36,549 nucleotides of DNA from a virus: IMG/VR virus record IMGVR_UViG_3300033153_016030, positions 1 through 36,549 of that record, one strand, 5' to 3'. Every line of letters begins with the position of its first letter. Position 1 is the first letter of the stretch. Below are positions 1 to 36,549 of the stretch, piece after piece. The translations under genes and the position numbers were made by a program. The notes below the pieces were generated by a model. The model saw nothing but the letters and a program-made list of their open reading frames with translations, did not search any database and had not been told where the DNA came from.

Positions 1-72
1 GTGCAATGCAATTACATCTATTGGAATAATCCATTCTGTTCTATCGCTGAATTCTATTTTTAAATATTTCAT
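1..72 (-). CDS. Partial gene, N-terminal 24 codons, unknown function
   Basis: An ATG at 72 opens a frame that runs off the left edge of the window with no stop (it begins MKYLKIEFSDRTEWIIPIDV). A GGAG Shine-Dalgarno site lies 8 nt upstream, inside the end of the preceding gene, and the ATG follows that gene's stop after a single base. This is the tight packing seen throughout the window, so I treat it as a real 5' fragment. The visible part is too short to assign a function. Confidence 0.7.
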   Translation of the reverse strand, partial: MKYLKIEFSDRTEWIIPIDVIALH

Positions 73-73
73 T

Positions 74-421
74 TTATCCACTCCATTCTTGTAATATAAC
101 TGGGATTTCCGCATACGCTAAGATTTTTCCCGTTATTATTTTTCCGTTATCGTTGGTGCCACAATACACAGATTCTTTGATATATTCGAGCAAAAACTTG
201 TCTAATCCAAATGTGGCAACAAGTTTCATTTCTTTAAGTATATCATCAAATGTGTCTGAGTTTGATGTATATATATCAATAGTGTGTGTTTTAACTAACT
301 GCATTGGCAACCATTCTATTTTGCAATCCGACTGAACTAAGACTGCGAATTTGATAGTTGAATATAGCATTTTATATCCACGAAGATTGTGATCATCTAT
401 TTCGTGTTTTATCTCAAACAT
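74..421 (-). CDS. Hypothetical protein (115 aa)
   Basis: Unknown function; no motif recognised. Two consecutive ATGs at 424 and 421 could start it. GGAGG in the 3' end of the upstream gene is 7 nt from the ATG at 421, the usual spacing here, so 421 is preferred. The protein is soluble-looking, of mixed charge, with a hydrophobic central strand and two isolated Cys. It follows the histone-fold gene, whose stop overlaps its start, so the two are probably translationally coupled. Confidence 0.7.
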   Translation of the reverse strand: MFEIKHEIDDHNLRGYKMLYSTIKFAVLVQSDCKIEWLPMQLVKTHTIDIYTSNSDTFDDILKEMKLVATFGLDKFLLEYIKESVYCGTNDNGKIITGKILAYAEIPVILQEWSG

Positions 422-792
422 CATTCTTCCTCCCTAAGTTTGTCATCTTTATCCATCAACTCTTTGAACTTTTTGCTCGAATTCTTTGCTTCACGTTCGC
501 GCCGACGCTCCTCTTTGTTATCGACTTTGTCGTAATAGTTCTGGATAGCGCGATCGATCGCGTTCTTCCGGTCCGTGAGATAAAATGGCACATGAGAAAT
601 AAGCAATGTTCCATTCTCAGTTACGTCCGCCGCATTGTCTGACCAATCAACCATTTGCCATATAATGCTCTCGACAATATCCGAAACCTCATTTATATAC
701 TGCTGCGAAACGCGATGTTCCGCGTGACTTTGTATTACTTTTTTTACATTAATCACATTGCGCTTCGGTGCCGCATCAAGCTCTTCTTTCAT
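421..792 (-). CDS. Histone-fold protein (123 aa), probable archaeal-type viral histone
   Basis: Seen: residues 14-75 follow the archaeal histone pattern. A first helix runs from VKKVIQSHAEH into R27-V28-S29, then comes a long amphipathic helix (about 32-55), a loop with G61-T62, and a third helical segment. In known archaeal histones the Arg of RVS and the Thr of the second loop contact the DNA minor groove; both have counterparts here. Differences from the family are a slightly longer second loop and a C-terminal tail of about 40 residues rich in Lys, Arg and Glu, which canonical 65-70 aa archaeal histones lack. Inferred role: packaging viral DNA or competing with host chromatin. Its start lies inside the upstream gene. 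An unrelated helical protein is possible, but the matches are in register. Confidence 0.68.
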   Translation of the reverse strand: MKEELDAAPKRNVINVKKVIQSHAEHRVSQQYINEVSDIVESIIWQMVDWSDNAADVTENGTLLISHVPFYLTDRKNAIDRAIQNYYDKVDNKEERRREREAKNSSKKFKELMDKDDKLREEE

Positions 793-1237
793 GTTGTTTC
801 CATCCTTTGTATAGTTCCTGGAATTCTTTTTTCTCGGCCAGTAGTGCTTTCCGCTGGAGAAATACTACACATACAGCATTTGATATAAGATCCATTTCCG
901 TATCAACAAATTGTGGTCCAAATAATATGGATCGTGTATCCAGAAGGGCAATTTTCGCCGTGGGAATATGCACCATACGCGACCCATCTTCATGCTGATA
1001 ATCTAGTACGTTATTCCGAATTTCCTCCAAATCTTTAACATCGATATAAAATTTTGGGTTAAGAATCGTGGTTATCTCCGTCATGAGTTCCTTAATTTTG
1101 CGCTCATATTCATTCAAAACCATATCCGGGCTTGCCATCGCGGTCAATTTGCTATACTTAACAGTTTTACCATATAGTTTATGCAATTCGCTCTGCGTTT
1201 CTCTAAGCTTATCTGCTTTACTCTTATATTTCCACAT
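776..1237 (-). CDS. Hypothetical helical protein (153 aa)
   Basis: Unknown function. An ATG exists at 1252, but a GGAGG site sits just inside it and is 8 nt upstream of the ATG at 1237, so 1237 (protein beginning MWKYK) is the better start. The N-terminal half is strongly helical and charged, compatible with a short coiled coil. The C-terminal half has alternating hydrophobic stretches. The end overlaps the histone-fold gene by 17 nt. Confidence 0.7.
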   Translation of the reverse strand: MWKYKSKADKLRETQSELHKLYGKTVKYSKLTAMASPDMVLNEYERKIKELMTEITTILNPKFYIDVKDLEEIRNNVLDYQHEDGSRMVHIPTAKIALLDTRSILFGPQFVDTEMDLISNAVCVVFLQRKALLAEKKEFQELYKGWKQHERRA

Positions 1238-1279
1238 ATAATCGTCCTCCATATATTGTCTGATTCTATATATGCTAGG

Positions 1280-1723
1280 CTATTCGCTAGACGGTTCGCT
1301 AAGCGAATCGTTTTGCGGAACGTCTAGCTGAACAGTTGTGAAGATAAGTTCGCCTGACGATTCGTCGGGTATTACGTCGGTCATATAACTTATCAAGACT
1401 TCCTCTGTATCCTTTTTGATTATCGATTTTGCGCCGGTCTCTGTGTTTATTCCCAGGATGTAGTTATCGCCGCAAAATTTGGTGAATGCGGGATCCTTTG
1501 CGAGCGCTTCGAGAAACATGTTTGCTTCGGCGGCTTTCTGGAAATCGGTATATACTTCGCTCGCCTTATCCCATTCGTTGGTCATTACTTCCTGCAATTT
1601 TCCGCGTTCCTCGTCTGACATATTCTCGAACATTTTCTGCGCTTCGCGCGCTGCCTTTCGTTCGCGCATAGCTTTCTTTCTATCCTCTGCGCGGTCCTGT
1701 GTGCTCTTTCCCTTAGATTTCAA
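1280..1723 (-). CDS. Hypothetical coiled-coil protein with acidic tail (147 aa)
   Basis: Unknown function. No ATG is well placed. A TTG at 1723 has an AGGTG site 6 nt upstream, and a GTG at 1732 is the alternative; both fall inside the end of thyX. Residues 1-45 are highly charged (Lys/Arg/Glu) and predicted helical or coiled coil. The last 15 residues are acidic and Ser-rich. The DNA for this tail contains near-palindromic ttcgct/agcgaa repeats. Position directly after thyX suggests co-transcription but says nothing on function. Confidence 0.65.
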   Translation of the reverse strand: MKSKGKSTQDRAEDRKKAMRERKAAREAQKMFENMSDEERGKLQEVMTNEWDKASEVYTDFQKAAEANMFLEALAKDPAFTKFCGDNYILGINTETGAKSIIKKDTEEVLISYMTDVIPDESSGELIFTTVQLDVPQNDSLSEPSSE

Positions 1724-2420
1724 TTGTGTCACCTTCCAATAGTTTATCTATTTTCTCCTTTATAAACTTGTCGTCCATAAGATCCTCGAAGAACAGCGGC
1801 GATTGCCAGTTAGCTTGATATAACATCTGCGATGCCATAAGCATTATTTCTCGTTGTGCGTGCGGGTGTATTCTCAGTCTGAAAAAATGCCGCAATTCGC
1901 GCGCATTCATTGTGACGATTATTTTAGTCGTAGTCGCATTTGGTAAAATTGACCGCGCATCCTCTTTTCTCAGGCCATACTCGTTCACAAGTTTTATGTA
2001 TACACGCCTTATGTGATTGAATTCGCCCATCAGATAGCTTTCAACCTCGTCGCGTTTCTTTTTATCTTCGATGTAACTCAGGTCGTCGACGACGAATCCA
2101 CAATCGTCCATATTCACATGGCGTTGGCTTTGCTGGCTATAACTTGCCATACGGTGTCTCACGAGTTGGTGCGTCAATGCGCGGCTCACATCTTCGATAT
2201 AGAACGTGAATGAGAGGTGCTCTAGTATGCTCTCATGCCCCATTTTAATACAATGCTTAAGTATGTGTGCTCCATGGACACTTACACAGCCGCAGTCTGG
2301 ATCTACGCATTTATCATAGAGTTCCTCAAATGTACATCCATCTGGTTCGTGTGTCAGTTTCGCCGCGAGCGCGGCAATTATTTCGCCTTCGTCTGAATAG
2401 TTTACTAGTTTTACGTTCAT
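1713..2420 (-). CDS. thyX: Flavin-dependent thymidylate synthase ThyX
   Basis: Makes dTMP from dUMP using methylene-tetrahydrofolate, FAD and NADPH. The family signature RHRx7S is intact at residues 88-98 (R88-H89-R90 ... S98, then R100). The downstream segment with N-A-R-E-L-R and AQREIM (about 170-195) matches the conserved C-terminal region that binds dUMP and flavin. At 235 aa it has the normal family length. It starts at ATG 2420, overlapping the upstream zinc-protein stop by 4 nt. Viral ThyX is common and supports dTTP supply during genome replication, in line with the DNA polymerase and ligase genes in the window. Confidence 0.97.
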   Translation of the reverse strand: MNVKLVNYSDEGEIIAALAAKLTHEPDGCTFEELYDKCVDPDCGCVSVHGAHILKHCIKMGHESILEHLSFTFYIEDVSRALTHQLVRHRMASYSQQSQRHVNMDDCGFVVDDLSYIEDKKKRDEVESYLMGEFNHIRRVYIKLVNEYGLRKEDARSILPNATTTKIIVTMNARELRHFFRLRIHPHAQREIMLMASQMLYQANWQSPLFFEDLMDDKFIKEKIDKLLEGDTIEI

Positions 2421-2770
2421 TTTTCTATCCCCATTCTCTTTTTAAGTTCATTAAATATTGTTTCCGATTTCCCACTTCCTCGTGCATGTATAAGCAATTG
2501 GTCGTAATAACAACGACCTTCTAAGCGCACACGCTGGCATTTATGAGGTGGAGATTTTCTACATACATTGCTATCAAGTAATGGCACATCTATAAATTGG
2601 TCGCATTGTATATCCGCCAATTTATCATATTGGTCAATACATTGAAGGCACGTAACGCCTACAGTCGTTTTTTCAACAACGTCCATTTCGCGAACATTGA
2701 GAGACGAACGGCCACAATATGTTATTAATTCTTTATCGTCGATGTGCTTTCTAATTAGATGCGTTTTCAT
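2417..2770 (-). CDS. Cys-rich zinc-binding hypothetical protein (117 aa)
   Basis: Unknown function. Cys residues at YCG (19), CLQC (41-44), CDQ, CRK, KCQ and GRC suggest one or two structural zinc sites. The ATG at 2770 overlaps the stop of the preceding 55-aa gene (ATGA), and the stop overlaps thyX. It belongs to the run of small Cys-containing proteins that fills 2.4-7.4 kb. Confidence 0.75.
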   Translation of the reverse strand: MKTHLIRKHIDDKELITYCGRSSLNVREMDVVEKTTVGVTCLQCIDQYDKLADIQCDQFIDVPLLDSNVCRKSPPHKCQRVRLEGRCYYDQLLIHARGSGKSETIFNELKKRMGIEK

Positions 2771-2934
2771 TCGTCTACCTCCTCATATCGAAATTTGCCC
2801 ATCATTCTATATAGATTATCTACACCCAGTGAGTCCATCATACATCCACCGCAAGTGCAATATTCTGGATTGTGGTCGTGATTCGGGAACTTGAATTCAT
2901 ATCCGCATTCTTCGCAGAATGTTTTTTGGGCCAT
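2767..2934 (-). CDS. Zinc-ribbon micro-protein (55 aa)
   Basis: Starts at ATG 2934 (MAQKTFCEECGYEF) and ends at TGA 2767. It has CxxC at residues 7-10 and C-x-C-x2-C near residues 27-32, a compact zinc ribbon. The previous gene's stop immediately precedes its ATG, and its own stop overlaps the next ATG, so it fits exactly into the operon. The function of such micro-ribbons is unknown; protein or nucleic-acid binding is usual. Confidence 0.75.
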   Translation of the reverse strand: MAQKTFCEECGYEFKFPNHDHNPEYCTCGGCMMDSLGVDNLYRMMGKFRYEEVDE

Positions 2935-3099
2935 TTATTTATCCTCCTTGATTGGATTTTTGAGTTTTTTATAGTCTTCGAGTATTATCAATACCTCACT
3001 ATAATAATGATACATTTCATCTATGCCTCTTCTCGCTTCTGCTTCCCTTCTCAGTTTTGTTTCTCTGATAAGAGCATTTAAATTATTTATATCTTTCAT
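2935..3099 (-). CDS. Hypothetical helical protein (54 aa)
   Basis: ATG at 3099 with GGAG 9 nt upstream, stop TAA at 2935 directly abutting the next ATG. It is very charged and helical (LIRETKLRREAEARRG region), probably a short coiled coil. Function unknown. The fit between the RNA ligase stop (3105) and the zinc micro-protein supports it as a real gene. Confidence 0.7.
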   Translation of the reverse strand: MKDINNLNALIRETKLRREAEARRGIDEMYHYYSEVLIILEDYKKLKNPIKEDK

Positions 3100-3104
3100 A
3101 TTAT

Positions 3105-3974
3105 CTATCTCCGATGTAGTCCACCAGTTATAAGAGGCGTTCTATACATTCTTTCGTTTTCGTCTTCTATGAATTGTTTATAGTGTTGAAATATATCTCT
3201 AGGCACCGAATAGTCATGTTCACGCGACTGTGTAGCCAAATGTCGTACAACGCGTGGCATTCCGAATTTCGGATTCTTGAAGTCCTCATCGTTGCGCTCG
3301 CATTCTTCTCGCGCCTGCGATATCGCATGTTCAATCTTGTCTGCGGGCATGACTGGCATATGCGGCTTTTCGATTATATGTCTTGATACGCGCTGGATCT
3401 TTGGAAGGTCAATCTTCTCCTTGAAGAAAGTCTGATCCTTAGTGTAATATAGTTTTCCAACGACGCCTTCCTTGCGATGCCGCTTGCACCATTTGAGCAT
3501 TTCATCACGAATCACTAATATATCTTCAACAGTCTTGGAACGCGATTCTCTCACGAGTTCAACTATAGGTATCCGATAGTGGTGTGCCATTTGATGTGTG
3601 GCATTATATGTTATATACGAATCGGTTTTGCGCACATATATGTCGATAATAACCAAATGCTGATATTTACGCTTCGGCTCAATCCGACATGGTCCGCGAC
3701 CAACCGGCATATGCTCGGCATATACAATCAGACCCTGATGGTCCGTTATAAGTTCAACCACCCTGGGATACTCTGGGCATGCGCGAATTGCGTTCTGGAA
3801 ACTCGCTTCGGCAACTTCCATGTTGCGTGATCCGAATGTGACATTCTCTCCGTCCCACCAGAAACGTACATTTTGTCCGTCCCGCTTGCAAGTCCATGAG
3901 ATATGCTGGCCGATAAGTTCGCGCCCGCTATTTCGCAGTTGATCGATTCTTCCTATGTGTTCAAATTTTCTCAT
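3105..3974 (-). CDS. ATP-dependent RNA ligase (nucleotidyltransferase family)
   Basis: Predicted to join RNA ends through a ligase-AMP intermediate. Motifs of the covalent nucleotidyltransferase superfamily are in order: motif I K30-R-D-G, FGSRN (47-51), YAEHM (85-89, motif III/IIIa region), EGVVGK (169-174, motif IV) and FFKEKI (183-188, motif V). The length of 289 aa and the absence of a DNA-ligase-type OB fold with RxDK favour RNA ligase over DNA ligase; residues 190-289 form a charged C-terminal domain. The start at ATG 3974 has GGAGG 7 nt upstream. RtcB at 34.7 kb is a second, unrelated RNA ligase; together they imply active RNA repair or splicing during infection. Confidence 0.88.
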   Translation of the reverse strand: MRKFEHIGRIDQLRNSGRELIGQHISWTCKRDGQNVRFWWDGENVTFGSRNMEVAEASFQNAIRACPEYPRVVELITDHQGLIVYAEHMPVGRGPCRIEPKRKYQHLVIIDIYVRKTDSYITYNATHQMAHHYRIPIVELVRESRSKTVEDILVIRDEMLKWCKRHRKEGVVGKLYYTKDQTFFKEKIDLPKIQRVSRHIIEKPHMPVMPADKIEHAISQAREECERNDEDFKNPKFGMPRVVRHLATQSREHDYSVPRDIFQHYKQFIEDENERMYRTPLITGGLHRR

Positions 3975-4256
3975 TTAAATACCTCCGCAAAAATATGCTA
4001 TTATGTATTCTTCTGCATCGAATGATACAACGCTCGCCAATTTTGTTTTTTCGCTATAGATTGTCATTATTATATCACAGTCGATATAGGGAATCATTTG
4101 GTCCTCTTCTGTACGGTTTCGAAATAATGCCAGATGTCTATGGAAATTCCCACGACCCATCCAAATTTTGCCTCCTCCATGTGCGGAAAATGATTGATAT
4201 GATTTACCCATTGCGAATTCTCCATCGGATCGTTTTTTAATCATAAATGTTTCCAT
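3975..4256 (-). CDS. Phage-type hypothetical protein (93 aa)
   Basis: Function unknown. The N-terminal pattern (IKKRSDGEFAMG ... GGGKIW ... GNFHRHL) resembles a recurrent family of about 90 aa phage proteins in which a GK-W motif precedes a basic loop; this is from memory. The start at ATG 4256 has GGAGG 8 nt upstream, and the stop directly abuts the RNA ligase ATG. Confidence 0.7.
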   Translation of the reverse strand: METFMIKKRSDGEFAMGKSYQSFSAHGGGKIWMGRGNFHRHLALFRNRTEEDQMIPYIDCDIIMTIYSEKTKLASVVSFDAEEYIIAYFCGGI

Positions 4257-4268
4257 TATAATTCCTCC

Positions 4269-4364
4269 TTATAGGTAATCCTCTTCGTCTTCTTCGCGTT
4301 CTTTCTCGATTTTTGCGCACATTTCTTTTATGCGCCGATTCATATTATCTGATATTTCATACAT
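4269..4364 (-). CDS. Acidic micro-protein (31 aa)
   Basis: ATG at 4364 abuts the stop of the upstream gene, and its stop TAA at 4269 lies immediately before the GGAGG of the next gene. The protein is very charged and ends in a Glu/Asp-rich stretch. The exact fit between neighbours is the main support; function unknown. Confidence 0.55.
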   Translation of the reverse strand: MYEISDNMNRRIKEMCAKIEKEREEDEEDYL

Positions 4365-4577
4365 TTATTCGTCCTCCTGTATACGTTTTTTGTTATCATC
4401 ATTTATCAATTTCCATTCGGCTTTCCAACTCGAATGGCAATGTTCGCATCGCCAGATATTTTTTCCTTCTGGTTTTAAAACATTCTCACATTTGGAACAT
4501 CTTGGCAAAATATTAAATATTTTAGATTCAACTTCCCTTATCGATTTGAGAACATCTACAAATATATTTTCTTCCAT
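4365..4577 (-). CDS. Zinc-ribbon protein (70 aa)
   Basis: CSKC (27-30) and CEHC (44-47) make a classic C-x2-C / C-x2-C zinc ribbon after an N-terminal helix. Function unknown. It lies between two micro-proteins with 0-4 nt spacing. Confidence 0.75.
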   Translation of the reverse strand: MEENIFVDVLKSIREVESKIFNILPRCSKCENVLKPEGKNIWRCEHCHSSWKAEWKLINDDNKKRIQEDE

Positions 4578-4581
4578 TTGT

Positions 4582-4665
4582 TCACCCTCTTACTTTGCAG
4601 CGACATTTAAAACATTTTCCATCATTATCATGCATATGTCCACATCGATCACATAAGAATACCAT
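4582..4665 (-). CDS. Zinc-finger micro-protein (27 aa)
   Basis: MVFLCDRCGHMHDNDGKCF is followed by KCRC: CxxC and CxxC separated by 10 residues, a minimal zinc ribbon that is nearly the whole protein. ATG 4665 abuts the upstream stop. Its TGA at 4582 lies 4 nt before the next ATG (4577). It is too short to score by length but has the same motif spacing as its neighbours. Confidence 0.65.
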   Translation of the reverse strand: MVFLCDRCGHMHDNDGKCFKCRCKVRG

Positions 4666-5076
4666 TTATTCGTCCTCCGGTTCGTAACTGTGACATCTTG
4701 CACAAGGGCATTCCATTGGGTGCGTGCTTATGTCACTCATTTCTGCTTGCCATCCTTCCCATGCGGGCGGCCCACAATTATTATTACATATCTTATCATC
4801 CGAATTTTCAAATCTGCAATTTGTACAAGGATACTTCACCTCTTTTGGGGGTTCTTTGATTTGCAAAATTCGTCCGTCTTGTAAAATTATTTCACCATCG
4901 GCGTTTCCATGCCCACAACAAGAGTTGCTTGTTAATATTCCGCCATCATTTAACGCCTGAATAATAGGAGCTATACAACTATCAATTTCTTTAATACACC
5001 ATCTGGATTCCCCATTGTGCGAAAGATTGGCGGGAACGTTCACACAAAGGGAAACTGTATCACCATGATTACACAA
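4666..5076 (-). CDS. Phage-associated Cys-rich protein with SCCGHG motif (136 aa), TTG start
   Basis: The open frame extends further upstream, but that part overlaps the 66-aa zinc protein out of frame. TTG at 5076 follows that protein's stop after one base and has GGAGTG 7 nt upstream, so I take TTG as start. The domain reads VPA-x-LSH-x-G, RW-x2-K-x-IDSCIAPI, then a helix, GGI and S-CCGHG, followed by a hairpin around DG(R). This is a recurrent pattern in phage and actinobacterial proteins of unknown function. A C-terminal CxxC and two more Cys pairs could bind another zinc. Confidence 0.75.
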   Translation of the reverse strand: MCNHGDTVSLCVNVPANLSHNGESRWCIKEIDSCIAPIIQALNDGGILTSNSCCGHGNADGEIILQDGRILQIKEPPKEVKYPCTNCRFENSDDKICNNNCGPPAWEGWQAEMSDISTHPMECPCARCHSYEPEDE

Positions 5077-5077
5077 C

Positions 5078-5278
5078 TTAATCCACTCCGATGTAAACTT
5101 CGCATGATATCTCAAATTCAGCTTGGCATTTGGGGCAACAGGCCGTATCGGTGCTTTCGAAGGTGTCTGAGAAATGGGGTCCGTCATAGTCCCATTCGTA
5201 TGCATCATTTTCATGGCAGAATATGTGGCCACAGTCTGGACATTCTGCATCGTCCTCTACTATTCTTGCGGTTGGCAT
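5078..5278 (-). CDS. Zinc-ribbon protein (66 aa)
   Basis: CPDC (13-16), a His/Cys cluster (HIFCHE) and CCPKC (47-51) make a two-knuckle zinc ribbon separated by an acidic aromatic linker. ATG 5278 abuts the previous stop. Function unknown. Confidence 0.75.
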   Translation of the reverse strand: MPTARIVEDDAECPDCGHIFCHENDAYEWDYDGPHFSDTFESTDTACCPKCQAEFEISCEVYIGVD

Positions 5279-5605
5279 TTATTCACCCTCCTCTTTTTGG
5301 TATTGTTCGTTCCATCGTTTAACCTTCTCGCGAATGGCACATTTTGGGCAATCATCGTTTATATGTTCTTTTATAAAACCACACTTAGGACACTTCATTC
5401 TTTCACTTCCTGGCTCTGACTGAGATTGTTCGTTCATTGCACCATGAATCTTACTGCGTGGAATATCTACCCTATCCAGCAGACGATTCTCTTTTTGACC
5501 TTGTTCGTTTGGTATAAGTGGCTCGACCCACCTTCCATCATCTTTACAATAATTGCAGACATACTGCCACGGCCATATCTTCGTGCCACAGAAAACACAC
5601 TTCAT
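5279..5605 (-). CDS. Double zinc-ribbon protein (108 aa), possibly a fusion of two genes
   Basis: The first ribbon is CVFC...CNYC (residues 3-20) and the second is CPKC...CPKC (72-89). They are joined by a linker containing NEQGQKEN and NEQSQSEPGSE. The second ribbon begins at an internal Met (residue 70, ATG at 5398) preceded by GGAAGTGAAAGA, a Shine-Dalgarno-like stretch matching those before neighbouring genes. It may therefore be two fused micro-genes, or give a second short product of 39 aa. Function unknown. Confidence 0.7.
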   Translation of the reverse strand: MKCVFCGTKIWPWQYVCNYCKDDGRWVEPLIPNEQGQKENRLLDRVDIPRSKIHGAMNEQSQSEPGSERMKCPKCGFIKEHINDDCPKCAIREKVKRWNEQYQKEEGE

Positions 5606-5606
5606 A

Positions 5607-5639
5607 CTACTTACCTCCTGGCTGACCTTGTTTGTTCAT
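5607..5639 (-). other. Ten-codon micro-ORF, probably a remnant
   Basis: ATG at 5639 directly follows the stop of the upstream gene and reads MNKQGQPGGK then TAG, with the GGAGGT of the next gene inside it. It resembles the C-terminal KQGQPE tail of the gene ending at 5807, so it is more likely a duplicated gene-end/RBS fragment than a working peptide gene. Confidence 0.35.
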
Positions 5640-5810
5640 TCACTCACCGAACCATTCTTCTTTATCTGTCAGAAAGGCTATTCTGACCTCTGCTTCTCTA
5701 CCATCCGGCAACACAATCCTCTTAATCGCCTTTTCTATGGCATCTGTATAGCGGTCAAATTCCTCTATCGCATCCATCTCAGCAGTTTCATAATCTCTAA
5801 CATATTTCAT
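5640..5810 (-). CDS. Hypothetical acidic protein (56 aa)
   Basis: The frame is open further upstream, but ATG at 5810 has GAGGTG 6 nt before it and overlaps the upstream stop as ATGA, so the product begins MKYVRDYETAEMDAIEEF. It is a helical acidic N-terminus followed by a short beta-like C-terminus. Function unknown. Confidence 0.7.
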   Translation of the reverse strand: MKYVRDYETAEMDAIEEFDRYTDAIEKAIKRIVLPDGREAEVRIAFLTDKEEWFGE

Positions 5811-6079
5811 TCTTTCACCTCTGACTCTGGTTGACCTTGTTTGTCTTTTGTGTGTGGTGAGTGGACAGAAACGATACGTGATGGTGGTTTCTCCCCACCA
5901 ATCGTCAGTAGATAGCGAGAAAGACACTTTGTAGAACAGAACTCCATATCATCGAATGTTCCTTTTTGTCTGTTGCCTTTGCCCTGTGTAGCCACAGCAA
6001 ACAGCATTATCTTGTCACCATTATTTATTGGTGTGGTGCAGTAGTCACAGTGCATCTGATGATGTTCTTTATTATACAT
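5807..6079 (-). CDS. Treble-clef-like zinc protein (90 aa)
   Basis: CDYC (11-14) followed by FCSTKC (47-52) and a helix (LSRYLLTI) matches the MYM/TRASH-like pattern of a zinc knuckle plus helix. The tail ends in DKQGQPESEVKE, which recurs in neighbouring genes. The stop overlaps the next ATG. Function unknown; such domains often bind protein or nucleic acid. Confidence 0.72.
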   Translation of the reverse strand: MYNKEHHQMHCDYCTTPINNGDKIMLFAVATQGKGNRQKGTFDDMEFCSTKCLSRYLLTIGGEKPPSRIVSVHSPHTKDKQGQPESEVKE

Positions 6080-6811
6080 TTATTTCACCTCTGGCTTACT
6101 GGCTTGAGGTTTTTTGTCTATTCCTGACCCACATGGGATGATTTCGGGATCAATCTTACAGAGTAAAATGAGTGCCTCGCGAAGTTGTTTTCCAGCGATT
6201 CCCGCGTCCTTTGCGATTTCGGAAGCCATAGCTAATGGTCCCATCCCGATTCGCGCAATTTCGCGATCCAAATACCATCGCGCTTTCTTTAGATCTTCCA
6301 ATTCTTTATCTTTATGTGGCGCTCTTAGAACGTATTTGATTACATTCCCAAGACAGAAACTACATTCCCAATCTTCGATAATATCTATTACTTCTATTTT
6401 GCCGACATTATAATGTGATGGATGATTGACAGCTTCCTTTTTAATCGGTTCGGGAGTCGCCGCAATCGGATGGAGATTCCGCCCACCACATTTATTACAA
6501 GTCCAATTTATCGGAGGTGAACCATCTGAACCTTCGGTGCCTGTGGCTGCAACATATTTTCCGCAATCTTCACAGTATAATTGCATCATATATTTGAGAC
6601 CATCTTTCTCATTTGCTCTGATATCCATAGCATCATTCTTTTTAAGTGGGCAATCTGTGCAATCGTGATGATTTACATATGGCAAATATTTGCATATAGA
6701 GCATGGTAATATCTTTTCTCCGCAAAACGAACACCATTGTGGGACAAATTTGTTTACGAGTACCACTTCTTGTTCACAATGTGGGCATTCTTCAACTATC
6801 GTGTGCATCAT
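6080..6811 (-). CDS. DUF3310 protein with N-terminal zinc-ribbon extension (243 aa)
   Basis: Residues about 130-190 (VNHPSHYN...IEVIDIIEDW...FCLGNVIKYVLRAPHK...DLKKARWYLDREI) match DUF3310 (SaV-like), a widespread phage domain sometimes labelled a nucleotide kinase, although I see no Walker A motif here. The first 120 residues hold about six CxxC pairs (CPHC, CSFC, CSIC, CTDC, CEDC, CNKC), i.e. three zinc ribbons, unlike the usual short DUF3310 proteins. The C-terminal helical region (about 190-225) is extra. ATG 6811 has GGAG 8 nt upstream; a TTG at 6814 is less likely. Confidence 0.85.
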   Translation of the reverse strand: MMHTIVEECPHCEQEVVLVNKFVPQWCSFCGEKILPCSICKYLPYVNHHDCTDCPLKKNDAMDIRANEKDGLKYMMQLYCEDCGKYVAATGTEGSDGSPPINWTCNKCGGRNLHPIAATPEPIKKEAVNHPSHYNVGKIEVIDIIEDWECSFCLGNVIKYVLRAPHKDKELEDLKKARWYLDREIARIGMGPLAMASEIAKDAGIAGKQLREALILLCKIDPEIIPCGSGIDKKPQASKPEVK

Positions 6812-6998
6812 CAATCACTCTCCATTCGTCTGGACGCTCAACTGCGACCTTGATTGTATTTCCAATTGGATATAATGTTTCTGCGCGAACAACTTCATCT
6901 TCTCGCAGAATCAGCGAGATCAGTGTTTTACCTTCATACCCATACAACTTCGGATACGGCCCTTTGAGATAGTAACCCGTTATTTTAATTGTCCGCAT
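6792..6998 (-). CDS. Hypothetical small beta-rich protein (68 aa)
   Basis: Begins MRTIKITGYYLKGPYPK and is rich in beta-type residues. The start is ATG 6998; a GTG at 7016 in frame is possible. The end overlaps the DUF3310 gene by 20 nt. Function unknown. Confidence 0.65.
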   Translation of the reverse strand: MRTIKITGYYLKGPYPKLYGYEGKTLISLILREDEVVRAETLYPIGNTIKVAVERPDEWRVIDDAHDS

Positions 6999-7125
6999 CG
7001 TCGTCAATTGGAACACCTATCCGTCTGAGTGTACTCTCTAAGGATATTATTTTTTTGCGTAGTTCTTTCATTTCGCGCGCAACTGTGGCGAAATCCTTTT
7101 CGATAAGATCGTTTAAATCATCCAT
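6985..7125 (-). CDS. Hypothetical coiled-coil micro-protein (46 aa)
   Basis: ATG 7125 lies in the last codons of the upstream gene, stop TAA at 6985. The protein is almost entirely a charged heptad-like helix (LNDLIEKDF...EMKELRKKIISLESTLRRI) with an acidic tail, typical of a short coiled coil. Function unknown. Confidence 0.6.
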   Translation of the reverse strand: MDDLNDLIEKDFATVAREMKELRKKIISLESTLRRIGVPIDDDADN

Positions 7126-7381
7126 TTGAGAGATTGTATTCACCATCCTCTTTGTTTATTTTGACTGGAATATATATTGCTGGCGTCTGATCTGGAAATG
7201 TGTCAAGCACGATTTCGCACACAACGCCCGGAACTGTGAACATAGGCCCGCCACATACAACATCATGTTCCATCAGATACGCCATTCTTCCGATGATTGG
7301 CTTGAGGCATTTTGTGCATACAAACCAATAATCTTCTTTATCTAGATCCTCCAATGCCATTGGTCTCTTTAGTCTTAACAT
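7118..7381 (-). CDS. Cys-containing hypothetical protein (87 aa)
   Basis: CTKC (22-25) plus VCGG (about 43) and one further Cys may form a zinc site. It starts with ATG 7381 inside the end of the methylase gene. Function unknown. Confidence 0.68.
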   Translation of the reverse strand: MLRLKRPMALEDLDKEDYWFVCTKCLKPIIGRMAYLMEHDVVCGGPMFTVPGVVCEIVLDTFPDQTPAIYIPVKINKEDGEYNLSNG

Positions 7382-8043
7382 TCTTTTTCCCTCTCATATG
7401 CTTCTAATATTTCGATTATTAGTTGGCGCGGTATTCTCGCACGCTCTAACGCGTTACTTCTTCCTTGTGTGCCAGTTCTTGCGCCACGCTGAGCGACCGC
7501 GTGATGGCAATGCTTTGGAACTTTGCCGCTAATCTCATCCTGTGTATAATTCTTACAGGTGCGCGCAACGAATGCTTTGGGGAATCTTCCCCATATATCA
7601 GTTGGTTTCGCGCGATCATCACCATATTGGCAATACCACACAGTTGTTCTATAATAGCCATTCATGACAGGCATCTTTCTCAGAAGTCCACGGGGATTCT
7701 CGACGAAATAGAATTCGGGGTTTAGTTCCCATATGAGATTCATTGTATGTCTTACGATGGAAATTGCTGTTCGTGCATTATCATCTTTGGGTTCATATGC
7801 GCGTTTGCCGCCAGTCCAGTGTGCACCAATACTCGCGACAGAGAAACATTCACAGGGAGGCGAAGCCCACACCATATCGAATGGCCCAAGTGCCTGCAAC
7901 TGTTCCGCAGTTACGGTTAGTATGTCCGCATATATTGTTGGTTTAAATTGCTCATCGAAGTCCAATGTGACAACCTCGTGTCCCATTTCCTCGAATACGT
8001 TCGCTACGCTCTTCGTTCCGCAGAACAGATCTAATATTTTCAT
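7375..8043 (-). CDS. DNA (cytosine-5)-methyltransferase-like protein (222 aa)
   Basis: Expected to methylate cytosine in DNA with S-adenosylmethionine. Motif I LDLFCGTKSVANVF (4-17), the catalytic SPPC motif with C64, and ENPRG (115-119, motif VI) are all present. At 222 aa it is much shorter than standalone m5C methylases (over 300 aa). The target-recognition region is small and the C-terminal part (RAKPTDIWGRFP and onward) is the short form found in phages. It probably protects the element's DNA from host restriction. A base hypermodification role cannot be excluded. Confidence 0.85.
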   Translation of the reverse strand: MKILDLFCGTKSVANVFEEMGHEVVTLDFDEQFKPTIYADILTVTAEQLQALGPFDMVWASPPCECFSVASIGAHWTGGKRAYEPKDDNARTAISIVRHTMNLIWELNPEFYFVENPRGLLRKMPVMNGYYRTTVWYCQYGDDRAKPTDIWGRFPKAFVARTCKNYTQDEISGKVPKHCHHAVAQRGARTGTQGRSNALERARIPRQLIIEILEAYEREKEC

Positions 8044-8044
8044 A

Positions 8045-8143
8045 TTAAAACCCCAGAAATACCCAGAACAATACGCCAGGTATTAACATCATTAGGTATA
8101 TTATTGCGTTTTCTATTTTCATTATTAGCATTCCTTTGTCCAT
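8045..8143 (-). CDS. Single-span membrane micro-protein (32 aa)
   Basis: ATG 8143 with GGTG 6 nt upstream, TAA at 8045, one base before the methylase ATG. Residues 8-32 are almost wholly hydrophobic (IYLMMLIPGVLFWVFLGF), one membrane segment after a short charged N-terminus. It sits between DNA ligase and methylase genes with typical spacing. Function unknown; small holin- or regulator-like peptides are possible but unsupported. Confidence 0.62.
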   Translation of the reverse strand: MDKGMLIMKIENAIIYLMMLIPGVLFWVFLGF

Positions 8144-8152
8144 TTGTATCAC

Positions 8153-9124
8153 CTAGAAAAAGTCGTCTAGTGCTCTGACCTTCTTGAGATTGCTCGCGAC
8201 CGCGATTGTGCACTCGCTTGGCGCTTTGTCGGGCCGATCTCTTATGTATCTTGGGTGGCGATATCCGCCTTTCGATGTTTTCTCCATATAAGCTATCTCA
8301 ATTGTCGTTGGTGTTTTCACTTCGTATTTGCCATCCACTATGTTGAATAACTTTCCGAAATCTTCGCGCTGTTCATCTGTGAACCCACTGACCGTTGTAA
8401 GCACGTTCGCTTTGCCATTTGTGTATTTCCCAACAGAAAGTGCGCCTATCATTCCTTCATATTTGCCTTGTCCGGGAATAGCGCCGAATATTACAACGTC
8501 ATCTGTGTGTATTGCTTTTATCTTCTTCCAGCATGAGCGCGAGCGACTCTTTGTGCTTGCAAAATACTGGGAGTCGTTTTTCTTAAGCACAACGCCCTCC
8601 ACCTCTCCTTTGACCATTTTTGTTAGTGTAACATTGAGCGCTACGCCGACCAATACTTGTGATGTTTTCCAGCGTGTATTTTTAATTCCACGAATTGTTT
8701 TGCATATATTTTCTCGTCTCAGGGTGTAAATTGATTTGTCTGTCGTATCTCTGATGTGGTCATACACAACAAATGATATTAAGCCATGCTCTTTCATAAG
8801 CACTTCTGTTCGCTCCGCGCTACCGTGTAATGTTCCGAGCTTCGCAGATTCCATGCCTTCGATATATAGTTCGCCGAAATAGTAGCCGTCCGGTACGCCT
8901 TCCATATTCTCTGTAAGATGTGGCACATGATCTGTGTATTCAGTATATTCGCCCGCAACTGCTGCTGGCGATCGTGCAAAGAAACGCGCGACTCCATTCT
9001 CGACAATGCATTGCGTTCCGAAACCGTCATATTTTAATTCTGCGGTCCAACCATCTGCAATCATTTCCTCTGCTTTCGTCTCGTCCTTCAAGAGGACTGG
9101 CTTCATCATTCCAATCGGGTCCAT
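8153..9124 (-). CDS. ATP-dependent DNA ligase (323 aa)
   Basis: Seals nicks during replication. Nucleotidyltransferase motifs: K31-Y-D-G (adenylated Lys), FGELY (83-87), EGVVLKK (176-182), WKKIK (199-203). The C-terminal OB fold (GKYEGMIGALSVG, about 220-233) ends in RDRPDK (295-300), the DNA-ligase RxDK motif. It is a minimal viral form without an N-terminal DNA-binding domain. ATG 9124 overlaps the homing endonuclease stop by 1 nt and has GGAAGTGG upstream; an upstream in-frame ATG at 9160 lies inside the endonuclease gene and is unlikely. Confidence 0.93.
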   Translation of the reverse strand: MDPIGMMKPVLLKDETKAEEMIADGWTAELKYDGFGTQCIVENGVARFFARSPAAVAGEYTEYTDHVPHLTENMEGVPDGYYFGELYIEGMESAKLGTLHGSAERTEVLMKEHGLISFVVYDHIRDTTDKSIYTLRRENICKTIRGIKNTRWKTSQVLVGVALNVTLTKMVKGEVEGVVLKKNDSQYFASTKSRSRSCWKKIKAIHTDDVVIFGAIPGQGKYEGMIGALSVGKYTNGKANVLTTVSGFTDEQREDFGKLFNIVDGKYEVKTPTTIEIAYMEKTSKGGYRHPRYIRDRPDKAPSECTIAVASNLKKVRALDDFF

Positions 9125-9792
9125 TATTCCACTTCCATTTTTTTGCGTTCCTCTTTCCATGTTTCAAATTTGTCGAATTTTCTTTTTAAATATAATGTTT
9201 TATTAGCGTCTTTATATAACCAATCTAAACATTTATAGAAATCCACATTGCGGCGAATTTGTATTTGATATATATTATCTTGCTTTCGAATATTGGATTT
9301 TACATCGAGATTCTTTTCAAGAACTTCTGCGACACCTTCTAAAAATTCTTTTGTTCCTAAGAGTTTCCAATCACATCTAATTGAAGTTGGAAATTTTTTA
9401 TCAAAATTCCAATATACACATCCATCGCCATCGCTATATCCACGAATAAAGTGTCTAAGTAAATGTTCTGGAACAGTTGTAGGAAACTTTAAGATTAAAC
9501 TTTTCCGCGGAACGCAACCATGTTTAATCAAATCTTGCGCCATTTCTTTGCTACCTATTTGGATGTAAACAGTTTCTCTTCCTCTTTTTTGACAAATAGG
9601 ATGTTCAGAACAAAGTGCTCTACTGAATCTTTTAATGATGTTTTTATCTCGTTTATGAAGTTCAAGACCAACACGCCAAATATGACGTTTATCTTGTACT
9701 ACATATCCATCTGCAAACATAAATCCTAAGAAATATGCCTTTTCTTCGGTATCTATGGTTTCGAAATATTTTCTATTGCAATATTTTGTCAT
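9124..9792 (-). CDS. LAGLIDADG-type homing endonuclease, copy 1 (222 aa)
   Basis: A free-standing double-motif LAGLIDADG enzyme. Motif 1 is AYFLGFMFADG (19-29) and motif 2 HFIRGYSDGDG (114-124); D28 and D123 are the expected metal-binding acids. It is closely related to the genes at 19261-20040 and 35899-36549, sharing long blocks such as the QDLIKHGCVPRKSL stretch. The reading frame is intact. It lies between two genes without breaking either, with an AGGA site upstream and its stop overlapping the ligase ATG. It is expected to cut an allele lacking it and spread by repair. Confidence 0.93.
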   Translation of the reverse strand: MTKYCNRKYFETIDTEEKAYFLGFMFADGYVVQDKRHIWRVGLELHKRDKNIIKRFSRALCSEHPICQKRGRETVYIQIGSKEMAQDLIKHGCVPRKSLILKFPTTVPEHLLRHFIRGYSDGDGCVYWNFDKKFPTSIRCDWKLLGTKEFLEGVAEVLEKNLDVKSNIRKQDNIYQIQIRRNVDFYKCLDWLYKDANKTLYLKRKFDKFETWKEERKKMEVE

Positions 9793-9800
9793 ATCAATTC

Positions 9801-10265
9801 CTATCCATACATTGTCAATTCTTTTATAGCTTCTACATCTTTGAGGAGCTTTTCCTCAAAATCGTCTTCTTCTTTTGGAGTTTTAAATTCTGCCATCATT
9901 CTTCGTGCCTCATCGAAATCTCCAGATACCATTGCCGTCATTAAATCGCGCGATGGAAAGTTCAACTTCTCTTCATATTGAGAAAGAATCGCGTCTGTTA
10001 TCCTGAGATATGATATTTTAGGTGTATAGCTTTTGACTTTGTCCGCTACCTTTCCACCAAAATATAGATTCGCAAGAACGATTGGAACCAAACCCGCTGG
10101 TCCCATTGTTACTAGACAAATTGGCGCGACAATTATATTGAACAACATTCCCAATGATACAGGCCCGGAAATGTCGACCCATATATCATTTTCGATTTCG
10201 TCTGCCACTTGTGTCCATTCATTGGCGGCGACTTTCATATATATTTCTTCGTCTGTCAGATTCAT
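9801..10265 (-). CDS. Two-span membrane protein of unknown function (154 aa)
   Basis: Residues about 35-72 form a hydrophobic hairpin (GMLFNIIVAPICLVTMGPAG then LVPIVLANLYFGG), likely two membrane segments with a Gly-Pro turn. Both flanks are charged and soluble; the C-terminal 60 residues are acidic and helical. No enzymatic motif. Confidence 0.72.
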   Translation of the reverse strand: MNLTDEEIYMKVAANEWTQVADEIENDIWVDISGPVSLGMLFNIIVAPICLVTMGPAGLVPIVLANLYFGGKVADKVKSYTPKISYLRITDAILSQYEEKLNFPSRDLMTAMVSGDFDEARRMMAEFKTPKEEDDFEEKLLKDVEAIKELTMYG

Positions 10266-10280
10266 TTTGCTTCCTCACAT

Positions 10281-10577
10281 TTATTTTTCTCTTACGCGTT
10301 TATAATGCCATTTATCGTATTTTTCACAGTCCACATCTATTTCTGCAAATACGCCTTGAATATAGAATTCCATATATTCATTGGTTATCGTATTCGCAGA
10401 TAGAGTGATTTTCCCTTCGATACACCCAAATACTATCTTCTTCGCATCTGGGAGATTATTAGGACTTCCGACCGAATATGCTTTGATATATTTAAGGCCG
10501 CCACGCATTCTTATATCATTTATTATGTGTTGGTAATCCTCAAATGGATCCAGTATGCTCATTGCATTATTTGACAT
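10281..10577 (-). CDS. Hypothetical protein (98 aa)
   Basis: ATG 10577 has GGAGG 9 nt upstream, inside the end of the winged-helix gene. Mixed alpha/beta composition, no motif recognised. It is the second gene of the operon started by the TATA box at 10821-10828. Confidence 0.7.
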   Translation of the reverse strand: MSNNAMSILDPFEDYQHIINDIRMRGGLKYIKAYSVGSPNNLPDAKKIVFGCIEGKITLSANTITNEYMEFYIQGVFAEIDVDCEKYDKWHYKRVREK

Positions 10578-10791
10578 TTTCCCATTCCTCCAAAAAGTAT
10601 TCTTTCATACAGCGCGAACCAAAGTCGCCAGTTTCGCGATACATTGAGTAACTAACACCGGGAACACGAGTCAGAAGTGCCGCTACTTGTTTCGTTTCTA
10701 GTTTTGCTTTTCTCGCGATATCCCTCGCGATAGCGGGGTGTCCAATTTCTGCGAGTGCCTTTAGCGCTAAATTTAGGTTGCTTTTATCCAT
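10567..10791 (-). CDS. Winged-helix DNA-binding protein (74 aa)
   Basis: The segment LKALAEIGHPAIARDIARKA, then KLETKQVAALLTRV, has the spacing of a helix-turn-helix, followed by a beta wing (GVSYSMYRETGDFG). It is probably a transcription regulator. It is the first gene behind its own TATA box, centred about 34 nt upstream of the ATG, which leaves a leader of only a few bases. Its target is unknown; autoregulation of the operon is a reasonable inference. Confidence 0.75.
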   Translation of the reverse strand: MDKSNLNLALKALAEIGHPAIARDIARKAKLETKQVAALLTRVPGVSYSMYRETGDFGSRCMKEYFLEEWENVK

Positions 10792-10820
10792 TGTACCATA
10801 TTATACCTTATCGTCCGGGG

Positions 10821-10828
10821 TATATAAA
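10821..10828 (-). promoter_or_regulatory. Archaeal TATA box for the winged-helix operon
   Basis: On the minus strand the sequence reads GGGTTTATATACCCC, a perfect archaeal TATA box flanked by GGG/CCC. Transcription would start about 25 bp downstream, near 10799, giving a nearly leaderless mRNA for the gene starting at 10791. It lies in a 50-bp gap after the primase gene, one of few real gaps in the window. Confidence 0.75.
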
Positions 10829-10841
10829 CCCTTCGGCTGGC

Positions 10842-11867
10842 CTAATCGGCGCCAATTATACGCTTGTATACAGCACAGTTTTTACACAGGCCAATCTTGG
10901 CGAAGAAAGTGCAAGGCGAAAACTGATGTGTCATATGATAAGATACCTTATTACGAATTAGGAATTCTGGCATTGGCGGGTCATTTACTTTGTTCCAGTT
11001 GATGAGCGCTTCGATTATCTGCGCTTCGGTGAAATTGTGCGACTTAAAGAAATGTATAAGTCCGGTAAGAGTATAGTCACGCATGCCGGATCCTACACCT
11101 TTGAGAGCATTTCGTGTGCCTTCACACATTGGAAATCCTGTAATATCGGTGCGTTTTCTAAATGGCGCCTTCGATGCAACTTTAAGTTCGCATTCACGAA
11201 GCCATTCGTGTGTGCTAATTTCGTTTTCTTTCTGATATGTTTTGCGCGATATTCTTTCTCGTGGATTCTTTGCAAGTTCCAGAATCTCCGCTGTCGTCAT
11301 TGTGAGAACCTCTTCTGGATAAAGATCTATACAATATAGACCGCTTTTGGTATTCTTTGTATTAGATGTGCGCATTATTCTGCGTATGTCACCAAAAAAT
11401 CCAGCATCGACACTTTGCATTTTATGTCCAGTCGCTTCGATTTCTCTGATTGTCTGGCGCGTAGATTCTGCGAGCAAACTTTTAACATTAAATGTGCTAT
11501 ATGCAGAAAAGTCAAGATATGCGTGGAACCCCTTGCTTCCAGAGAATCTACACCGTATTTTCCAACCATGTTTTATTCCCCATGCAATAATCTGTTTTAA
11601 ATCTTCATGGGCAATCGATTTGTCTTTGTGATCTAAGTCCCAATACACGGCATCGAATATGATATTGAAATTGCCAGCAATTATCTCCGCATCGCTTTCT
11701 CCAGCGAAAACATATACACTCAATCCAAGATCCATTCCGCGTTTCTCTGATAGTTCTTCAATCCAGTGTTCCAATTCTTCCGTTGAATGGACAAAGATGC
11801 GCTCACCGTTAATTATACGGCGAAACTCTTTGTATCCAGCCGCGACCTCGTGTCCATATATTGTCAT
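10842..11867 (-). CDS. Archaeo-eukaryotic primase, PriS catalytic domain fused to PriL-like Fe-S domain (341 aa)
   Basis: Synthesises primers for replication. The catalytic PriS-type core has the metal-binding WDLD (D77, D79), FSGSKGFH (108-115; SxH nucleotide site) and a third acid near D154, followed by RRIMRTSNTKNTKSGL, which matches the PriS RLIR-P-S...K-GL block. Residues 245-341 look like the PriL C-terminal domain: Cys at 248, 319, 328 and 331 around a helical bundle, suitable for a 4Fe-4S cluster. A single-chain PriS-PriL arrangement is known in Nanoarchaeum; in most archaea these are two proteins. It lies two genes before PolB in the gene order and was probably co-acquired with it. 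Confidence is high for primase and moderate for the cluster. Confidence 0.9.
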   Translation of the reverse strand: MTIYGHEVAAGYKEFRRIINGERIFVHSTEELEHWIEELSEKRGMDLGLSVYVFAGESDAEIIAGNFNIIFDAVYWDLDHKDKSIAHEDLKQIIAWGIKHGWKIRCRFSGSKGFHAYLDFSAYSTFNVKSLLAESTRQTIREIEATGHKMQSVDAGFFGDIRRIMRTSNTKNTKSGLYCIDLYPEEVLTMTTAEILELAKNPRERISRKTYQKENEISTHEWLRECELKVASKAPFRKRTDITGFPMCEGTRNALKGVGSGMRDYTLTGLIHFFKSHNFTEAQIIEALINWNKVNDPPMPEFLIRNKVSYHMTHQFSPCTFFAKIGLCKNCAVYKRIIGAD

Positions 11868-11892
11868 GGTATTTACTTCCCTTATCTGTTAT

Positions 11893-12693
11893 TTAAACTT
11901 TCTGCAAACCACATTTTCCACAGAAGATTTTTCCGTCGCTTGTCTCGCCACATATTAAATCGTTCTTGAAAGTCTTGTGTATCGCCTTTGGTCTGTAAAA
12001 CCCTTCGAAGTGTGCATACATTTCTTTGGATTCTTCAAACGATTTCCCTGTCCATTTTTCCAGTTCGGTTTTCTTTTGGCACCGAATCGGCGTGAGAAGA
12101 ACTGTGAGCTTCTCTGCTTTAGCTATCTTATACAAAGACGCCTTTGTGGGTTTAACTGTTGCATCCATAACTACTCTTACGATTGCTTCTACGCCGGCCT
12201 TATTATATTTAGCGCACTCTTCAATTCTCTGTGTATTTGTATTCACAGAACAAGCGCCAGGTTCGCAGTTATCGTCACCGAGACTATAGTGTATTATGCC
12301 GTGCGATCTGACGAGCAATTTCGCGAGTTTCTTGTTGAACTTCAATAGTTTTGTAACTATTATTGGTCGCACATTTTCTTCCACGCATAGATCTATCATA
12401 TCGCATAAGATGCTCATCGTCCATTCTGCACCAGGATCAGAAAATTTTCCGAATCGTATATACTGAACGTTGTTCTTTTTTATAAACTTGCGTATCTTTT
12501 CGCGCTTATATGTTTTAACAAAATTCGGTCCGCCATCCATATGAAAATTTATTCGACTTCCATAACAGTATGTGCATTCTCCGCCGAGATTTCTACATGC
12601 GCATCCAGATGTCATATCAACATTCCACTTGGATCCGATGCACGCATCTCCAACGTGTTCGCCTTTTCCTTTAACTATCGCTATTTCTGCCAT
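11893..12693 (-). CDS. Radical-SAM-like protein with atypical Cys spacing (266 aa)
   Basis: Cys at 31, 33, 40 and 43, then Y-G (ECTYCYG), resemble the radical-SAM cluster loop, but the spacing is C-x1-C-x6-C-x2-C instead of CX3CX2C. The rest alternates strands and helices as in a TIM barrel: FGKFSDPG, VRPIIVTKLLKF, GIIHYSLGDD, EAIVRVVMDA, LTVLLTPIR. This layout recalls phage DUF5131-type and spore-photoproduct-lyase-like proteins. A C-terminal C...CGKC motif may bind zinc. The substrate is unknown; DNA or nucleotide modification fits the position between primase and polymerase. ATG 12693 overlaps the upstream stop. Confidence 0.68.
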   Translation of the reverse strand: MAEIAIVKGKGEHVGDACIGSKWNVDMTSGCACRNLGGECTYCYGSRINFHMDGGPNFVKTYKREKIRKFIKKNNVQYIRFGKFSDPGAEWTMSILCDMIDLCVEENVRPIIVTKLLKFNKKLAKLLVRSHGIIHYSLGDDNCEPGACSVNTNTQRIEECAKYNKAGVEAIVRVVMDATVKPTKASLYKIAKAEKLTVLLTPIRCQKKTELEKWTGKSFEESKEMYAHFEGFYRPKAIHKTFKNDLICGETSDGKIFCGKCGLQKV

Positions 12694-13037
12694 TATTCAA
12701 TCACCTTTTCGTTGTCATTACCATTAGGATGTATTATTCCTCTTTTCAATCTTCGTTCCACATATGCTTCAAAATTTGGACCAAGACGGAAATGTCCATG
12801 CTCTTCCCTAACAATGCCCGCTTGTTTTATAGCTGCGAAAAACATACAATTGTTGCTTGTTTTATATTCACGATTAATATATTCGTAGAATCCGCGTTTG
12901 GTTGCATAGTTATCGAATTTGATTATATAATCCAAGAACGCTTTTGTAAGTGGTTCTGGGCGAATATTTTCAAATGTATATGAGGATGCATGATATACTG
13001 GTTGCCAAATTACAATTTCTTCACTTGGGAGCCACAT
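12693..13037 (-). CDS. Hypothetical protein, possible winged helix (114 aa)
   Basis: The frame opens earlier (ATG 13079), but ATG 13037 has GGAG 8 nt upstream and follows the previous stop after one base, avoiding a 41-nt overlap. The C-terminal half (FLDYIIKF...FYEYINREY...AAIKQAGIVREEHGHFRLG) has the helix-helix-wing pattern of a winged-helix domain. Function unknown. Confidence 0.68.
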   Translation of the reverse strand: MWLPSEEIVIWQPVYHASSYTFENIRPEPLTKAFLDYIIKFDNYATKRGFYEYINREYKTSNNCMFFAAIKQAGIVREEHGHFRLGPNFEAYVERRLKRGIIHPNGNDNEKVIE

Positions 13038-13038
13038 A

Positions 13039-13227
13039 TTAAAATCTCCATCCAATTTGAGTTCCTTCGGGTATTTCATGAACTTCGTTGCCTATCTCAC
13101 ATTCCAATCTTATCCATGTGAGAAAATCTTTTTGGTGTTCGTCTGCAATAAATGTTATTATTGCATTTATACTCGTATCCTCTTTAATTATTGCGTTGAT
13201 TAATCTTTCTCGTGTTTCATCTTTCAT
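13039..13227 (-). CDS. Hypothetical protein (62 aa)
   Basis: The frame starts at GTG 13245, but ATG 13227 has GGTG 6 nt upstream and is preferred. A helical N-terminus (ETRERLINAIIKEDTS) is followed by a short mixed C-terminus. It lies immediately downstream of PolB, unknown role. Confidence 0.65.
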   Translation of the reverse strand: MKDETRERLINAIIKEDTSINAIITFIADEHQKDFLTWIRLECEIGNEVHEIPEGTQIGWRF

Positions 13228-13241
13228 TCTTTTCACCTTCC

Positions 13242-15905
13242 TCACATTGAAAAGTATTCTCCTAGTCCTGTTTGTTTCTGATTATAGAGCAATTCGATTT
13301 TACTAATTCCGAGCGGTTGAAGTATTCGCATAGCATTTGTAAATAGCCGCGCCTCGTAATACTTCCAGTCAATCAATTTGATATCATCTTCTGTGATTAA
13401 TTCAAGCGCTTTAACTCTTTCCTTGCCAGTGAGATTGATCCACGAAACCTTCATTCCTGGAAATGCTGGTAGATGCGCCGCTTTGAGTTGCATATACACA
13501 ATGAAGTTTTGCATAGCTTCGGCGTTTTTGTACTCACCGCGAGCTTTCACGCTTTTGGTTATCGACAACTCTTCTATTGTAACATCGTGTACAGATTTGA
13601 TATATGCTTGTGCAACGTGTTTTGCTTCGTTAATATCTTTTTTAATTAGATGTTCTATCATAGCTTCGAGCATATCACTTTGATGTGTGAACGAATCGCC
13701 ACGTCGTGTTTCTATTCCACGAATATATAACTTTTTCTCGGGCCATATTGAACGCGAAATGTATTTCTTCTTTGTTCCCATCTGAATCATTGGGTCGAGA
13801 ATCTTTTCGAACTCAATTAGTATTCCCGCTTCTTCGCTTAATATGGCTTCGAGTTGCTTACCTTCCTCTATTGCATCTTCGAGAACCTCGTTTTTAAGTT
13901 TCACGAATACGCTATCTGTATCGCCGTATAAGACGTTATAACCAAGAGACTCTAGTATACTCTCTAATAACTTTTTATGGTACACAGCCCACGTTGTGAT
14001 GCTCTCTCCTATCTCAGGGTTAGTAAAGCGATAAAACGAACTCGCGAATACTCCATACATCGCATTCATTAGGACTTTAACTGCTCCCTGTAAGAAATCG
14101 TAATGTTCTCTTTCTTCATCTGTTTCAGCTTCGGCCATTAGGCGTTTCAATTCATCTCTTCTGTCCCACAATTGCGTTAATAATGTAGGTACCATTCCGA
14201 CTGGCTCCTTAAGGAAGCGCGCATGTTGCACATTGTGTAACTCATCACACTTTGTAAGAAATTCCGAAGTATTAACTTTATCATCGTCTATGTGATCTCC
14301 GTGTGGAATATATGTTGTTGGGTCAATATTATATTTCTTAAACATCGAAGGATACATACTTTTCACATCGAACACAGCGACGAAATCAAATATACCACTT
14401 GACGCGTCCGACACATCTGCTCCTGAAATCTTTTCTTCGTCGTCCTTTCTGATCTGATCAAACTTATTCATTGGAACCGCAACATTTCGACGGTCCGCTT
14501 CTGGAATAATTAACGAATCTATCAGACGCGCTTGTGAATCATATCCCGCCATTGCAAGTGTATTCTTACTCTCCAATGCCAATCTTTCCAATTTGGGAAT
14601 CGCTTTGATTTTATCACAAACATCTAGCGCAAGCCGGGAATCCTTAATACAATATTTCACCACTTTCTTTGAATCTCGCGCCCATTCCTCATCTATCTTC
14701 CAAGTGACCACATCGTCTTTCCCTTCACCTAATAGAAGCTGGGACACGAACTCCAAACTTTCGCGCTGGGGCTTAGCTATCTTTCTCAGGAGAAACATCG
14801 TATCGACTATCACCCGCCCATCCGAGCGCATATGCTTTGTCAATCTGAGCTTCCTCTTTTCAAACCCTATCTTTAAGTCTCTATTCTCAATCACTTCGGC
14901 AAGTGTAGGAAAATCGTAACCCTGAATGTAATACCCAGTAATGATATCGGGATCCAGCGCCGCTATCGTATGCTCAAACGCCATCAGCAATTTCGCGCTC
15001 GTATCCGCCGTAATACTGTATTGTAAATCTTCGCCCACCATATATGTTTTAATTTCGACGCCATTAATATTATGCTCCTGTATTTCCTTTCCAGGCGGGC
15101 ACTTCATAGGACGCATAACCGCGCATATAGTTAATATTTCGCCCGTCTTAATCGATTGTTCGATATCAAACGATAATCGCGTAAGTTCCACATCTATCAT
15201 CTCATCGTGCTTGCATAATGTATCCTCCGCGCGCATCTGAATATCAAAACCATCCTGAGAGGTCTCAAGTGTGTTAATATATCCAAGCCGATTATCATAG
15301 AAAAATCGAAGTGCAAACTCAATGTCCGCCGCATAAAAATCGAGATACGGATATGCGTCGCGTAATCGCTTAACATCCCAAGGCAATTTAACGTACACCT
15401 TATATACGTCCGTCAAATACGGCCCAACATATAGCGCTGTACGCTCTGCGTAAAGAATACAGGTGTTAACGTATAAGAGAGACGTATCGTCGCCTAACGA
15501 ATCAACAGTTATATACGTATAGGGATAAAACATATTGTTCTTAACTATAATACGCTCACCATTATTGGTTCTTCCATATAGCGTAACATTACGTGGAGCA
15601 GAATGGAACACGTCTACTGTCTTAAACGTAATGCTACGCGTATTGCGAATCGTATCGCTTTTCTTATTGCGCAATACGAACTGGCTATACTTTTCGATTG
15701 CTGCGCGAATGTTGAGCATGAAGTCCGCACCGCGCCCATTTACGCATTCGGATCTGTGCAACCCTTTAAAATCGAAATCATCAAAGATAGCTTCCGCTAT
15801 AGTTACCGCGCTCGGTGCATGTGGAGATAACTCATATGTCACACCGATTTTTGCGATAGCTTTCGCTACAAGTTCATTTATGCGTCTGTCCATATACTCG
15901 CTCAT
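13242..15905 (-). CDS. polB: Family B DNA polymerase with 3'-5' exonuclease (887 aa)
   Basis: Replicative polymerase of the element. Exonuclease motifs: Exo I F-DIE (D247, E249), Exo II YYIQGYD (D331), Exo III YCIKD (Y418-D422). Polymerase motifs: A DVKSMYPS (D513), B KVLMNAMYG (610-618), C YGDTDS (660-665). KKKY after motif C fits the template-binding KxY element. All catalytic acids are present, so both polymerisation and proofreading should work. There is no intein, and the length is normal for archaeal and viral PolB. ATG 15905 overlaps the AAA+ gene stop (ATGA), so the two are translationally coupled. Motif A has SMYPS where most have SLYPS, a common viral variant. Confidence 0.97.
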   Translation of the reverse strand: MSEYMDRRINELVAKAIAKIGVTYELSPHAPSAVTIAEAIFDDFDFKGLHRSECVNGRGADFMLNIRAAIEKYSQFVLRNKKSDTIRNTRSITFKTVDVFHSAPRNVTLYGRTNNGERIIVKNNMFYPYTYITVDSLGDDTSLLYVNTCILYAERTALYVGPYLTDVYKVYVKLPWDVKRLRDAYPYLDFYAADIEFALRFFYDNRLGYINTLETSQDGFDIQMRAEDTLCKHDEMIDVELTRLSFDIEQSIKTGEILTICAVMRPMKCPPGKEIQEHNINGVEIKTYMVGEDLQYSITADTSAKLLMAFEHTIAALDPDIITGYYIQGYDFPTLAEVIENRDLKIGFEKRKLRLTKHMRSDGRVIVDTMFLLRKIAKPQRESLEFVSQLLLGEGKDDVVTWKIDEEWARDSKKVVKYCIKDSRLALDVCDKIKAIPKLERLALESKNTLAMAGYDSQARLIDSLIIPEADRRNVAVPMNKFDQIRKDDEEKISGADVSDASSGIFDFVAVFDVKSMYPSMFKKYNIDPTTYIPHGDHIDDDKVNTSEFLTKCDELHNVQHARFLKEPVGMVPTLLTQLWDRRDELKRLMAEAETDEEREHYDFLQGAVKVLMNAMYGVFASSFYRFTNPEIGESITTWAVYHKKLLESILESLGYNVLYGDTDSVFVKLKNEVLEDAIEEGKQLEAILSEEAGILIEFEKILDPMIQMGTKKKYISRSIWPEKKLYIRGIETRRGDSFTHQSDMLEAMIEHLIKKDINEAKHVAQAYIKSVHDVTIEELSITKSVKARGEYKNAEAMQNFIVYMQLKAAHLPAFPGMKVSWINLTGKERVKALELITEDDIKLIDWKYYEARLFTNAMRILQPLGISKIELLYNQKQTGLGEYFSM

Positions 15906-17281
15906 ACAATTCCACCTTGCGTTTCTTCTTCGTAATCTTCAAACTCGAAATCATATTCGAATGAATTCTCTACACCCGTGAGAGGATGCAGAAAGTTAAT
16001 GTTAATGCAATTCTCTTTGATGAATTTATCACTTACACCTGGGAATTCTTGCTGCACATTTTTTACTGCCTCTTTTGTTAAGTATTCCATGTCAAGAGAT
16101 TTCTGATTTATTATGGCGTCTGCGAGATCGCTAAGATGCCATCCATTATCATCAGAGTCTAAGTAACCATCCATTGCCATTGCAATCAAATGACGCTTCA
16201 ATTCTGCTGGCGTGTAATTCAGATCCATGTCTCGCAGTCGGCGCTGAATTTGTTTATCTTTAAAGCGCGGCCGATTACTGTCGTCGCCGACATTTAAAGT
16301 GCCTTGCGACGTGTTTTCAGTGGATCCCATTGCGCGCAATATTCCGCGGCGCTCGTGGTCCAACTTTATACAGTAATCTACAAAGACGGCGCCGAATATT
16401 TCCCACGCGCAATATATATCTTCCGGCGTAGCGAGCATAACTGTTCCATATTTACTATCTGGAATCGTTATCCGTTCCAGCGCATGGAATCTCGTTACGG
16501 CGGCGATAAAGTCAATGAGATAATCTGTCTGCGACATAACTATTCTGAATGTTGTAGGAATGTAATCAAATAGCGCCTCACTTCCAGGAATTATAACTTT
16601 GATATTTGTCGTTGGCAAGACTCTAGCTATATGTGCGCGCAGTGCGCTAAATTCATCATCGGTATAAGTTACCAGATGAGCACCGCTTCTCGACGCCATT
16701 TCTAGTTTTCTTTTCACAACGGCCTGTGTATGCTCTTTATCTGTTCGTGTAACTAATGTGATTACACGCCGCCACAATTCCGGGTTAATCTCTGCGTTTT
16801 TATTCTCTAATGCGAGTGTTGTTAAATACGGTCTACATGGTAAAACTTTCGATCTCGTTTGGTCTCCTTCTTTATCCATTGTAACGTCAGTAACGTCATA
16901 TTTGGCGTTTACGCCCTCTCCCCAATCTTTGAGGACTTCTATTATTTGCTGGCCGGCCTTCTGCAATTCGGAAACATATACATATGATGCACGCGTTATG
17001 GCCGAACCCTGATACCATATATTCTTTTCTGACGATGAACGATAACGTAGAAGTTCCTTTTCGGGCAATAATGCTAAGACAGCATTAGATATCTTTGTTT
17101 TACCTGTGCCCGCCCAGCCATGTATAATGACTGGACGTTCGGCAAGAACATACGCGAGCATAGTTATGAGCGCGTTGCGTTCTTCTCCGAGCACAGGGTC
17201 AACTACGTATTCGCCTCGGTCTTCGTCATAAGACCTGGCATCAGGAAAATAGCGTGTCAACTCATATAAGTCGATTTTCAC
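15902..17281 (-). CDS. AAA+ ATPase, candidate replicative helicase or loader (459 aa)
   Basis: Walker A GWAGTGKT (55-62) follows a leading strand VIIHG. A YVYVSELQ segment (about 97-104) is a possible Walker B. Further downstream are an ELWRRVITL block that could hold an arginine finger and a region suggestive of a winged helix (RRLRDMDLNYTPAELKRHL...DGYLDSDDNGWHLS, about 360-400). This layout suits an archaeal-virus helicase of the MCM/AAA+ class, but the sequence is too divergent to name. The acidic tail (FEFEDYEEET) is noteworthy. GTG 17281 has AGGTG 6 nt upstream; GTG 17290 is the alternative. Coupling with PolB supports a replication role. Confidence 0.75.
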   Translation of the reverse strand: MKIDLYELTRYFPDARSYDEDRGEYVVDPVLGEERNALITMLAYVLAERPVIIHGWAGTGKTKISNAVLALLPEKELLRYRSSSEKNIWYQGSAITRASYVYVSELQKAGQQIIEVLKDWGEGVNAKYDVTDVTMDKEGDQTRSKVLPCRPYLTTLALENKNAEINPELWRRVITLVTRTDKEHTQAVVKRKLEMASRSGAHLVTYTDDEFSALRAHIARVLPTTNIKVIIPGSEALFDYIPTTFRIVMSQTDYLIDFIAAVTRFHALERITIPDSKYGTVMLATPEDIYCAWEIFGAVFVDYCIKLDHERRGILRAMGSTENTSQGTLNVGDDSNRPRFKDKQIQRRLRDMDLNYTPAELKRHLIAMAMDGYLDSDDNGWHLSDLADAIINQKSLDMEYLTKEAVKNVQQEFPGVSDKFIKENCININFLHPLTGVENSFEYDFEFEDYEEETQGGIV

Positions 17282-17307
17282 GCGAATCACCTGACTTTCT
17301 GTTCAGA

Positions 17308-18117
17308 TCACTCATATAGAGCTTTCATTATCTTGTCTACGTACGCGATGTCGATACTATCTCTTTCTAGCGCAGTGACAATCATTGTATGAATCTGGTC
17401 TTTCGGTAACCCAAGGGGTTTCAAGTCTTTATATTTCTCGACGAGTCCACTTAAAAGTTCATCGTCGGTTTTGCTGGACTTCTTTTTTCCGCCTTTCTTT
17501 TTGGCAGGTTTCTTTTCTTCCTTTGGCTCCTCTTTTGGTTCCTCGTCTATGGGAGCTTCCTGTGGTTCGGTATTATCCACTGGAATGAAACCTATTGTGT
17601 TTACTGAGCGCCCAGCAATGAGAGTTTCCATAGTTGTTGCGCTTACCTTAACTCCTTTCCACTCGGTTGTGTCGGGGTGCAACTTCATAAGTCCTCTCCA
17701 TGCGGTTGGAGGCACACCAAACAAGAACATTTCTGCTCTTTCTGTGCCATCCTCATTTGTAACCATTTCTGCTTCCTCGAACGAAACAACGAGATACACT
17801 CTTGCTTTAGCGCTCTCGCCTTTCTGACAATATGGGCAGAGCGACTTATCTAGCTTCCATGTTCCGTTCTGATCACCGAATTTGGCGGTACACGAAAATG
17901 TTCTACCCTTATATCTGTCATAATGCTCGTATTTGGTTATAAATGGTTCATCTTCTGCCAGCACTAACACACATGGAAGGTCTGTTTTCTTGTCTATGAA
18001 TCCATCTGTCTTTGGCCACTGGCGTCTACGCGGTAGTGGCAGTATGTCGCCACTTTTGGATGGGTTATTATTCCCATACGCTTTCGAATTAGTTTTGTCT
18101 CCTGTTCTTATTACCAT
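17308..18117 (-). CDS. Possible single-stranded DNA-binding protein (269 aa)
   Basis: Not firmly recognised. A central beta-rich region (residues 48-175) contains a zinc-type cluster, C76 and CPYC (94-97). It is followed by a Pro/Glu linker, a very basic KKPAKKKGGKKK stretch (about 205-218) and a C-terminal helical domain. Phage ssDNA-binding proteins of similar size with an inserted zinc site and charged linker have this layout, and it stands directly upstream of the AAA+ ATPase and PolB. GGAGG lies 9 nt before ATG 18117. A structural or transcription role is also possible. Confidence 0.45.
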   Translation of the reverse strand: MVIRTGDKTNSKAYGNNNPSKSGDILPLPRRRQWPKTDGFIDKKTDLPCVLVLAEDEPFITKYEHYDRYKGRTFSCTAKFGDQNGTWKLDKSLCPYCQKGESAKARVYLVVSFEEAEMVTNEDGTERAEMFLFGVPPTAWRGLMKLHPDTTEWKGVKVSATTMETLIAGRSVNTIGFIPVDNTEPQEAPIDEEPKEEPKEEKKPAKKKGGKKKSSKTDDELLSGLVEKYKDLKPLGLPKDQIHTMIVTALERDSIDIAYVDKIMKALYE

Positions 18118-18130
18118 CTCTTTTTTCCTC

Positions 18131-18421
18131 CTAAGAGAGATATTCTATCAGTTCTTCTGGCGATAGATCACCATCGTGAAATCTACTTGTTTTTAAAAGC
18201 GCTTTGTCAAAACTTTGCATTCTCGCTTCGACAAGATCACTAATATCTTCTTCATCAACATCTTTCACTACGACTTTTACTTCACGATATCCAAATTTCC
18301 TCTGCGTTGGCAATCGTGCGAGTAATTCCACATCGACTTTATGCCCCGTGGATTCCTTTCGGGCTACTTTCTTGGGCGCCGCCTTTTTCGCTGGCGCGCT
18401 CTTTTCTTCCTTTTTAGCCAT
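18131..18421 (-). CDS. Small protein with basic histone H1-like tail (96 aa)
   Basis: The first 25 residues are Lys/Ala/Pro-rich (KSAPAKKAAPKKVARK), like the flexible tails of H1-type or HU-tail DNA-binding proteins. The rest (from about 28) is a small alpha/beta domain ending in an acidic helix. It has its own TATA box and a GAGG site 8 nt from the ATG, so it is probably strongly transcribed. Role inferred: non-specific DNA binding or partner of the next gene. Confidence 0.55.
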   Translation of the reverse strand: MAKKEEKSAPAKKAAPKKVARKESTGHKVDVELLARLPTQRKFGYREVKVVVKDVDEEDISDLVEARMQSFDKALLKTSRFHDGDLSPEELIEYLS

Positions 18422-18456
18422 ACCGTTAGCCTCATATCTAATATTGGTAGTGTAGG

Positions 18457-18464
18457 TATATAAA
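18457..18464 (-). promoter_or_regulatory. Archaeal TATA box upstream of the basic-tailed protein gene
   Basis: Minus strand AGGTTTATATACC, centred 40 nt upstream of the ATG at 18421. Initiation about 25 bp downstream would be near 18435, leaving a leader of about 14 nt that still contains the GAGG ribosome site. It is in the 44-bp gap after the preceding gene and probably drives the basic-tail, SSB-like, AAA+ and PolB genes. Confidence 0.75.
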
Positions 18465-18465
18465 C

Positions 18466-18747
18466 CTATGCTCTAGTCATATTCTCGTAAATTTCTGCGA
18501 CGGCGCTTTCCTCGTTTTCTATTACTGCGCGCCGTTTAATATAGTTATCGAATACTTCGGAATCCTTTAAAGATTCCCGCATACTTTCTAATTGTCTTTC
18601 TATTATTAAGCGCGTAGCTATTAAACTTCTTAGTTCGCCGCCAATTTCTTCTTCGCGCATTAGCATAGCTGATACTTGATTTTCAAGTTCAGCGTAATAA
18701 TATGTAAGCCATACATCTTGTTCATCTATTTCTTCATTTTCTGACAT
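18466..18747 (-). CDS. Hypothetical helical protein (93 aa)
   Basis: ATG 18747 has GGAGG 9 nt upstream, inside the end of the resolvase gene; an earlier frame start lacks a ribosome site. The protein is nearly all helix with heptad-like spacing (LENQVSAMLMREEEIGGEL, IERQLESMRESL), so probably a coiled-coil oligomer. Function unknown. Confidence 0.7.
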   Translation of the reverse strand: MSENEEIDEQDVWLTYYYAELENQVSAMLMREEEIGGELRSLIATRLIIERQLESMRESLKDSEVFDNYIKRRAVIENEESAVAEIYENMTRA

Positions 18748-19264
18748 CGAATATTGCCTCCAATAGTTGTTCTGGTGGAAATATTTTTGGACGCGCACCT
18801 ATCTTTAGTGAGATAATTGCGTTGTCGCGGATTATTTCCCAGCGTATTCTTGTTCGTTCCGCATTTTCTTCTATCAATCTTTTTAATACATTGGGAAGCA
18901 TTAAAAATACTTCTTCTTTTCCGTGGAATAATAGGAAATAGTAGCGCCCACCCATTTCGTTAAAAATCCACCCATAAGTAAATTGATGATCTCTAATATA
19001 ATTGTCGTCACCAGATCTGAATATATACGAGGCGCTATTTTTACAACTTTTAACTTCGATAAATGCATATTTATCATTTTTAAACAATTCAAAATCCGAA
19101 GGCGCTTTTGGAGCCTGGTAGCGAGATCGGAAATGGTGTTTACAGCGCGGGCATTCAACTTGGATGAATGATTTAAAATCTGGCCATTTAAGACAAACGA
19201 TTCCGGGTACACTATTCATCGCCTTTTTAAAACACGATTCTGCCCATTGTCCACGGGTATTCAT
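18734..19264 (-). CDS. RecU-like Holliday-junction resolvase / PD-(D/E)XK nuclease (176 aa)
   Basis: Residues G5-QWAE9 (helix 1 Glu), APSDFEL (D57) and FIEVKS (E70, K72) form the PD-(D/E)XK active site, followed by HQFTYGWIFNEMGGRYYFLLF, the RecU-type DHQ...GG.ayfli block. A CPRCKHHF insertion (38-45) adds a half zinc knuckle not typical of RecU. Predicted to cut branched DNA produced during recombination-dependent replication. Its ATG overlaps the homing endonuclease stop (ATGA). Confidence 0.78.
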   Translation of the reverse strand: MNTRGQWAESCFKKAMNSVPGIVCLKWPDFKSFIQVECPRCKHHFRSRYQAPKAPSDFELFKNDKYAFIEVKSCKNSASYIFRSGDDNYIRDHQFTYGWIFNEMGGRYYFLLFHGKEEVFLMLPNVLKRLIEENAERTRIRWEIIRDNAIISLKIGARPKIFPPEQLLEAIFDVRK

Positions 19265-20040
19265 AGATTTTCCCCCCGCGACTTTAGATAATTCATTTGT
19301 TTATAATGTTTTCGACATAATCCTTTAGCGCAAAATTCTGCTTCACATTCACAATTATAATTTGTAGATTTTTTATCCAATTCTATTTCAAATATTTTCC
19401 GAGCATTTTTCCAACTTTCAAATTTATCCATTTTTCTTTGTAATAATAATGTAATATCGATATCTTTATATAACCATTCGAGCGATTTTTTAAAATCGGA
19501 TATACGCGAAATTCTTATTTCATAAACATTATTTCGTTTACGTAGGTGCGCATCAATATTAAGTTCATTATTAAGAAGAACTCTAATACCCATAAGAAAT
19601 TCCTTTGTTCCCAATATTGACCATTCGGAAGTTACATTCGTTTTATATTTATTATATCCCCAATATATACATCCATCACCATCTGAATATCCACGTATGA
19701 AGTGCTTAAGTAAATGCTCTGGAACTGTTGTGGGAAACTCTAATATCAAACTTTTCCGTGGAACACAACCATGTTTAATCAAATCTTGCGCCAATTTTTT
19801 ATTTATTATCTGGATTTTAACCATATTTCGAGATGTGGTAATTGGATGCTTCGATTCTAATGCACTTTTAAATCGTTCAATAATAATTCTATCTTTTTTA
19901 TGAAGCGAAAGTGTCGTACTCAAAGTCCCATTTTTATATTTATATACGCACCCATCTGCAAAAAGAAATCCTAGAAAATATGCTTTTTCTTGCGTATCTA
20001 TAGTTTCAAAGAAATCTCTATTGCATTGATACATATTCAT
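19261..20040 (-). CDS. LAGLIDADG-type homing endonuclease, copy 2, with C-terminal zinc tail (259 aa)
   Basis: Motif 1 is AYFLGFLFADG (20-30) and motif 2 HFIRGYSDGDG. It is strongly similar along its length to copy 1, including QDLIKHGCVPRKSL and PTTVPEHLL. Unlike copies 1 and 3 it has a tail of about 35 residues with C-x-C-x4-C and GLCRKHYKQ, a zinc knuckle like those appended to phage HNH endonucleases that probably aids DNA binding. It overlaps both neighbours by 4 nt (ATGA), so it is perfectly fitted between the Cas4-like and RecU-like genes. Confidence 0.93.
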   Translation of the reverse strand: MNMYQCNRDFFETIDTQEKAYFLGFLFADGCVYKYKNGTLSTTLSLHKKDRIIIERFKSALESKHPITTSRNMVKIQIINKKLAQDLIKHGCVPRKSLILEFPTTVPEHLLKHFIRGYSDGDGCIYWGYNKYKTNVTSEWSILGTKEFLMGIRVLLNNELNIDAHLRKRNNVYEIRISRISDFKKSLEWLYKDIDITLLLQRKMDKFESWKNARKIFEIELDKKSTNYNCECEAEFCAKGLCRKHYKQMNYLKSRGENL

Positions 20041-20918
20041 TCTTCCTCTGGGAATATCTTATGGTATTCCTTTAGTGTTAGTTCGCCTTCCGGTAACTGG
20101 TTGCAATAGTTTGCGTGATAGCAATAATCACAACGCCAATCGGAACGTTTCTTCTTATTTGGGTATTCTAAACCTTCAGCAACAAGAGCCGCGAAAAGTT
20201 CATCAGACCATTTCTTATAATATCCACGCGCTGGGATTATTTTCTCGTCAAACATTCTTCTTGTTTCTTCGAGAGATTCTAGTATATCCATTACATTTAG
20301 GCGCGTCTTTGCGCCATCGAAATACAGATTCCAATCTTCGTCTCTATCTATCTCAAACTCGCGGATATTAATCTTTCTATCTGATCCAACCCAGAATATC
20401 AGCTTTGCGCCATTAAGAAACACATCTTGTCCAGACCATAGATATAGTCCGACCTGGCCGATATAGTCCTCGCTGATTATGCCGTTACCAATAACTTCTC
20501 TATACTTGAATCCACCAGTTCCGGTTTTAAATTCAACAAGGATGGGTTCACCTTCTATTTCCACAACGGCGTCGTATTCTCCCGATATCTTATATTCATT
20601 AGAGAACCATTTGACATTACTTCCGCGCCAAATACCGGCTTTCATAAAGTATTTTTGCCACTGTGCTTCAAATTGATGTCCAACATCGAATATCATTTGT
20701 GTTTCATAGTTGTTTTCCCATTCGCCGCCAATGCCTAGCATACTCATTACAATGTTACGCCGACATTTGCCAAACGTTCGCATAGCTTTATGCTCTTCAT
20801 CTCCGATTTCCTGTATCACATGGCAGTCTGTTGCCCACAATGAACGCTTCGGATAAGGCACGATAGAACCTCTCTCGGTAACTTCTCGTACGTTATCTAT
20901 TAGTGTGAAAGGCTTCAT
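20037..20918 (-). CDS. Cas4-like Fe-S PD-(D/E)XK exonuclease (293 aa)
   Basis: Nuclease core: H81, D116 in ISGEYDAVV, E129 and K131 in ILVEFKT. Four Cys placed as in Cas4/AddB nucleases (C52 near the N-terminus; C263, C266 and C272 near the C-terminus) should hold a 4Fe-4S cluster. No CRISPR array or other cas gene is in the window, so a role in DNA end processing or recombination is more likely than spacer acquisition. It is upstream of the RecU-like resolvase, with only the homing endonuclease gene between them. Confidence 0.85.
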   Translation of the reverse strand: MKPFTLIDNVREVTERGSIVPYPKRSLWATDCHVIQEIGDEEHKAMRTFGKCRRNIVMSMLGIGGEWENNYETQMIFDVGHQFEAQWQKYFMKAGIWRGSNVKWFSNEYKISGEYDAVVEIEGEPILVEFKTGTGGFKYREVIGNGIISEDYIGQVGLYLWSGQDVFLNGAKLIFWVGSDRKINIREFEIDRDEDWNLYFDGAKTRLNVMDILESLEETRRMFDEKIIPARGYYKKWSDELFAALVAEGLEYPNKKKRSDWRCDYCYHANYCNQLPEGELTLKEYHKIFPEEE

Positions 20919-20920
20919 GA

Positions 20921-21124
20921 TTAAGCCTCTCCATCATCTGGAGCATTTTTGATTGCCAATACGGCGCGCCATCCAAGGATCATTTCGCCACGCTCATTCT
21001 TAACGCGAATGCAATCCTTCTCTTTGATAACTTCACCGACAATCTTGCGCGGCTTAGACGTATCATCTTCTGTGTATACCACTTTCTTGATTCCTAGATT
21101 TTCTGCTTCGTATTCTTCACTCAT
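20921..21124 (-). CDS. Hypothetical protein (67 aa)
   Basis: A small acidic-then-basic protein (VGEVIKEKDCIRVKNERGEMILGWRAVLAI), probably a compact beta barrel. Its start overlaps the phosphoesterase stop by 4 nt. Function unknown. Confidence 0.7.
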   Translation of the reverse strand: MSEEYEAENLGIKKVVYTEDDTSKPRKIVGEVIKEKDCIRVKNERGEMILGWRAVLAIKNAPDDGEA

Positions 21125-21972
21125 ATATAAAACACTCCGTCCATTTCTGTTATGACGCCATCTTCTATATTTATAAATGCGCCACCTATATCATTGAGCG
21201 TTCGCGCTTGTGCTTCTTCATATGTCGTTTCTCCGTCTGAATATGCGGCTAAGAAACTTGGGAGAGCAAGCATAGGCGAGCCTTCCCATTCATAGTGTGG
21301 TTTCAAGTCGTCTTCCACATATTCCAATTTTAAATCTCTTATAGGACGTATATCTATATACTTATGATAATGTCCACATATGAAAAAGTCGGCGTTGATT
21401 TTCAACATTGAAAACTTCTTTCTGAGAGCACGCCTAATCTTATGTTGTCTCTCAAATGGATCTGGGTCATTTGAAGCAATGCTCCCAGCGCCATGCATAG
21501 CGAGAATGCGCAAATGAAACGGATTCTCTTTATCATCTGGATTTTCTTGATACAAATCTATGATACACATTCGTCCGCCATATGGTATTCCTAAATCTTC
21601 TGCTATACTCTCAGCAACATCGCCCTGCTCTTTGGATATTGTCTCTTCATGGTTTCCAGCGAGATACACAAGCAACTGGCTCGTTTTTTCATCTATCGCT
21701 AAGCGTCTAAGTTGATTTTTGATATAGCGCCGCTCGGCCTCAAATGTTGGTATCTCAGGATTGATCTCTGTAATTGAATGGCGTTTGTCTTTGGGGTTAA
21801 TGGCGTCATTCATATCTCCTAGCGCAAGCGCTCTATTGCGTGTCTTGTTAGAAGCTATCAATCCTATATAATCCTCAAATGGGATACGCTGAAATCCGAT
21901 TGACTTAGGATGAGCATCGCTCACGCCAAACAAAGTACACGGATTGGGTATCCAATATTCAATGCGTCTCAT
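21121..21972 (-). CDS. Calcineurin-like metallophosphoesterase 1 (283 aa)
   Basis: All metal-site motifs are present in order: SDAH (D-x-H), LGDMND (GD-x2-D), AGNHEE (GNHE), AMHG and CGHYHKY (GHxH). Probable substrates are phosphodiesters such as nucleic acid ends or nucleotides. Its neighbours are the Cas4-like nuclease and small zinc proteins. It lacks the capping region expected of Mre11, so I do not call it that. Confidence 0.88.
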   Translation of the reverse strand: MRRIEYWIPNPCTLFGVSDAHPKSIGFQRIPFEDYIGLIASNKTRNRALALGDMNDAINPKDKRHSITEINPEIPTFEAERRYIKNQLRRLAIDEKTSQLLVYLAGNHEETISKEQGDVAESIAEDLGIPYGGRMCIIDLYQENPDDKENPFHLRILAMHGAGSIASNDPDPFERQHKIRRALRKKFSMLKINADFFICGHYHKYIDIRPIRDLKLEYVEDDLKPHYEWEGSPMLALPSFLAAYSDGETTYEEAQARTLNDIGGAFINIEDGVITEMDGVFYI

Positions 21973-22256
21973 TTGGACACGCTCCGCAGTATAGTTCTAT
22001 CGCGCGAAAATGTTCTAATTATAATCCGATTTGTTTCCCGCGTATCTAAAACAAATTTATCGCCGCTATTGATTTGCTCGACAACATGTTCAACTATTTT
22101 TGATTGCCGATTCGCGGTCTTTCTCTTTGAATATGCCCTACGCAATTCTAAACATCGTGGACATCTCGCTTTCGTGTATCCTTCTGTCAGCTTTGTGGGA
22201 CAATCCACACACTGTCCAGAAGCTTTACGCTCTTCGTATACTTCTCTTCGTGTCAT
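21969..22256 (-). CDS. Zinc-knuckle protein (95 aa)
   Basis: CVDC (16-19) and CPRC (32-35) separated by a short turn, followed by a basic helix (LRRAYSKRKTANRQSK), the layout of many small phage DNA-binding zinc proteins. ATGA overlap with the phosphoesterase. Function otherwise unknown. Confidence 0.72.
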   Translation of the reverse strand: MTRREVYEERKASGQCVDCPTKLTEGYTKARCPRCLELRRAYSKRKTANRQSKIVEHVVEQINSGDKFVLDTRETNRIIIRTFSRDRTILRSVSK

Positions 22257-22287
22257 TATATCGCTCCTTGTGCGTTTTCAGTGGGAT

Positions 22288-22746
22288 CTAAAAAACTTTA
22301 TTATAGTAATCTATAATATGTGCATCTTCTTTCAGTGCACGGGCATGTCTGCGTACGCTTACGTCCCTATGTGATAAAAGTTTGTGGCGCATCATTGCTA
22401 GAGAGATTTTGGTTTCGGCCTTAACGACTGGTTCACTCACAGGTTGACCACCACAAATATTGCATCCATCACCAGGGCTACAATTACATGTCGGTTCCTT
22501 CTCTGTGATAGGTTCGCTTACAGGCTCTTCTTTCTTCTCAGGGAGCATTGGAGAATCAACGAATGGTGTGGGTTCTGGTTCTGGGATATATTCTGTTTCA
22601 ACAGACTCTTCATATTTAACATCAGAAGGTTCTCCACTTATATGTTTTTCATATATTTCTAACAAATCTTTCTTCAACGCATCACGATCGAATATTATTT
22701 TTGCGTTTTCGAGTTCGGCAATTATTTCTTTCTTTGTTAAAGACAT
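22288..22746 (-). CDS. HeH/SAP-like domain protein with Pro/Glu linker and Cys cluster (152 aa)
   Basis: The frame is open for 48 more codons upstream, but ATG 22746 is 27 nt downstream of a TATA box, so the mRNA would begin about at this ATG (leaderless). The N-terminal 35 residues (LTKKEIIAELENAKIIFDRD then ALKKDLLEIY) look like a helix-extended-helix SAP/LEM-type DNA-binding motif. A Pro/Glu-rich linker with repeated EPVSEP follows, then CNC...CNIC, then a basic helical C-terminus. It is probably a nucleic-acid binding adaptor; exact role unknown. Confidence 0.65.
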   Translation of the reverse strand: MSLTKKEIIAELENAKIIFDRDALKKDLLEIYEKHISGEPSDVKYEESVETEYIPEPEPTPFVDSPMLPEKKEEPVSEPITEKEPTCNCSPGDGCNICGGQPVSEPVVKAETKISLAMMRHKLLSHRDVSVRRHARALKEDAHIIDYYNKVF

Positions 22747-22926
22747 AGATTTAACTTTAGAATATAATCTATATAAAGGTTGTGGTAATAAGCGCCAAAT
22801 GTGATTAGAAAAAATCGCGTGCATATCGCCTATCTGAAAAATGTGATATGGCGGAAAGTCGCCGATCGTAACATAAGCACTGCGTCGCATATGTAACGAT
22901 GATTATCGTTGAGCGTAAAAATGATA
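22747..22926. other. Intergenic region with TATA box and inverted repeats (180 bp)
   Basis: Contains the TATA box at 22770-22777, a hairpin GGCG-N6-CGCC near 22853, and a perfect 6-bp inverted repeat AACGAT-GATT-ATCGTT at 22895-22910. Next to the upstream gene's stop, the minus strand has a run of five T (22917-22921) that could end transcription. This is the boundary between two operons. Confidence 0.55.
22770..22777 (-). promoter_or_regulatory. Archaeal TATA box, leaderless transcript predicted
   Basis: Minus strand CCTTTATATAG. Its centre is 27 nt upstream of the ATG at 22746, so transcription should begin within 1-3 nt of the start codon. This position fixes the start of the downstream gene. 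Confidence 0.75.
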
Positions 22927-23352
22927 CTACATTTTAGAAACTAGCATTATTTCTTTATACATAACTGTGCCTAATGGCCAGCGTTCTACAAACTCTTGCT
23001 CTTCTTTTAAATCGTTTGCACCAAAGAGATCCAGAGAAATTAAAGGATGTGGCGCAGGCAATTTGCGTCTTCCTTTTGCGACAGCCTGATAGATGCGCAA
23101 CTTTCCATTATTCCATTGTATATCGCAACCGATATAATAGAGCCACGCTTGCGCATATTCGTATTTAGAAAATGCCAAAAGATGATAGCCGCGTTTTCGG
23201 AATTCCTCATTTGTAGTCACCCATTCGCCAAGCTTATATTCTACAATTGGCGCCGGCTTCTTTCCTTCAGACGGCATACATGATTGCGCAGATACCAATC
23301 GATCATCTTTAGTTTCGGCTACAATTTTAAATACCGCAACTGGTGTTCCCAT
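22927..23352 (-). CDS. Conserved-looking phage hypothetical protein (141 aa)
   Basis: ATG 23352 has GGAGG 7 nt upstream; GTG 23358 is within the ribosome site and unlikely. The pattern KIVAETKDDRLVSA ... VEYKLGEWV ... LLAFSKYEYAQAW ... AVAKGRRK recalls a recurrent small phage/prokaryote family that I cannot name. Last gene before the operon boundary. Confidence 0.7.
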   Translation of the reverse strand: MGTPVAVFKIVAETKDDRLVSAQSCMPSEGKKPAPIVEYKLGEWVTTNEEFRKRGYHLLAFSKYEYAQAWLYYIGCDIQWNNGKLRIYQAVAKGRRKLPAPHPLISLDLFGANDLKEEQEFVERWPLGTVMYKEIMLVSKM

Positions 23353-23800
23353 ATACACACCTCCAGTCTCTTCCTATTGAATCTAAATATGCTTGTATTA
23401 AACGATTTTGCTCTTCATAGAATTCAATACGCTCGCGCCAAAATCTATTCATATGTTCGGTTCTCGTGTTATACGATTTTCTAATCGCACAATCTTTTTC
23501 TCTCATATTTTGACCAATTTGCGCAATAAGCGTATCTTCTCGCGCACCAGCAGTATATAAAACCGTCCACTCATTATCTCGAAATGCCCATTCGAGAGCG
23601 TGTATATGGCGCGATGTTGTCATAGAAATTTTGATATCACTAAGAAGGGCGATTTTATGATACTCGGTATTTTCTATTCGCTTAGCAATTCTTGTAGAAT
23701 AAGAATAGAACAAGTCACCCACAATACTAGCGTGGGCGCTTGCGCCATTCCTTATTCCTTTAGCGAATCGCTTAGCAAGAACATCATTGCTTAGCGTCAT
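23327..23800 (-). CDS. Hypothetical protein (157 aa)
   Basis: The N-terminal part (LAKRFAKGIRNGASAHASIV then GDLFYSYSTRIAKRI) has the look of a phage family with a small basic alpha/beta domain; the C-terminal half is helical and charged. GGTG 6 nt before ATG 23800. Function unknown. Confidence 0.68.
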   Translation of the reverse strand: MTLSNDVLAKRFAKGIRNGASAHASIVGDLFYSYSTRIAKRIENTEYHKIALLSDIKISMTTSRHIHALEWAFRDNEWTVLYTAGAREDTLIAQIGQNMREKDCAIRKSYNTRTEHMNRFWRERIEFYEEQNRLIQAYLDSIGRDWRCVYGNTSCGI

Positions 23801-23808
23801 ATTCTCAC

Positions 23809-24177
23809 CTAATCCAGTTTTGTGCAGGGATATTGACCTTTAATGTGTTTATTATAAAAGCTTCCCATAGATGCTGCTGCAACGAATGCCTGGAACAGTT
23901 CGAATTGCACACCGAAATATATATAGTTATTCTCATTGTTCATTGTTATTTCGACGCAACTAAACTCGCCGTCTTTCCCCATTGGATGATAGCGCGTCTT
24001 CTCGATCACAGATGAACTAACATGTATCCATTTTTTCATCATTTCTTTGCGCGCTTTTATGGCACTCTTCATTATATCTATTGCACTTTCTAATTGCTTT
24101 TCAGTTACTGAATGTCCGAATTCAACGTGAACATCCTCGCCTTCGTTTTTGTCAAAACTTATTTTTATTTCCTGCAT
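23809..24177 (-). CDS. Hypothetical protein (122 aa)
   Basis: An acidic beta-like N-terminus (IKISFDKNEGEDVHVEFG), a basic helix in the middle and a hydrophobic Ala-rich helix near the C-terminus. No motif recognised. Confidence 0.65.
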   Translation of the reverse strand: MQEIKISFDKNEGEDVHVEFGHSVTEKQLESAIDIMKSAIKARKEMMKKWIHVSSSVIEKTRYHPMGKDGEFSCVEITMNNENNYIYFGVQFELFQAFVAAASMGSFYNKHIKGQYPCTKLD

Positions 24178-24194
24178 TTATTTCACTCCGTTGA

Positions 24195-24386
24195 TTATAA
24201 TTTTTCTCTTATGTTCTCTAATAGTTTGTCAAATGCCTCTTCTACGCACTGCACACAACAAAAATGCGAAGAGTAATATCCCGCCACAGTTATCTTTGTG
24301 CGTATAGGACCACCACAATTATTGCATTTAAATGTGCTTAGATTTTTTAAATGTTTATAATAAACCCATACTCCATTTAAAACCAT
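24195..24386 (-). CDS. Zinc-ribbon protein (63 aa)
   Basis: ATG 24386 overlaps the upstream stop by one base and has GGAGG 9 nt upstream, so it is preferred over two earlier in-frame starts. CNNCGGPI and FCCVQC form a zinc ribbon followed by an acidic helix. Function unknown. Confidence 0.7.
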   Translation of the reverse strand: MVLNGVWVYYKHLKNLSTFKCNNCGGPIRTKITVAGYYSSHFCCVQCVEEAFDKLLENIREKL

Positions 24387-24661
24387 TAGTCCCATCCTCC
24401 ATGTCCGCAATAATACTCGTCATATTCTTTATCAGGCGTAGATTTAAAGAACGGCAATCTCCAGTGCGATTCTTTGATTGCGCACCGATCACTACATTTC
24501 GCTTGGCGTCCTTCGAGACTTGGCGGATTTTCCATAATTTCTTTTGTCCCGCAAATCGCACAAGCGAAATATTTAGATGTATGCGTAAATGCAAAATGCC
24601 CGCACGCCATAATGGGATACTTCGATTTGGGAATATCTGCACGCCATTCCATTCGTGCCAT
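24386..24661 (-). CDS. Cys-rich zinc protein (91 aa)
   Basis: ACGHFAF, CAIC, CSDRC and YYCGHGG provide at least two zinc sites. A longer frame in another register across this region (24355-24729) overlaps three well-spaced genes and is rejected. Function unknown. Confidence 0.7.
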   Translation of the reverse strand: MARMEWRADIPKSKYPIMACGHFAFTHTSKYFACAICGTKEIMENPPSLEGRQAKCSDRCAIKESHWRLPFFKSTPDKEYDEYYCGHGGWD

Positions 24662-25018
24662 TTATCCCCACTCCAGCGGCGAGTAATCGTCATCATGTCT
24701 GTGCCCGCAATCGCAATATACCTTCTCATTTATCCAGGCAAGTGCTGCTTCTGGGTGCGCATCGGAGATTTTTTGGAGCGCTTCTTCGACTTCATCGTCG
24801 GTCATTTTACCATCATCGGATGTTATTACTGTAGGCATAAGTTGCATTCCAATAACAAACAATCCTTGTATATCATCACATTCTTTGGCGCGCAAGAATC
24901 TCTCCTGAAGATCTACATACTCACCAATTGTTTTGGGATGATAGAAAATGTCGCGCTCACTCGGGTATTGCAAGCTCTCGATTTTCGTTGCTCTCTTCTC
25001 TTCGCTCAGTTTCGTCAT
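24662..25018 (-). CDS. Hypothetical acidic protein (118 aa)
   Basis: ATG 25018 has GGAG 9 nt upstream; ATG 25027 is directly next to that site and therefore unlikely. A helical protein with an acidic middle (SDDGKMTDDEVEEAL) and a C-terminal CDCGHRHDDD, a possible metal site. Confidence 0.66.
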   Translation of the reverse strand: MTKLSEEKRATKIESLQYPSERDIFYHPKTIGEYVDLQERFLRAKECDDIQGLFVIGMQLMPTVITSDDGKMTDDEVEEALQKISDAHPEAALAWINEKVYCDCGHRHDDDYSPLEWG

Positions 25019-25532
25019 CTTTTCCATCTCCTATGCATTGTATACATTTTTGCGCCTCAATCTCTTCGACTAATAGAACCTTTTTGAAGCACACGCGACA
25101 AATGGCATATTCTTGTTTGTGTCTCATGCGGGTTAATCGGCGCTTAAATGTCGACAGATTTTTCTTTCCTTCTTGAATCATCTCATCATAGAAGGTTATA
25201 TGCTGATCCAGACAAGCGACGCAGAAAAGATATTTCTTGTCGCTTTTCGAATCTGGCGAGAATGCACCAATAAGTTCATCCTGAACTCCGAGGCATTTAT
25301 ATTCACCTTCGAGCGGGAATAGTTCACCAGTTCCTTCGCTAGAATTGTGACACAAGAATCCTTTCAGGACAAAGGCGCCACCGTTATCTATCTCTTTTTC
25401 AAAATAGCGCCTACAATGCGGACAAAGCATCTTCCCAGGCGCATACTCTGTTATCTCGTCGCTTCCGCATATACAGCGGTAGGTATGCGAGATAACTTCT
25501 TTCGGCAGTATGTGAGTTTTCTTTCCACCCAT
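24957..25532 (-). CDS. Multi-zinc-ribbon protein (191 aa)
   Basis: CxC/CPHC (20-40), an isolated C-H region, CVAC (about 104), CRVC (about 145) and CIQC (about 164) suggest two or three structural zinc sites separated by beta-rich segments. The tail is very acidic. It overlaps the next gene by 62 nt. Function unknown. Confidence 0.7.
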   Translation of the reverse strand: MGGKKTHILPKEVISHTYRCICGSDEITEYAPGKMLCPHCRRYFEKEIDNGGAFVLKGFLCHNSSEGTGELFPLEGEYKCLGVQDELIGAFSPDSKSDKKYLFCVACLDQHITFYDEMIQEGKKNLSTFKRRLTRMRHKQEYAICRVCFKKVLLVEEIEAQKCIQCIGDGKDDETERREESNENRELAIPE

Positions 25533-25534
25533 AT

Positions 25535-25846
25535 TTATTTCTCCTTTTTCTTGATTATTGGTACTGCTCTATAAACTGTATTAGCGTGATATTCGCATAT
25601 AGGTTCTGAAATTTTACCAACAAATTCTCTGCGTGCGGGTGTACCATCATTACAATAATAACAGTCCTTTTCCAGATTTCCAGTTTTATGAATTGCCTTT
25701 TTAGCTTTCGAACATTCATCGATAATCATTTGCAAATCTTCTTCGCGCAAATAAACCCAGTTTAATAAATTATTTTCAATTATTATATGCGCTCGTTTAA
25801 TTCCATCTGCATCATCTACGATTTTGCCTGTAAATTTTACATCCAT
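25535..25846 (-). CDS. Hypothetical protein with one Cys cluster (103 aa)
   Basis: A beta-rich N-terminus, then CYYC (62-65), a turn and ICEYH (about 84-88): possibly a treble-clef zinc site. Basic tail. Function unknown. Confidence 0.68.
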   Translation of the reverse strand: MDVKFTGKIVDDADGIKRAHIIIENNLLNWVYLREEDLQMIIDECSKAKKAIHKTGNLEKDCYYCNDGTPARREFVGKISEPICEYHANTVYRAVPIIKKKEK

Positions 25847-25848
25847 TC

Positions 25849-26199
25849 TTACACTTCCCGCTTTGAAAAGTCTCGGCGCGCATCATCCTCATTTGTATAA
25901 TAATGCCCATGAACATGATATGATTTTCGATCTGGCGGAAATATTTGCCAATGCGTAGACCACTCTTCGCGGCCCTTATTCTTCCACTTGAGAAGAACTA
26001 TGCGCGTTGGATACATCCCTGTTTTCTTAACAGTTTGTTTTGCAGCAATTGGATCGAAGCGCCCATCTATACCCTCGTCGATTGCGCGTTCTAATGCAGT
26101 TAGCGCAACCTTCATTGACTTCAATTGTATGCGCGTCTGTTCTATATCATACTCTAAAACTTTCTTTGGGTCAAATTTCTCTTCTTTATTATCGCTCAT
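25849..26199 (-). CDS. Hypothetical protein (116 aa)
   Basis: An N-terminal helical region (EYDIEQTRIQLKSMKVALTA) followed by a small beta domain with aromatic and His residues (HWQIFPPDRKSYHVHGHYYT). No known motif. Its start overlaps the preceding stop. Confidence 0.68.
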   Translation of the reverse strand: MSDNKEEKFDPKKVLEYDIEQTRIQLKSMKVALTALERAIDEGIDGRFDPIAAKQTVKKTGMYPTRIVLLKWKNKGREEWSTHWQIFPPDRKSYHVHGHYYTNEDDARRDFSKREV

Positions 26200-26447
26200 C
26201 TCTCAATCTCCCTTATTATGCTTTCTTTTAATATTGATTTAAGTGTGATTTTTTTATCTATATATGTGGATGATTCAACGCAATTTATGCCATACAGCGC
26301 AGTTCTTATTTCTGCGCGCCATATTTTCCTCTGCCATCCATATTTATAATATCTTCCAGCATAATACAAAAGCTGTTCAATAGTATTAACATCCCCATCT
26401 AACAATGCCTGGCGTAATAGTAGCGCGTTCTTATGCATATTTCCCAT
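26196..26447 (-). CDS. Hypothetical helical protein (83 aa)
   Basis: ATG 26447 with GGGTG 6 nt upstream is preferred over GTG 26456. All-helical with a basic aromatic patch (YYAGRYYKYGWQRKIWR), which could touch nucleic acid. Function unknown. Confidence 0.66.
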   Translation of the reverse strand: MGNMHKNALLLRQALLDGDVNTIEQLLYYAGRYYKYGWQRKIWRAEIRTALYGINCVESSTYIDKKITLKSILKESIIREIER

Positions 26448-26448
26448 A

Positions 26449-27075
26449 TTATTCACCCACTTCTATAATAATCGGGTTGATTCTCACTCTAAAATATGCG
26501 TCAATCATTGCCGCATTCACGAAAGTTATGCCATTCTCTTCATGGATAGCCTGGCGATCATGGCAATGTCCAAATAGATGAAACTGCGGACGCGCCCCGT
26601 ATACTTTCTCAAGCAGCGACGTGCTTCCGATTTCTCGCCCATCAATCGTTTTGTCGAGTATGCTACGCGGACACATATGCGTTATCACAACGTCCGTATC
26701 CTCTGGAATGTGCTCATATTCTAACATTATCTGTTCCGCATTGGGTCCAGGATTGAAATATACATCTGTCCAGTCATATCCCCAGAAGCGCACGCCATTG
26801 ATTGTGACGCCCGTTCGATTAAGAACAACCGCATTGCTCAAGAGTTTCTCATAGGATTCCCGATCTGACCAGTTCATTACATCGTGATTTCCAATAACCA
26901 TAAGTTTGTGTTTGTAATCCAGTTCGCCGAGCCATTCATTGAACTGCTCAAAGGCGAACGGCGAGCCGCAGTTTGTTACATCGCCGCAGTGCACTAAAAC
27001 GTCCGCTGGCGGCCATATGTTTGCATACATACGATACTCTAATTCGTGCGTGTCGGATATTACTAGCACTTTCAT
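26449..27075 (-). CDS. Calcineurin-like metallophosphoesterase 2, MPPED-like (208 aa)
   Basis: SDTH (7-10), CGDVTN, GNHD, THMCP and FGHCHDR are the five metal motifs in MPPED/YfcE-like order, and the 208 aa length matches that subfamily. Usual activity: phosphodiesterase on cyclic nucleotides or bis-p-nitrophenyl phosphate. In a virus, cleavage of host cyclic-nucleotide alarm signals is an attractive but unproven idea. A second, longer phosphoesterase lies at 21.1 kb. Confidence 0.88.
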   Translation of the reverse strand: MKVLVISDTHELEYRMYANIWPPADVLVHCGDVTNCGSPFAFEQFNEWLGELDYKHKLMVIGNHDVMNWSDRESYEKLLSNAVVLNRTGVTINGVRFWGYDWTDVYFNPGPNAEQIMLEYEHIPEDTDVVITHMCPRSILDKTIDGREIGSTSLLEKVYGARPQFHLFGHCHDRQAIHEENGITFVNAAMIDAYFRVRINPIIIEVGE

Positions 27076-27410
27076 TATTGTTCCTCTATTGGAGTTTTGA
27101 ATATTTCTCGTGCGACATATTCAATCAACGCGAGTTCGTATTTTTTTGACGCGAGCGCCTGATCTCTACTCCCATCTGTGCATCCGCGATAGCCTGGGTC
27201 TTTGTCGCTCTTTTCAATATAGATTTCTTGTATTGGTTTCTCAGGGTCTGCTTTAAGTAAGTGCCCAATTTGATTCAAATAACATATTGATTTGTAGCTT
27301 TGCCACTTTTCTCCAAATATCTGTTCAAAGTTATATTGTTCAAAACTCTCTGGATACGCCGCGGCGTTTACAAGAATTCCTATTAGTTTTTCTTTTTGTT
27401 TTTCGTTCAT
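27075..27410 (-). CDS. Hypothetical protein (111 aa)
   Basis: The frame opens earlier, but ATG 27410 has GGAG 7 nt upstream and is the likely start (MNEKQKEKLIGILV). An alpha-helical, mildly charged protein with no motif; ends adjacent to the phosphoesterase ATG. Confidence 0.68.
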   Translation of the reverse strand: MNEKQKEKLIGILVNAAAYPESFEQYNFEQIFGEKWQSYKSICYLNQIGHLLKADPEKPIQEIYIEKSDKDPGYRGCTDGSRDQALASKKYELALIEYVAREIFKTPIEEQ

Positions 27411-27420
27411 ATTATATCTC

Positions 27421-27522
27421 CTATGCCGGCAAAGCAGAACGGCACGCGAATGTTCTCTCAATCAAACATTGAAGCAAACACTCGCGCGGCATACACGATT
27501 TCAGACACCTGGGTGTCTTCAT
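27421..27522 (-). CDS. Cys-rich micro-ORF (33 aa), uncertain
   Basis: ATG 27522 has GGAG 8 nt upstream. The product contains CLKSC...ECLLQC and one more Cys in 33 residues. Its stop TAG overlaps the GGAG site of the next gene, which is how real genes here are joined. Codon use cannot be judged at this length. It fills most of a 152-bp gap that otherwise shows nothing. Confidence 0.4.
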   Translation of the reverse strand: MKTPRCLKSCMPRECLLQCLIERTFACRSALPA

Positions 27523-27562
27523 TAATCGCTCTCCGCACTACTTTGCTATCGGCGTGGGCGAC

Positions 27563-28351
27563 TTATTTGTCGCTAGGTATGGGTTCTTTCTTATTGCTTT
27601 CCGCGAATGTGTCCAACATTTTCTCGGAGACATCTTTGATTGTTTTGTGGTATGTATCTTCGAGGCTTGATATTATGGGACCGCTATTCGCTAGCGCTTT
27701 ATCAGAAACCTTTGGCACAAGTTTTCCTCCATACATTACAATAAGCATTGGCGCTTCATCGTATAACTTTGCTAACAGATTTCCAATTTCTACCGCATAT
27801 TTTTCTTCTATCATTCTGATCTCATGTTTATATTCGTGTTCCAATTCTTTATATGCATCCGTAGCATCATCATGCGCTTCGTCTATTATTATTCGCAACT
27901 CCTTGATATGTTTAATATTTTCCTGAATATGCAATGTTTTATTCCACGGAACAAATCTTTCAGATTCGTTATTATATGCATTTTTAGCGCGTCTCAAAAG
28001 TTCCTCATTTTCGTTGAGTTCATTGTTATATCTTGTAACTAGCATTCTTCCGCGGTGTTTTGGGCGCCAATATTTCATCTCGATTTCGTGATCTTCTTTG
28101 TGTTGTCTGTGCGCGATTTCGTTTACCTTTATACTATATTTATTTATAAGTTTAATACTCGCAATATAATCGTCCGAATCCACAATCTTTGCTTTTTCGC
28201 ATTCGATTATCTCATCTTTGCGCGTTTTTCTCATTTCCAAGAAGTTGCCGATTATCGTTTCTCCTTTTTTAACTTCCATTCGCTTCGGCGCCTCATTGTA
28301 ATACGATTTCCGATAACCATCGTATTCTCCATATAATATTTCTTTCACCAT
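27563..28351 (-). CDS. Hypothetical coiled-coil protein (262 aa)
   Basis: ATG 28351 has GGAGG 8 nt upstream; the longer frame runs into the tRNA gene and is rejected. The protein is helical and highly charged, with long heptad stretches between about 100 and 225 (HKEDHEIEMKYW, YKELEHEYKHEIRMIEEKYA), so a coiled-coil structural protein is likely. It lies directly downstream of the tRNA cluster, with only 24 bp between, so it is probably on the same transcript. Function unknown. Confidence 0.7.
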   Translation of the reverse strand: MVKEILYGEYDGYRKSYYNEAPKRMEVKKGETIIGNFLEMRKTRKDEIIECEKAKIVDSDDYIASIKLINKYSIKVNEIAHRQHKEDHEIEMKYWRPKHRGRMLVTRYNNELNENEELLRRAKNAYNNESERFVPWNKTLHIQENIKHIKELRIIIDEAHDDATDAYKELEHEYKHEIRMIEEKYAVEIGNLLAKLYDEAPMLIVMYGGKLVPKVSDKALANSGPIISSLEDTYHKTIKDVSEKMLDTFAESNKKEPIPSDK

Positions 28352-28375
28352 TTTCGTTCCTCCTTTAATACTAGA

Positions 28376-28536
28376 TGCTCTCGCCGGAATTTGAATCCGG
28401 GTTTTCAGATGTCTTTTACGCGCCGCATCCCAGATTATGTATACGACGACAACTGGACGGGTAGGGGCCATGTCGTATTCTCCCGGCGGTGCGTATTGAA
28501 AGTCTGAAATGATTGTCCTATCTACATTACGAGAGC
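28376..28536 (-). tRNA. tRNA-Glu (UUC) with bulge-helix-bulge intron
   Basis: Acceptor stem GCTCTCG/CGAGAGC with discriminator A (no CCA encoded), D-arm ATG/CAT with A14, G15, G18 and G19, anticodon stem TCAGA/TCTGA, anticodon loop CTTTCAA (anticodon TTC), 4-nt variable loop, T-arm CCGGA-TTCAAAT-TCCGG. The CAATCATTTC...CTTTC stretch is typical of archaeal tRNA-Glu. An intron interrupts the loop between positions 37 and 38. All stems pair perfectly, apart from the last D-stem position. The element's own RtcB could ligate the exons; cleavage needs the host splicing endonuclease. Confidence 0.95.
28411..28496 (-). other. Archaeal tRNA intron (86 nt) with hBHBh splice motif
   Basis: Exon-intron junctions form the canonical motif. 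The anticodon stem is followed by a 4-bp helix CTTT/AAAG (28499-28502 with 28413-28416). It is flanked by two 3-nt bulges, CAA (28496-28498) and ACA (28410-28412), then by helix TACGC/GCGTA (28491-28495 with 28417-28421) and a further CCGC/GCGG. Cutting after the second base of each bulge leaves intact exons. The intron interior has another ATACGAC/GTCGTAT stem. 86 nt is long for an archaeal tRNA intron but has no room for an endonuclease gene. Confidence 0.92.
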
Positions 28537-28542
28537 ATATGA

Positions 28543-28624
28543 TGGACGCGAGCAGATTCGAACTGCTGCATGGCTCTCTGTTTGTTGCCGCGGCGCCTGA
28601 CCGACCAAGCTAGTCAACGCGTCC
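28543..28624 (-). tRNA. tRNA-like unit 2, anticodon arm aberrant
   Basis: 82 nt. Acceptor GGACGCG/CGCGTCC, D-arm GACT-AGCTTGGTC-GGTC and T-arm AGCAG-TTCGAAT-CTGCT are all well formed, discriminator A. Between positions 27 and 43 only an imperfect stem GGCGC/GAGCC can form around a 16-nt loop that contains no T, so there is no U33 and no readable anticodon. It is either a pseudo-tRNA, a tRNA needing unusual processing, or a tRNA mimic. It is 6 nt upstream of tRNA-Glu and 5 nt downstream of unit 3, so all three are on one precursor. Confidence 0.5.
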
Positions 28625-28629
28625 ATGTG

Positions 28630-28731
28630 TTGCGGGCGCGGATTTGAACCGCTTCGCTTCTGCCCCACTCAAATCACAAGGTGTTATACAGACAGAATCT
28701 TTACCGTGGGTATGTGATTAACCCACCCGCA
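28630..28731 (-). tRNA. tRNA-like unit 3, possibly intron-containing
   Basis: 102 nt. T-arm GCGG-TTCAAAT-CCGC (four perfect pairs) and acceptor TGCGGGT/GCCCGCA with one G-U pair, discriminator A. A TTCTG/CAGAA stem sits where the anticodon stem is expected, enclosing 30 nt that could hold a loop plus a short intron, but I find no bulge-helix-bulge. The D region instead contains a GTGGGT/ACCCAC hairpin with a loop lacking GG. The anticodon cannot be assigned. It is the first unit after the promoter; the predicted transcription start nearly coincides with its 5' end. Confidence 0.45.
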
Positions 28732-28748
28732 TTACGATACGCGCTCCG

Positions 28749-28769
28749 GCAATTATAAAATATAATTGC
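28749..28769 (-). promoter_or_regulatory. Palindromic TATA-box promoter of the tRNA cluster
   Basis: A perfect inverted repeat with 9-bp arms, GCAATTATA-AAA-TATAATTGC, whose AT-rich centre can act as TATA box. The centre (28759) is 28 bp upstream of the first tRNA-like unit, the distance expected for archaeal TATA to start site. The symmetry may mean binding by a dimeric regulator as well as TBP. Confidence 0.65.
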
Positions 28770-28792
28770 AGTCATTGCGCGGAAAAGTGTTC

Positions 28793-28993
28793 TTACCAAC
28801 TGTCGTAGTCCGTTATGTCCTCCGTTCTCGTTCGTATTAAAAATACAGCGTGCGCTGTAAATGTTGGCGCGATTCCCGTTTCACTTCTTTTTATATAATA
28901 TCGCCTCGCGCCTGTCCAACGCACTCGGAACTGATCCCAGAGGTAGCGTTCGCGTTCACTTAGTTCGCTTTCGCTGGCGTATTTGTCTTTCAT
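28793..28993 (-). CDS. Hypothetical protein (66 aa)
   Basis: A charged N-terminal helix (SESELSERERYLWDQFRVRW) and a beta-like C-terminus. The ATG overlaps the RNase H stop (ATGA). Last gene before the tRNA promoter. Function unknown. Confidence 0.68.
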   Translation of the reverse strand: MKDKYASESELSERERYLWDQFRVRWTGARRYYIKRSETGIAPTFTAHAVFLIRTRTEDITDYDSW

Positions 28994-29457
28994 GGTGTTG
29001 CCTCTTTTGGTACTATCTCTTTTACATGCGGCAAATTGTTTTGTGCGCGCATTTCGTCGAGCAAATGGCCGGCTTTATTGTTTTCTCGCGGATGCCAGAA
29101 TATCTGTGTTAAGCGTATTTTGTGATATTCCATTATTTCATTTATCATTTCGAGCTTTTTGATAAGGTGCACGTTTTTAAGATTGTTTGTGCCGCGCACA
29201 GCGTTCACTAAAAGCTTCGAATCGGAGATAAAAGATACGTGTTTCATATCCGCGCCATATTCTTTTGCCGTCTGTATTCCTACCATTAGCGCAATAAACT
29301 CCGCTTCGTTATTTGTTTTAGCGGGACAAGCGTAAACTTTCTCATAGATCTCCTTGCCTTCGCTATCGCCAATTACCGCAACATACGATTTTCTTAGCGC
29401 CACATCTTTCAGGTGGTTGTTGAGTGTGCATCCATCAATATATATTCGCATTCCCAT
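28990..29457 (-). CDS. rnhA: Ribonuclease HI-like protein (155 aa)
   Basis: Degrades RNA in RNA-DNA hybrids, for example primers. The active-site acids are in place: IYIDG (D8), TNNEAEF (catalytic Glu, about residue 50-52), SDSKLLVNAV (Asp, about 79) and WHPRENNKAGHLLDE (His plus final Asp). Length and order match the archaeal/phage RNase HI type. ATG 29457 has GGAG 9 nt upstream. Confidence 0.92.
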   Translation of the reverse strand: MGMRIYIDGCTLNNHLKDVALRKSYVAVIGDSEGKEIYEKVYACPAKTNNEAEFIALMVGIQTAKEYGADMKHVSFISDSKLLVNAVRGTNNLKNVHLIKKLEMINEIMEYHKIRLTQIFWHPRENNKAGHLLDEMRAQNNLPHVKEIVPKEATP

Positions 29458-29461
29458 ATAT

Positions 29462-31051
29462 TTACGCTCCTGATTTTTTTGCCATCTCTACTTCGTGCGC
29501 CAAGTCGAATTCCTTTTCTGGGCTGTATCCATATGGTCGGCTTCTACTTAATGCGTCTGCGCCGATTTGTTTAAGCAGTCTACCCGCATATGGTTTAATT
29601 GCCGGTAGAATGTCCTGTAAAGGACTAGGTGTGACGCCAAATGCCGAATGATATGGACTAGACCACGCACTATGCATCGTATAGATTTCTGGTTTATCCA
29701 TACACGTATTCGCTGGCGACATTACGAGTAACATACGCGAGGCAATGTGATCTTCTTCGATGTAGATATTGTTATCATCCGCCGAAGAATCAATACATAT
29801 ACCAGACTGCGTTATGCGATGAAATCCAATTGGATAGTCAGGATTTATCGTATAAAGATGCCACTTCATTGTTGGTTTGCGCTTACGCCCAGCAATTTCA
29901 AAGACCAAGATATAGCGGTCATTCTTGTGCAACTTTTTCCATGCCTTTGTTTTCTTTTCGTCCATGCCGGGAATAACTTTTCCAGGGACAAACTCATACG
30001 AGATAGTTATCTCATATTTAGAATGCCGCACAACGTGTCTCTTTCGCGCCGCATAATCTTTAATGAGCTTCTGACCGCGCCCAATCACATGTGAGAGCTT
30101 GTCGCCTTTCTCTGTAAATGTGATCAGCCATTCTTTGTCGCGCCATTCTTTCGATAGCACGATATATTCCTCAATAAAATCGACTGTCATCTCTACATTT
30201 TCACGCGTTGATTTGTTAGAGCGGAACATCGACTGTATCTGATTCATATCTGCACGCGGATTGTTGCGGAACGATCTATATATCGGCACTGGCGCAAACC
30301 AGGCAATACTTTCATGTTCCATAATATCATCTACATTTGGCGGACGATATCTAGGAACATTCATTGGGTTAAATACTATCGCTATCGCATAATCTGTATC
30401 GAGCATCGAAGAGCATATCAGAAATGCTTTATTTGGCATTTCAATGTAGAATTTGGATCCAGCGTTTGCCATTGTAACTAGCGATTCAAAGGGATCCGCT
30501 TCCACAGTTTTCTTTTTCTTTGTTTTTGACATATCCCCAATAGACGATGTCGAATAAAGTTCATCTATATAGAGGCGCCCATTATACTCATTCTTGCACC
30601 GAGACCATTTATCGCGGTAATATGTGCCATTATAAAGAAAATACATATCTTTATTGTCATATTTTATATCATAGACACGCCCGCCATCGGATACAAATAT
30701 AGTATATGGCATTGGCAATTCGCGCATCAAATACCTGAATGGTAGATCGCCAAGACGATATGGACTTCCAGAACTAGAATAATAGCGCGAATTATAGATT
30801 GACTGATTCATTCCCAGTAATCTAACTTCATCTGTTTCCTCGCCAACGCCTCGCACTTTAAGTAATTCAGTCGCCATCTGGGAAACATTATAATATGTTT
30901 TATATTGTTCGTCGATGTTCATTTTTGTTACTACCCACGAACGCGGATTTATATTATAATGTCCGATTGGCGTTTGGATCGTTCCATCATCGTTAACCCA
31001 CGGCAAGTGCCACCCTTTGATTTGGTCGCCATTATCTATTCTTTCGAACAT
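29462..31051 (-). CDS. Large protein of unknown function; possible E2-like region (529 aa)
   Basis: The protein as a whole is not recognised. It is the last member of the ubiquitin-like operon. The region at about 340-450 has the order expected of an E2 (UBC) fold: beta strands YEITISYEF, RYILVFEI and TMKWHLYTI, then NPDYPIGF (compare E2 YP-x-P), then SGICID with C419 where E2 enzymes have GxICLD, then a helix HIASRMLLVM. The HPN motif is missing. The N-terminal 330 residues contain a tyrosine-rich region and a Lys-rich linker (KTKKKK). The alternative is an unrelated structural or effector protein. GGAGG lies 7 nt before ATG 31051. Confidence 0.4.
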   Translation of the reverse strand: MFERIDNGDQIKGWHLPWVNDDGTIQTPIGHYNINPRSWVVTKMNIDEQYKTYYNVSQMATELLKVRGVGEETDEVRLLGMNQSIYNSRYYSSSGSPYRLGDLPFRYLMRELPMPYTIFVSDGGRVYDIKYDNKDMYFLYNGTYYRDKWSRCKNEYNGRLYIDELYSTSSIGDMSKTKKKKTVEADPFESLVTMANAGSKFYIEMPNKAFLICSSMLDTDYAIAIVFNPMNVPRYRPPNVDDIMEHESIAWFAPVPIYRSFRNNPRADMNQIQSMFRSNKSTRENVEMTVDFIEEYIVLSKEWRDKEWLITFTEKGDKLSHVIGRGQKLIKDYAARKRHVVRHSKYEITISYEFVPGKVIPGMDEKKTKAWKKLHKNDRYILVFEIAGRKRKPTMKWHLYTINPDYPIGFHRITQSGICIDSSADDNNIYIEEDHIASRMLLVMSPANTCMDKPEIYTMHSAWSSPYHSAFGVTPSPLQDILPAIKPYAGRLLKQIGADALSRSRPYGYSPEKEFDLAHEVEMAKKSGA

Positions 31052-31476
31052 GTTTTTCCCTCCGATTTCAATGACTTAACAACTTTTCGAAGTGTCGCAA
31101 GCGTTGGCGTTGCAGTATTATGGAGATTGTTGCCCGTCTTAATTGCGCGCACTTGTTTCCAAATTTTGAAATCGTGCTGATGAACACCTTCAACAATGTC
31201 GGCGTGTTTTCCGAAAAGAAATTCATCCGTGAAATACCAGCGCATTGCCTGAATTACCAAAATATTCATAGCATTCTTTTCCACGTTTTTGTGTGTTTTA
31301 CAATACGCATAAACAATGTATTTTGAGAATTCTTTTTGCTCACGTTCTGCGCAACTCTCCATTAATTGCATCGCATAGCTTGTTGGTAGCTTCGCCGCGT
31401 CTGAATCTGTAAATTCCCATGGGAATTTAACCTGCACTGTTTTCTTTGCGGCGCGCCCACGTCCTATTCCGTCCAT
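31036..31476 (-). CDS. Hypothetical protein between E1-like and 529-aa genes (146 aa)
   Basis: Function unknown. A basic N-terminus (GRGRAAKKTVQVKFPWEF) followed by a helical core with several aromatic residues (MRWYFTDEFLFGKH). Position overlapping both E1-like and 529-aa genes suggests a part in the same pathway. No ubiquitin, E2 or RING signature is visible. Confidence 0.65.
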   Translation of the reverse strand: MDGIGRGRAAKKTVQVKFPWEFTDSDAAKLPTSYAMQLMESCAEREQKEFSKYIVYAYCKTHKNVEKNAMNILVIQAMRWYFTDEFLFGKHADIVEGVHQHDFKIWKQVRAIKTGNNLHNTATPTLATLRKVVKSLKSEGKTCSKE

Positions 31477-32135
31477 GATATCTCACCTACACTAAATTTA
31501 TTGCGTATAAATGTGATTATGCGACTAGGATCGTATCCATATTTAGAATAGCTGGTCTCTATTTCTTTGAAAACCATAAGTGCTGTTCTCATTCCTGATG
31601 TATTATCCACATCTGCTTCCCCACGAGTGCGGCACGAAGTTGGTTTATCGCCAGTTTCAGACATAGATTCTATCATTTTGATTTCCTCATCAAGCTTTTT
31701 AATGTATTGAGGAATACGCTGGCATCCAAAAACATATACATTTGACATAGAAGCATTTGTGCGGGCATCTATTATAAATGTAGACATATAACTTGGATTT
31801 CTTATATCTTTTATGCCTTCGAGAATCTTTTTGCGTGTCCCAAGAGAATCTGTTGCCAATATGATAATTCTCGCATCGTTTGTGTTTTTCATTATCAATT
31901 TGAACATCTTTGCGTCATCATCAACTGGCACAACATTCTCTTTCCCATACAATTGACCAATCACATCGACTTTTTTCATTCCCGCGTCACCTTTTAAATA
32001 TATTTGGTTCGCGGTATTTTTTGGTTCGACACGATCAAAATCGCAAATATATATTTTATGTCTTGGCGCTAAAGCGACCGTCAGAAAGCTTCCTATTCCG
32101 CCAGCACCAAAAATATAAACATCTGGTCTCGACAT
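31464..32135 (-). CDS. ThiF/E1-like ubiquitin-activating enzyme (223 aa)
   Basis: Expected to adenylate the C-terminal Gly of a ubiquitin-like protein. The Rossmann nucleotide site is GAGGIGS (10-16), followed by CDFDRVEPKN-x2-NQ (D32, D34, N43, Q44, the E1 D...N-x-RQ region), K54/K55, and ATDS (D96). C168 in TSCRTRG is a candidate thioester Cys. At 223 aa it is a minimal ThiF/MoeB-type enzyme without extra domains. ATG 32135 has AGGTG 5 nt upstream; GTG 32141 is the alternative. The JAB gene stop overlaps this region, so the two are coupled. The E1+JAB+beta-grasp set recalls PRTRC and Bil/CBASS ubiquitin-like operons. Confidence 0.88.
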   Translation of the reverse strand: MSRPDVYIFGAGGIGSFLTVALAPRHKIYICDFDRVEPKNTANQIYLKGDAGMKKVDVIGQLYGKENVVPVDDDAKMFKLIMKNTNDARIIILATDSLGTRKKILEGIKDIRNPSYMSTFIIDARTNASMSNVYVFGCQRIPQYIKKLDEEIKMIESMSETGDKPTSCRTRGEADVDNTSGMRTALMVFKEIETSYSKYGYDPSRIITFIRNKFSVGEISWTE

Positions 32136-32137
32136 AA

Positions 32138-32671
32138 TCACACCTTACTTGTGGGATGATTTTCCGCATAGTCGGCAAACTTTTGCATCTTAACTTCTGC
32201 TATGCGGTTTTCTTCGGTCGGCATTTCACTCCAATCCAAGAGGAAGTCGCCAGATTGGTTCGCCAAAAGATATCTTTTTATTCGGCGTGATCCCCAAGCC
32301 TTCTGTGTATGTTTATCGAGACTGCTTGGACCAGTTGAACTTCCAGTGCCAGGATGTATATGCAGCCAGTATTCCACTGGGATGCATCTTGGTGGACATT
32401 CTACAAGCACAGATTCGCCTATGCGAAAATCGTAGCCTTTCTTATGCTTAACAATCGCCACTTCTAGTTTTAACAACTTAGATACGGCAGCAGCCATGCG
32501 AACAATCGCTTCGATGTTTTCCTTATCTCCGTCCGATAAGTCTATCTCGACGACTTCTACCATGTTTGGCGATGTCAGGTTCGGTTTCCATTCTGCGAGT
32601 TCTTCAAGAACAGCGTCATATTCTTCACCGCTGATCTGTTTTCGTCGCAAAAGTTTATCTAATATACTCAT
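32138..32671 (-). CDS. JAB/JAMM (MPN) metalloprotease (177 aa)
   Basis: H104-I-H106-P ... P115-S116-S-L-D119 is the zinc-binding JAMM signature (H-x-H ... S-x2-D), with spacing two residues longer than the standard x7. An upstream Glu should act as general base; E69 and E91 are candidates. Family members remove ubiquitin or process ubiquitin-like precursors next to Gly-Gly. The frame is open upstream through the tRNA-like element, but ATG 32671 with GGAG 8 nt before it is the clear start. Probable substrates are the LRGG-containing protein encoded just upstream, or its conjugates. Confidence 0.8.
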   Translation of the reverse strand: MSILDKLLRRKQISGEEYDAVLEELAEWKPNLTSPNMVEVVEIDLSDGDKENIEAIVRMAAAVSKLLKLEVAIVKHKKGYDFRIGESVLVECPPRCIPVEYWLHIHPGTGSSTGPSSLDKHTQKAWGSRRIKRYLLANQSGDFLLDWSEMPTEENRIAEVKMQKFADYAENHPTSKV

Positions 32672-32708
32672 ACGTTTTTCTCCTTTTCGTTTATGAAGAG
32701 GGTTGCGC

Positions 32709-32780
32709 AGTGGCGGATGGGATTTGAACCCATTCGCTTTAGATAGCTCTACCATGCGCCGCGCGCAATAGCTCCGCCAC
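32709..32780 (-). tRNA. tRNA-like element 4, no anticodon arm
   Basis: 72 nt, i.e. normal tRNA length. Acceptor GTGGCGG/CCGCCAC (7 perfect pairs) and T-arm ATGGG-TTCAAAT-CCCAT are canonical; discriminator T. The D-arm 3' half GGTAGAGC is present, but its loop carries a perfect hairpin TGCGC-GCG-GCGCA. Only 12 nt remain before the T-arm, too few for a 17-nt anticodon arm, so it cannot decode. Placed between the ubiquitin-like and JAB genes, it may act as an RNase P/tRNase Z processing site or a tRNA mimic. Confidence 0.55.
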
Positions 32781-32809
32781 ATTAAGGAAAAGGGTTGGGA
32801 GAAGCGCGA

Positions 32810-33178
32810 CTACATACGCTTCTCGAAAAGAACTTCATCGCCTACGCCAACTAGAGCCAATTTCTTGACCTGCGCAAACGTTGCTTTTCTCTTGCGTGTG
32901 TTGTAAACCCAGATTCCTCCGAGCTTATCCGCGAGGGAAAACGCGTCCTTTTCTGCGACCGGGGCTATTATATGATCTCTTCCACCTCTCAGCGGGAGCG
33001 TCACATCCACGATCTGTTTGTCGCTCTGAAGCCTGACCTCGATATCGTCCGCTTTGGTCATCTCTCCGTCGACATATAGATATACGTTTTTCTTCTTCTG
33101 AAGATACGCAACTGCTTCCGCAACTGGAAGCGTCATGCGCACATCACCTTCGACACTTGCCTCTATAATGTTTACCAT
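32810..33178 (-). CDS. Ubiquitin-like beta-grasp protein with LRGG and C-terminal extension (122 aa)
   Basis: Residues 1-66 fit ubiquitin: beta hairpin VNIIEASVEG/DVRMTLPV, helix AEAVAYLQKKK, strand VYLYVDG, then ADDIEVRLQSDKQIVDVT and L-P-L-R-G-G at 61-66 (ubiquitin ends LRLRGG). 66 residues to Gly-Gly compares with 76 in ubiquitin; the central helix is shorter. Residues 67-122 are an extension that would have to be removed to expose Gly-Gly, work suited to the neighbouring JAB protease; the E1-like enzyme would then activate it. ATG 33178 has GGAG 10 nt upstream. Similarity is by pattern only; a chance LRGG in another beta protein is the alternative. Confidence 0.62.
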   Translation of the reverse strand: MVNIIEASVEGDVRMTLPVAEAVAYLQKKKNVYLYVDGEMTKADDIEVRLQSDKQIVDVTLPLRGGRDHIIAPVAEKDAFSLADKLGGIWVYNTRKRKATFAQVKKLALVGVGDEVLFEKRM

Positions 33179-33204
33179 TTGGGGCTTTCTCCTGTTCTAT
33201 TCTC

Positions 33205-33438
33205 TTACATTCGCGCCAGCGCGTCCTCTAAATGCGCTTTGGTATCGAATGCTGGAGCTGGATGTGTTGAATCGGCGCAATCGCGCGCCATACGTAAATC
33301 AAGAAGTAAATGCTGATCACCATAATCTTTAGCAATATCTATCGCTTCTTTAATCAATATTTTGCTTTCATTTCGCGACTTCGCGATAGCGTGTTCTATC
33401 AAATCTTTTATTTTCCCGTGAATTATTTCTGTTGTCAT
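33205..33438 (-). CDS. Hypothetical helical protein (77 aa)
   Basis: All-helical, rich in Ala, Ile, Lys and Asp (IKDLIEHAIAKSRNESKILI). No motif. GGAG 9 nt before ATG 33438, which overlaps the upstream stop. Located just before the ubiquitin-like gene. Confidence 0.66.
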   Translation of the reverse strand: MTTEIIHGKIKDLIEHAIAKSRNESKILIKEAIDIAKDYGDQHLLLDLRMARDCADSTHPAPAFDTKAHLEDALARM

Positions 33439-33965
33439 TATCTTATTCTCCTTGGCATTGAAGACATTTCTTTTGATAAGAAGTAATGCGTTTGCGATTT
33501 CCCTTCAATCAATTCTATGCCTGTCTTTATTCCGTCAATATATTTCGCTAATCCATGTTTGTGTAAGACTTTCTCCAAGTCTGCAATATTAGCGTCACAT
33601 ATTCTAGCGCGATTAATTTGTCGAGTATCATAATTATTCCTATGATGCCAATGTTTAACAACGCGCATATCATATTCTTTATCGACCTTCTTTATAAAGA
33701 TTTCTATCAAACGGTTAGCGCTGAAGATCGGGCGACCATTATTGAATCTCATTGGCACAAGAGGTTCTCCATGAAGCGCGCAAACTATTGTTGCCGCTGA
33801 ATCAGTATATTCTCCTTGTGCACAGAACCATATATGCGCATTCTCTAATGGATAGTCGCGAAATTCTTCTTTAAGCGCGCGTTTAATCACAAAGTGGTCG
33901 CGCACAATATCGAATTTGACATTATGGGGTGCGTTTGCTTTCGGCCATGCAATTTCGAACCACAT
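33438..33965 (-). CDS. Hypothetical protein (175 aa)
   Basis: ATG 33965 has GGAG 8 nt upstream and follows the upstream stop after one base; the longer frame overlaps the zinc gene and is rejected. An alpha/beta protein with a His cluster (KHWHHRNN, about 110) and a basic C-terminus. Function unknown; its place at the head of the ubiquitin-like operon may be meaningful. Confidence 0.66.
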   Translation of the reverse strand: MWFEIAWPKANAPHNVKFDIVRDHFVIKRALKEEFRDYPLENAHIWFCAQGEYTDSAATIVCALHGEPLVPMRFNNGRPIFSANRLIEIFIKKVDKEYDMRVVKHWHHRNNYDTRQINRARICDANIADLEKVLHKHGLAKYIDGIKTGIELIEGKSQTHYFLSKEMSSMPRRIR

Positions 33966-33966
33966 A

Positions 33967-34188
33967 TTAGCGACTCCATTCGTATCTTTGCCCAGGCTCC
34001 TTTTTTTCCGCGTGTTGAATTGCACTTTCAATTGATTCATTTAATTCTGCGCGTATGCAGTCAACTGAACAATAAGTATATGTTTTTCCGCTCCACACAT
34101 CTATACGTAATTTTCCCACTGCGGTCCCGCAATGTTCGCATTTCTTTTCACTTTTACCTTTTAAAGGCCAAATGTTAATATATAGCAT
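33967..34188 (-). CDS. TRASH/MYM-like zinc protein (73 aa)
   Basis: CEHCG (17-21) and YCSVDC (39-44) followed by an acidic helix form a treble-clef-like zinc motif. First gene after the 221-bp gap; GGAGG lies 8 nt before ATG 34188, so it is the likely first gene of the ubiquitin-like operon. Confidence 0.72.
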   Translation of the reverse strand: MLYINIWPLKGKSEKKCEHCGTAVGKLRIDVWSGKTYTYCSVDCIRAELNESIESAIQHAEKKEPGQRYEWSR

Positions 34189-34409
34189 TTCTTTTCCTCC
34201 TATAAACAGCGCTTCGCCTAGCGCAACATTTTCTTGAATTTGATTTCATATTTTTTTCTCTACATTATAGCTCTTGAACTGATCAATATTCTTTATTGCG
34301 CATACACATTTAAATGCGCTATAATCGTGATTTAAGAGCATATCTTTTCGAAGGTCTTAAGACCTTCGCTATTGATTAATGTTCCCCATATCGCACCGCT
34401 ATATGCTTA
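34189..34409. promoter_or_regulatory. Non-coding region, probable promoter/operator (221 bp)
   Basis: The longest gene-free stretch outside the tRNA cluster. It holds a perfect 20-bp palindrome (34349-34368), an inverted repeat GCGCAT-N10-ATGCGC (34298-34319) around a TTTAAA core, and a copy of ctattgatta repeating the end of the upstream gene. No unambiguous TATA box is seen; the TTTAAA is the best candidate. It probably controls the ubiquitin-like operon. Confidence 0.5.
34349..34368. repeat. Perfect 20-bp palindrome
   Basis: CGAAGGTC-TTAA-GACCTTCG, fully symmetrical, in the gap upstream of the 34.2 kb operon. This is typical of an operator for a dimeric repressor or of a small hairpin in RNA. 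Confidence 0.8.
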
Positions 34410-34694
34410 CTATTGATTATCCTTTATAGTTATAAGTATTTGCATCAATTCACAATTTTCATTCTTACAGAAGAACATTCGTTCAATCGTGTTTCCAACT
34501 TTGCGCGGAGAAGCGATTGACATAATCATATCCTCCAAACAATATGGACATTCGTGCCAGTTATTGTGGGTATCGAAAACAGGCGCGGGTTTCTCATCAT
34601 CTTTTTCCGCTTTTGTCAAAAATTCATCCCATCCGCCAGCAGCTTCAATCATTTCTTTATCTTGATGCCCGATATGTCCTAATAATCCGCACAT
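34410..34694 (-). CDS. Zinc-binding hypothetical protein (94 aa)
   Basis: ATG 34694 has GGAG 8 nt upstream, inside the rtcB stop; GTG 34703 is less likely. CPYC (about 49-52) and CKNENC (about 76-81) make a zinc ribbon after an acidic helical N-terminus. Function unknown; follows rtcB in its operon. Confidence 0.7.
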   Translation of the reverse strand: MCGLLGHIGHQDKEMIEAAGGWDEFLTKAEKDDEKPAPVFDTHNNWHECPYCLEDMIMSIASPRKVGNTIERMFFCKNENCELMQILITIKDNQ

Positions 34695-34699
34695 ATTAT

Positions 34700-35878
34700 T
34701 CACTCCGATTTCAGATTGTATATCGATTTCAAGCGTATAGTTATATCAACAGTTTCCTCAATATGTTTCATAACAGAACCTGTTTCCTTATACGCAAATT
34801 TGCTTTCATCGATAGTTTTCGAAGAGATAGACGTTGAGAAAATACCTTCCATAGATTTCTCAAAATCTTCCATCGTAACTTCGCCACGCTCCAAGCGCCG
34901 CCCCATCTCTTTTCTGCCAAATGCACGCCCAGCGCCATGTGGTGCAGAATAATTGTAATTCTTATTCGACTTGCCCTGCCCGATAATAACACCCTCCGCC
35001 ATATTCAGCGGAATAATTACCGTTTGGTCAGAATGGGCAGAAATAGCGCCCTTGCGAATAATGTGATCGCGTGGTGAAATGTAATTATGCACAGATTCAA
35101 TAGTTTTTGTTGTATCAATTAATTCACCAAAAAAGTCCATAATTTCGCTGAGCATTATAAATCGATTCAAACTTGCATATTCTTGCGCAACTTCTGTCCA
35201 ATTTAAATATGCTGTTCCACCAGCGCTCATCGGAAGATATTCAAGTCCATCTGGAACGAGAATTCTCATCTCATTGGTAATCGTTTTCGCCATCTTCTGA
35301 AAATGCGTAGCGACTTTGAGTCCGAAATTACGCGAGCCAGAATGAATAACAATATACTGTTCTCCATCTGGCGCCTGATCTATCTCTATGAAATGATTTC
35401 CTCCGCCGAGCGTTCCTATTTGTCGTGCTGGGTCGGTACTCATTTTAACATCATATTTTTCAAAGAAATTTTCACGAATAAGTGAACTCATATTTGCAAC
35501 GCGAATCATTATTTCATTGCTATTAGCTAAAGACTGCGCCAATTCTATTCCATGGGAATTAAATCCAAGGGGCACGCGATTTCTAATATGAGCATCGAGC
35601 GCCTCGAAATCAATCTTGCGCTTCCCGATAGGATAGGCAAGCACGCCACATCCAATGTCCACACCAACAATGTTTGGTATGACCGCGTTTTTAAATTTCC
35701 CGGTAAATCCTATTACACAGCCGGCACCAGAATGAACATCAGGCATTATCGCAATTAAGTCTTTAAAAGCGGGATGACTAATAGTTCGTTCAATTTGTTC
35801 ACGCGCTGATTCTTCGACCAAATCAGCGTGAATTAACAACGCCGTATTTTGCTCTATAATTTTAACTTTATCGTTCAT
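34700..35878 (-). CDS. rtcB: RtcB-type RNA ligase (392 aa)
   Basis: Joins 2',3'-cyclic phosphate to 5'-OH RNA ends using GTP and Mn; in archaea this is the tRNA-splicing ligase. Conserved blocks: MPDVHSG (45-51), VGVDIGCG with C77, GGGNHF (158-163), HSGSRN (179-184), HN at H264, and SAPHGAGR with guanylated H314. It has the short form (about 390 aa) often seen in phages and RtcB2 types. ATG 35878 has GGAG 8 nt upstream; TTG 35884 is the alternative. Natural substrates here include the element's own intron-containing tRNA-Glu, or RNAs cut by host defence ribonucleases. Confidence 0.95.
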   Translation of the reverse strand: MNDKVKIIEQNTALLIHADLVEESAREQIERTISHPAFKDLIAIMPDVHSGAGCVIGFTGKFKNAVIPNIVGVDIGCGVLAYPIGKRKIDFEALDAHIRNRVPLGFNSHGIELAQSLANSNEIMIRVANMSSLIRENFFEKYDVKMSTDPARQIGTLGGGNHFIEIDQAPDGEQYIVIHSGSRNFGLKVATHFQKMAKTITNEMRILVPDGLEYLPMSAGGTAYLNWTEVAQEYASLNRFIMLSEIMDFFGELIDTTKTIESVHNYISPRDHIIRKGAISAHSDQTVIIPLNMAEGVIIGQGKSNKNYNYSAPHGAGRAFGRKEMGRRLERGEVTMEDFEKSMEGIFSTSISSKTIDESKFAYKETGSVMKHIEETVDITIRLKSIYNLKSE

Positions 35879-35898
35879 TTTCAATTCTCCTTAAATAT

Positions 35899-36549
35899 TT
35901 ATTCTCTTTTCCATTGCTCAAATTTTTCGTGTTTTCGTTGTAAACATAATGTTTTATCGGAATCTTTATAAATCCAGTCGAGACATTCGCGAAAATCTAA
36001 TTTCCGCCAAATTCTCAATTGGTATATATTATCACGTTTAGATATATGATAATGAATATCAAATTTTTCATAGAGAATGTTTGCTATTTTTTGAAGGAAA
36101 TCATTTGTTCCCAAAATAGTCCAATGGTTTTCTATTGATTTTATTCTTCTTTTATCATAATGCCAAGATATACATCCATCGCCATCGCTATATCCTCTTA
36201 TAAAATGTCTTATCAAATGATCTGGGATTGTAGTGGGAAACTTAATTGTGAATGTTTTTCGTGGAGTGCACCCATGTCTAATTAAGTCTTGCGCCATTTG
36301 TTTGCTCCCGATTTGAAATTTACATTGTTTATAATTGTCATAATTATGATTATAAATAGGATGTTCCGATTTTAAAGCAACGCGAAATCTTTCAAGTATA
36401 GATTTATCTTTTTCGTGCAATTTAATTTGAACAGAATAACCACCATGCGAATTTTGGAATACGCACCCATCTGCAAACATAAATCCTAAGAAATACGCCT
36501 TTTCTTCTGTATCTATTGTTTTAAAGAATCTTCTATTTGCTTTATACAT
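35899..36549 (-). CDS. LAGLIDADG-type homing endonuclease, copy 3 (216 aa)
   Basis: AYFLGFMFADG and HFIRGYSDGDG motifs are intact. It is related to copies 1 and 2 along its length (QDLIRHGCTPRKTF, PTTIPDHLI). Its N-terminus (MYKANRRFFKTIDTEEKAYF) aligns with the starts of the other copies, so the gene appears complete and its ATG is the last codon in the window, although a few more residues upstream are possible. It precedes rtcB by 20 nt. Confidence 0.92.
   Translation of the reverse strand: MYKANRRFFKTIDTEEKAYFLGFMFADGCVFQNSHGGYSVQIKLHEKDKSILERFRVALKSEHPIYNHNYDNYKQCKFQIGSKQMAQDLIRHGCTPRKTFTIKFPTTIPDHLIRHFIRGYSDGDGCISWHYDKRRIKSIENHWTILGTNDFLQKIANILYEKFDIHYHISKRDNIYQLRIWRKLDFRECLDWIYKDSDKTLCLQRKHEKFEQWKRE

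Follow-up and report, generated by a model that had tools for sequence, protein, structure and literature searches.

A candidate viral ubiquitin-like precursor with an internal LRGG site, encoded beside JAMM and E1-like genes

Results and discussion

A viral fragment of 36.5 kb (the whole 36,549-nucleotide stretch analysed here, hereafter the window) encodes a 122-residue protein in which an LPLRGG motif is followed by a 56-residue extension, and downstream on the same strand lie genes for a JAMM/JAB-type metalloprotease and a ThiF/E1-like adenylyltransferase. We regard it as about an even call that the 122-residue protein is a viral ubiquitin-like precursor (pro-Ubl) that undergoes processing after G66 before the viral E1 activates it. 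We hypothesize that it would be made as a precursor and serve as modifier in a ubiquitin-like system that the virus encodes, that the viral JAMM protease would cut it after G66, and that the freed LRGG end would be adenylated by the ThiF-like E1 and passed to C167 of that enzyme. The modifier would then be transferred to target proteins, perhaps via a 529-residue protein with a GIC motif, and the JAMM enzyme may also remove it from its targets. For the 122-residue protein we thus infer a beta-grasp fold, along with cleavage, activation and conjugation. The fuller proposal, that the virus encodes its own ubiquitin-type conjugation with an LRGG modifier kept inactive by a folded 56-residue extension and switched on by the viral JAMM, we hold only tentatively and think rather doubtful. 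By analogy to ubiquitin-ribosomal protein fusions, the freed extension may be a second product.

If these proposals are correct, complete modifier systems in which the precursor matures in ubiquitin style exist in viruses of prokaryotes, which would bear on the origin of pro-ubiquitin processing and on the targets that viruses tag while infecting.

A small minus-strand gene with an internal LPLRGG motif

The candidate gene is an open frame of 122 codons on the minus strand (33178..32810, with its ATG at 33178 and its stop at 32810), and by eye an AGGAG site lies directly 5' of the ATG. An earlier note had described a ubiquitin-like precursor at 32810-33178. This location is right but the strand is minus; the plus strand across the same interval is not an open frame. 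The protein reads MVNIIEAS...DVTLPLRGG|RDHIIAPV...LFEKRM, and so the motif and the extension described in the earlier note are both present: LPLRGG, the putative processing and activation site, occupies residues 61-66 (32998..32981, minus) and is followed by exactly 56 residues (67-122; 32813..32980, minus). Because this Gly-Gly is internal, processing would be needed to expose it. Given the composition of the window, an exact LRGG would occur by chance anywhere in 122 residues with a probability of ~0.0015, and the looser pattern [LIVM][RK]GG with one of ~0.012; only three sites of the looser kind are found in all the listed ORFs of the window. We count the improbability of LRGG in this gene in favor of the pro-Ubl reading, and the 122-residue protein is also the sole candidate modifier in the cluster.

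The extension matched no family in our searches, and an unconverged, low-confidence AF2 model gives it four strands at residues 86-120. Its length and these modelled strands, unlike a short propeptide, would fit a protein with a true Ubl domain that always stays in one piece, its two domains fixed together as in the phage tail protein TAPI, which in its lambda type combines a Ub-like domain with a C-terminal domain (PMC1779556); the JAMM enzyme would then act elsewhere. We consider this most improbable, since the neighboring E1 requires a free C-terminal Gly and since the tails of related Ubls, described below, are mostly 0-3 residues long, which indicates that a free Gly counts.

JAMM and E1-like genes lie downstream of the candidate

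In the order of transcription, the cluster consists of p200, p77, the 122-residue gene, a 138-nucleotide gap, JAMM, ThiF, p146, p529 and RNase H, and the genes that flank the candidate lie on its strand. The JAMM, ThiF, p146 and p529 genes overlap end to end and form one operon, unlike the candidate and JAMM genes, which are separated by the 138 nucleotides, within which a tRNA-like element lies; this separation counts against the pro-Ubl reading. The upstream ORFs p77 (77 residues; 33205..33438, minus) and p200 (200 residues; 33438..34040, minus) and the 146-residue p146, which overlaps both its neighbors (31036..31476, minus), match no family, in the case of p77 none above cut-off.

The earlier note's claim of an adjoining JAMM-motif gene also stands, as a gene with all the JAMM residues lies directly downstream on the same strand. 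It encodes 177 residues (32138..32671, minus), starts with an ATG at 32671 behind an AAGGAG site, and contains the pattern E-x(n)-HxHP-x(7-8)-SxxD in the form of E70, H104, H106, S116 and D119. In an alignment with viral and bacterial Prok-JAB-like proteins, H104, H106, P107, S116 and D119 are invariant, while the Glu, E70, was assigned by eye from its position only. The 177-residue protein by itself is below the Pfam thresholds; it aligns with its Prok-JAB-like relatives over residues 102-143 (hhalign E 0.0019), and one of these relatives matches PF14464 at E 3.4e-5, just below the cut-off. A low-confidence AF2 model built from 9 sequences places a helix at 50-66, a strand at 71-74, a strand with the HxH at 99-106, a helix at 117-127 and a strand at 131-138, and this order of elements, so far as such a model can be read, is that of JAMM proteins. 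A Foldseek search with a model of this confidence is meaningless.

The next gene, two downstream of the candidate and on the same strand, encodes a 222-residue ThiF/E1-like adenylyltransferase (31464..32132, minus), which matches PF00899 above the cut-off (E 4.1e-11). It retains the GxGGxGS motif, the DxD motif as DFD, and a catalytic-type Cys, C167; the invariant residues in a 9-way alignment are G9, G11, G14, S15, D31, D33, K54, D95 and C167. The score against the PRTRC ThiF model is far from its cut-off (27.8 vs 144.75 bits). In a tree of ThiF proteins the window protein joins viral 6d-like cassettes with support of 95/89, on a very long branch (2.95) that makes its position unsure.

The same enzymes would serve a different pathway if the mature Ubl were a sulfur carrier of the ThiS/MoaD/QbsE kind, with the same precursor logic and a thiocarboxylate used in biosynthesis or tRNA modification. 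JAMM-trimmed sulfur carriers exist, as in the QbsD/QbsE pair. ThiF models gave the E1 its highest scores, which still fall far short of their cut-off, and RtcB, an RNA ligase and the tRNA-like element are found in the same virus. Against this, the annotation of the window includes no rhodanese or sulfurtransferase, the related cassettes contain an E2-like or GICL protein, and the LRGG tail is ubiquitin-like. We therefore consider a sulfur carrier distinctly unlikely.

The fourth member of the operon, p529 (529 residues; 29462..31051, minus), has no Pfam match and contains SGICID with C419. Its motif YPIGFHRITQSGICID aligns, weakly, with the GICL protein of related cassettes (hhalign E 0.018, residues 376-427). 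The GIC(L) motif is invariant in the GICL family, whose members are encoded with ThiF and JAB in bacteria and in other viruses, and on this similarity p529 may be an E2-like/GICL component. Separately, neither p529 nor p200 gave a profile match to the E2-like proteins found in cassettes of the marine or clostridial type, and we rejected them as E2 proteins of those kinds. A match to p200 in locus L107 falls inside a DNA polymerase ORF and was set aside as chance.

The fold of residues 1-66

The earlier note had held that the residues before the motif follow strands in ubiquitin order, a claim that comparison did not support: a global alignment of residues 1-60 with ubiquitin 1-70 scored 0.5, at chance level for shuffled sequences (mean -1.2, sd 8.0, P 0.40), and retention of the LRGG in the shuffles gave P 0.36. 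The single-sequence AF2 model of the 122-residue protein had a mean pLDDT of 37.7 and is not usable, and at such confidence Foldseek matches are meaningless. Similarity of the body of the protein to ThiS or MoaD was not above chance. Furthermore, no similarity to the Ubls of related cassettes and no homolog in viral contigs, phages or plasmids was found, and searches of Pfam, NCBIfam, PHROGs and the PDB returned nothing significant.

These results bear on the possibility that the RGG is incidental and that the protein is some other small beta-rich protein and not a modifier, either with a lipoyl/hammerhead-like structure across residues 38-73 or with a small barrel in its second half. The E1 and JAMM enzymes would then have a host Ubl (a SAMP, for example) or the product of an unrecognized gene as their substrate. 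The chance-level ubiquitin score is as expected for such a protein, and the PDB search at E<=10 returned a single match, to a lipoyl domain (residues 37-74, E 0.53). The pairwise z to this best-matching lipoyl domain is 7.3, and three more lipoyl domains share this register (DK..V..P..G) or come close to it, with P 0.05 and 0.01 for two of the three. This alternative deserves weight because LPLRGG would become the common P-x-x-G step of the lipoyl fold. However, the lipoyl match is not significant database-wide, Biotin_lipoyl (PF00364) gave no Pfam match even at E<=10, and a lipoyl profile built without the best match was equalled or exceeded by 194 of 3000 shuffles (P ~0.065). There is also no reason for a lipoyl domain to be encoded beside E1 and JAMM genes. 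Altogether we think an incidental RGG somewhat unlikely. A GroES-like second half was also considered; it gave P 0.01 against a hand-made consensus, not against real GroES proteins, and was rejected.

Related cassettes encode Ubls with ragged tails

We gathered related viral and bacterial loci through ThiF alignments and compared the residues that follow the terminal Gly of the Ubl in L003, L005, L011-L016, L022-L030, L127, L132 and L138-L140. The small genes beside ThiF and JAB in these relatives encode products that end in a conserved Gly, and for one of them there is a weak match to Ub-like families in Pfam. Most have tails of 0-3 residues. No residue follows the Gly in L024, L029, L127 and L139; other tails consist of one residue (PFG|A, PFG|T and PFG|F), two (AL and SR) or three (DVD). 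Marine phages have GAKG|N and L140 has NGG|L, whereas L005 appears by eye to have GVKG and ~21 further residues, and L003 and L016 have tails of 61 residues that by eye are unlike each other.

Such tails, unconserved and variable in length beside JAB and E1 genes, are as expected if JAB trims the precursors, and next to them the 56-residue tail in the window is unremarkable in kind. From these sequences, Ubl precursors beside JAB and ThiF would be a recurrent design in divergent viral and bacterial relatives, and the pattern suggests that maturation by JAB is a general feature of Ubl/ThiF/JAB cassettes. The presence of ragged tails (0, 1-3, ~21 and 61 residues) beside JAB in viral and prophage-like cassettes holds independently of the 122-residue protein, and it opens JAB maturation to parallel tests in several phages.

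Two other genes recur in these loci. A protein of 280-385 residues with an invariant GICL is encoded beside ThiF and JAB in L016, L023-L030, L123, L130 and L138 and is possibly an unrecognized E2-like family. In gut-type Ubl/E2-like/JAB/ThiF cassettes (L010, L017, L018, L019, L021 and L124-L126), a reverse-transcriptase-like ORF of ~380 residues lies near ThiF, downstream, and is possibly a diversity-generating or defence RT.

Comparison with known systems

Ubl, E1-like, E2-like and JAB proteins are known to be encoded together on mobile elements, both plasmids and integrative elements, and the trimming of the phage Ub-like TAPI by JAB has been predicted (PMC1779556). Mobile Ubl/E1/JAB cassettes are thus already known, and the layout in the window would be a variant of them. 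As in the class 6d/PRTRC-type systems of Iyer et al. 2006, the candidate Ubl, E1 and JAB are together, and in the tree the ThiF groups, on its long branch, with those of viral 6d-like cassettes; unlike in PRTRC, the ThiF misses the model cut-off, no ParB-type genes were noted, and an E2 is represented in the window by a weak motif only.

A further resemblance is to what we call the Rctr197k-type cassette of viruses and bacteria (L003, L016, L022-L030, L127 and L139), which consists of a Ubl ending in RPKTPFG, a Prok-JAB, a ThiF and a GICL protein. Here too ThiF and a JAB (HxHPGxG..PSxxD) accompany a small Ubl candidate, two members have 61-residue tails after the terminal Gly that recall the 56-residue extension, and the GICL protein has a counterpart in the GIC motif of p529. 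In contrast, the window Ubl ends in LRGG and has no detectable sequence similarity to the Rctr197k-type Ubl, the gene order differs, and the ThiF is ~20-30% identical and falls outside the Rctr197k clade in the tree.

A biochemical precedent for the proposed maturation comes from archaea, where Rpn11/JAMM strips a 9-residue propeptide off pro-ubiquitin, thereby exposing the GG and permitting activation by E1 (PMC5654768). The operon of Caldiarchaeum subterraneum resembles the window in having residues beyond the GG and an adjoining JAMM gene (PMC5654768). However, its propeptide has 9 residues rather than 56, its modifier has clear ubiquitin homology, which our candidate lacks, and it has a RING E3, whereas no RING was found in the window. 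JAMM-type putative deSAMPylases are also encoded by Borgs, archaeal mobile elements, and have been proposed to strip host SAMP (PMC12660748); the virus studied here encodes both an E1 and a candidate modifier itself. Our literature searches found no viral Ubl precursor with such a layout, which is limited evidence of novelty.

Protease-activated maturation, as the earlier note had suggested it, is thus plausible by analogy and in part supported, by the E1 and JAMM genes downstream, the ragged Ubl tails in relatives and the archaeal precedent. The beta-grasp of residues 1-66 is the part that found no support, and for the 122-residue protein the idea is unproven.

The virus and its other genes

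The B-family polymerase of the virus is closest to those of haloarchaeal tailed viruses (~26%), and the virus probably infects archaea. Its nearest kin by PolB (L036-L041, 32-34%) and 24 more related records had no ThiF match. Single-protein scans with ThiF and PolB turned up no relatives, nor did a scan with the JAB alignment.

In the tRNA-like element that lies in the gap between the candidate and JAMM genes (window 32709-32782, minus), the acceptor-type stem spans 7 bp (GTGGCGG/CCGCCAC) and the T-arm is perfect (ATGGG-TTCAAAT-CCCAT). The element is devoid of a normal anticodon arm; ARAGORN reported nothing, and Rfam tRNA-Sec scored only 14.7 bits. The virus also encodes RtcB and an RNA ligase (34700-35884 and 3105-3974, minus), beside RNase H, as an RNA-repair set. 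Finally, three similar ORFs of the LAGLIDADG homing endonuclease type are present (9124-9792, 19261-20040 and 35899-36549, minus), one confirmed by Pfam and the others recognized by eye.
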